A stretch of 64,000 bases of DNA from assembly GCF_900188025.1 (NCBI RefSeq), contig NZ_FZNO01000004.1:62001-126000 (forward strand), written 5' to 3'. Below the pieces are notes generated by a model that was given only the letters and a program-made list of their open reading frames with translations, was not told the origin of the DNA and made no database searches. Positions 1 through 64,000 of this stretch are shown in pieces. Position 1 is the stretch's first letter; every line of letters begins with the position of its first letter. Origin of the DNA: Blastococcus mobilis (GTDB taxonomy: Bacteria; Actinomycetota; Actinomycetes; Mycobacteriales; Geodermatophilaceae). The position numbers and the translations under genes are program-made.

Positions 1-719
1 ACGCCGACCGCGCGCGCGCTGGCCTGATTGCCCCCGGCCGCGGTGATCCAGTTGCCCGTGCGGGTGCGCAGCAGCAGCCAGGAGGCGACGGCCACGAAGA
101 AGAACCACCACAGGACGGTGACCTTGAGGGTCATGAACCCCAGGGGGATGTCGGAGGCGAAGATCGCGCGGGCGGAGTCGAAACCGTCGAGCGCACTGGC
201 GTTCGGGGTGGCGACCGTACCGGTGACCAGCTTGGTGATCCCCAGGTTGAGGCCCTGGAGGATGAAGAAGGTGCTCAGCGTGATGAGGAAGCTGGGGATG
301 CCGGTCCGCATCACGAGGTAACCGTTGACGAAGCCGATGGCGAGCGCGACCACCAGGCTGAAGATGACGCCGACCCACATGTTCAGGCTGAACTGATAAG
401 TGATCATCGCTGCAGCCAGCGCAGACGTGGCCACCGCCACCCCGGACGACAGGTCGAACTCGCCGCCGATCATCAACAGCGCGACCCCGACGGCCACGAT
501 GCCGATCGTGGAGCTGGCATAGAGAACGGTGGCGAAGGCGGGCAACGTGCGGAACGGCTCTGCCACCGCATAGAAGAAGAGGAAGATCGCAATGGCCGCG
601 GCCAGCGCCCCTACCTCGGGTCGGGCCAGGACGCGGGACAGGACCGATCGCTGCGTGCGCGCCGGCGCGGCAGCCTTGGGTGGGGGGGCCGACGGCTTCG
701 TCGCCACGGATGAGCTCAT
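1..719 (-). CDS. Sugar ABC transporter permease (RbsC type), partial
   Basis: About 239 N-terminal residues are visible; the gene runs off the left edge. It starts at ATG 719 (MSSSVATKP). After a charged Ala/Pro-rich N-terminus come hydrophobic segments and stretches typical of the BPD_transp_2 family of ribose/xylose/inositol permeases, such as GGEFDLSSGVAVA and NGYLVMRTGIPSFLITL. The protein would form the membrane channel of an importer. It follows the binding-protein gene on the same strand after 63 bases that contain a strong hairpin. No ATPase gene is inside the window; it may lie further left. The sugar cannot be told from sequence alone. Confidence 0.88.
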   Translation of the reverse strand, partial: MSSSVATKPSAPPPKAAAPARTQRSVLSRVLARPEVGALAAAIAIFLFFYAVAEPFRTLPAFATVLYASSTIGIVAVGVALLMIGGEFDLSSGVAVATSALAAAMITYQFSLNMWVGVIFSLVVALAIGFVNGYLVMRTGIPSFLITLSTFFILQGLNLGITKLVTGTVATPNASALDGFDSARAIFASDIPLGFMTLKVTVLWWFFFVAVASWLLLRTRTGNWITAAGGNQASARAVG

Positions 720-743
720 CGCTTGCTCCAAGGGGGACGGGGC

Positions 744-775
744 GGGGGGAGCCGGGTGTCCCCCCGGCTCCCCCC
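744..775 (-). terminator. Intercistronic hairpin between binding protein and permease
   Basis: A perfect 13-bp inverted repeat (744-756 with 763-775, 6-base loop) of almost pure G and C lies between the stop of the binding-protein gene and the start of the permease gene. There is no T-run. Such hairpins commonly stabilise the binding-protein part of an ABC-transporter mRNA or partly terminate it, giving more binding protein than permease. That role is inferred. Confidence 0.6.
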
Positions 776-782
776 AGAGGGA

Positions 783-1751
783 CTACCGGGTGTTGTTCTC
801 GGCGTACTTGACGATCGGGCCGATGTTCGTCTCGTCGACGATGGACGGACCGGTGAGGACCGGCTGACCACCACCGATGTCGTTCCCGTTGGTGAGGTTG
901 AGCCACAGGGCAGTCACGGCCAGGTAGCCCTGCACGTAGGGCTGCTGGTCGACGGAGAAGGCGATGTCACCGTTCTCGATCGCCTTGGCGACGTCGGCGT
1001 TGAGGTCGAAGGTGATGATCTCCGCCTGACTGCCGGTGTCGGACGTGGCCTGCTGGGCCGCCTGCGCGATCGGCGCACCGAGTGTGACGATGTGGGTCAC
1101 CGACGGGTCCTGCTGCAGCTTGGAGCCGATGGTCTGCTGCACGGAGGGGAGGTCGGTGCCCGTGACGTAGAGGATCTCAGTGTTCGGGAAGCCCTCCGTC
1201 ACGCCGGCGCAGCGGGTCTCGAGGGCGACCTGACCCTGTTCCTGGATGATGCAGAGGGCCTTCCCGCCGCCGTCCTGCCCGATCCGCTCACCCACGGTGC
1301 GGCCGGCGAGCTGCTCGTTCGAGCCGAAGTACATCGGCACGTCGTAGTTCTGGTAGTCGTTGATGCCGGAGTTGAACGCGACGATGGGGATGCCGGCCTC
1401 GGCGACTCGCTGGGCAGCCGGGCCGACCTGATCGGGATACGCCAGGGTCAGTGCGATGCCGGCGACGTCACTGTCGACCGCGTTCTGCACCAGCGTCGCC
1501 ATCTCGCCCGCGTCCGGGTCGTTCGAGTAGTTCAGCGTGATGTTGTGCCTCTCGGCTGCGGCCTCCGCGCCGGCGCGGATCTTGTCCCAGAAGGTGTCAC
1601 CCGGGGCCTCGTGGGTGATCATCGCGATGGTGTACTCCTGGCCGGCGTCGACACCCTCGTTCTGGGCACCACCCTCACTGCTGCACGCGGCCGCCAGCGC
1701 GACGGCGCTGACCGCCGCCAGCACCTTCAGCGGTCTCCCGATTCTGCTCAT
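783..1751 (-). CDS. Sugar ABC transporter substrate-binding lipoprotein
   Basis: A 322-residue protein of the Peripla_BP_4 (ribose-binding-like) family. The N-terminus MSRIGRPLKVLAAVSAVALA followed by ACSS is a lipoprotein signal peptide, with the cysteine to be lipidated at about residue 23. The mature part begins with a typical first strand (YTIAMITHEAPGDTFWDKI) and continues with AVDSDVAGIALTLAYPD and GIPIVAFNSG, as in sugar-binding proteins. A GAGAGGA ribosome site lies 7 bases before ATG 1751. It probably captures a sugar or polyol outside the membrane and delivers it to the neighbouring permease. The nearby Gfo/Idh/MocA dehydrogenase suggests an inositol-like or related substrate, but this is only suggestive. 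Confidence 0.9.
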   Translation of the reverse strand: MSRIGRPLKVLAAVSAVALAAACSSEGGAQNEGVDAGQEYTIAMITHEAPGDTFWDKIRAGAEAAAERHNITLNYSNDPDAGEMATLVQNAVDSDVAGIALTLAYPDQVGPAAQRVAEAGIPIVAFNSGINDYQNYDVPMYFGSNEQLAGRTVGERIGQDGGGKALCIIQEQGQVALETRCAGVTEGFPNTEILYVTGTDLPSVQQTIGSKLQQDPSVTHIVTLGAPIAQAAQQATSDTGSQAEIITFDLNADVAKAIENGDIAFSVDQQPYVQGYLAVTALWLNLTNGNDIGGGQPVLTGPSIVDETNIGPIVKYAENNTR

Positions 1752-2233
1752 CGAGTAGTCCTCTCGTCGTGCGGTCCACCGGACAGGAGGGCCGCGGGGG
1801 TGTGGTTCCGGAGGGCCGGGACGACGGATCGGAAGGACGCAGGGCCGCGACCTTGCCGAGATGGTCCTGCGCCCGTGGTGTCAGGGGAAGCAGTTCGCCG
1901 CCCACCCGTGACGGCTTTCGCGATCGGGCATGGCGCGCCGGGCGCGGCGGACGGGCCGTCCACGTCGGGCGCCATGGTCGTCCTTCCCGGTCGCTGAACG
2001 CTGCCACGTCGAAGCGACCGATCGCCCCGTCACCCGAGCGACCCGGCACCTCGTCCAGGCCCATATGTCCTGACAATCTGACATGGATAATGTGACAGGG
2101 GTAACAGGACGCGTCAATACCTTCTCCGCCGATCGGCCCAGGGCATCTGCCGCGGGGAGAGCCCCTCGACGCAGGGGCCTCGAGGGGGCCGGCATGGAAT
2201 CTCCGCCACCCCGTGAGGGCGACCCGCGGAGCG
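1752..2233. other. 482-base gap with no convincing gene; possible promoter
   Basis: Several long frames cross this stretch but none has a plausible start, ribosome site or recognisable product. On the minus strand a TTGACG-like -35 (2112-2117) and a CATTAT -10 (2087-2092) could drive the transporter genes, but the 19-base spacer is long. They overlap AT-richer sequence with ACAT-N5-ATGT symmetry (2081-2093) and repeated TGACA words. The rest shows only GC-rich sequence without clear structure. Confidence 0.35.
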
Positions 2234-3397
2234 TCAGACGGTGGGGACGTCGACCCAGCCACCGCCGGCTGCGGACGCGATGACGGCGTCGAGCGCGACA
2301 GCGGCGCGGACGGCGTCACGGATCTCGGTGCCGTAGGAGCTGCCCTCGGCCACGGAGCGCAGGAAGTCCCGGGCCTCGATGACCTTGAGGTCGTCGTACC
2401 CCATGGCGGTCGCGGCCGCGGGCTGGAAGGCCCCGTACATCCCGGCTCCCGGACCGACGTACACGGTTTCGACCGGCTCGTCCTGTCGGGCGGTGCCACC
2501 CACCACGCCCAGCTCGCCCATCCGGCGGAAGTCCCAGAACAGTGCACCGTCCGTGCCGTGGACCTCGAACCCGTAGTTGTTCTGCTCACCGACGGCGACG
2601 CGGCTGGCTTCCAGCACCACCCGGGCGCCCGATGACAGTCGCAGCAGGGCGGAGACGTAGTCCTCGTTCTCGACGGGGCCCAGGTCTCCGCCGCGGATGC
2701 GTACGTGCCCGGCCGTGGCACCGGTGGGCCGGGCTCGCTCGGTGATGAACACGGCCGTGTCGGCCACGAGGGACTCGACGTCGCCCAGTAGGAACCGCAC
2801 CAGATCGACGCCATGGGAGGCCAGGTCGCCGAGAACACCACTGCCGCCGCGGGCTCGCTCGTAGCGCCACGTCAGCGCGCCATCGGGCGAGGCGGCGTAG
2901 TCGCTGAAGAGGCGGAAGCGGGCGTGCGTGACCTGCCCGATCTCACCGCCGCTGATCTTCTCGCGAGCCAGAGCCACAGCGGGGGCGTGGCGGTAGTTGA
3001 ATCCCACGGCGCTCTGCACGCCGCTGGCCGCGACGGCGGCGGCGACGGCTCGCGCGTCGTCCGCCGTGAGGCCTACGGGCTTCTCGATCCAGATGTGCTT
3101 GCCGGCGCGGGCCATCGCGACGCCGACCTCGCGGTGCAGGAAGTTCGGCGTTGCAATGCTCACCGCGCTCACGCGGGGATCGTCGAGAATCTCGCGCCAG
3201 TCCCGCGCGGCGGAGGCGAACCCGAAGTGCTCGGCGGCTTCCTCGGCCCGGCCGGGCACGTCGTCGGCCACCACCACGAGCTGCGGCACGACCGGCAGCT
3301 CCGGGAAGTGGTGCCGCACCCGGGCGTAGGCCTGGGTGTGCACGCGGCCCATCCAGCCGAAACCCACGACGGCGACGCCCACAGGCTGGGCGCTCAT
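2234..3397 (-). CDS. Gfo/Idh/MocA family NAD(P)-dependent oxidoreductase
   Basis: A 387-residue dehydrogenase of the glucose-fructose oxidoreductase / inositol dehydrogenase family. I start it at ATG 3397 (MSAQPVGVAVVGFGWMG), which puts the Rossmann nucleotide-binding motif GFGWMGRVH at once after the N-terminus. A longer reading to 3796 has no family similarity. The conserved EKPVGLTADDARAV block, with the lysine that contacts substrate in this family, is present near residue 95, and the substrate domain follows. It likely oxidises a cyclic polyol or sugar taken up by the ABC transporter encoded downstream on the same strand. The exact substrate is unknown. Confidence 0.88.
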   Translation of the reverse strand: MSAQPVGVAVVGFGWMGRVHTQAYARVRHHFPELPVVPQLVVVADDVPGRAEEAAEHFGFASAARDWREILDDPRVSAVSIATPNFLHREVGVAMARAGKHIWIEKPVGLTADDARAVAAAVAASGVQSAVGFNYRHAPAVALAREKISGGEIGQVTHARFRLFSDYAASPDGALTWRYERARGGSGVLGDLASHGVDLVRFLLGDVESLVADTAVFITERARPTGATAGHVRIRGGDLGPVENEDYVSALLRLSSGARVVLEASRVAVGEQNNYGFEVHGTDGALFWDFRRMGELGVVGGTARQDEPVETVYVGPGAGMYGAFQPAAATAMGYDDLKVIEARDFLRSVAEGSSYGTEIRDAVRAAVALDAVIASAAGGGWVDVPTV

Positions 3398-3434
3398 CAC
3401 CGCGCCCCCTGCGTGCGGGCGCCGACCGTCGGCC

Positions 3435-3490
3435 GCGTCATCCGCGGGAGCGTAGCGACGATGACGCCCGCCGGGAGACTGTCGCGTCAT
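3435..3490. promoter_or_regulatory. Cluster of GCGTCAT words between divergent genes
   Basis: GCGTCATC at 3435-3442 is mirrored by GATGACGC at 3460-3467 (8-bp arms, 17-base spacer), and GCGTCAT occurs again at 3484-3490. All lie in the 121-base space between the oxidoreductase start (3397) and the divergent small gene (3519). This looks like an operator with an extra half-site. No regulator gene is adjacent, so the reader of this site is unknown. Confidence 0.35.
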
Positions 3491-3518
3491 GATGGACGCA
3501 GCGCGCGGGGAGGTGCCG

Positions 3519-3785
3519 ATGCACGGCGGACCCAGGTTTCGATCGAACCTGCAGGCGGAGCTGGGGAATCTGCTGCGGCCGCCGAACCCGCGCCTGGAGC
3601 GGCAGGTCAGCGAGCAGGTGCGCCCCCGACTCCGAGAAGTGGGACGCAGCCATGCCGGTCGTCCGGCGGCCGAGATCGTCGCCGCACTCGAGGAGGTCGT
3701 GCGGTCGGCCGGCGCCCGGCCGGACCGCACCGCTCTGGAGGAGTTCGCAGAAGAGATCTCCCGCGGCGGCAATCCGTTCGACTGA
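3519..3785 (+). CDS. Small hypothetical protein
   Basis: I do not recognise this 88-residue protein. ATG 3519 is chosen because GGGGAGG sits 5 bases upstream; an in-frame ATG at 3489 lacks such a site. The sequence is charged, probably mostly helical, soluble and without membrane segments or cysteines (for example AAEIVAALEEVVRS and EEFAEEISRGGNPFD at the C-terminus). It is divergent from the dehydrogenase and convergent with another small gene, with a hairpin between their ends. Confidence 0.55.
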   Translation: MHGGPRFRSNLQAELGNLLRPPNPRLERQVSEQVRPRLREVGRSHAGRPAAEIVAALEEVVRSAGARPDRTALEEFAEEISRGGNPFD

Positions 3786-3786
3786 C

Positions 3787-3804
3787 CGGACGCCACGGCG
3801 TCCG
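3787..3804. terminator. Short hairpin between convergent small genes
   Basis: CGGACGCC and GGCGTCCG form an 8-bp perfect stem with a 2-base gap (a 7-bp stem with a 4-base loop in practice). It lies 2 bases after the plus-strand stop and 15 bases from the minus-strand stop, so it can serve both genes as a terminator. Confidence 0.55.
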
Positions 3805-3819
3805 ATCGTCATGAGTGGG

Positions 3820-4044
3820 TCAGTTGGCCCGGTGCAGCCGGACGTGGGCCTGCCGGCTGAGGATCTCGCCGACCTCCCACGCTGCGCTGCTGATGCTGGC
3901 GTCGACCAGGACCTGCAGGTCGTTGCGGTCGGCGTCCGACGAGTAGTCGGCCAGCTCACGCTCCAGGGCGTGGCGGCGGTCGCTGACGGTCTGGGCGTGC
4001 GCCGTGAGGGCGGACGGGCTGTTCGGGGTGAACTGGCGGGACAT
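3820..4044 (-). CDS. Small hypothetical protein
   Basis: A 74-residue, soluble, charged protein (MSRQFTPNSPSALTAHAQTV) that I do not recognise. It looks mostly helical (DRRHALERELADYSSD, then ASISSAAWEVGEIL). There are no cysteines, signal peptide or membrane segments. It stands alone between a convergent small gene and the divergent amino-acid dehydrogenase gene. Codon use is like its neighbours, which supports it being real. Confidence 0.55.
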   Translation of the reverse strand: MSRQFTPNSPSALTAHAQTVSDRRHALERELADYSSDADRNDLQVLVDASISSAAWEVGEILSRQAHVRLHRAN

Positions 4045-4232
4045 GACAACTCCGAGCTCGGGGACGAGGGGAAAGCATTGGCGCTCTCCACACCTTTCAA
4101 CGCCCGCCGGCCGTGGACATTCGACAGATCGCTGTGAGTGTCCCCACGTCCCGTGGCGCCTGTCCCGGGTGGGCGCGACGGGAAGTGCGGAACCGGACCT
4201 CCGCGTTCTCGGGACGACAGCCGGAGTGGATC

Positions 4233-4238
4233 TAGGCT
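4233..4238 (+). promoter_or_regulatory. -10 box of a leaderless promoter
   Basis: TAGGCT lies 6 bases before the GTG start at 4245, the spacing at which transcription would begin at or next to the start codon. No ribosome-binding sequence precedes the GTG, which fits a leaderless transcript. Confidence 0.55.
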
Positions 4239-4244
4239 CGGGGC

Positions 4245-5309
4245 GTGGATGTGCTGAGCGCCGGTCACGAACAGGTCGTCTTCTGCAGCGACACCGAGTC
4301 GGGGTTGAAAGCAGTCATCGCCATCCACTCGACGGCCCTCGGTCCGGCGCTCGGCGGTACGCGGTTCTACCCGTACGCGAGCGAGGAGGCGGCGGTCGCG
4401 GACGCGCTGCGGCTGTCGGCGGCGATGTCCTACAAGAACAGCCTCGCCGGCCTGGACCTCGGTGGCGGCAAGGCCGTCATCATCGGTGATCCGCGAACCC
4501 AGAAGACCGAGGCGCTGTTGCGCGCCTACGGCCGGTTCGTCGAGACGCTCGGCGGGCGCTACCTGACCGCGTGCGACGTCGGCACCTACAACGCCGACCT
4601 CGACGTCGTCGCCCGGGAGACCCGCTTCGCCCACGGCCGGTCGGAGGCCTACGGCGGCTGCGGCGACTCCTCGGTCCTCACCGCGTACGGCGTCTTCCAG
4701 GGGATGCGCGCCGCGGCCCAGCACTGCTGGGGGACACCGTCCCTGGAGGGGCGCACCGTCGCCGTCGCCGGGGTGGGCAAGGTCGGTTCGTGGCTGGCCG
4801 GCCACCTGGTGGACGACGGCGCCGACGTCGTCGTCACCGATGTCGACCCGGCCGCGGTCGAGCGGCTCCGAGTCCGGCACCCCGGCGTGCGCGCCGTCGC
4901 GGACACCGCGGAGCTGATCCGCACGCCGCACGACGTCTATGCCCCTTGCGCCCTCGGTGGCGCGCTCGACCCGGTCACCGTGGCCGAGCTGCCCTCCCGC
5001 ATCGTCTGCGGCGGGGCGAACAACCAGCTGGCCACGCCGGAGGTCGCCGAGCAGCTGCGCGGGCGCGGGATCCTCTACGCGCCGGACTACCTCGTGAACG
5101 CCGGCGGGGTCATCCAGGTGGAGGACGAGCGGCACGGGTTCTCCTTCGCCCGTGCACAGTCCAAGGCCAGCGGCATCTTCGAGGTCGCCCTGCGGGTGTT
5201 CCGGGCCGCCGACGAGGAGCGCGTGTCCCCGGCCGTGGCGGCCGACCGGTTGGCCGAGGAGCGGATCCGCTCGGTCGGCCGCCTGGCGACGATCCGGCTG
5301 CCCCACTGA
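4245..5309 (+). CDS. Leucine/valine/phenylalanine-type amino-acid dehydrogenase
   Basis: A 354-residue member of the Glu/Leu/Phe/Val dehydrogenase family, which oxidatively deaminates branched-chain or aromatic amino acids with NAD+. The N-terminal dimerisation domain holds [13 protein letters not shown] and the catalytic region [17 protein letters not shown] with the two expected lysines. The C-terminal Rossmann domain has [13 protein letters not shown] followed by the acidic VTDVD that favours NAD. Length matches leucine/valine dehydrogenases (about 350) rather than glutamate dehydrogenases. GTG 4245 follows a -10 box, so the message is probably leaderless. Likely role: catabolism of valine, leucine or isoleucine; the preferred substrate is not decided by sequence. 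Confidence 0.9.
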
Positions 5310-5482
5310 GAGCTGCGACACCCGAGTGAGCGATGTCCCGCTCCCCGGGGGGAGGGACGTGTGCCCGCCGCCGATCCGTGTCGTAAGGTTGTCCAAGACA
5401 TTGTCACTCAGTCGGGGTCGCCACGCGGGCCGTCCAGCCCGGGGGCTGGTCTCCCGCACTCCGTAGCGAGGGGGTCGAGCCG

Positions 5483-5707
5483 ATGGGGCGCGGCCGAGCG
5501 AAGGCCAAGCAGACACGCGTGGCCCGTGAGCTCAAGTACAGCTCACCGAACACTGACCTTTCTGCTCTGCAGAAGGAGCTCGCCGGATCCACGCCGTCCT
5601 ACGTCGCCCCTCCGCGGGCGACGGACGACGACGCGGACGACGACGAGTACAGCGACCGTTGGGCCGACGACGACGCGGACGACGACTGGGCCGCCAGCCC
5701 GCGTTGA
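5483..5707 (+). CDS. DUF3073 family protein
   Basis: A 74-residue protein whose N-terminus (MGRGRAKAKQTRVARELKYS) matches DUF3073, a small family common in actinobacteria with no assigned function. The first half is basic, suggesting nucleic-acid or ribosome contact (inference). The second half is strongly acidic with repeated DDDADDD runs and probably disordered. A GAGGGGG ribosome site lies about 8 bases before ATG. It stands alone and is followed by a strong bidirectional hairpin shared with purM. Confidence 0.88.
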   Translation: MGRGRAKAKQTRVARELKYSSPNTDLSALQKELAGSTPSYVAPPRATDDDADDDEYSDRWADDDADDDWAASPR

Positions 5708-5735
5708 TCGGTTGATCCGCAGCGTCTGATCGAGG

Positions 5736-5765
5736 ACACCGCAGCTCCTCCGGGAGCTGCGGTGT
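5736..5765. terminator. Bidirectional hairpin between DUF3073 gene and purM
   Basis: A perfect 12-bp inverted repeat (5736-5747 with 5754-5765, 6-base loop CTCCGG) lies between the convergent ends of the DUF3073 gene and purM. There is no long T-run, as is usual for actinobacterial terminators. Confidence 0.8.
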
Positions 5766-5798
5766 TCTCACGCACCGTCCGAGCGGCCACCGTGGCCG

Positions 5799-6860
5799 TC
5801 AGCGGTAGGAGCCCACCAGACGGGCGGCCGGGGTGTCGGCGTCTTCGCGACGGCCGATGCTGCCGGCGACCCACGTGGGGACGCCTGCCGCGGTCAGCTG
5901 CGCGACGGCGTCATCCGCGGCGTCGGGCGCCACGGCGGCGACCATGCCGACGCCGCAGTTGAACGCCCGCTCGGACTCCTCCCGCGGGACGCCGTGCTCC
6001 TCCATGAGCCGCACCGCGGCCGGCAGCGACCACGTGGTGCGGTCCAGCACCGCCTCGAGCCCGTCCGGGACGACCCGGGCGGTGTTGCCGGCCAGCCCGC
6101 CGCCGGTGATGTGGGCGAAGGCGTGCACGCGGTCGACGCCGAGTGCGTCGACGAGCGCCAGGCAGTCGCGGGCGTAGATGCGGGTCGGCTCCAGCAGCTC
6201 CTCACCCAGCGGTCGGACCAGTCCCGCCGGAGTGGCGTGCAGGTCCAGGCCCGCCGCGCTCACCACCCGCCGGACCAGTGAGTAGCCGTTGGAGTGGAAG
6301 CCGGACGACGCCATGGCGATCACGGCGTCGCCCTGCCGCACCCGCTCCGGGCCCAGGACGGCGTCGGCCTCCACGACACCGACCGCAGTCGCGGCCAGGT
6401 CGTACTCGTCGGCGTCCATGAGGTCGCCGTGCTCGGCCGTCTCGCCGCCCACGAGTGCAGCGCCCGCCCGGGTGCAGCCCGTGGCGATACCCGTGACGAT
6501 CGCGGCGACCCGCTCCGGGACGACCTTCCCGCAGGCCACGTAGTCCTGGAGGAACAGCGGCTCGGCCCCGCAGGCGACCAGGTCGTCGACGACCATCGCG
6601 ACGAGGTCGATGCCGACGGTGTCGTGCCGGTCGAGCTGCCGGGCGAGGGCAATCTTGGTGCCGACGCCGTCGGTGGAGGAGGCCAGCAGGGGTCGGCGGT
6701 ACTTCGCCGTGTCCAGCGCGAACAGGCCCGCGAAGCCGCCGAGCCCGCCCACGACCTCCGGGCGGTTGGTTCGCTCCACCGCGGCGCGCATCAGCGTGAC
6801 GGCGCGCTCCCCGGCGTCGATGTCGACGCCGGACGCCGCATACGTGAACTCGGTGCTCAC
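5799..6860 (-). CDS. purM: Phosphoribosylformylglycinamidine cyclo-ligase (AIR synthetase)
   Basis: A 353-residue enzyme for step five of purine synthesis: ATP-dependent ring closure of FGAM to aminoimidazole ribotide. Family signatures are clear: SSTDGVGTKIALA, GIDLVAMVVDDL, GAEPLFLQDYVACG and VGGETAEHGDLM (ATP and metal binding), then GNTARVVPDGLEAV and FNCGVGMVA near the C-terminus. Length is normal. It lies downstream of purF on the same strand across a 157-base spacer filled with GCTCGCTCC-like repeats, so the two are probably expressed together. Confidence 0.97.
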   Translation of the reverse strand: MSTEFTYAASGVDIDAGERAVTLMRAAVERTNRPEVVGGLGGFAGLFALDTAKYRRPLLASSTDGVGTKIALARQLDRHDTVGIDLVAMVVDDLVACGAEPLFLQDYVACGKVVPERVAAIVTGIATGCTRAGAALVGGETAEHGDLMDADEYDLAATAVGVVEADAVLGPERVRQGDAVIAMASSGFHSNGYSLVRRVVSAAGLDLHATPAGLVRPLGEELLEPTRIYARDCLALVDALGVDRVHAFAHITGGGLAGNTARVVPDGLEAVLDRTTWSLPAAVRLMEEHGVPREESERAFNCGVGMVAAVAPDAADDAVAQLTAAGVPTWVAGSIGRREDADTPAARLVGSYR

Positions 6861-6900
6861 TGCTCGGTTCCGCCCTCGTTCCGCTCCTCGGTCGACGCCC

Positions 6901-7017
6901 TTGGTCGCCTTCGCGCTCGCTCCGCTCCTCGCTCGCTGGCGCTCGCTGCGATGCTCACTCGCTGTCGGCTCCCGGCATCCCCCTGCGATGCTCGCTCGGG
7001 CGTCACTCTCGCGGTGC
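6901..7017. repeat. Low-complexity GCTCGCT spacer repeat between purF and purM
   Basis: The spacer is made of repeated GCTCGCT / TCCGCTCCTCGCTCG words with CTGCGATGCTC at 6946-6956 and again at 6983-6993. The words TCCGCTCCTCGCTCG and CTCGCTGCGATGCTC also occur, in reverse orientation, in the 80-bp tandem repeat at 58.2-58.4 kb, so this appears to be a dispersed intergenic repeat. It encodes nothing convincing. Confidence 0.6.
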
Positions 7018-8556
7018 TCACGGCCGGGTCAGCGCGTCCTCGGCGCCGCCGGGAACGGTGGCGCTGCCGGCCTGCTGGCCGGTCCAGCCGCTGATGGCGC
7101 GGTGCTCGATCCCTTCGAGCACGTGCTTGCCGAGCACCTCGGGCTCCCCCAGCGGGATCGGGTACTCGCCGGTGAAGCAGGCGGTGCACAGTCGGCTGGC
7201 GGGCTGCTCCGTCGCTGCGATCAGGCCCTGCTCGGAGACGTAGCCCAGGGAGTCGGCGTTGATCGATGCGCGCACGCCGTCGACGTCGAGGCCGTTGGCG
7301 ACCAACTCGGCGGGGCTGGCGAAGTCGATGCCGTAGAAGCACGGCCACTTCACCGGCGGGGAGGCGATCCGGACGTGCACCTCGATGGCGCCGGACTCGC
7401 GCAGCATCCGGATCAGGGCACGCTGGGTGTTCCCCCGCACGATCGAGTCGTCGACGACCACCAACCGCTTGCCGCGGATGACGTCACGCAGGGGGTTGAG
7501 CTTGAGCCGGATGCCCAGCTGCCGGATCGTCTGGCTCGGCTGGATGAAGGTGCGCCCCACGTAGGAGTTCTTCACCAGGCCGAGCCCGTAGGGGATCCCG
7601 GAGGCCTCGGCGTAACCGACCGCCGCGGGGGTTCCCGACTCCGGCACCGGGATGACCAGGTCGGCCTCGACGGGGTGCTCCTTGGCCAGCCGCCGGCCGA
7701 TCTCGACCCGCGCGGCGTGCACGCCACGGCCGGAGATCGTGGTGTCGGGCCGGGCGAGGTAGACGTACTCGAAGACGCACCCCTTGGGCTCGGCGACCGC
7801 GAAGTGCTGGCTGCGCAGGCCGTTCCCGTCGATCGCGATGAGCTCGCCGGGCTCGACCTCGCGGACGACGGAGGCGCCGATGATGTCGAGGGCGGCGGTC
7901 TCGCTGGCGACCACCCAGCCGCGCTCCAGTCGCCCGAGCACCAGCGGCCGCACCCCCTGGGGGTCACGGGCGGCGTACAGGGTGTCCTCGTCCATGAACG
8001 TGAGGCTGAAGGCGCCGCGGAGCTGGGGCAGCACCTCCATCGCCGCGGCCTCGACCGAGAGGTCCTGGTGGGCGGCGATCAGCGCGGTGATCAGGTCGGA
8101 GTCGTTCGTGGCGACGAACGCCCCGGCCACGCCGTCGTCGGCGGCCTTGGCGGCCAGCTCGGCGGTGTTGACCAGGTTCCCGTTGTGGCACAGCGCCAGG
8201 CCGGTGCCCGCCTCGGTGGTGCGGAACGTCGGCTGGGCGTTCTCCCACGTGGAGGCGCCCGTCGTGGAGTACCTGGTGTGGCCGACGGCGAGGTGGCCGC
8301 GCAGGCTGCCGAGGGTCGGCTCGTCGAAGACCTGGCTGACCAGCCCGAGGTCCTTGTAGACGACGACCGAGGCGCCGTCGGACACCGCGATCCCGGCCGC
8401 CTCCTGACCGCGGTGCTGGAGGGCGTACAGACCGAAGTAGCTCAGCTTCGCGACCTCCTCCCCCGGCGCCCAGACACCGAAGACGCCACAGGCGTCCTGG
8501 GGACCGGGAGCGTGGGGGTCGAGGTCGTGCGTCAGCCGTCCATCACCGCGAGGCAC
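7018..8556 (-). CDS. purF: Amidophosphoribosyltransferase
   Basis: A 512-residue enzyme for the committed step of purine synthesis, moving the glutamine amide to PRPP. The N-terminal nucleophile cysteine is residue 23 (after DA, in ACGVFGVW), so the first 22 residues form a propeptide as in Bacillus-type enzymes. The glutaminase part has YALQHRGQEAAGI. The PRTase part has the PRPP loop VVVDDSIVRGNT. The cysteines around PCFYGIDF and in LCTACFTGEYP fit the 4Fe-4S cluster of this class. The GTG start at 8556 is 6 bases after TAGGCT (8563-8568), so the transcript is probably leaderless. purM follows downstream. Confidence 0.97.
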   Translation of the reverse strand: MPRGDGRLTHDLDPHAPGPQDACGVFGVWAPGEEVAKLSYFGLYALQHRGQEAAGIAVSDGASVVVYKDLGLVSQVFDEPTLGSLRGHLAVGHTRYSTTGASTWENAQPTFRTTEAGTGLALCHNGNLVNTAELAAKAADDGVAGAFVATNDSDLITALIAAHQDLSVEAAAMEVLPQLRGAFSLTFMDEDTLYAARDPQGVRPLVLGRLERGWVVASETAALDIIGASVVREVEPGELIAIDGNGLRSQHFAVAEPKGCVFEYVYLARPDTTISGRGVHAARVEIGRRLAKEHPVEADLVIPVPESGTPAAVGYAEASGIPYGLGLVKNSYVGRTFIQPSQTIRQLGIRLKLNPLRDVIRGKRLVVVDDSIVRGNTQRALIRMLRESGAIEVHVRIASPPVKWPCFYGIDFASPAELVANGLDVDGVRASINADSLGYVSEQGLIAATEQPASRLCTACFTGEYPIPLGEPEVLGKHVLEGIEHRAISGWTGQQAGSATVPGGAEDALTRP

Positions 8557-8652
8557 TCCATGAGCCTACCGGCGATGTGCCATCCGCCCACGATCGGCAG
8601 GGGAACCCGCTCAGGGTGCCGCGGGCCGGGCGGGACTTGTCATGATCGGCAC

Positions 8653-9243
8653 GTGTTCACCCCCACCCCCGACGACGGTGTGCGCCGCAGCCCCGAGCGG
8701 CTGTGGGACGAGAGCCTCCGGCCGACCGGGCCGGTCCCCGACCCGGGGCGCAGGTACACCCCGTCCGAGCAGGCGGCCGGCCAGCACCTGATCGACGTCC
8801 ACGACCATCTGCGGGCCGAACTGGAGCAGCTCCGCGGTCTGGTCGAGCAGGTCACGGCGGGCGCGCTGGACGTCGGCGCTGCGCGTTCCGCGATCGCCGC
8901 GATGACCGTGCGGCAGAACAACTGGACCGTGGGCGCGTACTGCGCGTCCTACTGCCGGCTCGTGACCGCCCATCACAGCCTGGAGGACGAGGCCGTCTTC
9001 CCCCAGCTGCGCGCCGCCGACCACCGGCTGGCCCCGGTGATCGACCGGCTCGAGGAAGAGCACCTGGTGATCCACGACGTCCTCGAGCGGGTCGACCGGG
9101 CGCTGGTGGGCTTCGTCGCCGCGCCGGGCGGCGCGGGGCCGCTGCGCGCCGCCGTCGACGTGCTGACCGACACCCTGCTCTCGCACCTGTCGTACGAGGA
9201 GCGGGAACTGGTCGAGCCGCTCGCCCGGCTCACGTCCCACTGA
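8653..9243 (+). CDS. Hemerythrin HHE domain protein
   Basis: A 196-residue protein with a hemerythrin-like four-helix bundle. Metal-ligand candidates are spaced as in the HHE family: HLIDVHDHLRAEL, VTAHHSLEDEAVFPQL, EEEHLVIHDVLERV and LLSHLSYEERELVEPL. It probably binds a di-iron centre and senses or handles oxygen, peroxide or nitric oxide; the exact role is not decided. GTG 8653 (VFTPTPDDG) is chosen because a CATGAT -10-like box sits 6 bases upstream and similarity starts soon after. The much longer upstream frame is antisense to purF and purM and is not coding. The stop is 2 bases from the convergent hydrolase stop. Confidence 0.85.
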   Translation: MFTPTPDDGVRRSPERLWDESLRPTGPVPDPGRRYTPSEQAAGQHLIDVHDHLRAELEQLRGLVEQVTAGALDVGAARSAIAAMTVRQNNWTVGAYCASYCRLVTAHHSLEDEAVFPQLRAADHRLAPVIDRLEEEHLVIHDVLERVDRALVGFVAAPGGAGPLRAAVDVLTDTLLSHLSYEERELVEPLARLTSH

Positions 9244-9245
9244 GG

Positions 9246-9857
9246 TCAGTCGACGTTCCGGAGCTCCGCCGCGATCGTCGTGTCCTCGCCGTGCCCGGTC
9301 CTGACCACGGTGTCCCCGTGCAGCGTGAACAGCTCCGAGCGGATCGAGTGCACGATCGTGGGCCGGTCGCTGAACGACCGGCCGGTGGCGCCGGGCCCGC
9401 CGTGGAAGAGGGTGTCGCCGGTGAACACGGTGTTCAGCTCGGGTGCATGGAGGCACACACTCCCCGGCGAATGACCGGGCGTGTGCCGGGTGACCAACTC
9501 CACACCGGCCACCGAGAACCGGACGTCGGACGCGAGCTCCCGGTCCGGCTCCGAGTCGGGGTGCACGACGTCCCACAGCATCCGGTCCATCGGGTGGAAC
9601 CAGATGGGCGCACCGGTGGCCTCCCGGAGGGCAGGCGCCGCGGTGATGTGGTCGTTGTGCCCGTGGGTGAGCACGATCGCCGTCACCCGCCGCCCGCCGA
9701 CCGCCTCGACGATCGGGGCGGCGTCGTGCGGGGCGTCGATGACGAGCACCTCGTCGTCGTCGCCGACCAGCCAGACGTTGTTGTCGACGTCGAAGTCCTG
9801 CCCGTCGAGGCTGAACACCCCGCTGACGACGACCTTCTCGACGCGGGCGGTGGTCAC
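9246..9857 (-). CDS. MBL-fold hydrolase linked to mycothiol formaldehyde dehydrogenase
   Basis: A 203-residue metallo-beta-lactamase-fold protein with the zinc motif LTHGHNDH near residue 63, later ligands in TPGHSPGSV and TGDTLF, and C-terminal GHGEDT. Length and context match the small glyoxalase-II-like hydrolases encoded next to mycothiol-dependent formaldehyde dehydrogenase in actinobacteria. They are thought to hydrolyse S-formylmycothiol or a related thioester (known context, inferred substrate). Its ATG overlaps the dehydrogenase stop by 4 bases, so it is translationally coupled. Confidence 0.85.
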
Positions 9858-10942
9858 TTCAGGACCACCACGCTGCGCAGCACCTCGCCGCGGTGCATCT
9901 TCGCGAAGGCCTCCTCGACGTCGTCCAGGCCGATGGTCTCGGAGACGAAGGCGTCGAGGTCGAAGCGGCCCTGCAGGTACAGGTCGATCAGCATCGGGAA
10001 GTCGCGGGACGGCAGGCAGTCGCCGTACCAGGAGGACTTGATCGACCCGCCCCGGCCGAAGATCTCGATCGCCGGCAGCTCGATGGTCATGTCCAGGGTC
10101 GGGACGCCGACCATCACCACCCGACCGGCCAGGTCACGGGCGTAGAAGGCCTGCTCGAACACCTTCGGGTGGCCGACGGCGTCGATCGCGACGTCCACAC
10201 CGAAGCCCCCGGTCAGCGCCCTGATCGCCTCCACCGCGTCGGTGTCCTTGGAGTTGACCGTGTGGGTGGCGCCCATCTGCTTGGCCCACTCCAGCTTCCG
10301 CTCCTCGATGTCGACGGCGATGATCGTCGTCGCGCCGGCCAGCTTGGCGCCGGCGATCGCGGCGTCCCCGACGCCGCCGCAGCCGAACACCGCGACGCTC
10401 TCCCCGCGCTGCACGGCGCCGGTGTTGATCGCGGCACCCACCCCGGCCATCACCCCGCAGCCGAGCAGGCCGGCGGCGGTCGGCGGAGCGGCCGGGTCGA
10501 CCTTGGTGCACTGGCCGGAGTGGACCAGGGTCTTCTCGGCGAACGCGCCGATGCCCAGCGCCGGGGACAGCTCGGTGCCGTCGGCCAGGGTCATCTTCTG
10601 CGCGGCGTTGTGGGTGGCGAAGCAGTACTGCAGCTCGCCCTTGAGGCAGGCGCGGCACTGCCCGCACACCGCCCGCCAGTTGAGGATCACGTAGTCGCCG
10701 ACCGCGACGTTGGTGACGCCCTCACCGACCGCGGACACGACGCCGGCGGCCTCGTGGCCGAGCAGGAACGGGAAGTCGTCGTTGATCCCGCCCTCCCGGT
10801 AGTGCAGGTCGGTGTGGCAGACCCCGCACGCCTGGATGTCGACCACCGCCTCACCCGGGCCGGGATCGGGGACGATGATCGTCTCGATGCTGACCGGAGC
10901 ACCCTTGCTGCGGGCCACGACGCCCTTCACCTCATAGGCCAT
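9854..10942 (-). CDS. mscR: S-(hydroxymethyl)mycothiol dehydrogenase
   Basis: A 362-residue zinc medium-chain alcohol dehydrogenase. The catalytic zinc site is in [15 protein letters not shown] and [10 protein letters not shown], the structural-zinc cysteines are in [15 protein letters not shown], and the NAD motif is [12 protein letters not shown] followed by VDIEERK. Overall similarity is to the mycothiol-dependent formaldehyde dehydrogenase of actinobacteria, which oxidises the spontaneous formaldehyde-mycothiol adduct and also acts on S-nitrosomycothiol. The start at ATG 10942 is 6 bases after TAGGCT (10949-10954), so the message is probably leaderless. The MBL hydrolase follows with a 4-base overlap. 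Confidence 0.92.
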
Positions 10943-11146
10943 GGGACGAGCCTAGGTCGGCGACGCCACCGCGGCCGAACCGCCCCCAACCTGCGCATTC
11001 GGTGGTCACGGCCGTGTCTCGTCCGGGTGTCGGACGCGCGGCCGCGGAGGCGGCGACGTACCGTGCGAACGGTCGCGATGCATATCACAGCGCGCGACCG
11101 GGTTGCGCCCGTCCGGGTGCGCCCCTCCCGACTCGGAGGTTGTTCC

Positions 11147-12553
11147 GTGGCAGTACCCAGCTTCCTGGCCCGTGAGCGCATCGTCGCCCGGCCGGGATTC
11201 AACCGCTGGCTGATCCCGCCGGCGGCCCTGGCCGTCCACCTGTGCATCGGCCAGGCGTACGCGACCAGCGTCTACAAGACCGCACTCGTCGAGCACTTCG
11301 ACACCAGCCTCACCGCGATCGGCATCATCTTCTCGATCGCCATCGTCATGCTCGGCCTCTCGGCCGCCGTCTTCGGCACCTGGGTGGACAGGAACGGCCC
11401 CCGTGCCGCGATGTTCACCTCCGCCGTCTTCTGGGTGTCCGGCTTCCTCGTCGGCTCGCTCGGCATCTACACCGAGCAGCTGTGGCTGCTGTACTTCGGA
11501 TACGGCTTCCTCGGCGGCATCGGCCTGGGCATCGGCTACATCTCCCCGGTCTCCACGCTGATCAAGTGGTTCCCCGACCGTCCGGGCCTGGCAACCGGCA
11601 TGGCGATCATGGGCTTCGGTGGTGGCGCGCTGATCGCCTCGCCGCTGTCGCGCCAGCTGATGAACTTCTACGACCCTGGCTACGACGGAACCGCCGGCAC
11701 CGTGCCCAGCGGCAACTCGGTCGCGCTGCTGTTCCTGACCCTGGGCCTGGTCTACCTGGTGTTCATGATGTTCGGGGCGTTCATCATCCGGGTCCCCGCC
11801 GACGGCTGGCGTCCCGACGGCTTCGACCCGGCCTCGGTCAAGGCGAAGTCCCTGGTGACGACGGAGAACGTGTCCGCCAACAACGCGATCAGGACCCCGC
11901 AGTTCTGGCTGCTGTGGACGGTCCTGTTCTGCAACGTGACCGCGGGCATCGGCATCCTCGAGCAGGCCGCGCCGATGATCCAGGACTTCTTCCGCGACGG
12001 CGCCACCTCGGCCGTCGCCGCCGCGACCGCCGCCGGCTTCGTCGGGCTGCTCTCGCTGTTCAACATGGGGGGCCGGTTCGTGTGGTCCTCCACCTCGGAC
12101 TACATCGGACGCAAGCCGATCTACATGGTCTACCTGGGTGTCGGCATCGTCCTGTACATCGTCCTGGCGACCCTCGGCAGCACCGCGACCTGGGTCTTCG
12201 TGCTGACCGCCGCCATCATCATCAGCTTCTACGGCGGCGGCTTCGCCACGGTCCCCGCGTACCTGCGCGACCTCTTCGGCACCTACCAGGTCGGCGCCAT
12301 CCACGGCCGGCTGCTGACCGCGTGGGCTGCCGCTGGCGTGGTCGGTCCGCTGATCATCAACGGCGTCCTCGACTCGCGCGGCACGCCGGGTGAGCTGGTC
12401 GCCGGTGACTACCGGCCGGCGCTGTTCATCATGGTCGGCCTGCTGGCCGTCGGCTTCGTCGCCAACCTGCTGATCAAGCCGGTGGCCGACAAGTGGCACG
12501 AGCCCAAGGCCGCCCCGTCCCCCTCCACCCAGGAAGCGAGCGCCGCCCGATGA
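11147..12553 (+). CDS. OFA-family MFS transporter (oxalate/formate antiporter type)
   Basis: A 468-residue, 12-segment major facilitator protein. The start is GTG 11147 (VAVPSFLARERIVARPGF) with GGAGGT 7 bases upstream. Features of the oxalate/formate antiporter (OFA) family are visible: the short cytoplasmic start before LIPPAALAVHLCIGQAYATSVY, FGTWVDRNGPRAAM after helix 2, and GIGLGIGYISPVSTLIKWFPD in helix 4-5. Substrates of this family are small carboxylates; the real one here is unknown. A 49-residue membrane protein gene overlaps its stop codon and is probably co-translated. Confidence 0.88.
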   Translation: MAVPSFLARERIVARPGFNRWLIPPAALAVHLCIGQAYATSVYKTALVEHFDTSLTAIGIIFSIAIVMLGLSAAVFGTWVDRNGPRAAMFTSAVFWVSGFLVGSLGIYTEQLWLLYFGYGFLGGIGLGIGYISPVSTLIKWFPDRPGLATGMAIMGFGGGALIASPLSRQLMNFYDPGYDGTAGTVPSGNSVALLFLTLGLVYLVFMMFGAFIIRVPADGWRPDGFDPASVKAKSLVTTENVSANNAIRTPQFWLLWTVLFCNVTAGIGILEQAAPMIQDFFRDGATSAVAAATAAGFVGLLSLFNMGGRFVWSSTSDYIGRKPIYMVYLGVGIVLYIVLATLGSTATWVFVLTAAIIISFYGGGFATVPAYLRDLFGTYQVGAIHGRLLTAWAAAGVVGPLIINGVLDSRGTPGELVAGDYRPALFIMVGLLAVGFVANLLIKPVADKWHEPKAAPSPSTQEASAAR

Positions 12554-12699
12554 GCACTCCTGCCTCCACGAGCAGCAACCAGCGACCCACCCACACCCCG
12601 GCGGCGCTCATCGCGTTCGCCTGGACCCTCGTGGGCGTGCCCCTGGCCTACGGGTTGTACAACACGGTGAAGGCGGCCAGCGCGCTCTTCGGCGGCTGA
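12550..12699 (+). CDS. Small membrane protein paired with the MFS transporter
   Basis: A 49-residue protein with a polar N-terminus (MSTPASTSSNQRPTHTPAAL) and one membrane helix (ALIAFAWTLVGVPLAYGLYNTV) ending in ASALFGG. Its ATG overlaps the transporter stop by 4 bases (ATGA), so the two are translationally coupled. Small single-helix proteins beside OFA transporters are annotated in databases as an MFS transporter small subunit; I believe this is one, but the partnership here is inferred from position. A strong terminator follows 17 bases after the stop. Confidence 0.75.
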   Translation: MSTPASTSSNQRPTHTPAALIAFAWTLVGVPLAYGLYNTVKAASALFGG

Positions 12700-12716
12700 C
12701 CCGCACCACCGCTGTC

Positions 12717-12756
12717 CACTGCGCCCCGTCCGCTCCCGAGCGGACGGGGCGCAGTG
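12717..12756. terminator. Strong bidirectional terminator hairpin
   Basis: A perfect 19-bp inverted repeat (12717-12735 with 12738-12756) leaves a 2-base gap, in practice a 4-base loop. It separates the MFS small-subunit gene from the convergent sterol-carrier-like gene, whose stop codon begins at 12757. There is no T-run. Confidence 0.85.
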
Positions 12757-13140
12757 CTATCTCAGGGGCCGCAGCGGCAGGTTGTCCGAGAGGTCCGCGC
12801 GGTTGCCGCTGGCGCTGACCTTCCCCTCGGCGACGGCGTCCTCCCATGTGAGCTGCCCGGTCGCCAGGCGCAGCCAGGTCGCGGCGTCGGTCTCGACGAC
12901 GTTCGGCGGGGTGCCGCGGGTGTGCCGCGGGCCGGGCACGCACTGGACGGCGACGTGCGGGGGCACCCGCAGCTCCACCGAGCGGCCCGGCACCTGCTGG
13001 GCCAGCCAGCGGGCGGTGGTCTTCACCGCGGCGCCCACGACCGCGCGGGGCGGCTGCTCCGCCTCCCCCGCCAGCCACGGGAGAACGGGCCCGAGGACGG
13101 CGCGGAGCTCCTCCGCCGGGATGGGGGCGGTCCCGGCCAT
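12757..13140 (-). CDS. Sterol carrier family protein
   Basis: A 127-residue protein starting at ATG 13140, whose A overlaps the purL stop (TGATG), so it is translationally coupled to purL. It has the pattern of the small SCP-like family often found beside purine genes in actinobacteria: [34 protein letters not shown] and [13 protein letters not shown]. The fold would be a lipid- or hydrophobic-ligand-binding sheet. Its true function is not known, and its link to purine synthesis rests only on gene order. A longer frame to 13323 overlaps purL and is not used. Confidence 0.8.
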
Positions 13141-15473
13141 CAGCTGGTCGGGACGGTGCCCGCCGGAACGGTGCCGATCGTGGCTTCCGGGCTGCCGAAC
13201 AGCGCCGGGAGGGTCGCCGACCACGCCGCGCGCAGCTCGTCGAGCGGCAGGTCCAGCAGGCCGTCGACGGTGAGCGCCGCCCCGCCCGTCGTCCCCAGTT
13301 CCGTCACGGGGACGCCGGCCCACTGCGCCGTCGTCTTCACGCCACCGGGATCCGACGTCGTGACGACGACGCGGGCGGTGGACTCGCTGAACAGCGCCGT
13401 GAACGGGTCGCCGTCCAGGTGCAGGCGCGCGCCCACCCCGTGGCGCAGCGCGGACTCCGCGAGCGTCTGCGCGAGGCCGCCGTCGGCGAGGTCGTGCGCA
13501 GACGTGATCAGGCCCTCTCGGCCCAGCGCAGCCAGCAGGTCGCCCAGCGTCCGCTCGGCGGCCAGGTCGACCGCCGGGGGCCGCCCGCCCAGGTGTCCGT
13601 GCACGACCGACGCCCAGGCCGAGCCGCCGAACTCCGGCCGCGTCTCGCCGAGCAGGAGGACGGTCTCCCCCTCCTGTCGCCAGCCGGAGGGCACGCGGCG
13701 GCGGACGTCGTCGTGCACGCCCAGGACGCCGATCACCGGCGTGGGGTTAATCGGCACGTCGCCGGTCTGGTTGTAGAGGCTCACGTTGCCGCCGGTGACC
13801 GGCAGCCCGAGCTCCCGGCAGGCGTCGGCCAGGCCGCGGACGGCCTCGGCGAACTGCCACATAACCTCCGGCTCCTCCGGGGAGCCGAAGTTGAGGCAGT
13901 TGGTGACAGCGAGCGGCTTGGCACCGGAGACGGCGACGTTGCGGTAGGCCTCGGCGAGGTTCAGCTGGGCGCCGAGGTAGGGGTCGAGGCGCGCATAGCG
14001 GGCGTTGCCGTCGAGGGAGAGCGCGATGCCGCGGTGGCTCTCCTCGTCGATCCGCACCACGCCGGCGTCCTCCGGCTGGGCCAGGACGGTGTTGCCGCGC
14101 ACGTAGCGGTCGTACTGCTCGGTGACCCAGGTCTTGTCGGCGCCGTCCGGGCTGCTGACGACCGCGAGCCAGTGGGCCTCGAGCTCGGCGCCGGTGACCG
14201 GGCGCGGGAGGCGGGCGGCGTCGTCGGCCTGGAGGGCGTCGAGGTCGGCGGGGCGCTGCATCGGGCGCTCGTAGACGGGTCCCTCGTGGGCCACGGTGCG
14301 CGGCGGGACGTCGACGATGCGCTCGCCGTGCCAGTCGACGGTGAGCCGGTCGCCGTCGGTCACCTCACCGATGACGGTGGCGAGCACGTCCCACTTGCGA
14401 CAGACGGCGAGGAACTCCTCGACCTTGGCCGGCTCGACGATCGCGCACATGCGCTCCTGCGACTCGCTCATCAGGATCTCGGCCGGGGTGAGCGTGCTGT
14501 CGCGCAGCGGGACCGTGTCGAGGTCGATGTGCATGCCGCCGGTACCGGCGCTGGCCAGCTCGCTGGTCGCGCACGAGAGGCCCGCGCCGCCGAGGTCCTG
14601 GATGCCGGTGACGAGGTCGACGGCGAAGATCTCCAGGCACGCCTCGATCAGCAGCTTCTCGGTGAACGGGTCACCCACCTGGACGCTGGGGCGCTTGGCC
14701 GGACCCTCGGCGTCGAAGGTCTCCGACGCCAGGACGCTGACGCCGCCGATGCCGTCGCCGCCGGTGCGGGCGCCGAAGAGGATCACCTTGTTGCCGACAC
14801 CCTCGGCCTTGGCCAGCCGGACGTCCTCGTGCTTCATGACGCCGACGCACAGAGCGTTGACCAGCGGGTTCCCGGCGTAGCAGTCGTCGAAGAGCAGTTC
14901 ACCGCCGATGTTGGGCAGGCCCAGGCAGTTGCCGTAGCCGCCCACCCCGGCGACGACGCCGGGCAGCACGCGGGCGGTGTCGGGCGCGTCGGCGCGACCG
15001 AACCTCAGCGAGTCCATGACCGCGATCGGCCGAGCGCCCATGGTGAGGATGTCGCGCACGATGCCGCCGACGCCGGTGGCCGCGCCCTGGTAGGGCTCCA
15101 CGTAGCTCGGGTGGTTGTGCGACTCGACCTTGAAGGTCACCGCGTAGCCGTCGCCGACGTCGACCACGCCCGCGTTCTCCCCGATGCCCACCAGCAGCGC
15201 GTCGCTCGGCGGGAGATCGCCGAACTGCCGCAGGTGCACCTTGCTGGACTTGTAGGAGCAGTGCTCGCTCCACATGACCGAGTACATCGCCAGCTCGGCG
15301 GTGGTGGGACGGCGGCCCAGGATGTCGCGGATCCGCGCGTACTCGTCCGACTTCAGGCCCAGCTCGGCGTACGGCTGCTCGTCGTCCGGCGTCCGCGCCG
15401 CCAGCTCGACCGTGTCCAGGCGGTCGGCCAGCCGGCCGGGACCGGTGTCGAGATCGCTCAGTCCCTGGGTCAC
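13140..15473 (-). CDS. purL: Phosphoribosylformylglycinamidine synthase subunit II
   Basis: A 777-residue ATP-dependent synthetase subunit for step four of purine synthesis (FGAR to FGAM). This is the small, three-component PurL, about 740-780 residues, that needs PurQ and PurS. Visible signatures are [43 protein letters not shown] and [14 protein letters not shown], with a second half related to the first. The start is GTG 15473, overlapping the purQ stop by 4 bases (GTGA), with VTQGLSDLD as N-terminus. A longer upstream frame covers purQ in another frame and is rejected. The order is purS-purQ-purL then the sterol-carrier-like gene. Confidence 0.96.
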
Positions 15474-16141
15474 GCTGCAACGACCGCCTTCAAGACGCTG
15501 GTGAAGAAGCCCAGCCCGTCGGTGCTCGGCCCGGTGAGGTCCTCGACGGCGTGCTCGGGGTGCGGCATCAGGCCGACGACCCGGCCGTCCTCGCTGGTCA
15601 CGCCGGCGATGTCGCGGCTGCTCCCGTTGGGGTTGCCGTCGACGTAGCGGAACACGACCCGCCCCTCGCCCTCCAGGCGGTCGAGGTCGGCGTCGGCGGC
15701 CACGTAGCGGCCCTCGCCGTTCTTGACCGGGATCACGATGCGCTGGCCCTCGCTGTAGTCCGTCGTCCAGGCCGTGTCGGCCCGCTCGACCTGCAGCACC
15801 TGGTCGCGGTTGCGGAAGTGCAGGTGGCTGTTGCGGGTCAGCGCGCCCGGGAGGAGGCCGGCCTCGCAGAGCACCTGGAAGCCGTTGCAGATGCCGAGCA
15901 CGGGGAGGCCCTGCTTCGCGCGGTCGACGACGTCCTGCATCAGGGGTGCGCGGGCGGCGATGGCACCGGCCCGCAGGTAGTCGCCGTAGGAGAAGCCGCC
16001 GGGGAGGACGACGGCGTCGACGTCCTTGAGGTCGTGGTCGGCGTGCCACAGAGCGACCGGCTCACCCCCGGCCAGCCGCACCGCGCGGGCGGCGTCGACG
16101 TCGTCCAGGGAGCCCGGGAAGGTCAGAACACCGATGCGCAC
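15470..16141 (-). CDS. purQ: Phosphoribosylformylglycinamidine synthase subunit I (glutaminase)
   Basis: A 223-residue class I glutamine amidotransferase that feeds ammonia to PurL. The catalytic cysteine is in [17 protein letters not shown]. The glycine-rich [19 protein letters not shown] and the C-terminal histidine/glutamate in [12 protein letters not shown] complete the site. GTG 16141 gives the standard N-terminus [14 protein letters not shown]. It begins 11 bases after the purS stop and overlaps purL by 4 bases, so the three subunits form one operon. Confidence 0.96.
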
Positions 16142-16152
16142 AGCTCGTTCTC

Positions 16153-16392
16153 TCAGTCGGTGGTGAGGTGCAGTTCGACGTCCTCGATGACGGGGTTGGC
16201 CAGCAGCGTCTCGGCGATCTGCTTCAACTCCGCCTCGTCGGGCGTGCCGTCGACCTCGAGGACGAAGTGCTTGCCCTGGCGGACGCTGCGGATGCTGTCG
16301 TGGCCCAGCCGGCCCAGCGCTCCGAGCACCGCCTGACCCTGAGGGTCGGAGATCTCCGGCTTGAGGACCACGTCGACGACCACCCGGGACAC
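16153..16392 (-). CDS. purS: Phosphoribosylformylglycinamidine synthase subunit PurS
   Basis: A 79-residue PurS, the small bridging subunit of the PurLQS complex. The start is GTG 16392 ([19 protein letters not shown]), which gives the usual family length of about 80. A TACCCT -10-like box (16400-16405) lies 7 bases upstream, suggesting its own leaderless promoter. A longer reading to 16467 begins inside the palindrome at 16443-16499 and is an artefact of that repeat. Residues [16 protein letters not shown] and [11 protein letters not shown] are typical. Having its own promoter fits its separation from purC by the DUF559 unit. Confidence 0.93.
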
Positions 16393-16442
16393 GCCAACGA
16401 GGGTACCTGGGCGCGTTTTCGCCCCTGCCCCGCTCGTTTCCC

Positions 16443-16499
16443 GCGAGATCTGCACACTCGTGGCCATCAGCGCCTGATGACCACGAGAACGCAGAACTC
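16443..16499. repeat. Palindrome flanking the DUF559 gene (3' side)
   Basis: An imperfect hairpin, with about 21 of 26 arm positions pairing (arm 16445-16470 against roughly 16473-16499). Its right arm runs into the stop codon of the DUF559 gene. The left arm at 16443-16471 is an exact 29-base reverse complement of 17457-17485 on the other side of that gene, so the gene is bounded by 29-bp inverted repeats. It could also end transcription of the DUF559 gene. Confidence 0.85.
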
Positions 16500-17370
16500 A
16501 CTGGCCCAGCGCCCGCAGGATCTGGGCCACGACCTCCTCTGGTCGACCGAGCACGTCCGCGCCGCTGAAACGCAGGACCGTCCAGCCGGCCGCGACGAGC
16601 GCGTTCTGCCGCCGGAGGTCCCGCACGAAGACTCCACGCTCGCGATGGACGGCACCGTCGAACTCGACGACCACCCCGTGCTCGGGCCAGGCGAAGTCGG
16701 CACGGAACTCTCCACCTGCCGTACGGATCACGTACTGGAGCTCTGGAGCCGGAACGCCCGCGGTGTGCAGGAGCCACCGGAGCACCGACTCCATAGGCGA
16801 CTCCGCACGTGGATCCGCAACGGGGAGGACGGCTCGGGCCCGCGCGGAACCGCGTCCGGACGGCCGGAGTCGCAGCTGAGCGTGCAGGTCGTCGACGGAG
16901 CACCAGTGGGCCAGCAGCTGGTCGGTCACCGCCAGCAGCGCCGACGGCGCCAGGGTGGCCGCGAGGTCGCGCCAGGTGCGCTGCGGGTTGGTGAGCCGGA
17001 AGCCGAGCCGTTCGACGACCTCGGCTGCCATCAACGGACGGCGATGGATGCTGCGGTCCACACGGGCGCGCACCGCCGATCCGGTCACGACGGTGAGATG
17101 AACGCGGGGATCCTCGGGCTGCATGGGGATCGCGAGGCCCCAGATCGTCGCCGCCGTGACGTGGCTGACGACGGCGTTCGGGGGTGCGCTCAGCAGGACG
17201 GCGGTGATCCGGGCCGTCACGTCATCGAGCAGCGCCCGAGGCAGGTAGGTGTCTCGGGACAGACGCGCGACGCCCCGGTGACGCAGCTGCCAGTCGGAGA
17301 TGCCTGCGGAGGCGGCGCCGGACCGGGTGGCCGGGCCGGTGAGACGGGGACGAACCGGGCGACTGGGCAC
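16498..17370 (-). CDS. DUF559 (PD-(D/E)XK-like) protein, copy A
   Basis: About 290 residues from GTG 17370 ([10 protein letters not shown]). The N-terminal part resembles the winged-helix start of AbiEi-like proteins ([19 protein letters not shown], then [15 protein letters not shown]). The C-terminal part is a DUF559 / Vsr-like nuclease domain: [20 protein letters not shown] supplies the spaced D and E-F-D, followed by [17 protein letters not shown]. Nuclease activity is inferred from fold similarity only. The gene is enclosed by palindromes sharing a 29-bp arm and sits within the purine cluster between purS and a damaged hydrolase. It is a distant relative of the gene at 53.1-54.2 kb. Biological role unknown. 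Confidence 0.82.
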
Positions 17371-17426
17371 CGCCGGAGCCTGCTCCAACCGGCACCGACC
17401 CCGCTGGCGTCGTCCACAACCCTGGA

Positions 17427-17485
17427 GCGAGATCTGCGAACTCGTGGCCATCAGCGGCTGATGGCCACGAGTGTGCAGATCTCGC
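17427..17485. repeat. Near-perfect 59-bp palindrome flanking the DUF559 gene (5' side)
   Basis: Arms 17427-17455 and 17457-17485 (29 bases each, 1-base centre) pair at 27 of 29 positions. The arm contains GATCTGC and CTCGTGGCCATCAGC. The right arm recurs exactly, inverted, at 16443-16471. The right end is 3 bases from the stop codon of the hydrolase, so it may also act as that gene's terminator. Such a long, almost loopless palindrome can extrude as a cruciform. Confidence 0.9.
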
Positions 17486-17488
17486 GGG

Positions 17489-18265
17489 TCAGGGGGTGAG
17501 GAGGGACCAGACGGCGTCGGGCGTCTCCCAGTGGGCGTTGTGACCGGCGCCCTCGAGGAGGACGGCGTCGGGATCGACCCGGCGCATGGCGTCCAGCCCG
17601 ACCATCGGGTCGCCCGAGCCCGCGGACAGCCGCAATGGCGCCGCGCACCGGGACAGGATCGTCTCCACCGACGGGCCCACCGCGCCGAACGCCCGCGGGT
17701 CGAGAGCGGCGATCCAGCCGCCGTGAGCGACCCGGGTCCCGGCGCGCGCCACCGGGTCGACCGGGTCGACGAGGTCGCGCAGGCCGGCCATCTTCAGGTG
17801 CCGGTCGGCGGCCTCGAGCGAGCTCGCGAAGACCTGGGGCGGCCGGGTGGACATCGCCGCGGCCCGCGTCACCTCGTCGTCGGTCCAGTCGATCTTCACG
17901 CCGACGGCGACGACCCGGTCGACAGGGACGCCGTACCAACCGCTGCCGAGCACCGCCCCGACGACGCCGCCGAACGAGTGGCCGAGCACCGTGACCCGTG
18001 TGGCGCCGGTCTCCGCGGCCAGCTCCGCCATGTCGGCGGCGTGGATGCCGTAGCCGTAGGGCGGCTGGGCCACCGAGAGTCCGTGACCGCGGAGGTCGGG
18101 CGCCGCCCACCGGCCGTCCCACGACTCATCGACCAGCGGGGGCAGCCGCCGCCACACCGCCGCCGTTGCGCCGAGGCCGCGCAGGAGGAGCAGCAGGGAG
18201 TCGCCCCTGCCGCCGGTGAAGTCGCGATGCCGCCGCTGGTCCGTCGCAGGTCAAGAGAGTCGCAC
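17489..18265 (-). pseudogene. Alpha/beta hydrolase with early in-frame stop
   Basis: From 18252 down to 17489 one frame encodes an alpha/beta hydrolase. The expected nucleophile elbow GHSFGG, the acid region and the late histidine (EGAGHNAHWE) are present. A GTG at 18265 is followed by only four codons and a TGA (18251-18253); after the stop, the frame continues with good family sequence (RDFTGGRGDSLLLLLRGLGA). No ATG or GTG lies between that stop and GTG 18157, and a start at 18157 would lose the first strand and the oxyanion loop. The usual HG of that loop reads RG here. I read this as a probable pseudogene, or one truncated at the N-terminus (222 residues if started at 18157). Confidence 0.65.
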
Positions 18266-18297
18266 GTCAGGACGGCGGCCCGTCCGAGGAGCGACCC

Positions 18298-19155
18298 TCA
18301 GGCGAACTTCTGGCCGGTGAGCTTCTCGTAGGCCGTGATGTAGCGCTCGCGCGTGGCGGCTACGACGTCGTCAGGCAGTTCGGGCGGCGGCGAGACCCGG
18401 TCCCATCCGGACGACGTCAGCCAGTCACGGACGTACTGCTTGTCGAACGAGGGCTGCACGGAACCGGGTGACCAGGTCGCCGCAGGCCAGAAGCGGGACG
18501 AGTCGGGCGTGAGCACCTCGTCGCCCAGCACCAGCCCCTCCCCCGCGAGCCCGAACTCGAACTTGGTGTCGGCCAGGACGATCCCGGCGTCGAGCGCGAT
18601 CTCCGCGGCGCGCGAGTACAGCGCCAGGGTCAGCTCCCGCAGCTCCTCCGCCCGCGCAGCACCGACGGCGGAGACGACGGCGGAGAAGTCGATCGCCTCG
18701 TCGTGTTCCCCGACCTCCGCCTTGGTCGACGGCGTGAACACCGGCGCCGGCAGCCGCGAACCCTCGACCAGCCCGGCAGGCAGGGGGACGTCGCGGATGG
18801 ACCCGGTGCGCGAGTACTCCACGGTGCCGGACCCGGAGAGGTAACCCCGCGCCACGCACTCGACCGGCAGCATCTCCAGCCGCCGGACCAGCATCGCCCG
18901 ACCGGCCACCTCCGACGGCACGTCCGAGGCCGAGATGAGGTGGTGGGTAGCCCCGAAGGACGACAGCACCGGCGTCAGCTGCTGGAACCACCACACCGAC
19001 AGCTGGGTCAGCACCCGCCCCTTGTCGGGGATCGGCGTCGGCAGCACGTGGTCGTAGGCCGAGATCCGGTCCGACGCCACCAGCAGCAGCCGGTCGGAAC
19101 CGGCGTCGTAGATCTCGCGCACCTTGCCCCGGGCGACGAGCGGCAGGTCGATCAC
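18298..19155 (-). CDS. purC: SAICAR synthase
   Basis: A 285-residue phosphoribosylaminoimidazole-succinocarboxamide synthase, joining CAIR with aspartate using ATP. Signatures are ARGKVREIYDAG and SDRISAYDHVLPTPIPDKG at the N-terminus, ECVARGYLSGSG, and ADTKFEFGLAGEG then PDSSRFWPA. This is the longer type common in actinobacteria. GTG 19155 (VIDLPLVARGKV) overlaps the purB stop by 4 bases, so purB and purC are coupled. Confidence 0.96.
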   Translation of the reverse strand: MIDLPLVARGKVREIYDAGSDRLLLVASDRISAYDHVLPTPIPDKGRVLTQLSVWWFQQLTPVLSSFGATHHLISASDVPSEVAGRAMLVRRLEMLPVECVARGYLSGSGTVEYSRTGSIRDVPLPAGLVEGSRLPAPVFTPSTKAEVGEHDEAIDFSAVVSAVGAARAEELRELTLALYSRAAEIALDAGIVLADTKFEFGLAGEGLVLGDEVLTPDSSRFWPAATWSPGSVQPSFDKQYVRDWLTSSGWDRVSPPPELPDDVVAATRERYITAYEKLTGQKFA

Positions 19156-20459
19156 GTCAGTGCGGCCAGCCGGTCGAACAGCGGACCGAGGTTGGTCACG
19201 TACCGCTCCGGCCGGCAGATCTCGTCCAGGCGCGCCTCGTCCAGCGTCACGCCGGAGTCCTTCGCCCGCGCCCGGAGCGTCTCCCGGAACGGCGTCCCGG
19301 AGTTCCAGGTCTCCATCGCCGCGCCCTGCACCAGCGCGTACGCGTCTTCCCGGGAGAGTCCGCCCTCGACCAGCTCCAGCAGTACCGACGACGTGTAGAT
19401 CAGGCCGCCGGTGGACTCCAGGTTGAGGCGCATCCGCTCGACGTCCACGACGAGGTTCTCCACGAGCCCGGCCGTCAGGTCGAGCAGGTAGTCGGTGGTG
19501 ATCGCGGCGTCGGGCAGGAAGACCCGCTCGGTGGAGGAGTGCGAGATGTCGCGCTCGTGCCAGAGCGGGATGCCCTCCATGACCGGCACGATCGCCGCCC
19601 GCACCACCCGCGCCAGCCCGGCGATGCGCTCCGAGCGGATCGGGTTCTTCTTGTGCGGCATCGCGCTCGAGCCCTTCTGGCCCGACCCGAACGCCTCCGA
19701 CAGCTCGCGCACCTCGGTCCGCTGGCCGTGGCGTACCTCCAGCGCGATCGCCTCGCAGACCGTCGCGATGATCGCCAGCGCCGAGACCCACTCGCTGATG
19801 CCGTCGCGCAGCACCACCTGGGTGGAGGCGTCGGCCGGCCGCAGCCCCAGCGCCTCGGCGACGGCCAGCTCGACCGAGGGGTCGATCAGCGAGTACGTGC
19901 CGACGGCGCCGGAGATCGCCACCACGCCGACGGCCGAGCGCGCCGCCCGCAGCCGGTCACGGGATCGCGCCATCGCGAAGGCGAGGTCGGCGACCCGGTG
20001 GCCCCAGACGTCGGGCTCGGCGTGCACGCCGTGGGTGCGGCCGACCTTGATGGTGTCCCGGTTCGCCAGGCCGTGGTCGCGCAGCGCGGCGACCAGCCGG
20101 TCGGCCTTGGCCAGCAGGACGTCGGTGGCGTCGGTGAGCTGCACCGCCAGCGCCGTGTCCAGCAGGTCCGACGACGTCATGCCGTGGTGCACGTAGGCCG
20201 CGGCCGACCGCGGCGAGGTGTTGTCGGCCCACGCGGTGAGGAAGGCGATGACGTCGTGCTGCGTCGTCTCCTCGATCTCCGCGACCCGCTCGGGCGTGGG
20301 CGGCGGCGCGTTGCGCACCGGCTCCACCACCTCCGCCGGCACCCGGCCGGCAGCGGCGTGCGCCTCGAGGACGAGCGTCTCCACCCGGCACCAGAGCTCG
20401 TACTTGTGCTGGTCGCTCCAGACCCGGCCCATCTCGGGGAGCGTGTAGCGCTCGATCAC
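19152..20459 (-). CDS. purB: Adenylosuccinate lyase
   Basis: A 435-residue fumarase/aspartase-superfamily enzyme that splits SAICAR and adenylosuccinate. The superfamily signature GSSAMPHKKNPIRSE is present, along with RTHGVHAEPDVWGHRV (catalytic histidine region) and the N-terminal IERYTLPEMGRVWSD. I choose GTG 20459 because AGGCGG lies 7 bases upstream and the conserved start follows directly. An in-frame GTG at 20477 would add six residues. It heads the purB-purC pair. Confidence 0.95.
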   Translation of the reverse strand: MIERYTLPEMGRVWSDQHKYELWCRVETLVLEAHAAAGRVPAEVVEPVRNAPPPTPERVAEIEETTQHDVIAFLTAWADNTSPRSAAAYVHHGMTSSDLLDTALAVQLTDATDVLLAKADRLVAALRDHGLANRDTIKVGRTHGVHAEPDVWGHRVADLAFAMARSRDRLRAARSAVGVVAISGAVGTYSLIDPSVELAVAEALGLRPADASTQVVLRDGISEWVSALAIIATVCEAIALEVRHGQRTEVRELSEAFGSGQKGSSAMPHKKNPIRSERIAGLARVVRAAIVPVMEGIPLWHERDISHSSTERVFLPDAAITTDYLLDLTAGLVENLVVDVERMRLNLESTGGLIYTSSVLLELVEGGLSREDAYALVQGAAMETWNSGTPFRETLRARAKDSGVTLDEARLDEICRPERYVTNLGPLFDRLAALT

Positions 20460-20563
20460 GCGGGTACCGCCTGCCACTGCTCAGCTCGTCGCACCACGGG
20501 ACCATCCTCCCGCAGGGCTGACGCGATCATTGACGGCCCCTGCTTCAGCCCCGGAGGTGCGTG

Positions 20564-21979
20564 ATGCGCAGACGCGCACGTGACCTCACCCTGCGGGCCC
20601 GCGAACGGATCCGGGCGGCCCGGGAGCACGACCCCCACGGCTGGCACCACTACGACGGCGACCCGGAGCCGATCGACTTCGTGCAGGACCCGGCCGACGA
20701 CGGGTCGTACGAGGAACCACGGGACGGGTCCACCAGACCCCCGCTCGGGAGTCCCGAGCCGGGCGCCCCCGACCTCGACGGCGCTGTCGGCCCCGGCGGG
20801 GTCAGCGGTCCGCCCGACGGCGGCCGGCCGCAGCGCCCGCCCGCCCGGGGCCGGCGGTCCGCTCCCCCACGCCGGACGAGCGCCGAGGACGACGTCCCCT
20901 TCGGCCTGCGGACGGCGGCCGCGTGGTCCTGGCGGCTGATCGTCGTGATCGCCGGGTTGTACGTGCTGCTCTATGCGGCGGCCTACATCGCGGTCGCGGT
21001 CGTGCCGGTCATCGTGGCCCTGCTCCTCGCGGCGCTGTTGCAGCCGGGGGCCGCGGGTCTGGTCCGGCGCGGCTGGCCGCCGTCCCTGGCCGCCTTCACG
21101 ATGCTCCTGGTCGGGCTCACCGTCGTCTCCGGGATCATCACGCTGGTCGTCCAGCAGGTCGCGGCGGGTCTTCCCGATCTGGCCGAGCAGGTCAGCGAGG
21201 GCATCGGCCAGGTGCAGTCGTTCGTGGTCCGCACGTTCCCGATCACCCGCGGGCAGCTCGAGGACGCCGTGGCCTCGATGCAGGCGACCCTGGTCGACAA
21301 CCAGGACACCCTCGCCTCCGGGGCGATCACCACCGCCACGACGGTCGGTGAGGTGTTCACCGGCATCGTCCTGGCGCTGTTCACGCTCTTCTTCTTCCTC
21401 AAGGACGGCCGGTCCATCTGGCTCTGGCTGGTGGGCCTGTTTCCTGCCGACTCCCGGGCCTACCTCGACGAGGCCGCCCGCCGGTCGTGGCGCACGCTGA
21501 TCTCCTACGTGCGGGCGACGGTCGTCGTGGCGCTGGTGGACGCCGTGGGCATCGGGATCGGCCTGGCGATCCTGCGGGTCGATCTGGTCATCCCGCTCGC
21601 CGCGCTGGTGTTCCTGGGCGCATTCATCCCGATCATCGGATCGTTCCTCGCCGGAACCGTGGCGGTCCTGGTCGCACTGGTGACCCAGGGACCGATCACC
21701 GCCCTGATCGCTCTGGCGATCGTCGTGGCCGTCATGCAACTGGAGGGCCACGTCCTGCAGCCGCTGCTGCTCGGCCGGGCGGTGCGGGTGCATCCGCTGG
21801 CGGTGGTGCTGGCCATCGCCGCGGGGCTGCTGATCGGCGGCATCTTCGGGGCGCTGATCGCCGTTCCGGCGGTGGCCTGTGCGAACGTTGCCGGTACCTA
21901 CCTGAGCCGGCGGCACGAAGGGCCCCGCCCGCCCGAGCCGCGGCCGGAGCGGGCGAAGCCCGCGGTCACCGCGAAGTAG
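20564..21979 (+). CDS. AI-2E family transporter (UPF0118 permease)
   Basis: A 471-residue polytopic membrane protein starting at ATG 20564, 6 bases after GGAGG; the preceding in-frame GTG 20561 is too close to that site. The first 110 residues are polar, Pro/Gly/Arg-rich and probably disordered in the cytoplasm. Then come about eight membrane segments with family features (TLFFFLKDGRSIWLWLVGLFP, YVRATVVVALVDAVGIGIG, GAFIPIIGSFLAG, LEGHVLQPLLLGRAVRVHPL). The family was named for autoinducer-2 export in E. coli, but many members do sodium/proton exchange or unknown tasks. Confidence 0.85.
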   Translation: MRRRARDLTLRARERIRAAREHDPHGWHHYDGDPEPIDFVQDPADDGSYEEPRDGSTRPPLGSPEPGAPDLDGAVGPGGVSGPPDGGRPQRPPARGRRSAPPRRTSAEDDVPFGLRTAAAWSWRLIVVIAGLYVLLYAAAYIAVAVVPVIVALLLAALLQPGAAGLVRRGWPPSLAAFTMLLVGLTVVSGIITLVVQQVAAGLPDLAEQVSEGIGQVQSFVVRTFPITRGQLEDAVASMQATLVDNQDTLASGAITTATTVGEVFTGIVLALFTLFFFLKDGRSIWLWLVGLFPADSRAYLDEAARRSWRTLISYVRATVVVALVDAVGIGIGLAILRVDLVIPLAALVFLGAFIPIIGSFLAGTVAVLVALVTQGPITALIALAIVVAVMQLEGHVLQPLLLGRAVRVHPLAVVLAIAAGLLIGGIFGALIAVPAVACANVAGTYLSRRHEGPRPPEPRPERAKPAVTAK

Positions 21980-21986
21980 TGGAAGG

Positions 21987-22037
21987 ACCCCGTCCCCCTC
22001 ACCGCTCGCTCGCTCGCGGCGAGCCTCTGGACGGGGC
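21987..22037. terminator. Hairpin between AI-2E transporter and purD
   Basis: CCCCGTCC (21988-21995) pairs with GGACGGGG (22029-22036) around a 33-base interior. The interior holds GCTCGCTCGCTCGCGGCGAGC, itself able to fold. It lies between convergent gene ends and contains the GCTCGCT word also seen in other spacers of this window. Confidence 0.6.
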
Positions 22038-22044
22038 CGAGCTG

Positions 22045-23301
<1,257 letters not shown>

Positions 23302-23327
23302 GGCTCGCGACGCTACCGAGCCCGCCG

Positions 23328-24350
23328 TCATCGCATCCTGTTGGGCTGCTCCCGCAGCGCCCGGTGCAGGGTGCGCAGCCGGGCCCGCTCCTCCGCGCGG
23401 GCGCGGGCGTCGACGCGCAGCAGCCGGCGATGCGCTTCGGCCTGCAGCTTGCGCCAGGCGATGAAGCGCGCCGGGTCCAGGCGGCCGTCGTCGATCGCCG
23501 CAGCGACCGCGCACCCGGGCTCGCCGCCGTGGGCGCAGTCGCGGAACCGGCAGCCGGTGGCCAGCTCGCTGACGTCGGCGTAGGCGGTCTCCACCCCTTC
23601 CGCGTCGTCGTAGAGCGCCAGCTCACGCATGCCGGGGGTGTCCACGAGCAGACCACCACCGGGCAGGAGGCGCAGCTCACGGGCGGTCGTGGTGTGCCGG
23701 CCACGCCCGTCCTCCCGGATCTCCCGGGTCCCGGCCACGATCCGCCCGGCCAGTGCGTTGGCGAGGCTTCCCGACCCCGGAGGGGCCGACCATCGCCGCG
23801 GTCCGTCCCGGCCCGAGCAGTGCACGGAGCTCCCCCAGGCCCACCCCGGTGACCGCGCTGACGGGCAGGACGTCGACGCCGAGGGCGTCCTCCCGCACCG
23901 CCGCGACGGTGGCTCCCACGTCGGCGCAGAGGTCCGCCTTGTCAGGACGACCACCGGCGTGGCCCCGCTGCTCCCGGCGACGGCGAGGTAGCGCTCGACC
24001 CGGCGCATCCGGGCATCGCCGGTGAGGGCGTCGACCACCAGGACGGTGTCGAGGTTCGCCGCCACCACCTGGGCCTCCGAGGTCCGTCCGGCGATGGTCC
24101 GCACGAACGCGCTGCGCCGCGGCAGGACGGCGACCGCGAGCTCCCCGCGCAGTGCCACCCAACCGCCCACCGCCGGGCCACCCGGCTCCACCCCGTACAG
24201 CGCCGCGGCCGGGACCACCCGCTGCTCGCCCTGGCCGCTCAGCACGCTGAGCCTGGCGCGGTCGACCCGGGTCACGCGTGCGGGCGTGCACCCCGGAGGG
24301 AGCTCGACCACGCGGTCGGTGGTCCAGCCCAGGGCTGAGAGATCGGTCAC
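23328..24350 (-). pseudogene. rsgA: Ribosome small subunit GTPase RsgA, double frameshift
   Basis: RsgA is a circularly permuted GTPase that helps mature the 30S subunit. N-terminal OB-fold sequence and the C-terminal DTPGMRELAL (G3) and zinc-binding CRFRDCAHGGEPGCAV are in one frame, but the middle third (about 23775-23940) reads correctly only in another. There KADLCADVGA and MVGPSGVGK appear. One base is missing at about 23940, splitting the TKAD (G4) motif. About five more seem lost at about 23768, deleting the serine/threonine of the P-loop. The frame is restored, so a 340-residue product is possible, but it would lack both nucleotide-binding motifs. Genuine decay or sequence error. Confidence 0.8.
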
Positions 24351-24445
24351 GAGCCGATGGTGCCGCGCAGGTCAGCGCCGTGTCTCTCGAATTGTGTGCG
24401 CCGCGTTCCCGCCCGTTCACTTCGAGTACATCCGATGAGGGTTCC

Positions 24446-25474
24446 GTGAAGGACATGCGCGCGTCCGAGTTGCTGGCGGTCCGTCCAGCGACCCGCCTTC
24501 CCCGCCCTGTCATCGTCGGGCACCGGGGTGCCCCCGCCTACCGGCCGGAGCACACGGCCGCCGGCTACGAGCTGGCGATCGACCTCGGTGCCGAGCTGAT
24601 CGAGCCCGACGTCGTCGTCAGCCGCGACGGCGCCCTGGTGGTCCGCCACGAGAGCGAGCTCTCCTGGTCCACCGACGTCAGCAGCCGACCGGAGTTCGCC
24701 GACCGGCGGACCACCAAGCTCGTCGAGGACGAGCTGTGCACCGGCTGGTTCGCCGAGGACTTCACCCTCGCCGAGCTGCGCACGCTGCGCGCCGTCGAGC
24801 GCATGCCGGAGGTCCGGCCGCTCAACACCGCCTACGACGGCCGGTTCGGCATCCTCACGCTGGCCGAGGTCGTCGACCTGGCCCGCGCGCGGTCCACCGC
24901 CGACCGGCAGATCCGGGTCCTGGCCGAGCTCAAGCACCCCGGCTGGTCCGCCGAGCAGGGTCTCCCCATGGCGGAGCTGGTCTCCGAGGAGCTCCGCCGG
25001 CTCGGCGCGACCGACGCGCAGGGTCCGGTGATGCTGCAGTCCTTCGACGCCGCCGTCCTCCGCGACCTCCGCGCCCGCCTGGGTGAGCACGGGCCGCAGA
25101 TGATGCAGCTGGTCGACGACGTGGCGGAGGGGGACCGCATGGTCACCCCCGCCGGTCTGCGGGAGATCTCCACCTACGCCCAGGGTGTCGCGCCGAGCGT
25201 GGAACGGGTTCTCCGGGATGTCGACGTCGTGTCCGGCACCTCGGCGCTGGTGAACGAGGCGCACCGCGCGGAGCTGGCCGTCTTCACCTGGACCCTGCGG
25301 GCGGAGAACGCCTTCCTGCCCGAGCCCCTGCGCGTGGGCACCGTCCCCGAGGCCCTGGGCGACGCGATCGGCATGGCCCGCCGACTGCTCTCGCTCGGCG
25401 TCGACGGCCTGATCACCGACTCCCCCGACCACGCCGCCCAGGCCGTGGCCGAGCTCCAGGCTGCCCTGGTCTGA
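24446..25474 (+). CDS. Glycerophosphodiester phosphodiesterase
   Basis: A 342-residue TIM-barrel GDPD enzyme that hydrolyses glycerophosphodiesters to glycerol-3-phosphate and an alcohol. The active-site start VGHRGAPAYRPEHT (catalytic HR and the second histidine region), GAELIEPDVVVSRDG with the metal-binding E and D, and LITDSPDHA at the end are all present. GTG 24446 (VKDMRASELL) is preferred because GAGG lies about 6 bases before it; ATG 24455 is the alternative. No clear signal peptide. It is divergent from the broken rsgA. Confidence 0.88.
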   Translation: MKDMRASELLAVRPATRLPRPVIVGHRGAPAYRPEHTAAGYELAIDLGAELIEPDVVVSRDGALVVRHESELSWSTDVSSRPEFADRRTTKLVEDELCTGWFAEDFTLAELRTLRAVERMPEVRPLNTAYDGRFGILTLAEVVDLARARSTADRQIRVLAELKHPGWSAEQGLPMAELVSEELRRLGATDAQGPVMLQSFDAAVLRDLRARLGEHGPQMMQLVDDVAEGDRMVTPAGLREISTYAQGVAPSVERVLRDVDVVSGTSALVNEAHRAELAVFTWTLRAENAFLPEPLRVGTVPEALGDAIGMARRLLSLGVDGLITDSPDHAAQAVAELQAALV

Positions 25475-25558
25475 TCGCCCCGACGACGGGGCCCGGAGGG
25501 TCCCGGAGGAGGGGCGAAGAGCCGCGGCAAGGAGCTGGGGACGGCAGGGGGCAGCGGA

Positions 25559-25580
25559 CCGGAGCGGTCAGCCGCTCCGG
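25559..25580. terminator. Hairpin after the phosphodiesterase gene
   Basis: CCGGAGCGG and CCGCTCCGG form a perfect 9-bp stem with loop TCAG, 84 bases after the stop of the phosphodiesterase gene. A second small perfect hairpin (8-bp arms, 25672-25679 and 25683-25690) follows. The 250-base gap between the convergent genes holds no gene. Confidence 0.6.
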
Positions 25581-25707
25581 CGAGACGGCCTCGACGACGG
25601 AGGGCCGAAGGTCCTCCGGAGAAGAGGCCCGGGACGCGCTCAATGCAACGCGGGACAGCACGTGGCCGCGGTGTCGTCCGGAGGACGACAGAGAGCATGG
25701 CCGCGGT

Positions 25708-25724
25708 GCAGCCCCGGAGGGCTG

Positions 25725-25725
<1 letters not shown>
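25708..25725 (-). terminator. Hairpin at the end of purA
   Basis: GCAGCCC and GGGCTGC form a 7-bp stem with loop CGGA. It touches the first base of the purA stop codon region, so it is positioned as purA's terminator. Confidence 0.5.
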
Positions 25726-27092
<1,367 letters not shown>

Positions 27093-27133
27093 TCAGCCGG
27101 GATGGTCGGGTGGTCAGGTGGCAGGGTATCGGC

Positions 27134-27748
27134 ATGGCTTCCGTCCAGCTGGACCTCCGCCGTCTGGAACCCGGCCAGGCCCCCCGACCGACGGACGTCG
27201 CCGCCGCCGGGGAGGCCGAGTCGCTGCGCGTGCGAGGTCCGGTCCCCGGCCTGGCCGCCGTGCTCACCGTCCTGCTCAAGGCCCAGCGCACCTCGCTCGT
27301 CCCGGTGGCCTGGGAGCCGGCGGATGACAAGGCCTCGCTCGCCCTGGCCCGCGACATCGGCGTCGGCACCGGGGAGCCCCGGGACCTCTGCCTCGTACGC
27401 GACGACCACGGCGGAGTGCTGCTGCACCACGGCCGGGTGCAGGCCGACGGCGACGGCCGCCGCTCCCTCAGCCGGCGGCTGGGGCTGCAGGCCCACCACG
27501 ACGACATCAAGGTCGCCGACGGCGAGATCACGCGCATCGACGTCCGCCCCGTCTGGCGGGCGGTGGACACGATCGGCGTCACCGTGATGACGCTGCCGCT
27601 GCGGCCGACCCGGCACACCAGCGGCCGGGCCCTCCAGATCGCCTCGGATCCGGCGCGCGTCCTCCGTGACGGGGTGGCCTACCCGCGGCCGGTCCACCGC
27701 TGGACCTGGTACGCCGACGACCGCGTGCGCTGGCGCCTGCAGCCCTGA
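27134..27748 (+). CDS. Hypothetical protein
   Basis: A 204-residue soluble protein I do not recognise. ATG 27134 (MASVQLDLRRLEPG) is chosen because the upstream in-frame extension overlaps the purA promoter region. The sequence alternates short strands and charged loops (LCLVRDDHGGVLLHH, IDVRPVWRAVDTIGVT, VHRWTWYADDRVRWRL). There are no membrane segments, signal or metal motifs. It is monocistronic: divergent from purA and closed by a strong hairpin. Confidence 0.6.
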   Translation: MASVQLDLRRLEPGQAPRPTDVAAAGEAESLRVRGPVPGLAAVLTVLLKAQRTSLVPVAWEPADDKASLALARDIGVGTGEPRDLCLVRDDHGGVLLHHGRVQADGDGRRSLSRRLGLQAHHDDIKVADGEITRIDVRPVWRAVDTIGVTVMTLPLRPTRHTSGRALQIASDPARVLRDGVAYPRPVHRWTWYADDRVRWRLQP

Positions 27749-27791
27749 GGAAGGCTCCGTCTGCCTCACCGTGGCGACCGCTGAGCGACCC

Positions 27792-27840
27792 GCGCCCGGG
27801 AGGAGGCTGCCGTCGAGACGCGCAGCTTCCTCCCGGGCGC
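27792..27840. terminator. Bidirectional terminator hairpin
   Basis: A perfect 13-bp outer stem (27792-27804 with 27828-27840), extended inwards by partial pairing of GGCTGC with GCAGCT, lies between the convergent hypothetical gene and the GPGG-motif gene. Confidence 0.8.
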
Positions 27841-27844
27841 CTGG

Positions 27845-27988
27845 TCAGGCGAAGAGGCTCACCCCGCCGGGGCCGACGAGCAGGCCGACGATGATGAGCA
27901 CGATTCCCCACAACATCTGGCCGCGGATGATCGCGAAGATTCCCGCGATCACCAGTACCACGGCGAGGATCCAGAGCAGCGTGACCAT
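27845..27988 (-). CDS. GPGG-motif small membrane protein
   Basis: A 47-residue protein with two membrane segments (LLWILAVVLVIAGIFAII and LWGIVLIIVGLLV) and the C-terminal GPGGVSLFA that names a small actinobacterial family. ATG 27988 is preceded by GGAGG at 7 bases; a longer reading to 28027 has no such site. Function unknown. A one-gene unit or the end of the fbaA-DUF3151 run. Confidence 0.75.
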   Translation of the reverse strand: MVTLLWILAVVLVIAGIFAIIRGQMLWGIVLIIVGLLVGPGGVSLFA

Positions 27989-28102
27989 GACGTGCCTCCC
28001 ATCCCTCCGCGCCGCCCTCGCGGCCACGGGATACGGACGGTAGCGATCATCACGGAGAGTGGCGACCGGAACGACCCTGTTCCGCGGCGCGACATCCTCC
28101 GA

Positions 28103-28525
28103 TCAGGGCGCCAGTGAGGGATCGCAGTCACGCAGCAACTGGGTGCAGCGCTCCTGCTCGTCGTGCTCACCGATCGCCTCCGCGGCCTTCGCCAGCACCG
28201 TCACGCAGCGCAGGAACCCGCGATTGGGCTCGTGTGACCACGGCACGGGGCCGTAGCCCTTCCACCCGTTGCGGCGCAGCGCGTCCAGGCCGCGGTGATA
28301 GCCGGTGCGGGCGTAGGCGTAGGCCTCGATCGTGTCGGTGAGCCCTCGCTCGGGCCGGCCCAGCGCCTCCTCGGCCAGGACAGCCCAGGTCGCGCTGACC
28401 GTCGGGTGGTGGGCGGCGACCTCGGCGGGCGGGTTGCCGGCCGCGAGCTCGGCCTCGGCCTCCGGGTGGGCCGGCAACAGCGTCGCCGGCGGCTCGCCCA
28501 GCAGGTTGCCGTGCGCGTGCACCAT
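28103..28525 (-). CDS. DUF3151 family protein
   Basis: A 140-residue soluble helical protein. Its ATG overlaps the fbaA stop by one base (TGATG), so translation is coupled. The sequence (ATLLPAHPEAEAELAAG, ALGRPERGLTDTIEAYAYARTGYHRGLD, GWKGYGPVPWSHEPNRGFLR) matches DUF3151, an actinobacterial family often near fbaA. Function unknown; the repeated neighbourhood suggests a link with central carbon metabolism, but that is inference. Confidence 0.85.
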   Translation of the reverse strand: MVHAHGNLLGEPPATLLPAHPEAEAELAAGNPPAEVAAHHPTVSATWAVLAEEALGRPERGLTDTIEAYAYARTGYHRGLDALRRNGWKGYGPVPWSHEPNRGFLRCVTVLAKAAEAIGEHDEQERCTQLLRDCDPSLAP

Positions 28526-29559
28526 CAGGCGCCCTGCGACTGGCCGGCCGACAGCAGGTGCTCGCACGCCTCGACGACGCGCGCGGCCATGCCGGTCTCG
28601 GCGGCCTTGAGGTAGCTGCGCGGGTCGTAGGTCTTCTTGTTGCCGACCTCGCCGTCGATCTTCAGGACGCCGTCGTAGTTGGTGAACATGTGGCCCGCGA
28701 TCGGGCGGGTGAACGCGTACTGGGTGTCGGTGTCGACGTTCATCTTCACCACACCGTAGGAGAGCGCCTCCCGGATCTCCTCGAGCGCCGAGCCGGAGCC
28801 GCCGTGGAAGACCAGGTTGAACGGCTTGGCGCCGTCGCCGAGGTTGAACTCCTTGGCCACGATCGCCTGGCCGCGCTCGAGGACGTCGGGGCGCAGCTTG
28901 ACGTTCCCGGGCTTGTAGACGCCGTGCACGTTGCCGAACGTCGCCGCGAGCAGGTACACGCCGCGCTCGCCGAGGCCGAGCTGCTGGGCGGTGCGCAGGA
29001 AGTCGCCGTCGGCGGTGTAAAGCTTCTCGTTGATCTCCGCGACGACGCCGTCCTCCTCGCCGCCGACGATTCCGATCTCCAGCTCGAGGACGATCTTGGC
29101 CGCCGCGGACTTCTCCATGAGTTCCTCGGCAATGTCCAGGTTCTCGGTGAGCTCGATCGCCGAGCCGTCCCACATGTGCGACTGGAACAGCGGCTCCTGG
29201 CCGGCGTCCACGCGGTCCTTCGAGAGCGCGATCAGCGGCCGGACGTAGGAGTCGAGCTTGTCCTTCGGGCAGTGATCGGTGTGCAGCGCGACGTTGACCG
29301 GATACTTCTCGGCGACGACGTGGGCGAACTCGGCGAGCGCAACCGCACCGGTGACCATGTCCTTCACCTTGGTGCCGGAGGCGAACTCCGCGCCGCCGGT
29401 GGAGAACTGGATGATGCCGTCGCTGCCCGCGTCGGCGAACCCGCGGAGGGCCGCGTTCACCGTCTCCGAGGACGTGCAGTTGATCGCCGGGTAGGCGAAA
29501 CCGCCCTCCTTGGCCCGGCGGATCATGTCGGCGTAGACCTCGGGGGTCGCGATGGGCAT
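28525..29559 (-). CDS. fbaA: Fructose-bisphosphate aldolase, class II
   Basis: A 344-residue zinc-dependent aldolase of glycolysis and gluconeogenesis. ATG 29559 (MPIATPEVYADM) has GGAGGAG 8 bases upstream. Zinc and substrate motifs are ALHTDHCPKDKLDSYV (first histidine ligands), ELEIGIVGGEEDGV, and NLVFHGGSGSALEEI with GVVKMNVDTDTQYAFTRP. The long class IIA form is as in mycobacteria. Upstream, CTGTACG occurs twice 10 bases apart (29587-29593, 29597-29603), a possible regulator site. Confidence 0.96.
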   Translation of the reverse strand: MPIATPEVYADMIRRAKEGGFAYPAINCTSSETVNAALRGFADAGSDGIIQFSTGGAEFASGTKVKDMVTGAVALAEFAHVVAEKYPVNVALHTDHCPKDKLDSYVRPLIALSKDRVDAGQEPLFQSHMWDGSAIELTENLDIAEELMEKSAAAKIVLELEIGIVGGEEDGVVAEINEKLYTADGDFLRTAQQLGLGERGVYLLAATFGNVHGVYKPGNVKLRPDVLERGQAIVAKEFNLGDGAKPFNLVFHGGSGSALEEIREALSYGVVKMNVDTDTQYAFTRPIAGHMFTNYDGVLKIDGEVGNKKTYDPRSYLKAAETGMAARVVEACEHLLSAGQSQGA

Positions 29560-29629
29560 GCGGGGCACTCCTCCGATGGGATGTGGCTGTACGGCGCTGT
29601 ACGTCATGGTCAGTATTGCGCCGCGACGG

Positions 29630-30259
29630 TTACTCCGGGGCGTCGGGGCGGACGTTCAGACCCAGAGCGGTGACCAGTACGACCGCCTGGGGGACGTCGA
29701 CCTGCGCGCCGGTCAGCTCGACCGAGCGCGGGTCGACCGCGGAGAGGTCCGAGCCGCGCAGGTCCGCACCGCTGAGATCGGCAGCGTGCAGGGAGGCGGC
29801 CGACAGGTCCGGGTACCGCAGGGTGGCGCCGGTGGCCCGCACCCCGGTGAGGTCGGCCTCCCGCATCCGGGTCCCGGTGAGCGTCGCCCGGGCCAGGTCG
29901 GCGCCCGGCAGCCCGACGAAGGACCAGTCGCCCCGTTCCACGGTCAGCAGGTCGAAGCTGCACGCGTCGAACGTCGAGCCGATCATCTTGCAGTCGACGA
30001 ACGTGGCGCCGAAGAACGAGCAGCCGGTGAAGGTGCAGTTCAGGAACGCGGCGTCGGTGTGCCGCGAGAGGTTGAACCGACAGTCGCGAAAGGTGCACTC
30101 GGTGAAGACCGCCCCGTCGTCGGTGGCCTCGGTCAGGTCCACGCCCACGAACGCGACGCGGACGTGCTCCTGACCGGAGAGGTCCTCGCCGTACCAGTCG
30201 GCCTGCCGGACCTCGCTCTCCGTCGGCGGCGGTGCGGCCTCGTACGCGCGGTCGGCCAT
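29630..30259 (-). CDS. Pentapeptide repeat protein
   Basis: A 209-residue protein built largely of pentapeptide repeats: runs such as CTFRDCRFNLSRHTDAAFLN and ADLTGVRATGATLRYPDLSA have the five-residue periodicity of a right-handed quadrilateral beta helix. Cysteine-rich repeats come first and A(D/N)LXX repeats later. Some family members mimic DNA and bind gyrase; nothing here proves that. It lies 18 bases after the damaged flavoenzyme gene on the same strand. Confidence 0.85.
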   Translation of the reverse strand: MADRAYEAAPPPTESEVRQADWYGEDLSGQEHVRVAFVGVDLTEATDDGAVFTECTFRDCRFNLSRHTDAAFLNCTFTGCSFFGATFVDCKMIGSTFDACSFDLLTVERGDWSFVGLPGADLARATLTGTRMREADLTGVRATGATLRYPDLSAASLHAADLSGADLRGSDLSAVDPRSVELTGAQVDVPQAVVLVTALGLNVRPDAPE

Positions 30260-30277
30260 GTGCTCCAGCCCTGTCCT

Positions 30278-31629
30278 TCAGCCCTGCTCGATGCGGCTGG
30301 CCACGCGGGCAGCGACGACCACCGGGTCGTAGGTCGGGGAGAACGGCGGCGCGTAGGAGAGGTCGGAGCCGGCCAGCTCCTCCGCCGTCAGCCCCGCCCA
30401 GATGGCGGTCGCGAACACGTCGATCCGCTTGCCGCTCCCCGGGCCGCCGACGACCTGGGCGCCCAGCAGCAGCCCCGACCCCGCCTCCGTGATGATCTTG
30501 ACCGCGATCGGCGCGGCCCCCGGGTAGTAGCCGGCCCTGGTCGAGGACTCGATCACCTCGGTCCGGAAGTCGTAGCCGCCCTCCTCGGCCTGCGTGGTGC
30601 ACAGCCCGGTCCGCGCCACCTCGAGGTCCCCGACCTTGGTCATCGCCGTCCCCAGGACGCCGGCGAAGCGCGCGGGCCGCCCGCCGATCACCGAACCCGC
30701 GACCCGGCCCTGCTTGTTGGCGTGCGTCCCGAGCGCGACGTGGATCGCCTCGCCGGTGATCCGGTGGAAGGTCTGCGCGCAGTCACCGGCGGCGAGGACC
30801 TCGGGGTGCGAGCGGCTGCGCTGGGTGTGCGCGACGTCGATCGCCCCGGTGGATCCCAGCTGCAGGCCCGCCTCCCGGGCCAGCGTCGTCTCCGGGCCCA
30901 TGCCCAGCCCGAGGACGACGAGGTCGGCGTCGTAGGCAGCGGCGTCGGTGCGCACCGCCCGAACCGCACCCTCGGGACCGACCTCGATCTCCCGCACCGG
31001 CTGGTCGCTCTGCACGTCGATGCCCATCCCGCACATCGCCGCGCAGACGCGCTGCCCCATGTCGGCGTCCAGCTGGGCCATCGGCAGCGGATCGGCGAGG
31101 ACGACGGTCACCTCGAGGCCGCGCGCCTGCAGCACCTCGGCCATCTCCAGCCCGATGTAGCCGCCGCCGAGGACCACGGCGCGCTCGGCCCCGGCGGCGA
31201 TGGCGGCCCGGATGTCGGCGCCGTCGGCGAGCCGGTGGACCCCGTGCACGCCGTCGGCGTCCAGCCCCGGCACCGGCGGGCGGAACGGCCTGCCGCCGGT
31301 GGCGACGACGAGGGAGTCGTAGCCGATCCGCTCTCCTCCTGCCGCGACGACCTCGCCGACGGCGAGGTCGATCCCCTCCGCCCGGGTGCCGGTGCGCACG
31401 GCGATGTCCTGCTCCGCGAAGTCGGCCGGGGTGCGGGCGAGCAGCCGGTCGGGGTCGGAGACCTGGCCGCCGATCCAGTACGGGATGCCGCAGGCGGAGT
31501 AGGAGATCTTCGGGCCCTGCTCCAGGACCACGATGTCCAGTTCCCCGGCCGGCTGCAGGCGCCGCGCCTGGGCGGCCGCCGACAACCCGGCGGCGTCCCC
31601 CCGATGACGACCAGCCGCTGTCGATCCAC
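30278..31629 (-). pseudogene. CoA-disulfide-reductase-like FAD/NAD(P) oxidoreductase, frameshift near start
   Basis: The family is recognised from ISYSACGIPYWIGG (with the active cysteine of CoA-disulfide reductase / NADH oxidase types), VVLGGGYIGLEMAEVL (NAD motif) and LAAGDCAQTFHRITG. GTG 31629 begins VDRQRLVVIGG, then a run of six G (plus-strand C 31597-31602) shifts the frame just where GDAAGLSAAAQ should complete the FAD motif. With one more G the gene would be exactly 451 codons. A TTG at 31585 could start a shorter form without the FAD-binding loop. Either a pseudogene or a homopolymer sequencing error. Confidence 0.75.
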
Positions 31630-31694
31630 GCGCTCAGGTTGCCATCCCCCGGCCGATCGCGGCGGCTCCCCCACTCATCGGCCGGCGGCCACAA

Positions 31695-33136
31695 TCAGCG
31701 CACGGCGGTCAGCCCGGCCACCGCCTCGAGATCCCCGGCGGTCGCTGCGCGGAAGACCTTTCCCGGGTTGAGCAGGCCCGCCGGGTCGAGCGCGTCCTTG
31801 ATCGCGCGGTGCACGGCCAGGGACACCGGCCCGATCTCCCGCTCGAGCCAGTTGCGCTTGAGCAGGCCGACGCCGTGCTCACCGGTGATCGTCCCGCCCA
31901 GGGAGAGGCCCAGCGCGAGGACCGCGTCGAAGGCGGCGAAGGCCCGCTCGCGCTGGCCGGCGTCCCCGGGGTCGAAGATCACCGTGGGGTGCATGTTGCC
32001 GTCCCCGGCGTGGCCGACGACCCCGACGAGGAGGTCGTGCTCGGTGGCGACGGCGTCGCAGCCGTCGATGAAGGCCGCGATCCGGGACCGGGGCACCGCC
32101 ACGTCGTCGAGCAGGGTGGTGCCCAGCCGCTCCAGCGCCGGCAGCGCCATCCGGCGGGCCGCGAGGAGCAGATCCCCCTCAGCCGGGTCGTCCGTGGAGT
32201 GGACGAAGTCCGCGCCCGCCTCCTCGCAGATCCGGGTCAGCAGCGCGATCTCGGTGTCCGCCGCGGCACCGCCCGCGTCGGACTGCGCGACCAGCAGGGC
32301 CTGCGCGTCCCGGTCGAGGTCGGCCTTGAGCAGGTCGTCGACGGCGCGGATGCAGGTCCGGTCCATCACCTCCAGGAGGCTGGGGACCAGCCCGGTGGTG
32401 ACCACCCGCTCGACGACCTGACCGGTCTGCGCCGTCGTCGCGAAGCTCGCGGCCAGGGTGACCGGCCGCTGCGGCGCGGGGCGCAGCGCCAGGGTGGCCT
32501 CGGTGATGACGCCGAGCGTCCCCTCGGCACCCACGAACAGCCGGGTCAGGTCGTAGCTGGCGACGCCCTTGACGGTGCGACGGCCGGTGCGCAGCACCCG
32601 CCCGTCCGCGAGCACGACCTCCAGGCCCAGGACGTAGTCGGTGGTGACGCCGTACTTGACGCAGCACAGCCCACCGGAGTTCACCGACAGGTTGCCGCCG
32701 ATGGTGCATCAGTCGTAGCTGGCCGGGTCCGGTGGATAGAAGAGCCCGACCCCGGCCACCGCATCCCGCAGCGACTTGTTCACGACGCCGGGCTGGACGA
32801 CGGCCAGCCGGTCGGCCGGTGCGACCTCCAGGACGGCGTCCATCCGGGTCATGACCAGGGCGATGCAGCCGTCGACGGCGTTCGCCGCGCCGGTCAGGCC
32901 CGAACCGGCCCCCGTGGCACGACGGGGACGCCGTACCGCGAGGCCACCTGCATCACCGCGACCACCTCGGCGGTGGTGCGCGGCAGCACGACCGCCGCCG
33001 GCACGCCGGCGTCGACGAGCATCGCCTGGTCACGGGCGTAGGCGGCCGTCACGTCGGGGTCGAGGAGGACCCCGTCGGCGCCGAGCGCCTCCCGCAGTTC
33101 GGCTGCCCACGCCGTCGCTGTTGTGGTCACGGTCAC
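31695..33136 (-). pseudogene. glcD: Glycolate-oxidase-type FAD-linked oxidase (GlcD), two lesions
   Basis: An FAD-binding PCMH plus FAD-oxidase-C enzyme that oxidises 2-hydroxyacids. The N-terminal part (33136 down) reads to VPVVPRG, then one base is missing in a G-run (plus C 32909-32913) and the expected GSGLTGAANAVDG appears in the next frame. Further on, PDPASYD is followed by TGA (32709-32711) where a tryptophan is expected before CTIGGNLSVNSGG. The rest runs intact to 31695, including the GEHGVGLLKR motif. With one base restored the gene is exactly 481 codons. A TACGGT box 6 bases before GTG 33130 suggests a leaderless start there. Confidence 0.85.
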
Positions 33137-33205
33137 ACCGTAAGCGGGGATGGCTCCCTCAGGCCGTCGTCGGCCCCCGCGAGGGGCACCGGGCGGCGTC
33201 CTCGC

Positions 33206-33805
33206 TCAGAGGCCGAGGTCGGCGAGGGTGAAGGCGGCGCGGTACTCGAAGCCGGCCTTCTCCACCGCCTCGCGGCCGCCGCGGTCGACGATCACGGCCA
33301 CGCCGATCACCTCGGCCCCCGCCTCCTGCAGGGCCTCGGCCGCGGTCAGCGGGCTCCCGCCGGTGGTGGAGACGTCCTCGACCACGAGCACCGCGCGGCC
33401 GGTGACGTCCGGACCCTCGATCCGGCGCTGCAGCCCGTGCGCCTTGCCCGCCTTGCGGACGACGCAGGCGTCCAGGAATCCCTCGCCGTCGGCGGCGGCA
33501 TGCAGCATCGCGGTCGCCACCGGGTCGGCTCCGAGCGTCAGCCCCCCGACGACGTCGTAGCGCAGGTCGCCGGTCAGCTGCCGCATCACCCGGCCGACCA
33601 GCGGCGCGCCCTCGTGGTGCAGCGTGAGGCGGCGCATGTCGATGTACCAGTCGGCCTCCCGCCCCGAGGAGAGCGTGACCTTCCCGTGCACCACGGCCAG
33701 CTCGACGATCAGTTCGAGCAGCCGGTCACGGTCGGGCAGGGCGACCCCGCCCCAGGGGCCCGCCCCGAGGGACGAGGAGTGGGGAGGGAGGGGGTCCTTT
33801 TCCAT
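33206..33805 (-). CDS. pyrE: Orotate phosphoribosyltransferase
   Basis: A 199-residue type I PRTase that makes OMP from orotate and PRPP in pyrimidine synthesis. Key features are ASGR-like VTLSSGREADWYIDMRRLTL, GGLTLGADPVATAM, and the PRPP loop VLVVEDVSTTGGSPLTAA. ATG 33805 is 7 bases after TAGGGT (33813-33818), so the transcript is probably leaderless. The longer frame to 33847 is not used. It appears to head a minus-strand run through glcD, the flavoenzyme, the pentapeptide gene and fbaA. Confidence 0.94.
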   Translation of the reverse strand: MEKDPLPPHSSSLGAGPWGGVALPDRDRLLELIVELAVVHGKVTLSSGREADWYIDMRRLTLHHEGAPLVGRVMRQLTGDLRYDVVGGLTLGADPVATAMLHAAADGEGFLDACVVRKAGKAHGLQRRIEGPDVTGRAVLVVEDVSTTGGSPLTAAEALQEAGAEVIGVAVIVDRGGREAVEKAGFEYRAAFTLADLGL

Positions 33806-33851
33806 GCGCCCGACCCTACTGAGCAGCCCTGCCTGCGGCGCCGGCATGCGA

Positions 33852-33889
33852 CAGGGCCGCCGTCCGACCGGAGTCGGACGACGGCCCTG
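33852..33889 (-). terminator. Terminator after the fasciclin gene
   Basis: A 17-bp stem with one mismatch (33852-33868 with 33873-33889, loop CGGA) lies 65 bases downstream of the fasciclin gene and just upstream of the pyrE promoter, separating the two transcripts. Confidence 0.8.
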
Positions 33890-33953
33890 GGGCGACCCGC
33901 TCCGGGCGCGTCCTCGTACGGGGGCGTCAGGAGTGGGGAGAGGCCGTCCTCGC

Positions 33954-34622
33954 TCAGGCAGCGGCGGGCTTGAGCACCTGGTCGATGATGTAGACGGTGG
34001 CGTTGGCGGTCTGCACGTTCCCGCAGATCACCGAGGCCTCCATGCCGACGACGGTGCCGTCCATGGCGACCGAGAAGTCCTCACCGGAGCCCTCGATGGT
34101 GACCTCGTCGTTGTTGAGGGTGGTGTGCGTCCCGGCCAGCTCGTCGGGGGTCAGGCGACCCGGGATGACGTGGTGGGTGAGCACGGTGGTCAGCTGCGGG
34201 GTGTCGGCCAGCAGCGCGTTCAGCGCGTCGGCCGGAACCGCCTCGAACGCCGGGTTGGCGGGGGCCAGCACGGTGATGTCGTCGGTGGTGTTCAGCGTGT
34301 CGCCCAGGTTCGCGGCGGTCACGGCCTGCACGAGCGTCGACAGCGCCGGGTTGTTGCCGGCGGCGGTGGCGACCGGGTCGTCGGTCATCCCGGTGAAGCT
34401 GCCCTCGCCCTCGGCAGGGACGGCGGAGCAGCCGGCACCGAACGGCTCGTCGGACGTCGGCATCGCGCTGCTCTCCGGCGCCTCCGAGGTCTCCATGCTG
34501 CTGCCCGTGTCCGCGGAGGCGGTGCTGTCGGACGAGTCGTCCGAGCCGCAGGCGCTGAGCGTGAGGGCGAGGGTGGAGACGGCGGTCATGAGGACGCCGC
34601 GGGTGAGGAGATTGCTCTTCAC
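33954..34622 (-). CDS. Fasciclin (FAS1) domain lipoprotein
   Basis: A 222-residue secreted lipoprotein. GTG 34622 gives VKSNLLTRGVLMTAV and a lipobox LSAC with the cysteine at about residue 25. A Ser/Asp/Glu-rich linker follows, then one FAS1 domain with its conserved blocks (ITVLAPANPAFEAVPADAL, LTTVLTHHVIPGRLTPDEL, and the C-terminal NATVYIIDQVLKPA). It resembles the MPT70/MPT83 surface proteins of mycobacteria, thought to act in adhesion. Two conserved-looking cysteines (GAGCSAV, SVICGNV) could form a disulfide. Confidence 0.9.
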   Translation of the reverse strand: MKSNLLTRGVLMTAVSTLALTLSACGSDDSSDSTASADTGSSMETSEAPESSAMPTSDEPFGAGCSAVPAEGEGSFTGMTDDPVATAAGNNPALSTLVQAVTAANLGDTLNTTDDITVLAPANPAFEAVPADALNALLADTPQLTTVLTHHVIPGRLTPDELAGTHTTLNNDEVTIEGSGEDFSVAMDGTVVGMEASVICGNVQTANATVYIIDQVLKPAAA

Positions 34623-34765
34623 GGTGATGGTGCTCCTTGTCCTGTCCGTGCGACCGCATTGTCGCGGGCGGGTGCTGCGCCGGTCCGCGGGAGCGGTCCG
34701 GAGTGTCGCGTCACCGGCGGGCGCCGGGACGGGTCGGGGTCCGGCCGAAGAGCCGGAAGGAGTGG

Positions 34766-36442
34766 TCACGCGGCGACCACCTGGACGGAGTGCCAGCCGC
34801 TGGAACCCGCGGGGAACGGCGTCGCGCGGTCCTCGGCCTGCACCTCGCCGTCCGCGCTGGTGGCGCGCACGGTGATCGAGTGCCGGCCGGGGGCGAAGTC
34901 GTAGGGCAGCACCCACTGGCGCCACAGGTCCGCGTCGACCTCCGGGGAGAGCTCGGCCTGCGCCCAGTCGTCGTCGTCGACGCGCACCTCGACCCGGGCG
35001 ATGCCGCGCGTCTGGGCCCAGGCGACGCCGGCGATGGCGCGCCGGCCGGCCCGGAACGGGCGCAGCGGTGCCGGCGTGTCGATCCGGGAAGCGATCTTGA
35101 TCGGCCCCTCGGCCGCCCAGTCGCGCTCCACCCAGTAGGCGTCGATCGCGTCGAACGTCGTGGCCTCGATCCGGACCAGCCACTTGCAGGCCGACACGTA
35201 GCCGTAGAGGCCCGGGATGAGCATCCGCACCGGGAAGCCGTGCTCGACGGGCAGCGGCTCACCGTTCATGCCGAACGCGAGCATCGCGTCCTCGACCTCG
35301 AGCGCCGATCGGGTCGGGGCGCCGATGGTCATGCCGTCCTCGGAGCGGCAGAGCAACTGGTCGCTGCCCGAGCGGATGCCGTTCTCCTCGAGGAGGGCGG
35401 CCAGCGGGACGCCGACCCAGCGGGCGGTCCCGGCGAGCCCGCCGCCCACCTCGTTGGAGACGCAGGTGAGTGTGATGTCCCGCTCGATCAGGTCGGTGCG
35501 CTCGAAGAGGTCGGCAAGGGTGTAGCTGCGCGGGGCATCGAACATGCCGGTCATCGACAGCCGGTAGTCGGCCGGGCGGATCCGCGGCACGCTGATCGCC
35601 GTGTCGACCCGGTAGAAGTCGCGGTTGCCGGTGAACAGCGGGGTCAGCCCGTCCACCTCGGTGGCCAGGTCGGCACCGGCGGGCAGCGCCGCCGCCCGGG
35701 AGGCCGGCGCGGGCAGCCGGAGGGCGGCGCGGTCACCGGCGACGTCGAAGCGCCGCTGCAGCAGCCGGCCCCCGGCTCCGGTGACGGCGGCGGCGCCGAG
35801 GGCCACCCCGCCGGCGAGGAAGAAGCGGCGACGGTCGAGGGCGGCACCCTTGCGGTCCCCGGAACCGAGGACGTCGCGCAGCCGGTCGACGATGCGCTCG
35901 TCGGCCGGTGTCCCCCCGGCAGGCGGAACGGGGGGCGCCCCGGCGGCTCGCGGAGTCGGGTTCAGCGGCGCGAGGAGCGCGAGCAGCGCCGCGATGCCGG
36001 CCGCGGCACCGAGGAGGGACGGGAGGGCGTCCAGCGGACCGCCGGCCGGCCGGGTGACGGCGGCCAGCGCGCCCACCAGGCCGAGCACCGCGATCCCCCC
36101 GGCGCCCAGCCGCCGGTTCCGCAGGCCGACGAGCCCGACGAGCAGCGCACAGACGGCCGTGATCACCACCGTTCCGACGACCAGGGCGATCTTGTCGTTC
36201 TCCCCGAAGGTCCGGATGGCGAAGGCCTTGACCGGCTCCGGCGTGAGCGTGATGACGGTGTCCCCGACCGCGATGACCGGTGACGACGCGGCCCCGACCA
36301 CGCCCGCGATCAGTTCGGCGACACCCAGGGCGACCGCTGCGGCGAGCAGCCCCGCCAGCGCCGCGAGGGCCCGGCGGCCGGCGGAACTCCGGGCAGGAGA
36401 GGCCCCGGAGGAGGGGGGCGGAGCCTGCACCGACGTGGTCAC
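34766..36442 (-). CDS. Membrane-anchored molybdopterin-dependent oxidoreductase (sulfite-oxidase family)
   Basis: A 558-residue protein from GTG 36442 (VTTSVQAPPPS). The N-terminal third has about four to five membrane segments. An RRRFFLAGGVALGA stretch near residue 200 resembles a Tat-like signal-anchor before the catalytic part. The catalytic domain has the molybdenum-ligand cysteine in TLTCVSNEVGGGL, the RLLIPGLYGY-like block MLIPGLYGYVSACKWL, and ends in the Mo-co dimerisation domain (IARVEVRVDDDDW). Members oxidise sulfite or reduce sulfoxides at the cell surface. No haem partner gene is adjacent; the real substrate is unknown. Confidence 0.88.
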   Translation of the reverse strand: MTTSVQAPPPSSGASPARSSAGRRALAALAGLLAAAVALGVAELIAGVVGAASSPVIAVGDTVITLTPEPVKAFAIRTFGENDKIALVVGTVVITAVCALLVGLVGLRNRRLGAGGIAVLGLVGALAAVTRPAGGPLDALPSLLGAAAGIAALLALLAPLNPTPRAAGAPPVPPAGGTPADERIVDRLRDVLGSGDRKGAALDRRRFFLAGGVALGAAAVTGAGGRLLQRRFDVAGDRAALRLPAPASRAAALPAGADLATEVDGLTPLFTGNRDFYRVDTAISVPRIRPADYRLSMTGMFDAPRSYTLADLFERTDLIERDITLTCVSNEVGGGLAGTARWVGVPLAALLEENGIRSGSDQLLCRSEDGMTIGAPTRSALEVEDAMLAFGMNGEPLPVEHGFPVRMLIPGLYGYVSACKWLVRIEATTFDAIDAYWVERDWAAEGPIKIASRIDTPAPLRPFRAGRRAIAGVAWAQTRGIARVEVRVDDDDWAQAELSPEVDADLWRQWVLPYDFAPGRHSITVRATSADGEVQAEDRATPFPAGSSGWHSVQVVAA

Positions 36443-36564
36443 CCCCTGTCTTCGGGCGCCGTGACCGATCCGGATTCGGGTGCGGCGAGATCTGTACGGG
36501 GCACGACCGTTCGTGGCCCGAGCGGCCGGTGCCGACGATGCCGACGATCTGCCACGCTGAACGG

Positions 36565-37035
36565 GTGCCGACCTCCCAGCCCCCCGCCGAGGGCACATCC
36601 GCGCGCCCGTCGATGCCCCCGTCCGTGCGGGTCGCCGTCATCGTGATGGGGGTGCTCGCCGCGCTCCTCCTGACGAACGCCGCGCTGCTCTGGTACGCCT
36701 ACGACGACGCGGTGGCCCGTCTCGTGCGGGAGGGGGAGGACATCTCCCGGTCCGAGGCCAGCCAGTTCGTGCTCATGTCGCTGGTGCCCTACCTGGTGGT
36801 CGGGCTCGCCCTCGCGCTCGCCGCCTGGTTCCTGCCGCGCCGTCAGCCGTGGGCCCGCTGGGTGGGCCTGGCCGCCAGCGCGCTGCTGGCACTGCTCTCG
36901 CTGATGTCGGCGATGAGCATCGGGGGCGTCACGATCCCGCTGCTGCTGGTCCTGGTCCTGGCCGTCGCTGCGGTCACGAGCCTGCTCGCGCGGACCACCG
37001 GCACGTGGGTGCCGAAGCTGCACACCCGGGCCTGA
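36565..37035 (+). CDS. Small multi-pass membrane protein
   Basis: A 156-residue protein starting at GTG 36565 (VPTSQPPAEGTSARP) with four predicted membrane segments (VAVIVMGVLAALLLTNAALLW, MSLVPYLVVGLALALAAWFL, VGLAASALLALLSLMSAM, IPLLLVLVLAVAAVTSLLA). The hydrophilic loop between the first two is charged (DDAVARLVREGEDISRSEAS). I do not recognise a specific family. It is divergent from the molybdoenzyme gene and ends at a hairpin shared with the next minus-strand gene. Confidence 0.65.
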   Translation: MPTSQPPAEGTSARPSMPPSVRVAVIVMGVLAALLLTNAALLWYAYDDAVARLVREGEDISRSEASQFVLMSLVPYLVVGLALALAAWFLPRRQPWARWVGLAASALLALLSLMSAMSIGGVTIPLLLVLVLAVAAVTSLLARTTGTWVPKLHTRA

Positions 37036-37057
37036 CCGGGCTCCCGACGAACCCGGT

Positions 37058-37084
37058 CAGCGGCGGCACGACGGGCCGCCGCTG
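37058..37084. terminator. Bidirectional terminator hairpin
   Basis: A perfect 10-bp stem (CAGCGGCGGC at 37058-37067 with GCCGCCGCTG at 37075-37084, 7-base loop) between the ends of convergent membrane-protein genes. Confidence 0.75.
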
Positions 37085-37093
37085 CCGGATCCG

Positions 37094-37840
37094 TCAGCCC
37101 TGACCGTTCGCGCGCTGCCAGCCGCGGAAGCGGTACCACTCGTTGGACGGCTTGAGCGCCAGCAGGACGATCCCGGCTGCCGTGAGCAGCAACTGGAACC
37201 AGCCCAGGGAGGTGAGGAAACCGGTGCTCTGGGGGCCGCCGGCGGCGGAACCGGCCAGGCCGAACACCACGCTGAGCCCCCCGAGGACCCAGATCACGAT
37301 CCGGGCCCAGTTGCGCCCCTTCCAGGCGAACCAGAGGAAGAGGATCTGCAGCCCCACGAAGATCAGCGTGACGATCGCGCCGATCACGATCCCGGAGCGA
37401 ATGACCTCCTCGGTGAGGGCCGGGTCGGTGTTGACCTCCAGTTGCTGGCCGATCAGCGTGTCGATGTCGGAGAAGCTGACGATCGCGGCGATCACCCCCA
37501 GCACGAGGCTGGCCACGAGGGCGCCGATGCCGGCCCGAACGGTAGTCGGCCGCTCCATGGCCGGCGGGGCGCCGTAACCGGTCGGGGCCGAGGGCGCCGG
37601 CGCGTACCCCGGGTACTGCTGCCCGTACGGCGGCTGCTGGCCGTACTGCGGCTGGGGTGGCGGCGCGTTCCAGCCCTGCGGCGGGCCTCCCTGACCGGGC
37701 TGCTGCGGCGGGGCGTTCCAGCCCTGCGGCGGGCCTCCCTGACCGGGCTGCTGCGGCGGGGCGTTCCAGCCCTGGGGCTGGCCTCCCTGATCCGGCTGCT
37801 GCGGCGGGTCGCCGTACGGCCCACCCTGTCCTGACGTCAT
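37094..37840 (-). CDS. Pro/Gln/Gly-rich tetraspan membrane protein
   Basis: A 248-residue protein. The N-terminal 90 residues are low complexity, with three near-identical 16-residue repeats containing QGWNAPPQQPGQGGPP, then PYGQQYPGYAPAP. The C-terminal half has four membrane segments (VRAGIGALVASLVLGVIAAI, IVIGAIVTLIFVGLQILFLWFAW, IVIWVLGGLSVVFGLAG, WFQLLLTAAGIVLLAL). Such proteins with disordered Pro-rich tails are common in actinobacterial membranes and have no set function. A GGAAGG site lies upstream of ATG 37840. Confidence 0.75.
   Translation of the reverse strand: MTSGQGGPYGDPPQQPDQGGQPQGWNAPPQQPGQGGPPQGWNAPPQQPGQGGPPQGWNAPPPQPQYGQQPPYGQQYPGYAPAPSAPTGYGAPPAMERPTTVRAGIGALVASLVLGVIAAIVSFSDIDTLIGQQLEVNTDPALTEEVIRSGIVIGAIVTLIFVGLQILFLWFAWKGRNWARIVIWVLGGLSVVFGLAGSAAGGPQSTGFLTSLGWFQLLLTAAGIVLLALKPSNEWYRFRGWQRANGQG
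37665..37808. repeat. 48-bp in-frame tandem repeats
   Basis: Three units of 48 bp begin at 37665, 37713 and 37761; the first two are nearly identical and the third has drifted. Each encodes 16 residues of the Pro/Gln-rich tail of the membrane protein, so copy-number change would keep the frame. Confidence 0.85.
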
Positions 37841-37988
37841 CTCCGGCCTTCCATTCGTACCGATTCCCTAGCGATCATGGAGGACGCCGGGGGACCACGA
37901 CGACCGTGGGACCGCGTGTCGTCGCCCGGACGCGTCCGCCACCCAGCGCGGTAGTGCCCGCCGGATCGGTGAGCCGACGGGCCCTTTC

Positions 37989-40580
<2,592 letters not shown>

Positions 40581-40669
40581 GGTCAGGGACGCGCTTCCTC
40601 TCGTCTGGATCGGGCGGCCGCCGGGAGTGTCCCCGACGGCGCGTGGTCGACCGGTACAACGGTTGCCAA

Positions 40670-40690
40670 GTTGAGTCTGTTCCACTCAAC
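40670..40690 (-). promoter_or_regulatory. HAIR element (HspR operator) upstream of clpB
   Basis: TTGAGT (40671-40676), seven bases, then ACTCAA (40684-40689): an exact match to the core of the HspR-associated inverted repeat. It lies 90 bases before the clpB start. hspR itself is encoded at 48.6-49.0 kb in this window. Confidence 0.9.
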
Positions 40691-40723
40691 CCTGGCGCAT
40701 CCAGGCAGCTCCCGTCCTGCCCC

Positions 40724-40745
40724 TGTCGGACGACGAACTCCGACA
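40724..40745 (+). promoter_or_regulatory. Candidate OhrR operator
   Basis: TGTCGGA (40724-40730) and TCCGACA (40739-40745) form a perfect 7-bp inverted repeat with an 8-base centre. It ends 28 bases before the TAGACT -10 box (40774-40779) of ohrR, so a bound repressor would sit on or next to the -35 region. The ohrR ATG is 6 bases after that box, implying a leaderless message. Confidence 0.55.
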
Positions 40746-40785
40746 AGGCCATGGCGCACCTGCTCCTGCGCCCTAGACTCGGGGA

Positions 40786-41241
40786 ATGACCGCTCTGCCG
40801 GCACCGAGTGTGGCGCTCGACGACCAGCTGTGCTTCGCGCTGTACGCCGCCTCCCGGGCCGTGACGGCGCGTTACAGGCCGATGCTCGACACCCTCGGCC
40901 TGACCTATCCGCAGTACCTGGTCATGATGCTGCTCTGGGAGTCCGACCACCAGACCGTGGGCCAGCTCGGCTCACGCCTGGCTCTCGACAGCGGAACCCT
41001 CTCCCCTCTGCTGAAGCGGCTGACCGCCGCGGGACTGGTCACCCGGCACCGCCGGGTCGAGGACGAACGCTCGGTCTCCATCGCCCTGACCGACCAGGGC
41101 CGCGGCCTCCGCGAGAAGGCCTTCGCCATCTCCGAGGAGATGATCGGCGCCATCGGCTTCGACACCAGCGAGTTCGACGAGCTCAGGCAGCGGCTGCGCC
41201 TGCTCACCGAGCGCGTGAACCGCGGCGAAGCGATCTGCTGA
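40786..41241 (+). CDS. ohrR: Organic hydroperoxide sensor, MarR-family repressor OhrR
   Basis: A 151-residue MarR-type regulator. The N-terminal LDDQLCFALYAASRA carries the reactive cysteine (residue 16) that OhrR proteins use to sense organic peroxides, and the winged helix includes TVGQLGSRLALDSGTLSPLLKRL and VEDERSVSIALT. ATG 40786 follows a TAGACT box at 6 bases. An inverted repeat just upstream is a good operator candidate, and the peroxidase gene follows 83 bases downstream, the classic sensor-effector pair. Confidence 0.92.
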   Translation: MTALPAPSVALDDQLCFALYAASRAVTARYRPMLDTLGLTYPQYLVMMLLWESDHQTVGQLGSRLALDSGTLSPLLKRLTAAGLVTRHRRVEDERSVSIALTDQGRGLREKAFAISEEMIGAIGFDTSEFDELRQRLRLLTERVNRGEAIC

Positions 41242-41281
41242 CGCGGTAGCACCGCAGCCGAGCGGGTAAGAGGCGACCAGA

Positions 41282-41305
41282 GCGCCGCCCAGGAGCGGGC
41301 GGCGC
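41282..41305 (+). terminator. Hairpin between ohrR and ohr
   Basis: GCGCCGCCC and GGGCGGCGC (9-bp perfect stem, 6-base loop) lie in the 83-base gap between the repressor and the peroxidase gene. It could attenuate or stabilise the downstream message. Confidence 0.55.
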
Positions 41306-41324
41306 CCGGCCCGGAAGAAGGCCC

Positions 41325-41765
41325 ATGGCTACTCGCACCGCACGCACCGCCTGGAACGGCACCCTGCAGGACGGCTCCGGACAGGTGGAGCTCTCCAGCT
41401 CCAAGCTCGGCACCTACGAGGTCTCCTGGCCCAAGCGCACGTCCGACGAGGCCGACGGCACCACCAGCCCCGAGGAGCTCATCGCGGCCTCGCACTCCGC
41501 CTGCTTCTCCATGGCCATGTCGGGCGAGATCGCCAAGGCGGGCGGCACCCCCCAGGCACTGGAAGTCACCGCCGACGTCGGTTTCGGCCCCGACAAGGAA
41601 GGCGGCGGCTTCATGATCACGGGCATCAAGCTCACCGTGCGGGGCGAGGTCGACGGCCTCGACGCTGCCGGCTTCGAGAAGGCGGCCCAGGCCGCCAAGG
41701 TGGGCTGCCCCGTCAGCAAGGCGCTCACCGGCGTCGAGATCACGCTGGACGCCGCGCTCGACTGA
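41325..41765 (+). CDS. Organic hydroperoxide reductase, OsmC/Ohr family
   Basis: A 146-residue OsmC-fold peroxidase. Both redox cysteines are visible: SHSACFSMAMSGEIA (first, peroxidatic) and KVGCPVSKAL (second). The start MATRTARTAWNGTLQDGSGQ is typical. It reduces organic hydroperoxides with a lipoyl-type or other thiol donor. Its place beside ohrR shows its role and control. Sequence details are closer to the OsmC branch than to classic Ohr, so I leave the symbol open. Confidence 0.9.
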   Translation: MATRTARTAWNGTLQDGSGQVELSSSKLGTYEVSWPKRTSDEADGTTSPEELIAASHSACFSMAMSGEIAKAGGTPQALEVTADVGFGPDKEGGGFMITGIKLTVRGEVDGLDAAGFEKAAQAAKVGCPVSKALTGVEITLDAALD

Positions 41766-41880
41766 AAGAGGACCCCCTCCTCCCACCCTCGGTGAAGGAC
41801 CCTCTCCCCGAGCCCTTCGCACCCTCAGGGCACGCCAGGAGAGGGCCGACCCGGGAAGGGCCACGGGTGCGACGACGGCT

Positions 41881-41898
41881 CGGCCCCCGGCGGGGCCG
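41881..41898. terminator. Hairpin between ohr and the MFS exporter
   Basis: CGGCCCC (41881-41887) and GGGGCCG (41892-41898) pair around a 4-base loop in the 156-base gap between convergent genes. Nothing else is seen in that gap. Confidence 0.55.
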
Positions 41899-41921
41899 GG
41901 ACGTCGTCGTGGTGAGGTCGG

Positions 41922-43580
41922 TCAGGAGGCGACCGGCGCCTCCGCCTCCTCGCGGAGTCGCTCCTCGCCGCTGCGAGTGCTCAGGGCCACCTCGCGGATG
42001 AAGAAGATCGCCACAGCGGCCACCACCGCGATCACCGCGGAGACCAGGAAGACCCGGCCGGTCGCATCGCCGTAGGAGACGCGGATCAGGGCCTGGACGG
42101 CCGGCGGGGCGTCTGCCAGGTCCGCCAGGCCGACGCCCCCGGAGCCCTGGGCGACCGCCGCACCACCCGGCGTGCCCGCGAGCCCCTCGGCGATGAGGTG
42201 ACCGACCCGACTGCTGAGCACGGCGCCCAGCACGGAGACACCGATCGTGCCGCCGAGGCTGCGGAAGAAGGCCACGGCGGAGCTCGCCGCACCCAGGTCG
42301 GTGGCCGCCACGGTGTTCTGCACGGCCAGGACGAGGTTCTGCATGGTCATGCCGATGCCGACGCCGAGCACGAAGAGGAACACGCCGAGCACGACCATGT
42401 CGGTCTGGTGGTCGACCACCGACAGCAGACCCAATGCCACGACGACGAGCACGGAGCCCGCGACCAGGTATCGCTTCCATCGGCCGGTGCGGGTGATCAG
42501 GATGCCCGAGACCGTGGAGGACAGCAGCAGGCCGGCGACCATCGGGATGGTCAGCAACCCGGCCGCCGTGGGCGAGTAGCCGCGGGCGACCTGCAGGTAC
42601 TGCCCGAGGAAGACCGACGAACCGAACATCGCCACACCGATCGCGATGCTGGCGATGATCGCCAGGGTGGTCGTGCGGTCGCGGAAGAGCCGGAGCGGGA
42701 CGATCGGCTCCTTGGCCCTCGTCTCGGTCACGACGAAGGCGACGACGGCCGCGACGCCACCGGCGAGGAACAGCCCCGTCTCGGTGGAGGCCCAGGCGAA
42801 GCTGTTGCCGGCCAGGGTGACCCAGATGAGCAGCGTCGAGACCGCGGCGGTGAGGAAGGCTGCGCCGAGGTAGTCGATGTGCACCTCGCGCTTGGTCACC
42901 GGCAGGTGCAGCGTGCGCTGCAGTAGCACGAGCGCGACGACGGCGAACGGGACGCCGACGTAGAAGACCGAGCGCCACCCGAGCCAGCTGGTGTCGACCA
43001 TCAGGCCGCCCAGCAGCGGCCCGCCGACGGTTGCCACGGCCATCACGCTGCCGAGCAGCCCCGCGTACCTGCCCCGCTCCCGCGGGCTGATCATCGCCGC
43101 CATCGCGATCTGCACCAGCGCCTGCAGACCGCCGAGGCCCAGGCCCTGCAGCACGCGCCAGGCGATCAGCGTCTCCACCGACTGCGCGAGCCCCGCCAGC
43201 ATCGAGCCGACGATGAAGATCACGATCGACAGCTGGATGAGCATCTTCTTGCTGAACAGGTCGGCGAGCTTGCCCCAGATCGGCGTCGAGGCCGTGGACG
43301 ACAGCAGGGTCGCGGTGACCACCCAGGTGTACTGCCCCTGCGTGCCGCGTAGGTCGGCGATGATCGTGGGCAGGGCGTTGGCGACGACGGTCGAGGCGAG
43401 GAACGCCACGAACATCGCCAGAAGCATCCCCGACAGCGCCGAGAGGATCTCCCGGTGCGTCATCTGCCCCTGCTGCTCGACGGGCGCCTGGTCGGCGACG
43501 GCCGCGACCGCAGTCGGGCGTCGGAGGGTGCTGCTCACGTTTCTCCTGATGTTCTGGGAAGCGGAAGGTCCCGTCGTCAT
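41922..43580 (-). CDS. DHA2-family MFS drug exporter (EmrB/QacA type)
   Basis: A 552-residue, 14-segment exporter. Family motifs are visible: ALPTIIADLRGTQGQYTWVVTA, WGKLADLFSKKMLI (motif A), IAWRVLQGLGLGG (motif B) and GSVMAVATVGGPLLGGLMVD (motif C of exporters). ATG 43580 overlaps the marR stop (ATGA), indicating coupled translation. GTG 43538, with AGGAG 4 bases upstream, is an alternative that shortens the protein by 14 residues. It probably pumps out hydrophobic drugs or a metabolite that also binds the MarR regulator. Confidence 0.9.
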   Translation of the reverse strand: MTTGPSASQNIRRNVSSTLRRPTAVAAVADQAPVEQQGQMTHREILSALSGMLLAMFVAFLASTVVANALPTIIADLRGTQGQYTWVVTATLLSSTASTPIWGKLADLFSKKMLIQLSIVIFIVGSMLAGLAQSVETLIAWRVLQGLGLGGLQALVQIAMAAMISPRERGRYAGLLGSVMAVATVGGPLLGGLMVDTSWLGWRSVFYVGVPFAVVALVLLQRTLHLPVTKREVHIDYLGAAFLTAAVSTLLIWVTLAGNSFAWASTETGLFLAGGVAAVVAFVVTETRAKEPIVPLRLFRDRTTTLAIIASIAIGVAMFGSSVFLGQYLQVARGYSPTAAGLLTIPMVAGLLLSSTVSGILITRTGRWKRYLVAGSVLVVVALGLLSVVDHQTDMVVLGVFLFVLGVGIGMTMQNLVLAVQNTVAATDLGAASSAVAFFRSLGGTIGVSVLGAVLSSRVGHLIAEGLAGTPGGAAVAQGSGGVGLADLADAPPAVQALIRVSYGDATGRVFLVSAVIAVVAAVAIFFIREVALSTRSGEERLREEAEAPVAS

Positions 43581-44065
43581 CGCGGCGCGGGCACCGCTGC
43601 CCGGTCCGTTCCGTGCGGAACGCCGGCCGTCTCGAGGTCGCTCACGAGCCGGTCGAGAAGGCCGGTGAGGGTGTGGGCGTCGTCCTCGTCCCAGCCGGCC
43701 AGGGCGCCGAGCGCCCAGTCCGCCCGCAGCGCGCGGGTAGCGGTGAGCGCGTCGGCGCCGGCGGGGGTGAGGCTGAGCAGGCTGGCCCGGCCGTCCTTCG
43801 GGTCAGGACGCCGCTCGACGTGGCCGCACCGCTCGAGGACGGCGATCTGCCGACTCGCGACGGAGACGTCGATCCCGGCTCGCGCCGCGAGGTCACTGCT
43901 GCGCTGGGCACCGTCCTGCTCGAGCGGCAGGAGGAGCGCCCAGCCGAAGGAGGGCAGGTCGCCGTAGAGCTGGGCCGCGGCCCGTGAGCTGATGCGTCGG
44001 CCGGTGCGGACGAGCTGGGCGATGCTCGCCGTCAGCCGGTCCCGGGTCTCCGGGCTGATGGGCAT
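43577..44065 (-). CDS. MarR-family repressor of the exporter operon
   Basis: A 162-residue winged-helix regulator from ATG 44065 (MPISPETRDRLTASI), with AAGGA 7 bases upstream. The DNA-binding part includes SSDLAARAGIDVSVASRQIAVLERCG and the wing RRPDPKDGRASLLSLTPAG. It is the first gene of a two-gene operon with the exporter. A long inverted repeat overlapping its promoter (44087-44128) indicates autorepression relieved by a ligand. It differs clearly from the OhrR-type regulator nearby. Confidence 0.9.
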   Translation of the reverse strand: MPISPETRDRLTASIAQLVRTGRRISSRAAAQLYGDLPSFGWALLLPLEQDGAQRSSDLAARAGIDVSVASRQIAVLERCGHVERRPDPKDGRASLLSLTPAGADALTATRALRADWALGALAGWDEDDAHTLTGLLDRLVSDLETAGVPHGTDRAAVPAPR

Positions 44066-44086
44066 GAGGAGTCCTTGCGTCGATGC

Positions 44087-44128
44087 TTGCAGACCGCAAC
44101 CATATGCCTGGTTGGTTGCGGTCAGCAA
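44087..44128 (-). promoter_or_regulatory. Promoter with a 16-bp-arm MarR operator
   Basis: Arms 44087-44102 and 44113-44128 match at 15 of 16 positions around a 10-base spacer (words TTGC, GACCGCAACCA). On the minus strand a TTGCTG -35 (44123-44128) and ATATGG -10 (44100-44105), 17 bases apart, lie inside the repeat. Binding would block RNA polymerase. It sits 22 bases upstream of the marR start. Confidence 0.8.
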
Positions 44129-44188
44129 CAAAATGCACGGTGTCGGGCATCACCGACGTCAGCAGGTGTCCGACGCCCGCGCAGGATC

Positions 44189-44884
44189 TCAGGCCGGAGG
44201 GACGGGGGCGGGCCGGTCGCGGCCGGCCGTCAGCTCCGCCGCCAGCGCGGCAGCCGCGGACCGGAGGAGGGACACGACGCGGGGCACGGCGTCCATGGCC
44301 ATCCGCCCCTCCGGCCCCGACACCGAGATGGCGGCGGCCGGCGCGCCTCCGGGCACGGGGACGGCGACGCAGCGCACGCCCTCCTCCTCCTCCCCGTCGT
44401 CGAGTGCGTAACCCTGCGCAGCCACCCGGTGCAACTGGGACAGCAGGGCGTCCGGGTCGGTCAAGGTCCGGGGTGTCCGCGAGGGCATACCCGCCCGGGC
44501 CAGCACCTCCCGGACGCCGTCGTCGGGCAGCCCGGCCAGCAGCACCTTGCCCACGCCGGTGCAGTGGAGGTGGACCCGGCGGCCGACCTCGGTGAACATG
44601 CGCATCGAGTGCCGGGAGGGCACCTGCGCCGCGTAGACGACGCGGTCGCCGTCCAGCATCGCGAGGTTGGCGGTCTCCCCGACCGCGTCGACCAGCGCGG
44701 ACAGGTGCGGCCGCGCCCACGTCGCGAGGGTCTGTGAGGCGATCTCCCCGAGGTGGATCAGCCGGGGGCCCAAGACATAGCGGCGACTGGGCAGCTGACG
44801 CACGTAGCCGCGGGTCACCAGCGTCCGCACCAGCCGGTGGATGCTCGACAGCGGCATTCCGCTCTCGTGCGCGAGCCGGGCCGC
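44189..44884 (-). pseudogene. IclR-family regulator lacking its 5' end
   Basis: The effector-binding domain (HLSALVDAVGETANLAML, GRRVHLHCTGVGKVLLAG, GVRCVAVPVPGGAPAAAIS) and the second half of the winged helix (ARLAHESGMPLSSIHRLVRTLVTRGYV) are intact. Similarity stops at about 44880; the first 20-30 residues with the first helices of the DNA-binding domain are missing, and the sequence beyond is glcF coding on the other strand. The first in-frame ATG (44857) would give a 223-residue protein without a full DNA-binding domain. Such regulators usually control 2-hydroxyacid or aromatic-acid use. Truncated by a deletion or an assembly join. Confidence 0.75.
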
Positions 44885-46063
44885 GTCTACCTGATGAAGG
44901 CCGGGCTCGAGGGCGAGCCCATGACCGACTCGATGGTGCAGCACTTCGACGCCTGCCTGGGCTGCATGGCGTGTGTGACGGCCTGCCCGTCGGGCGTGCA
45001 GTACGACCGGCTGATCGAGGCGACCCGCGCACAGATCGAGCGCAACCACGACCGCTCTCCCGGCGACCGCGCGCTGCGCAGCGCGATCTTCGCCCTCTTC
45101 CCGTACAAGAGGCGGCTGCGCGCCCTCCGGGGACCGCTGCGCGCCTACCAGCGCAGCGGGCTGCCGCGGCTGCTCCGGCGCACCCGGCTGCTCGAGCGGT
45201 TCGCCCCGAAACTCGCTGCGATGGAGAGCCTGGCGCCGCCCCTGGGCAAGCGGGAGCGGGTGCCGGCCCGGGTGCCGGCCGTGGGGCAGCGCCGGGCCGT
45301 GGTGGGTCTGCTCACCGGCTGCGTGCAGGGCGAGTTCTTCCCCGGCGTCAACTCGGCCAGCGCCCGCGTGCTGGCGGCCGAGGGCTGCGACGTCATCGTG
45401 CCGCCGTCCCAGGGCTGCTGCGGGGCACTGTCGGTGCACAACGGCCGCGAGCCCGAGGCCCAGGCCTTCGCCCGCGCCACGGTCGACGTGTTCGAGGCGG
45501 CGGGGGTGGACACCGTCGTGGTGAACGCCGCCGGTTGCGGATCGAGCATGAAGGAGTACGCCGAGCTGCTCGCGGACGACCCGGACTACGCCGAGCGGGC
45601 CCGGGAGTTCTCCGCGAAGGTCCGCGACATCTCGGAGTTCCTCGCCGAGCTCGGCACCGTGGCCGAACGGCACCCGCTCGCGGTCAGCATCGCCTACCAC
45701 GATGCCTGCCACCTGGCGCACGCCCAGGGCGTCCGGAGCCAGCCCCGCGCATTGCTGAGCGAGATCCCGGGCCTGGAGATCCGTGAGATCGCCGATGCCG
45801 CCATCTGCTGCGGGTCGGCCGGGATCTGGAACGTCCTCAACCCCGAGCCCGCGCGGGAACTGGGCGACCGGAAGGCCAGCAACATCGTCGCGACCGGGGC
45901 GTCGCTCCTGGTCACGGCCAATCCCGGCTGCCTCATGCAGGTGGCGGCGTCCCTCGACCGGCAGGGCGCCCGGGTCGGCATGGCGCACACGATCGAGGTC
46001 CTCGACGCCTCCATCCGCGGCCTGCCGGTCTCCGCCCTGCGTGTCCCCGATCCCCTCCGCTGA
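44876..46063 (+). pseudogene. glcF: Glycolate oxidase iron-sulfur subunit (GlcF) lacking its 5' end
   Basis: About 395 residues of a GlcF/LutA-like protein. Similarity begins abruptly at GRVYLMKAGLEGEPMTD, which in the family follows the first 4Fe-4S motif, so the first cluster is missing. The second cluster CLGCMACVTACPSGV and the two CCG domains (GCCGAL, DACHLAHAQGV, CCGSAGIWNVLNP) are present, and the frame is open to 46063. The 5' end abuts the equally truncated iclR. ATG 44894 could start a product with one cluster. A lactate permease follows 69 bases later, so this was a lactate/glycolate-use operon. Confidence 0.8.
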
Positions 46064-46132
46064 GCCCACCGCTCAGGCGGGGTGAGCACCACCCGTCCCA
46101 CGTCCACGCCTCACGCCGAAGTGAGAAGGCCG

Positions 46133-47911
46133 ATGTTCGAACAGGTACTCGCCCCGGTAGCCGGGTCGCTAGGGCTCAGCGCGCTCTGCGCGGCCATCCC
46201 GCTGGTCACCCTCTTCGTGCTCCTGGGGGTGATGAAGGTCAAGGCCTGGATCGCGGGGCTGGTCTCCCTGGGCGTCGCCATGGTGGTGGCTGTCCTGTTC
46301 TTCTCCATGCCCGTCGGCCAGACCCTGCTGTCGGCCACCGAGGGGGCCGCCTTCGGCTTCTTCCCCATCCTCTGGATCGTCATCAACGCGATCTGGGTCT
46401 ACAACCTCACGGTCTCCAGCGGCCACTTCGACGTCCTGCGCCGCTCGTTCGCCAAGGTGAGCCCTGACCAGCGCATCCAGGCGATCATCATCGCCTTCTG
46501 CTTCGGCGCGCTGCTGGAGGCGCTGGCCGGCTTCGGGACCCCCGTGGCCATCACCGTCGTCATGCTCATGGCGATGGGCTTCAAGCCGCTCAAGGCGGCC
46601 GCGGTGTCGCTGATCGCCAACACCGCGCCCGTCGCCTACGGCGCCCTCGCCACGCCGATCATCACCCTGGCGACCGTGACCTCGGGCGTGAACGACGACC
46701 CGCGCCTGAACGTGGACACCCTCGGCGCGATGGTCGGGCGGCAGACGCCGATCCTCGCTGTCATCGTCCCGCTGGTGCTCGTCCTCGTCGTCGACGGGAA
46801 GCGCGGTGTCCGTCAGACCTGGCTGCCGGCGCTCGTCGCGGGGCTCTCCTTCGGCGTCGCCCAGTTCGTCGCCTCCAACTACATCTCGGTGCCGCTCGCC
46901 GACATCGTCGCCGCGCTGGCTTCAGCGGCTGCTGTCGTGGCGCTGCTCCGGGTGTGGAGGCCCTCCGAATCCCCTGACCTCGCCGAGCCCGCACACGCGA
47001 CCGCGGCCGCCGGGGGAACGGGCGCGACCACCGAGGAGACCCTCGCGGGCGGTCCCGGCGACCAGCGGGCGCGCGACCGGGGAGCGCCGCGCCCGGGCTA
47101 CGCCGGCAGCTCCGGCGGACCGGCCGACCCCGACGTGTCCTCCGGCGCAGGCCGCTCCGACGGCGGTGGCGAGGTCTTCAAGGCCTACGCCCCGTACCTG
47201 ATCATCATCGTGATCTTCTCGCTGGCCAACCTCGGCCCGGTGAAGACCGCCCTGGCGGAGGCTCCGTGGACGATCAAGTTCCCGTGGCTGGGACTCAACG
47301 TGTTCGCACCCGGTGCCGACGAGCCCCTGGCGTCGACCACCTTCACGTTCAACTGGTTGCCGGCCGCTGGCACCCTGATGATCTTCGCGGGCATCCTCAC
47401 CGCGCTGGTGCTGAGGGTGTCGCCGGGCCGGGCGTTCAAGGCCTACATCGACACCTACAAGGAACTCAAGTGGGCCATCGTCACGGTGATGGCCGTGCTG
47501 GCCCTGGCGTACGTCATGAACCAGTCGGGCCAGACGACCACGCTGGGCGCGTTCCTCGCCCAGACCGGGAACTTCTTCGTCTTCCTGTCCCCCATCCTCG
47601 GGTGGATCGGGGTGGCGGTGACCGGGTCGGACACCTCGGCCAACGCGCTCTTCGGCGCCCTGCAGGTGCAGACCGCGGCCCAGGCCGGGTTGGACCCGGT
47701 GCTCCTCGCGGCGGCCAACACGTCCGGTGGGGTCATGGGCAAGATGGTCAGCCCGCAGAACCTGGCGATCGCGGCGGCCGCCGTCGGTATGGCGGGCAAG
47801 GAAGGGGAGCTGTTCCGCAAGGTGTTCGGCTGGAGCATCCTGCTCCTGCTGTTCATGTGCCTGATCGTGGTGCTCCAGGCGACCCCGGTGCTCGGCTGGA
47901 TGGTTCCCTGA
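46133..47911 (+). CDS. lldP: L-lactate / glycolate permease
   Basis: A 592-residue member of the LctP family from ATG 46133, with GAGAAGG just upstream. Typical segments are FGFFPILWIVINAIWVYNLTV, CFGALLEALAGFGTPVAIT, LIANTAPVAYGALATPI and the C-terminal GVAVTGSDTSANALFGALQ with ANTSGGVMGKMVSPQNLAIA. A Gly/Asp-rich hydrophilic loop of about 60 residues (from about 305) is longer than in enterobacterial LldP. It imports lactate or glycolate with protons. It is intact although the neighbouring oxidase subunit and regulator are truncated. Confidence 0.93.
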   Translation: MFEQVLAPVAGSLGLSALCAAIPLVTLFVLLGVMKVKAWIAGLVSLGVAMVVAVLFFSMPVGQTLLSATEGAAFGFFPILWIVINAIWVYNLTVSSGHFDVLRRSFAKVSPDQRIQAIIIAFCFGALLEALAGFGTPVAITVVMLMAMGFKPLKAAAVSLIANTAPVAYGALATPIITLATVTSGVNDDPRLNVDTLGAMVGRQTPILAVIVPLVLVLVVDGKRGVRQTWLPALVAGLSFGVAQFVASNYISVPLADIVAALASAAAVVALLRVWRPSESPDLAEPAHATAAAGGTGATTEETLAGGPGDQRARDRGAPRPGYAGSSGGPADPDVSSGAGRSDGGGEVFKAYAPYLIIIVIFSLANLGPVKTALAEAPWTIKFPWLGLNVFAPGADEPLASTTFTFNWLPAAGTLMIFAGILTALVLRVSPGRAFKAYIDTYKELKWAIVTVMAVLALAYVMNQSGQTTTLGAFLAQTGNFFVFLSPILGWIGVAVTGSDTSANALFGALQVQTAAQAGLDPVLLAAANTSGGVMGKMVSPQNLAIAAAAVGMAGKEGELFRKVFGWSILLLLFMCLIVVLQATPVLGWMVP

Positions 47912-48036
47912 GCGCCGGCCGGCGACGGGGAGGACCACTGCGCCGCACTCGCTCCCGGTTCTGCTGCACACGGTTGCCTCGGCGGGCCTGAGCGCCCGGC
48001 GCCTGCTCGGGGTCTTCGTGGAGCCGACGAGATCGG

Positions 48037-48062
48037 GCTCCGCAGCGGCGCTGCCGCGGAGC
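48037..48062. terminator. Hairpin between lldP and the hspR-linked marR
   Basis: GCTCCGC (48037-48043) pairs with GCGGAGC (48056-48062), with further pairing possible inside. It lies in the 187-base gap between convergent genes; nothing else is seen there. Confidence 0.55.
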
Positions 48063-48098
48063 GTGCTCACCCGCTTCCCCGGGGGCTGAGCCGACCGG

Positions 48099-48590
48099 TC
48101 AGGCGGGGCGCGGACCCCTGACCTCGGCCTCGCGGGCCTCACCGAGCCGGTTGAGCCGGGCGAGGAGCTCGGCCAGCGTCGCGACGTCCTCGGCCGGCCA
48201 GTCGTCGAGGTCGGCCTCCCAACGCACCCGCCGGGTCTCCCGGATCCGGGCGAGGCGGGCCGAGCCTTCCGCCGACGGGGTGAGGACCTGCGCGCGGCCG
48301 TCCACCGGGTCGGCGGCGCGGTCGACCAGCCCGAGGTCGACGAGGTGGGCCACCTGCCGGCTGACGGTGCTCTTGTCCAGGCCCAGCCGCGCCACCAGGT
48401 CGCCGGCCCGCAGCGGGCCGGCGTCCTCCAGCAGCGCGAGCAGCCCGTAGGCCGCACCGTCGAGGTCGGGATGCAGCTGACCGGCCAGCCGGGCGGAGAT
48501 GGCCCGGGCCCGGCGGAGGAGCAGGCCGATCTCGCGTTCCAGCCGGACGAACGCCTCGTGCTGGTCGACCCGGTCCGGGGGACCGCTCAC
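48099..48590 (-). CDS. MarR-family regulator coupled to hspR
   Basis: A 163-residue winged-helix protein from GTG 48590 ([18 protein letters not shown]), overlapping the hspR stop by 4 bases (GTGA). The helix-turn-helix (GDLVARLGLDKSTVSRQVAHLVDLG) and wing (DPVDGRAQVLTPSAEG) are clear; no reactive cysteine is seen. It is the last gene of the dnaK-grpE-dnaJ-hspR run, so its level would rise with heat shock. Its targets are unknown. Confidence 0.88.
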   Translation of the reverse strand: MSGPPDRVDQHEAFVRLEREIGLLLRRARAISARLAGQLHPDLDGAAYGLLALLEDAGPLRAGDLVARLGLDKSTVSRQVAHLVDLGLVDRAADPVDGRAQVLTPSAEGSARLARIRETRRVRWEADLDDWPAEDVATLAELLARLNRLGEAREAEVRGPRPA

Positions 48591-49024
48591 CGCTCGGCCC
48601 GCGGGCGCCAGACGACCAGGGCGGAGCTCTGCCGGTTCTGGGGCATCAGATCCCGCCGGTACCCGGCCGGAACGGCGGCCTCGGCCGCCATCCGCCGGGC
48701 CTCGGCCATGTCCAGGGCCTCCAGCAGCTCGTGCACCCGGGCCTGTAGCGCCTCCACCTGGGACTCCAGGTCGATGATCCGCTTGATGCCGGCCAGGTTG
48801 ACGCCGTCCTCCTGGGACAGCCGCTGCACCTCTCGCAGGAGGGCGACGTCCCGCGGGCTGTACCGCCGGCCGCCCCCCGGCGTGCGGCCCGGGCTGACCA
48901 GGCCGAGCCGGTCGTACTGGCGCAACGTCTGGGCGTGCATGCCGGCCAGCTCGGCCGCGACGGAGATGACGAAGACCGGGGCGTCCTCGGCGACGGAGCG
49001 CGTGGGGTCCTGCGCGCTGCTCAT
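48587..49024 (-). CDS. hspR: Heat-shock repressor HspR
   Basis: A 145-residue MerR-family repressor. The N-terminal winged helix [29 protein letters not shown] and [20 protein letters not shown] are diagnostic for HspR, followed by a coiled coil ([20 protein letters not shown]). It binds HAIR elements with DnaK as co-repressor and controls the dnaK operon and clpB; HAIR sites are present before both here. Its ATG overlaps dnaJ by 4 bases. Confidence 0.96.
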
Positions 49025-50220
49025 CCCTCACCGCCCGCCTGCACCGCGGCGGTGATCTGCGGGCGCGGGTCCTCGTCCATCTCCTCGGCCAGGTTCTCGA
49101 GCGCCTTGCGCTGCGCGGGGGTCAGCCGCGCAGGCACGGCCACCTCGAGGGTGACCAGGAGGTCACCGGAGCGGCCCTTGCCCGGCACGCCCCGGCCCCG
49201 GACGCGGAGCGTGCGTCCGCTGGCGGTACCGGCCGGCACCTTGAGCGAGACGGTCCCGTCGAGGGTCGGCACGGTGATCGTCGTCCCGAGCGCCGCCTCG
49301 GCGAAGGTGATGGGGACCGTGAGCGTCAGGTCGTCGCCCTTGCGCCCGAACAACGGGTGCTCGGAGACGTGCACGACGACGAACAGGTCACCGGCCGGGC
49401 CGCCCCGCCGTCCCGGCGCCCCCTTGCCGGGCAGCCGGATGCGCTGCCCGTCCTTGACGCCGGCCGGGATCCGGACGGTGATGGTGCGGGTCTGGGTGGT
49501 GACCCCGTTGCCGCCGCAGGTGGGGCACGGGTCGTCGACGACCGAGCCGGTGCCGCGGCAGTTGCGACACGGCTCGGAGAACGCGAACGCCCCCTGGCTC
49601 CGGCTGGTCACGCCCGCCCCCTGGCACACCGGGCAGGTGTGCGGCGAGGTCCCGGGCTTGGCGCCACTGCCCGCGCAGGTCGGGCAGGTGCCCGGACTCT
49701 GCATGCGCAGCGGCACCGTCACGCCGAGCACGGCCTCGTCGAAGGAGAGCGTCGCCTCGGTCTCGACGTCCTGACCCCGCGCGGGTCCGGACGCCGCCTG
49801 GCTGCGGGCGCGGGCCCCACCCCCGGCGGCGCCGCCACTGAACAGCCCGCCGAGGAGGTCGCCGAGCCCGCCGGCACCACGCCCCCCGGCCGCGCCGGCC
49901 CCACCGAACAGGTCGCCGAGGTCGAACGGCTGGCCGCCGCCGCCGGGGAACCCGCCGGGGAAGCCACCAGGGCGTCCGCCGGCGCCGAACAGCCGACGGG
50001 CCTCGTCGTACTCCGCCCGGCGCTTGGTGTCGGACAGGACGTCGTAGGCCTCCGAGACGTCCTTGAAGCGGGCCTCGGCCTCGGAGTTGCCCGGGTTCTT
50101 GTCCGGGTGCAGTTCCGTGGCCAGCTTGCGGTAGGCCTTCTTGATCGCCGCCGCATCGGCGTCCTTGGGGACGCCCAACGCGGCGTAGTAGTCCTTCTCG
50201 ATGAAGTCCCGGGTGCTCAT
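49021..50220 (-). CDS. dnaJ: Chaperone DnaJ (type I)
   Basis: A 399-residue Hsp40 co-chaperone. The J domain ([23 protein letters not shown] in [10 protein letters not shown]), a Gly-rich linker (residues about 75-130), four zinc-binding CxxCxGxG-like repeats ([40 protein letters not shown]) and the substrate domain are all present. It stimulates DnaK's ATPase. This is the operon-linked DnaJ1 form of actinobacteria. It lies 34 bases after grpE. Confidence 0.96.
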
Positions 50221-50254
50221 CGGGCGCCCCCTCTCTGTCTGTCTGCCGTGCCGG

Positions 50255-51000
50255 TCAGCCGGCGGCGGGCTGGTCGTCCGGCGTGACCGGCTGGTCGTCG
50301 GTCGCGGGCTCGGCAGCCGGCACCGGCGACTCAGCCGACGCAGGCTCGGCAGCCGGCGCCGGCGACTCCGGCTCGGAGACGCCGACCATCGCCGTCCGGA
50401 GCACCCGGTCCCCGCGGCGGAAGCCCTGCCGCAGCACGGTGGTCGCCGTCGGAACGCTCACCTCCGGCGACGTGTCGTGGAGGACGGCCTCGTGCAGCGC
50501 CGGATCGAACGGGTCACCCGCTTGGCCGAAGGCCTCGACCCCGAGGCCGTCGAGCAGCCCGAGGATGCGGTCGGCCACCAGCTTGAACCCGCCGGTGAGC
50601 TCGTCGTGGTCCCGGGCCCGCTCGATGTCGTCGACGATCGGGAACAGCTGCGCGGCGAAGCGCTCGGCGGCCTGGTCCACCACCAGTGCCCGGTCGCGGT
50701 CGACCCGCCGCCGGTAGTTGGCGTACTCGGCCGTGACCCGCTGCAGGTCCTCCGTTCGCTCGGCCAGCTGCTTCCCCAGGTCGCCGTCGGGGGCGGACTG
50801 GCCGGGCACCGACTCCTCGGCGACCGGCGTCTCGTGCTCGCTCATCTGTTCCTCTCGGACCGCTGTGTCTCGGGCGGTGGGGCCGGGGGTGGTGCCGGCC
50901 GGCTGCTCGCCGGCCGGCACCCGAACCGTGCCCGTGGTCGGATCGATGCGCCGCTTGTCGCGGATCACGACCCGCGGCGCATCCTCGTCCCGGGGGGCGG

Positions 51001-51004
<4 letters not shown>
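50255..51004 (-). CDS. grpE: Nucleotide exchange factor GrpE
   Basis: A 249-residue GrpE. The start at ATG 51004 ([20 protein letters not shown]) overlaps the dnaK stop by 4 bases and gives the usual actinobacterial N-terminus. The long helix ([29 protein letters not shown]) and the beta domain ([50 protein letters not shown]) are clear. A low-complexity Ala/Pro/Glu tail of about 45 residues follows. It releases ADP from DnaK. Confidence 0.95.
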
Positions 51005-52866
<1,862 letters not shown>

Positions 52867-52934
52867 GGTGATGACCTCTCTTCCGTGGTGCTGGTCTGGG
52901 TGGTGCTGCTCCCGGTAGCCGAGGGCCTCAGCGA

Positions 52935-52955
52935 CTTGCGCGAGGTCCACTCAAC
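52935..52955 (-). promoter_or_regulatory. HAIR-like element upstream of dnaK
   Basis: CTTGCGC (52935-52941), seven bases, then ACTCAAC (52949-52955): one half matches the HspR consensus and the other has two changes. Spacing is exact. Its place between the likely promoter (a TAGGGT box at 52966-52971 on the minus strand) and dnaK fits HspR autoregulation of the operon. It is weaker than the clpB site. Confidence 0.7.
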
Positions 52956-53050
52956 TTTCTTGCCCACCCTAACGGCAGGGATCGGACCGCTGTTCCAGGG
53001 GCCCCCAAATTTCTGCCGGTCGCGTCGCCTCGGGCGTTCATCTGGCGAGT

Positions 53051-53108
53051 ACCGCGGTGTGGTGGCGACGACCGCACCGCAGCGCGGTAGTCGCCACCAC
53101 GGTGCGGT
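53051..53108. repeat. Palindrome flanking DUF559 copy B (5' side)
   Basis: Arms 53051-53075 and 53084-53108 pair at 21 of 25 positions around an 8-base loop. They include GTGGTGGCGAC and its complement. It ends 34 bases before ATG 53142. The word CGACGACC resembles TGACGACC in the palindrome on the other side of the gene. Confidence 0.8.
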
Positions 53109-53141
53109 TCTCCTCCGCGTCGTCCACAGGCGACCTTCCCC

Positions 53142-54167
53142 ATGTCCCGACAGCTCGCACACTTCGCGGGCGCATCCACTCCTGCGCGCTGCCGCCGATC
53201 GCCGCCATGGGGTCTTCACCGCCGTCGACGCCCGACGCGCCGGCTACGCCCACCCCGAGTCCGGCACCTGTGCGCGTCCGGACGCTGGCGCCGGCTGCGA
53301 CGCGGCATCTACGTCACCAGCCACGACCTCGCCCGCGCCGAGGAGGAGGGCCGGCGCTACCAGCTCGAGTGCCTGGCGATCCTGGTGGCGCTCGATCGCC
53401 CGGCCGCAGCGCTGAGCCACCTGTCGGCCGCCCGCCTCTCGGGCCTCCTGTGGCGGGGGACATCGGACGCGGACGTACGGCTCACCGATCCGGAGCACAA
53501 CCGTCGTGGCCGCGGCTTCCGTGTGACGCGAGCGCCGCTCGACGCGACTGAGATCCGCACGCTCGGGGCGTTCCGGCTCACGACGCCGGCTCGCACGCTG
53601 ATCGACTGGGCGCGCGAGGGTCCACTGGAAGGCGCCGTCGTGGCGATGGACGCCGGTCTTCTCGCCAGGAAGGTCGGACCCGAGCAGCTCGTCGAGGCAG
53701 CCGCTCGGGCCCGCCGATGGCCGGGCGGACCTCGGGCGGCGCGTGCGCTCTCCCTGACCGACGGGCGTGCCGAGTCACCGCTGGAGACGCGGGGTCGCCT
53801 GCGGATCGTGAGCGCTGGTCTGCCCGCGCCGGAGCTCCAGGTGGAGATCCGGACCGGCGGACGCCTGATCGCGGTCGTCGACGCCTGGTTCGACGAGGCC
53901 GCGGTCGCGGTGGAGTTCGACGGGCGGGTCGAGTACACCGACCCGTGGCGGGAACGTTCCCCCGAGCGGGTGCTCTGGGAGGAGAAGCGGCGCGAGGACG
54001 AGCTCCGCGCTCTCGACATCGGCGTCGTGCGCATCGCGGACGCGGACCTGGGGGCCAGATGGCCCCGCGCCGAGCGCCGGCTGCAAGCGCTGCTCGCGTC
54101 GCCGGGACCGGCGATCCGGCGCTTCGACACGACAGCCCGGGCCCGAGGTCGGCAGCGCAGCGGCTGA
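53142..54167 (+). CDS. DUF559 (PD-(D/E)XK-like) protein, copy B, N-terminus probably shifted
   Basis: A 341-residue frame related to the gene at 16.5-17.4 kb. The C-terminal nuclease-like domain is clear (PAPELQVEIRTGGRLIAVVDAWF, AVAVEFDGRVEYTDP, then EEKRREDELRALDIGVVRI). The middle has the AbiEi-like LSHLSAARLSGLLW. The expected winged helix (RRHGVFTAVDARRAGYAHPE) appears only in another frame at about 53190-53265; one missing base near 53266 brings the frame to VRHLCASGRWRRLRRGIYV. A start at ATG 53142 (MSRQLAHFAGAS) therefore needs two compensating shifts, or the true start is lost. Role unknown; hairpins lie on both sides. Confidence 0.7.
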   Translation: MSRQLAHFAGASTPARCRRSPPWGLHRRRRPTRRLRPPRVRHLCASGRWRRLRRGIYVTSHDLARAEEEGRRYQLECLAILVALDRPAAALSHLSAARLSGLLWRGTSDADVRLTDPEHNRRGRGFRVTRAPLDATEIRTLGAFRLTTPARTLIDWAREGPLEGAVVAMDAGLLARKVGPEQLVEAAARARRWPGGPRAARALSLTDGRAESPLETRGRLRIVSAGLPAPELQVEIRTGGRLIAVVDAWFDEAAVAVEFDGRVEYTDPWRERSPERVLWEEKRREDELRALDIGVVRIADADLGARWPRAERRLQALLASPGPAIRRFDTTARARGRQRSG

Positions 54168-54180
54168 TCACCCCGGCCCT

Positions 54181-54222
54181 GTGGTCGCCACCCGAGCCGT
54201 ACAGGGCTCAGGTGACGACCAC
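54181..54222. repeat. Palindrome flanking DUF559 copy B (3' side)
   Basis: Arms 54181-54198 and 54205-54222 pair at 16 of 18 positions with loop GTACAG, 13 bases after the stop codon. The words GTGGTCGCCACC and GGTGACGACCAC echo the palindrome before the gene and the CGTGGTCATCA core of the hairpin beside copy A. It can also act as terminator between convergent genes. Confidence 0.75.
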
Positions 54223-54238
54223 GTGGCTGGAGCGGGGG

Positions 54239-55246
54239 TCAGTCGGTGGCCGACTCGGCCGGGAAGACCGGGAGGGGGACGTGGGGGCGCGGCAGGTCGG
54301 TCGCGCACTGGCCCGGGGACACGGGGACCGAGTGGATGTCCACGTCGAGGCCGAGGAGCTCGTAGGACTGCGGGAAGGAGTGCGGCACGGGCACGCCGTC
54401 CGCGGCCAGGGGCTGCTCCAGGACCCGGACGCAACGGTCGGCCCACCACTCCTGGAAGCCCACCTGCAGCGGGCGGCCGTCCTGGTCGTAGAGCAGCGCA
54501 CCCTCCAACGGCGTGCCGTCCGCGGCGTACGGCAGGACGTCGGTCACGGGCCCGTACCGCGACAGCAGTGGGTACTCACCGATCGCGTGCTCGGGCGGGG
54601 AGGTCCCGGCCGCGCCCAGGTACGTCCCGCGGGAGACCTCGGACCTGTCCCACGCCACGAAGGTGAAGAGGAGGACGACGACGCCGGACGCCGCGACGAG
54701 CAGGCCCAGCGGCCGGGGCATCCGGCGGCGGCCCAGCGCCACGGACCCGGCCACCGCCGCGACGACGAGCACGGCACCGAGCAGGTGGTTGTCCAGCGGG
54801 GCCGGCACCGGGAAGTCGCTCACCCCGTCCAGCTCGTGCAGGCAGGGCAGCAGGACCACCAGGTAGCCGCGCAGCACCCACCACGCCGGACGCAGTTCGC
54901 CCAGCAGGCGCCCGACCTCGCGGGCGGCGGGCACGATGCGGCGCCCGGCGGGCGTGGCCAGGACGGCGTCCAGCCGCTCCCGCATGCCGAGGCTCGCCGC
55001 CCGCGCCACACCGCCCCGGGCCGGGAGGCCGGCGGCCGAGCGGAGGTCGGCGGCGTAGGCGGCCGGCGGGCCGAGGCGGACGGCGACCGGGCGGTCGTCG
55101 TCCTCCGCCGCGAGCGCGTCGAGGTGCTGGGCGAGGTCCTCGAGCAGGGCGCTGCGGTCCTCGGTGGGGAGGTCTGCCAGTTCGTGCTCGACGGCGGCCA
55201 GGTAGTCCTGCGCCTGGCGGGTCGTCGAGTCCGTTGCCGCGGTCAC
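54239..55246 (-). CDS. HAAS-domain membrane protein paired with PadR
   Basis: A 335-residue protein from GTG 55246 (VTAATDSTTRQAQDYLAAVE), overlapping the padR stop by 4 bases (GTGA). The N-terminal helical HAAS-type domain (DYLAAVEHELADLPTEDRSALLEDLAQHLDAL, LGPPAAYAADLRSAAGL) is typical of partners of PadR regulators. It is followed by about three membrane segments and a C-terminal extracellular-looking part with a few cysteines (DRCVRVLEQ, GQCATDLP). Such pairs are thought to link membrane state to PadR; details are unknown. Confidence 0.82.
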   Translation of the reverse strand: MTAATDSTTRQAQDYLAAVEHELADLPTEDRSALLEDLAQHLDALAAEDDDRPVAVRLGPPAAYAADLRSAAGLPARGGVARAASLGMRERLDAVLATPAGRRIVPAAREVGRLLGELRPAWWVLRGYLVVLLPCLHELDGVSDFPVPAPLDNHLLGAVLVVAAVAGSVALGRRRMPRPLGLLVAASGVVVLLFTFVAWDRSEVSRGTYLGAAGTSPPEHAIGEYPLLSRYGPVTDVLPYAADGTPLEGALLYDQDGRPLQVGFQEWWADRCVRVLEQPLAADGVPVPHSFPQSYELLGLDVDIHSVPVSPGQCATDLPRPHVPLPVFPAESATD

Positions 55247-55575
55247 GCCGCCACCTCCGGCCGGGTCAGGAGCCCGTCGACGGTGTCGGCGAACGTCCTC
55301 CACGTCTTGGTCGAGTCCTCCAGCACCGAACGCCCCCTGTCGTTGATCGCGTAGTACTTGCGGTGCGGCCCCTCGTCGCTCGGCACGACGTAGGACGTCA
55401 GCGCACCGGCCTGGTAGAGGCGGCGCAGCGTGCCGTAGACCGATGCGTCACCGACTTCCTCGAGTCCCGCGGTGCGCAGGCGGCGCACCACGTCGTAGCC
55501 GTAGCCGTCTGCGTCGCGCACCACAGCGAGCACCGCGACGTCGAGCACTCCCTTGAGCAGCTGACTGGCGTCCAC
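55243..55575 (-). CDS. PadR-family transcriptional regulator
   Basis: A 110-residue PadR of the short subfamily (one winged-helix domain plus a C-terminal helix). Features are LLKGVLDVAVLAVVRDADGYGYDVVRRLR, GDASVYGTLRRLYQAG, and GPHRKYYAINDRG. The start is GTG 55575 with GAGGTGGG upstream. It is the first gene of a coupled pair with the HAAS protein. AGTAGTGC occurs twice 17 bases apart just upstream (55614-55621, 55631-55638) and may be its operator. Confidence 0.9.
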   Translation of the reverse strand: MDASQLLKGVLDVAVLAVVRDADGYGYDVVRRLRTAGLEEVGDASVYGTLRRLYQAGALTSYVVPSDEGPHRKYYAINDRGRSVLEDSTKTWRTFADTVDGLLTRPEVAA

Positions 55576-55910
55576 TGACCCACCTCACCTTCCGCCACTG
55601 TGGCGCTGCGGACAGTAGTGCACGGTGCGGAGTAGTGCGGGTGGTCGAGGACCGGCGTGTCGTGGCCGGGACCGGGTCGGGCCGGCCCGGCCGAGGGCCG
55701 GCGGGCCATGGCCGGCAACCGGGGGTTACCGATGAGTAGCCTCGCGGCGCGCCCGCTATCGTGCGGGCATGCGGACAGTGATGCCCGCCTGCGATCCGCG
55801 CCCCGGTCCCGGCCGGTGCGGACGACGGTTCGCGCACCACCAAGTGCCCCCGTCGCCGCAATGACGACGGGAGTCGGCCGACGCCGCGAGGCGTACGCGG
55901 GAGGAAGAAA
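55576..55910. other. 335-base divergent gap: PadR direct repeats, GC hairpins, etfD leader
   Basis: Next to padR lie the two AGTAGTGC direct repeats. At about 55680-55705 is a GGCC/CCGG-rich stretch that can fold several ways. Closer to the iron-sulfur gene, a CTATCG-like -10 (about 55759) is followed by a leader of roughly 140 bases ending in GGAGGAAG just before ATG 55911. Frames in the leader look non-coding. Confidence 0.4.
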
Positions 55911-58211
55911 ATGACGGGCCCGTTGCAGATCGTCCTGGGCACGATCAGCGTCCTGTTCCTGATCGTCGCCTCCGTGATGGCCTATCGGGCGGTCCGGGCG
56001 ATGGTGCGCATCATCTGCACCGGTCAGCCCGACGGCACCCGGTTCGGGCCGGTGAAGACCCGGCTCAAGACGCTGGCCATCGAGTCCCTGGGCCACACCC
56101 GGATGCTCAAGTGGTCGACGATCGGCGTCGCCCACTGGTTCGTGTTCGTCGGCTTCTACGGCCTGTTCCTGACGCTGGTCGAGGCCTTCGGCGAGGTCTG
56201 GGACCCGGCCTTCCACCTGCCGCTCATCGGCGAGTGGAGCCTGTGGAACCTGTTCGCCGACATCATCGGCACGGGCACGATCCTCGGGATCGTCTACCTG
56301 ATCTACCGGCGGCAGAAGGACCACCCGCGCCGTCAGGGCCGCACGAGCCGCTTCGCCGGCACGAACGAGGGCCGCGGCTACTTCGTCGAGGCCGTCGTCC
56401 TCACCGTCGGCATCTGCATCCTGCTGATCCGTGCGCTCAAGGTCTCCAGCGACCTGACCGACGCCCCCGCCTGGTCGCACCCGATCTCCGGCGCCGTCGC
56501 GACCCTGCTGCCCGACAGCCCCGACCTGCTCACGATCGTCGCCTTCGTCAAGATCGTGGTCAGCCTGACCTGGCTGGTCGTGATCAGCCGCATCCTGAAC
56601 ATGGGCGTGGCCTGGCACCGGTTCAGCGCCTTCTTCAACATCTACTTCAAGCGCAACGCCGACGGCGCACCCGCGCTCGGCCCGCTGCCGCCGATGACGT
56701 CGGGCGGCAAGCCCATCGACTTCGAGGATCCGGGCGAGGACGACATCTTCGGCCGCGGCAAGATCGAGGACTTCACCTGGAAGGGGATGCTGGACTTCAC
56801 CACCTGCACCGAGTGCGGGCGGTGCCAGAGCCAGTGCCCGGCCTGGAACACCGGCAAGCCCCTGTCGCCGAAGATGGTGATCATGGACCTGCGGGACCAC
56901 CTCTACGCCAAGGCCCCGTACCTGATCGGTGAGAAGACCGCGTCGGAGACCATGCCCGACTACGACATCCTGAAGCCGAGCGACGAGCAGGTCTGGGCCT
57001 CCGGGTACGCCCGCATCGAGGGCACCAACGACGCCCAGGCGCACCGCCCGCTGGTCGGCACCCTCGAGGAGGGCGGGGTCATCGACCCCGACGTCCTGTG
57101 GAGCTGCACCAACTGCGGCGCCTGCGTGGAGCAGTGCCCGGTGGACATCGAGCACGTCGACCACATCAACGACATGCGCCGCTACCAGGTGCTCATCGAG
57201 TCCAGCTTCCCCTCGGAGGCCGGCGTGATGATGAAGAACCTGGAGAACCGCGGGAACCCGTGGGGCATGGGCGGCAACGTCCGCGAGGACTGGATGAAGG
57301 AGCTCGACTTCGAGGTCAAGGTGGCCGACGGCCCGCTCGACTACGACATCGAGTACCTGTTCTGGGTCGGCTGCGCCGGTGCCATCGACGACCGCGCGAA
57401 GAAGGTCACCAAGGCCGTCGCCGAGCTGCTGCACACCGCGGGCGTCGAGTTCGCAGTCCTGGGCAACGGGGAGACCTGCTCTGGCGACCCCGCCCGCCGG
57501 ATGGGCAACGAGTTCCTCTTCCAGATGCTGGCGCAGGAGAACGTGGCCACGCTCGACGCCGCCTTCGAGGGGCGCGTCCCCGGCATGCGCAAGATCGTGG
57601 CGACCTGCCCGCACTGCTTCAACTCGCTGGGCAAGGAGTACCCGCAGCTCGGCGGCCACTACGAGGTCGTGCACCACACCCAGCTGCTCGGTCAGCTCGT
57701 CGAGGAGGGCCGGCTCACCCCGGTCACGCCGATCGACCGCAAGGTGACCTACCACGACCCGTGCTTCCTGGGCCGGCACAACAAGGTCTACACGCCCCCG
57801 CGGGAGATCCTCGACTCCGTCCAGGGCTTGTCCACGCAGGAGATGCACCGCTGCAAGGACCGCGGCTTCTGCTGCGGCGCCGGCGGCGCCCGCATGTGGA
57901 TGGAGGAGAAGATCGGCAAGCGCATCAACATGGAGCGCACCGAGGAGGCCCTGGAGCTCGACCCCGACGTGATCTCCACGGCCTGCCCGTTCTGCATCAC
58001 GATGCTCTCCGACGCGCTGACGTCGAAGAAGCAGAACGGCGAGGCCGGTGAGCACGTCGAGGTGCTCGACGTCAGCCAGATCCTGCTGCGCTCGCTGACG
58101 CCGGTCGGCGTCAGCGCCCCGGGGGCGGAGTCCGGAGCGGACGTCGGCACGAAGGCCGACGACGTCGCCGGCACCGGTTCGGCGGCCACGGAGCACGGCC
58201 CGACCGCCTGA
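55911..58211 (+). CDS. etfD: Membrane iron-sulfur oxidoreductase, EtfD-like
   Basis: A 766-residue protein combining five to six N-terminal membrane segments (nitrate-reductase-gamma-like; FLIVASVMAYRAVRA, HWFVFVGFYGLFLTLVEAFG, LTWLVVISRILNMG), two 4Fe-4S motifs (CTECGRCQSQCPAW and CTNCGACVEQCPVD), and two CCG domains (GCAGAIDDRAKK; CPHCFNSLG; DPCFLGRHN; CCGAGGARMWMEE). This matches the actinobacterial protein that passes electrons from electron-transfer flavoprotein to the quinone pool during fatty-acid oxidation (EtfD, Rv0338c in M. tuberculosis). GGAAGAAA precedes the ATG. No etfAB is next to it here. Confidence 0.85.
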   Translation: MTGPLQIVLGTISVLFLIVASVMAYRAVRAMVRIICTGQPDGTRFGPVKTRLKTLAIESLGHTRMLKWSTIGVAHWFVFVGFYGLFLTLVEAFGEVWDPAFHLPLIGEWSLWNLFADIIGTGTILGIVYLIYRRQKDHPRRQGRTSRFAGTNEGRGYFVEAVVLTVGICILLIRALKVSSDLTDAPAWSHPISGAVATLLPDSPDLLTIVAFVKIVVSLTWLVVISRILNMGVAWHRFSAFFNIYFKRNADGAPALGPLPPMTSGGKPIDFEDPGEDDIFGRGKIEDFTWKGMLDFTTCTECGRCQSQCPAWNTGKPLSPKMVIMDLRDHLYAKAPYLIGEKTASETMPDYDILKPSDEQVWASGYARIEGTNDAQAHRPLVGTLEEGGVIDPDVLWSCTNCGACVEQCPVDIEHVDHINDMRRYQVLIESSFPSEAGVMMKNLENRGNPWGMGGNVREDWMKELDFEVKVADGPLDYDIEYLFWVGCAGAIDDRAKKVTKAVAELLHTAGVEFAVLGNGETCSGDPARRMGNEFLFQMLAQENVATLDAAFEGRVPGMRKIVATCPHCFNSLGKEYPQLGGHYEVVHHTQLLGQLVEEGRLTPVTPIDRKVTYHDPCFLGRHNKVYTPPREILDSVQGLSTQEMHRCKDRGFCCGAGGARMWMEEKIGKRINMERTEEALELDPDVISTACPFCITMLSDALTSKKQNGEAGEHVEVLDVSQILLRSLTPVGVSAPGAESGADVGTKADDVAGTGSAATEHGPTA

Positions 58212-58398
58212 CGACAGCTTCGGGAGCATCGCAGCGAGGAACGAGCGAGGAGCGGACCGGAGCGCGGAGTCAGGCCAGAGACATGGCCTGACGACAGCTT
58301 CGGGAGCATCGCAGCGAGGAACGAGCGAGGAGCGGACCGGAGCGCTGAGTCAGGCCAGAGAAATGGCCTGACGACAGCTTCGGGAGCATCGCAGTGAG
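58206..58398. repeat. 80-bp tandem repeat after etfD
   Basis: Two full 80-bp units (58206-58285, 58286-58365) and a 33-bp partial third (58366-58398) are almost identical. The first unit starts inside the last codons of etfD (it contains its TGA). Each unit junction makes a hairpin of GTCAGGCCA and TGGCCTGAC (58269-58292 and 58349-58372). The interior (GCATCGCAGCGAGGA, CGAGCGAGGAGCGGA) resembles the reverse complement of the purF-purM spacer. Confidence 0.9.
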
Positions 58399-58444
58399 GA
58401 CGACGGCGCGCGTCACCTTCGACGGGGTGGCGCGCGCCGTCGTC
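58399..58444. terminator. Long hairpin upstream of the CynX-type MFS gene
   Basis: A perfect 14-bp stem (58399-58412 with 58431-58444), extendable by CACC/GGTG inside, directly follows the tandem repeat. It could end etfD transcription or act in the MFS leader. Confidence 0.75.
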
Positions 58445-58567
58445 GTTCCGGGCGCAGGCGTTCCCGGCGCGGGCCGTCCCGGGAGACGACTCCGCGGTGC
58501 GGACCCGACGCGTCCGGCCGCCCACCCCGGCACCTCGGCCACCGCAGGCGCAGAGGACGATCCGTGG

Positions 58568-59941
58568 GTGACCCGCACCGCCCGCACCGCCCCCACCGAC
58601 CTCGGCGCCGGCACCGATCGCCGTCGGGGCCTCGCGCTCATCGCCGTCGCGATCGTGCTCACGGCGCTCAACCTCCGGACGGCGGTCACCAGCGTCGGCC
58701 CCGTGCTGGAGGAGATCGAGCGCGGCCTGGGCATCTCCAGCGGCCTGGCCGGCGTCATCACCACCATGCCGGTGCTCTGCTTCGCGCTCATCGGCTTCAC
58801 CGGCCCGGCCCTCTCGGCCCGCTACCGCGACTCGCACGTGCTCGCCGGCGCCCTGATCGCCATGAGCGGCGGCCTCGCGCTGCGCAGCCTGGCCGACGCC
58901 TTCCCGGTCTTCCTCGCCGGCACGGCACTGGCCATGGCCGGCGGGGCCCTCGGCAACGTCATGCTCCCCAGCCTGGTGAAGCGGCACTTCCCGGCGCGGA
59001 CCGGCCCGCTCGTCGGCGCGTACAGCACCGCCATGGGCCTGGGCGCGACCCTCGCCGCCGTCGCCGCGCAGCCGGTGGCCGACGCCGCCGGGGACGAGGG
59101 CTGGCGCTGGGCGCTCGTCGTGTGGGCGGTGCCCGCGCTCGTCGCGGCGGCCGTGTGGCTGGCCGTCCCGGCCTCGCCCGGCGTCTCGCGCGAGGGTCAT
59201 GCCGCCGTCCGCATGCGGGCGCTGGTGCACAGCCCGACGGCGATGGCGCTCACCGCCTTCTTCGGCGTCCAGGCGCTGCAGGCCTACGTCGTCATCGGCT
59301 GGTCGGCCCAGTACCTGCGCGACTCGGGTCTGACCGCCGCGACCGCGGGGCTGTTGCTCGGCCTCAACTCCGTCGTCGGTCTGCCGCTGAGCGCCGTCAT
59401 CCCGTCCCTCACCGTCCGACCGCGGATGCAGCGCCCGCTGCTGCTCGTCTTCCTCGCCAACTACGTCATCGGCTGGGTGGGGCTCTGGATCGCCCCGACC
59501 GCCGCGCCGTGGCTCTGGATGACGCTCATCGCCGTCGGCATGGGCACCTTCTCGATGGTGCTCACCCTCATCGGCCTGCGGGCCCGGACGCCCGAGACCG
59601 TCTCCGCGCTCTCGACCGTCACCCAGGGCTGGGGGTACGTGATCGCCGGAGCCGGCCCGCTCCTGGTGGGCGTGCTGCGTGGGGCGACCGGCAGCTACGA
59701 CGGCATGTTCGTCATCGTGCTCGTGGGCGTCGCCGTGCTCGGCGTCGCCGGGTGGATCGCCACGCGGCAGGTCTTCGTCGACGATGAGGTGGAACGGTCC
59801 GTTCCCGGCTGGTCACCGGCCGGGCGCTGCACCGACGTGCTGGAGAGCGCGGGCGCCGAAGCGCCGGCCAGCGCACACATCGCCGACACCGCGCCACCGC
59901 GCGACCAGGGACGGCGCGCCGCCGCGCCTCCCCGCGACTAG
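58568..59941 (+). CDS. CynX/NimT-family MFS transporter
   Basis: A 457-residue, 12-segment transporter. GTG 58568 ([15 protein letters not shown]) is chosen because GAGGA lies upstream and the first helix starts 20 residues later; the frame is open to 58394 without similarity. Typical sequence: [55 protein letters not shown], and [22 protein letters not shown]. Substrates in the family include cyanate and nitroimidazoles; unknown here. Its TAG overlaps the dcd stop on the other strand within a CTAG. Confidence 0.87.
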
Positions 59942-60522
59942 GGACGCCGGGTCTCCGTGCGGGTGAAGTTCCGGTAGGACCGCGACGGCGTCGGGCCACG
60001 CTGGTCCTGGTAGCGGGAGCCGTAGACCGCCGAGCCGTACGGGTGCTCCGACGGGGTGGTCAGCCGGAACAGGCACAGCTGGCCGATCTTCATGCCGGGC
60101 CACAGTGTGATCGGCAGGTTCGCCACGTTGGACAGCTCCAGCGTGATGTGCCCGGTGAAACCCGGGTCGACGAAGCCGGCCGTCGAGTGGGTGAGCAGGC
60201 CCAGCCGGCCCAGTGAGGACTTGCCCTCGAGCCGGGCGGCGAGGTCGTCGGGGATGGTCACGACCTCGAGCGTCGAGCCGAGCACGAACTCGCCGGGGTG
60301 CAGCACGAAGGGCTCGTCGCCCTCGGGCTCGACCAACGTCGTGAGGTCGTCCTGCTGCTGGGCCGGGTCGATGTGGGTGTACCGCGCGTTGTTGAACACC
60401 CGGAAGAACCGGTCCAGCCGGACGTCGATGCTGGACGGCTGCACCAGCCCCTTGTCGTAGGGCTCGATGCCGAGGCGACCCTCGGCGATCGCGGCCGTGA
60501 TGTCGCGGTCGCTCAGCAGCAT
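59938..60522 (-). CDS. dcd: dCTP deaminase
   Basis: A 194-residue trimeric enzyme that deaminates dCTP for dUMP/dTMP supply. Signatures are [60 protein letters not shown] (catalytic glutamate region [10 protein letters not shown]) and the C-terminal [19 protein letters not shown]. The actinobacterial type may also carry dUTPase activity; sequence alone does not decide. ATG 60522 lies 7 bases after TAGACT (60530-60535), so the message is leaderless. Confidence 0.96.
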
Positions 60523-60736
60523 GGCGCGGAGTCTAGGGACCGCCCCGCCCGCCCCTCCGGGCGAACCCGGGCAGGGGCCGCTCGGCCGCCGTCCCGGACC
60601 GGCCCGAGACGTGCGGGAAGACGCAGTGCGCCGGTCGTACGCCCGGCCCGGCGGGCGTACGCCTCGTGCGTCCGGCGACGTTCGCCACGTGCCCACGGCG
60701 CGCACGGCGCCGACGGGCTGATTCACACATCACGGG

Positions 60737-60802
60737 CTGTCGCAGATGGCCGAGCGGCTGCGGTCGGAGGCGACGGGCTTCCTGGCCGAGATGCGCCGCT
60801 GA
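60737..60802 (+). pseudogene. Possible chemoreceptor C-terminal remnant
   Basis: Twenty-one codons (LSQMAERLRSEATGFLAEMRR then TGA) look like the very end of a methyl-accepting chemotaxis protein, where MAERLR...FL follows the signalling coiled coil. The frame is closed by a stop 15 bases upstream and there is no gene body. It lies between dcd and tRNA-Gly in a 332-base gap that otherwise shows no gene. This is a short match and may be chance. Confidence 0.35.
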
Positions 60803-60854
60803 TCAGGGGGTGCGCTCCCGCGCGGGAGGACCGCCAGGTACTGTGGCGGGCACC

Positions 60855-60925
60855 GCGGGTGTAGTTCAATGGTAGAACATCAGCTTCCCAAGCTGACAGT
60901 GCGAGTTCGATTCTCGTCACCCGCT
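60855..60925 (+). tRNA. tRNA-Gly (anticodon CCC)
   Basis: A 71-base cloverleaf: acceptor GCGGGTG pairs with CACCCGC, D arm GTTC...GAAC, anticodon stem TCAGC/GCTGA with loop TTCCCAA (anticodon CCC), and T arm with TTCGATT in the loop. The discriminator is T and CCA is not encoded. It reads GGG codons, which are frequent in this GC-rich genome. Confidence 0.95.
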
Positions 60926-61007
60926 CTCATCGCCCGACCGGCGGAAACGCCCGAACGGTCGGCTCCGAGCACGATCCTCCCGACGCCCGCTGGACGCTAC
61001 GCGGACC

Positions 61008-61391
61008 TCAGGACCACGAGATGTCGACCGGCACGAGAGCGGTCCGCCGGCGTCGCATCAGGACGACGACGTACGAGACGACTGCCAGGGCCATCCCGCT
61101 CAGCCAGAGGGCCGTCTCGTACTGCGCGGGGTAGAGGACGCCGCGCAGGTAGTGGGCGATGAAGCTGCCCTCGTACGGTGCCCTCCCGCCCATGCCCAGC
61201 AGCCACTTCTCGACAGTGGTGACGGGGCAGGTGAAGGACGTGGTCGTGACGTAGATCGAATAGACCGTCGACACGATGTGCGGCCAGATCCAGGCGAACC
61301 GGTGCAGCGCGAGGAAGCCGCCGAACACCATGTAGACCAGATAGGCCATGTGCACGGTCGCGACGAGTGCCGCGGCCACCAGGGCTGCCAC
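61008..61391 (-). CDS. DUF2784 membrane protein
   Basis: A 127-residue protein with about four membrane segments. Family features are HMAYLVYMVFGGFLALH, WPHIVSTVYSIYVTTTSFTCPVTTVEKWL and SFIAHYLRGVLYP. GTG 61391 (VAALVAAALVATVHMAY) follows a TATAGT box (61398-61403) by 6 bases, giving a leaderless start; longer frames upstream lack similarity. Function unknown. A 16-bp sequence is repeated twice directly upstream (61416-61447). Confidence 0.82.
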   Translation of the reverse strand: MAALVAAALVATVHMAYLVYMVFGGFLALHRFAWIWPHIVSTVYSIYVTTTSFTCPVTTVEKWLLGMGGRAPYEGSFIAHYLRGVLYPAQYETALWLSGMALAVVSYVVVLMRRRRTALVPVDISWS

Positions 61392-61415
61392 GAGCGGACT
61401 ATACGACCGGAAACC

Positions 61416-61447
61416 GGAACGAGTCCTTGCGGGAACGAGTCCTTGCG
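61416..61447. repeat. 16-bp direct tandem repeat near the DUF2784 promoter
   Basis: Two exact copies of GGAACGAGTCCTTGCG (61416-61431, 61432-61447) lie 13 bases upstream of the TATAGT box on the minus strand, covering the -35 region. A regulator binding site or a recent duplication. Confidence 0.7.
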
Positions 61448-61590
61448 ATCCACCGACCTGATCGGTGAGAGCGCCTCGGGCCTCGCCGCGAAGGAGCGCT
61501 CGACACCGGCGCAGGAACAGCGGGGCGGGAACAGCGGGGCGTGCGGACGGGAAGGGCCCTTCGGCACGCGAGTGCCGGTTCAATGTCCGC

Positions 61591-63114
61591 GTGACCTTGT
61601 TGTCGACGAGGGACGAGCACGGCGGGCGCGTCCCGACGACGACGCGTTTCCTCGTGCTGCTGTGCCTCGGCGTGGTGGTCGTCCGCGCGACCTACGTGCC
61701 GCGGCCACTGCGAAACGACGAAGGCGGATACCTGCTCATCGCGCGGCAGTGGCATACGGGCGGCGAGTTCCTCTACGGCGACTACTTCGTCGACCGCCCG
61801 CCGCTGCTCATGCTCATCTTCAAGGTCGCGTCCCTCACGGACTGGGACCAGGCCATCCGGGTGGTGGCGATCCCGTTCGTCCTCCTGTTCGTCCTTGCCG
61901 GCTGGCGTGCGGGCAGCCTTCTCGGCGGCCGGGCCGGAGGCCGTTGGTCCGCGCTGGTGGCCGCGGGCCTGATGTGCTCCCCGGGCCTGGCCACCGAGCA
62001 GGCCGATGGCGAGCTGTTCGGTGCTGCGTTCGTGATGGGAGCCATCGCCCTGGCCCTGTCGGCCTGGAACGCCGACTCGCTGACGCGCCGGCTCCGGTTG
62101 GCCGGCGCCGCCGGCGTCGTCGCCGCTGCGGCACCACTCATCAAGCAGAACCTGCTGGAGGGCGCGCTCTTCCTCGCCGGCCTCGTCGTGTTCGGGTCCT
62201 GGGGGCAGGATGCGACGACCCGCCGCCGCGCGGTCGTCATGGCGCCGGCGGCCCTGCTCGGCGGACTGCTCGTGTGTGCGTCGGTCTGGCTGTGGCTGAC
62301 CTGGGCGCGGATCGAGCCGGGCCACGCATGGCGGGACCTCGTCGCCTTCCGCGGTGCGGCCCTGGAAACCATCTGGTCGAGCAGTCCGGACGCCTCCATC
62401 CGCAGGGGGGCGCTGCTGGTGGTCCTGGGCCTCGTGACGGGGCTGATCCCCATCGCGATCGCGTGGTTCCTCCGGGTACGTCGCTGTGTGCCGTGCGGCT
62501 CACCCGAAGGCAGGACGATCAGCACGCTGATGCTGTTCGGTCTCGCGGCCATCACGGCAGGTGGCAGCTACTGGCCCCCCTACCTGCTGCAACTGGCGCC
62601 GGCGTCGGTACTCGCCGTCGGGGCGATGGCCCCCATGGCCTCCCGGGCCGGCTCCTGGATGAGAGGAGCCGGCACGATGGTCGTGTCGGCGGCGGCTCTG
62701 GGGACCCTCGTGACGCTGGTGGTCCACGCGACCGTGCCGTCGATCTGGTACAGCCAGCGGATCGGCGAGTGGCTGGCCGGCTCCGAGGCGGTGGGCGACA
62801 CGGCGTTCGTGGCGTACGGCCTCCCCTCCGTCCTGGAGACCGCGGACATGTCCTCGCCGTACCCGCACCTGTGGAGCGTGCCGATGCGCACGTTCGACCC
62901 TGCGCAGGCCCGCCTCCGGGAAACGCTGGCCGGGCCTCGGGCACCGTCGTGGATCGTCCAGGTCACCGGACTGAACGCCTGGGACATCGACGCCGGGTCG
63001 AGGCTCCGGGAGCTGATCCACGACCGGTACCGGGTCGTGGCGGAGATCTGCGGCCACCGGGTGTGGCTGCGTCAGGACCTGACCCGGGAGCTGCCCGTCC
63101 CACCGCCCTGCTGA
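61591..63114 (+). CDS. GT-C type membrane glycosyltransferase
   Basis: A 507-residue multi-pass protein from GTG 61591 (VTLLSTRDEHGGRVPTTT). After the first helix comes an extracellular loop with RNDEGGYLLIARQW and GDYFVDRPPLLMLIF, the acidic-motif arrangement of GT39/GT83 (ArnT/PMT-like) polyprenyl-phosphate-sugar transferases. About ten more membrane segments and a soluble C-terminal region (TFDPAQARLRETLAGPRAPSW) follow. It would transfer a sugar from a lipid carrier to a cell-wall or protein acceptor; donor and acceptor are unknown. Its 3' end overlaps the convergent phosphatidyltransferase gene by 43 bases. Confidence 0.78.
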   Translation: MTLLSTRDEHGGRVPTTTRFLVLLCLGVVVVRATYVPRPLRNDEGGYLLIARQWHTGGEFLYGDYFVDRPPLLMLIFKVASLTDWDQAIRVVAIPFVLLFVLAGWRAGSLLGGRAGGRWSALVAAGLMCSPGLATEQADGELFGAAFVMGAIALALSAWNADSLTRRLRLAGAAGVVAAAAPLIKQNLLEGALFLAGLVVFGSWGQDATTRRRAVVMAPAALLGGLLVCASVWLWLTWARIEPGHAWRDLVAFRGAALETIWSSSPDASIRRGALLVVLGLVTGLIPIAIAWFLRVRRCVPCGSPEGRTISTLMLFGLAAITAGGSYWPPYLLQLAPASVLAVGAMAPMASRAGSWMRGAGTMVVSAAALGTLVTLVVHATVPSIWYSQRIGEWLAGSEAVGDTAFVAYGLPSVLETADMSSPYPHLWSVPMRTFDPAQARLRETLAGPRAPSWIVQVTGLNAWDIDAGSRLRELIHDRYRVVAEICGHRVWLRQDLTRELPVPPPC

Positions 63115-63737
63115 CGACCGGAGTTCGGGAACAACGGTCCTCCACCGTCCACGTGGTCGCCGGCGACCCTCCTCTGCCACGGCCGACGAGGCGAGTCCAC
63201 GGCCCGCGTGAGCGCCGTCGCCTTCACGGCGTAGTCGAGGCCGGTGATCAGCGTCCAGGCGACGGTCACCACGACGACGACCATCAGCGCCTCGGTCCAC
63301 CCGGGCTGCGCGAGCGCGAGCAGGATCAGGGCCGTCTGCGTCACGGTCTTCACCTTGCCGCCGCGACTCGCCGGGATCACACCGTGCCGCAGAACGGTCA
63401 GCCGCAGACCTGTGACGGCCACCTCACGGGCCAGCACCACCAGGGTCGCCCACCACGGGACGACGTCGTGCCCGGACAGGCAGATGAGCGCGGTGCCGAC
63501 GAGGGCCTTGTCGGCGATCGGATCGACGAGAGCGCCCAGGTCGGTGCACTGGCCCCGGCGTCGGGCGACCCAGCCGTCGGCGAAGTCCGTCACCGATGCA
63601 GCCACGAACAGCGCAAGAGCCGCCATCCGGCCCCGGGGGCTGTCCCCCGCGACGGCGAGCGTCGCGCCGAGGAAGGGGACGGCGAGCAGGCGCAGGCCGG
63701 TGAGGACGTTCGGCAGCGTCCACATCGTCGCGCTCAT
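63072..63737 (-). CDS. CDP-alcohol phosphatidyltransferase family protein
   Basis: A 221-residue membrane enzyme with the family motif spread over DFADGWVARRRGQCTDLGALVDPIADK (D-G-x2-A-R-x8-G-x3-D-x3-D) near residue 51. The order of sequence (WTLPNVLTGLRLLAVPFLG, VVLAREVAVTGLRLTVLRHG, GGKVKTVTQT) matches PgsA-type phosphatidylglycerophosphate or phosphatidylinositol-phosphate synthases. A hydrophilic 45-residue tail is unusual and overlaps the glycosyltransferase gene. Exact alcohol substrate not decided. It follows a partial gene by 19 bases on the same strand. Confidence 0.85.
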   Translation of the reverse strand: MSATMWTLPNVLTGLRLLAVPFLGATLAVAGDSPRGRMAALALFVAASVTDFADGWVARRRGQCTDLGALVDPIADKALVGTALICLSGHDVVPWWATLVVLAREVAVTGLRLTVLRHGVIPASRGGKVKTVTQTALILLALAQPGWTEALMVVVVVTVAWTLITGLDYAVKATALTRAVDSPRRPWQRRVAGDHVDGGGPLFPNSGRQQGGGTGSSRVRS

Positions 63738-63756
63738 CGCCGGAACACCGTGCGGT

Positions 63757-64000
63757 TCATCGCTGGAACACCATCAGGTGGTAACCGCAGGTGGCTCCTC
63801 GCCCCTCGGCGACGTGCGCGAGGCGGTACTCGGACATGCCCCGATGGTCGTGGATCGCCTGCTCGGTCGGGTAGTAGCCGACGAACCGCCGGGCGTCCCG
63901 GCTCGACAGCACCAGGACGTCGGGGGCGCGGCGATGGACGAGGTCCGCGCGCTCGCGGGGCGACATCCGGCCGGTCTCCTGGATGAGCGGCTCGTTCAGG
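63757..64000 (-). CDS. C-terminal part of an unidentified protein, cut by the right edge
   Basis: The frame is open from 64000 to the stop at 63757 (about 80 residues): LNEPLIQETGRMSPRERADLV, then APDVLVLSSRDARRFVGYYPTEQAIHD and the end GYHLMVFQR. It reads like the soluble C-terminal region of a membrane glycosyltransferase similar in kind to the one at 61.6-63.1 kb, but too little is visible to be sure. An internal ATG (63966) is probably not the start. Confidence 0.6.
   Translation of the reverse strand, partial: LNEPLIQETGRMSPRERADLVHRRAPDVLVLSSRDARRFVGYYPTEQAIHDHRGMSEYRLAHVAEGRGATCGYHLMVFQR

Follow-up and report, generated by a model that had tools for sequence, protein, structure and literature searches.

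In REP/RAYT systems, the gene for a RAYT, an IS200/IS605-type Y1 HUH transposase, lies among palindromes that recur elsewhere in the same genome (PMC2817692, PMC3733652, PMC3116915). Also described are the AbiEi and Rv2827c antitoxins, which bind inverted repeats and autoregulate (PMC7319586), and a Vsr-like DUF559 protein from Caulobacter (PMC12907096). Among the papers listed from open PMC text, no title or abstract reported an association of DUF559 genes with palindromes, a search scope that leaves most subscription journals and all preprints outside. Here we evaluate a palindrome-bounded DUF559 gene of Blastococcus mobilis and read the unit as a nuclease-based analogue of REP/RAYT, with a probability of roughly 65% that rests on how well gene flanks match each other and on the copy numbers of the palindromes.

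Results

A DUF559 gene between two palindromes

The window, by which we mean the whole 64 kb stretch analyzed (NZ_FZNO01000004.1, 62,001–126,000), comes from a genome of 5.09 Mb. The closest relative found that bears a name, at 82% identity, was Geodermatophilaceae bacterium URHB0062 (Actinomycetota). The initial annotation had described a DUF559 gene that splits purS from purC and is enclosed by inverted repeats, and this description held: the order is purS, DUF559, hydrolase, purC (purC from its ORF reading), the protein matches DUF559 (E 4.4e-12), and both copies of the exact 29-base arm were found (16443–16471, inverted at 17457–17485), the outer arm of the 3′ palindrome thus being an exact inverted copy of that of the 5′ palindrome. 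Each boundary is itself a hairpin, as had been proposed, with the 5′ one near-perfect (27 of 29 positions, or 93%, paired) and the other (16445–16499) weaker at a score of 13.5, and aligning one boundary with the other in inverted orientation gives 78% identity over 91 nt. The 5′ hairpin scored highest in the window: its 24 compares with 14 at most when the surrounding 3 kb was shuffled 100 times under a first-order Markov model. Of the 13 hairpins in the 64 kb that score at least 13, 4 flank the window's two family genes. The true start of the DUF559 gene is uncertain because the ATG at 17451 sits within the 5′ palindrome.

Table 1. Palindromes and family genes in the window (window coordinates).
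Feature	Position	Strand	Remarks
3′ palindrome of unit	16443..16501	(-)	weaker hairpin; overlaps stop codon
DUF559 gene, 317 aa	16498..17451, stop included	(-)	AbiEi-like winged helix and antitoxin-like module fused to C-terminal Vsr-like DUF559 nuclease
5′ palindrome of unit	17427..17485	(-)	29-bp arms, 1-nt centre; covers annotated start codon
Palindrome directly upstream of second family gene	53047..53112	(+)	
Second family gene, L152	53121..54167	(+)	start extrapolated by homology
Palindrome directly after L152	54173..54230	(+)	no clear match to 5′ palindrome of L152 (score 11.5)

At the window locus, no partner toxin adjoins the DUF559 gene, whose neighbors are PurS and an alpha/beta hydrolase. 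A remnant of this hydrolase lies at 17489–18322 with an in-frame stop upstream and an RGLG motif where, we presume, HGLG would be expected; its 5′ part looks damaged, as noted before, because the frame has that stop and its first start codon falls after the RGLG. Neither an intrinsic terminator nor a sigma-70 promoter turned up in a simple scan of 14500–19500. The second-strongest hairpin of the window (12717–12756, 19-bp arms) has no good match to the family palindromes and is perhaps a terminator. An Rfam RNA was rejected as an identity, with one tRNA alone reaching gathering score in the window.

Matched flanks across the genus and order

Searching the 16 genomes of the genus (G000 to G015) for the protein gave 117 matches and 115 loci besides the window (L numbers), of which the hairpin test took in 114 (L191 excluded) and the flank test 111 plus the window (L191 and three loci with truncated flanks excluded). 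Hairpins scoring at least 17 lay near either gene end in 39 of 114 family genes versus 2 of 244 neighboring control genes. The 5′ and 3′ flanks of one gene scored a median of 22.25 against each other, while non-own pairs scored 9, and own flanks matched at a score of 16 or more in 80 of the 112 genes tested in the 16 genomes, versus 1.9% of non-own pairs. Control genes had matching flanks in 1 of 246 cases (starts taken as the most upstream ATG or GTG). The remaining 32 of 112, the window's second gene included, lack a matching pair at score 16, and this counts against the REP/RAYT-analogue reading.

The palindrome sequences themselves vary widely from gene to gene, and the 73 flank pairs scoring at least 18 were best inverted in 39 cases and direct in 34, an orientation that near-palindromes blur. 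Within the window's clade the 5′ palindrome begins ~32 nt ahead of the estimated start and ends 25 nt past it, and the 3′ palindrome runs from about the stop codon to 60 past it; in other clades the 5′ palindrome can sit entirely upstream of the start. Of the genes that occupy the purine site in the genus, 10 of the 11 that were testable have matching flanks (the exception is L078; L081 is too truncated). Order-wide, in 30 loci taken one per genome from the 30 best-scoring genomes, flanks matched at 16 or more in 13/16 from other genera of the host family, 5/12 from other families and 1/2 from the genus, with non-own pairs at 2.1%.

Simple terminators, the plain alternative offered at the outset, explain neither the matching pairs (1/246 among controls) nor the carrier-specific copy numbers given below, and we reject plain intrinsic terminators as the whole story given the simple scan and the gene-specific matching; a terminator role in addition is possible.

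Dispersed copies follow the cognate gene

Palindromes related to the gene flanks occur genome-wide, and in the three families tested their copy numbers follow the cognate gene. For the window family, in which matches often come two per place, one per strand, carriers of a clade gene had 14 (G000), 28 (G002), 12 (G003), 20 (G004), 15 (G005), 5 (G006), 22 (G008), 14 (G009), 11 (G010), 26 (G011), 0 (G012), 51 (G014) and 30 (G015) matches, and genomes where no clade gene was found had 2 (G001), 1 (G007) and 0 (G013, 88% complete). Copy number in this family tends to track the gene, with exceptions, and carrier G012 at 0 counts against the REP/RAYT-analogue reading.

For the L169 type an expectation was set beforehand: many copies in G008, G015 and perhaps G012, few in nine other named genomes, and G001 left unnamed. 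The six carriers had at least 45 (G008), at least 72 (G015), at least 51 (G001), 9 (G007), 8 (G012) and 1 (G003), the three largest being lower bounds with 40 candidates scored in each, and the ten non-carrier genomes had 0–3. Carrier G003 at a single match is again a count against the REP/RAYT-analogue reading. For the L120 type, carrier G008 had 46 matches and carrier G005 at least 83, a figure for which 40 of its 58 candidates were scored; the other 14 genomes, including three with an orthologous gene but other palindromes, had 0–2. Among orthologous genes, flanking palindromes and solo copies have switched together.

Form and placement of solo copies

We studied solos at 64 window-family places, drawn from the listed matches, and in 20 L120-type stretches. 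Arms of window-family solos were 0.91 identical within a solo, 0.85 between solos of one genome and 0.77 between genomes. The L120-type element is a doublet of an 18-bp dyad around a variable linker, with the dyad GGTACC in the G005 copies and GGTACA paired with TGTACC in 6 of 9 G008 stretches, and each form recurs in the gene-flanking palindrome of its own genome. A tandem array of four near-identical palindromic units, 34–37 bp apart, lies at about 1040–1180 of L417 (G008), and L399, L403, L404 and L407 hold composite elements in which a central hairpin is flanked by short GATCAGG..CCTGATC-type palindromes.

Most solos follow closely on a stop codon. By crude ORF calls, 54 of 84 were within 20 bp of a facing gene end, compared with 2.3% of random positions, and 21 of 84 fell between convergent genes.

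Occupied and empty sites

Ten recurrent sites hold at least five loci each, and a single clade persists at most of them. The tree calls for 13 site changes against a possible minimum of 9, and 13 is an upper bound since the labels S9 and S10b join doubtful loci with one shared flank or weak similarity (L108, L123 and L128; L087, L090 and L140 versus the rest). Most gene copies are inherited in place. A single insertion unique to the purine cluster was rejected, as most genomes of the genus have orthologues at this very site. Site S6 carries three clades (L077; L118 and L122; L168, L173 and L175), the last inverted relative to flanks that align at 77–89% right up to the unit. At site S8 two sister subclades face opposite ways (L153 and L181 versus six others), and at S9 L093 is inverted. 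Next to the S9 element of L089, ~2.2 kb of extra DNA (4839–7176, gene-oriented) was seen relative to L092, L103, L106 and L141.

Gene-less sites differ among themselves: some hold a solo palindrome or a remnant, and several others hold none. Four of ten gene-less S6 sites match a gene-flanking palindrome of the same genome, with palindromes of genes at S6 itself left out of the scoring. In three of them this own match was the best of all (G015, against L180, 38; G008, L097, 38; G011, L041, 37.5), and the fourth (G000) is a short remnant of window type, with a score of 18 tied with that of G004. Gene-less S6 holds other palindromes in G012 and G013 and no palindrome of the kind in G004, G005, G009 and G010; among the S6 loci, L227, L228, L229 and L230 show none of this kind. 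In gene-less loci L223, L227, L231 and L233 one flank alone aligned. Four gene-less purine sites (L251, L253, L255, L259) have no palindrome beside purS. In G004, gene-less S8 has a wide-loop palindrome next to a terminator-like hairpin, and a G009 solo (L366) sits at the position where G011 has a gene (L105), with both flanks aligning.

Possible turnover and homogenization of palindromes

At the junction marked by the L324 site, the resident palindrome family varies between genomes, as seen when 14 stretches from 13 genomes were compared with every gene-flanking palindrome. Scores against the own genome reached at least 20 in eight stretches (G014 59.5, G007 49.5, G008 40.5, G011 35, G001 33.5, G002 33, G015 30.5, G010 20), and the own palindrome was the best match of all in G007, G008, G010 and G014. 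In the other 10 of 14 it was not, which counts against the REP/RAYT-analogue reading. G006 has a window-type palindrome here unlike that of its own gene (48 versus 11.5), one G012 stretch resembles L169 of G008 (25.5 versus 12.5), G003 and G005 have ordinary-looking hairpins alone, and nothing was found at this junction in G009.

In 22 of 27 pairs, solos at orthologous positions resembled each other less (mean 0.836) than did solos from different positions within a genome (0.895). The Wilcoxon p of 1.6e-4 serves as a guide only, as pairs share loci and every solo was selected for its similarity to the window palindrome. A solo's best match was its own genome's gene in 24 of 64 (23 without ties), compared with a shuffled mean of 8.9 and a maximum of 21 in 2000; the figure of 24 of 64 was itself counted against the REP/RAYT-analogue reading. 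Solos of G006 are nearer to palindromes of other genomes than to those of their own gene, as are those of G002, and both count against it too. The G002 solos in question (L355–L359, window family) are nearer L077 of G014 and were possibly left by a lost gene.

These placements bear on a rival explanation we consider unlikely, in which the palindromes are sites of an AbiEi-type regulator or transcription terminators, and site and protein co-evolve by selection while nothing moves. AbiEi and Rv2827c do regulate themselves and bind inverted repeats (PMC7319586), the 5′ palindrome covers the estimated start codon in the window's clade, solos mostly lie just past gene ends, and the G003 and G005 hairpins at the L324 junction look ordinary; but families at that junction differ from genome to genome, copies by the dozen are seen only where the gene variant is present, it is not obvious how a 3′ copy at the stop codon would serve its own gene as an operator, and the explanation leaves the invariant nuclease residues described next unaccounted for.

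An AbiEi-like module fused to a Vsr-like nuclease

The predicted model of the window protein (mean pLDDT 92.7) matches I-Bth0305I, 3hrl and Vsr over residues 215–317 and AbiEi over residues 31–213, the latter with a large rmsd of 6.9. By sequence profile, the closest solved relatives are 3hrl (5.8e-8) and 3r3p (6e-5). In the C-terminal domain the fold is Vsr-like and the active-site residues are conserved; six residues are invariant across 59 aligned family proteins. Values of dN/dS of 0.14–0.27 in nine gene pairs indicate purifying selection, and 143 of the 150 genomes sampled across the order contain a family member.

Among the seven Pfam families matched by the 59 members there is no Y1/HUH transposase. 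One might suppose that the palindromes are mobilized by another enzyme, such as a true RAYT or an IS transposase, and that the DUF559 gene lies among them or was captured by them, given that the layout is that of a REP/RAYT unit (PMC2817692). We regard this as quite unlikely, as 80 of 112 genes are enclosed by a matching pair and a change of gene variant brings a change of copy number, orthologues included. That the gene encodes a defense or toxin-antitoxin-like nuclease whose palindromes mark or protect self DNA is very improbable: the PADLOC AbiEi model does match 56 of 59 members (weak PADLOC matches to other systems and low-ranked Foldseek rows were disregarded), but the window locus, between PurS and the hydrolase remnant, has no partner toxin and the genes are mostly inherited at fixed sites.

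Discussion

We find good support for the architecture, for the dispersed copies and for the way these copies depend on the gene variant, and the likeness to a RAYT unit suggested by the initial annotation gains from the matched flanks, the genome-wide copies and copy numbers that follow the cognate gene. Support at the level of pattern comes from these matched flanks, dispersed copies and gene-variant dependence, from different families at one site, from within-genome likeness, and from invariant active-site residues and purifying selection. On the most economical reading, binding, cutting and spreading of the palindromes would all be the work of this protein, where we infer the binding, cutting, copying by repair and replacement. 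The AbiEi-like winged-helix part would recognize a dyad in its own palindrome, the Vsr/homing-type nuclease domain would nick or cut such sites and hairpin-bearing gene ends, and repair would copy the palindrome into the break. Short non-autonomous palindromes could in this way spread to 3′ gene ends and displace older ones there, copies within one genome would be kept alike, and the whole palindrome-gene-palindrome unit would move rarely. A point against this reading is that Vsr-like nucleases are not known to carry out strand transfer, so that the copying would need host repair.

More tentatively, at somewhat less than even odds, the system may represent a transposase-free form of mobility, in which a sequence-specific nuclease spreads, replaces and homogenizes palindromes through breaks that host repair fills from other copies, amounting to a genome-wide gene-conversion drive that evolved independently of RAYTs and is at work in many genomes of an actinobacterial order. 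If so, a large uncharacterized protein family would have a job, and REP-like dispersal would have arisen more than once, with unrelated enzymes. Orthologues whose flanks and solos switched jointly offer a natural series on how such an enzyme picks its site. The association looks like a mechanism not reported before, by which a nuclease spreads short repeats and maintains their similarity.

Comparison with known systems

With the AbiEi and Rv2827c type IV antitoxins the family shares the AbiEi fold, and it differs from them in its nuclease domain and, at the window locus, in having no adjacent nucleotidyltransferase toxin gene. With Vsr and the Vsr-like homing endonuclease I-Bth0305I it shares the nuclease fold and conserved active-site residues, whereas here the nuclease is fused to an AbiEi-like module, a whole palindrome stands on each side of the gene, and there are many solo copies. 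Considered as an interrupted target, the evidence is divided, as solos lie at some sites occupied elsewhere while the flanks carry whole palindromes and several empty sites carry none.

REP/RAYT differs in its enzyme, a Y1 HUH transposase as opposed to the AbiEi-Vsr-like protein here with no Y1/HUH match, and in its tags, as inspection of the palindrome ends of the window, L169 and L120 families found no GTAG or CGTC; the elements here are about 55–70 bp and occur in actinobacteria. The two are nonetheless alike in their coding gene between two copies of a palindrome and (PMC2817692, PMC3733652, PMC3116915) in the many dispersed copies of that palindrome close to 3′ gene ends, in a gene that stays put while palindromes diverge yet stay palindromic, and, with REPINs included, in gene-specific families, doublets and tandem arrays.
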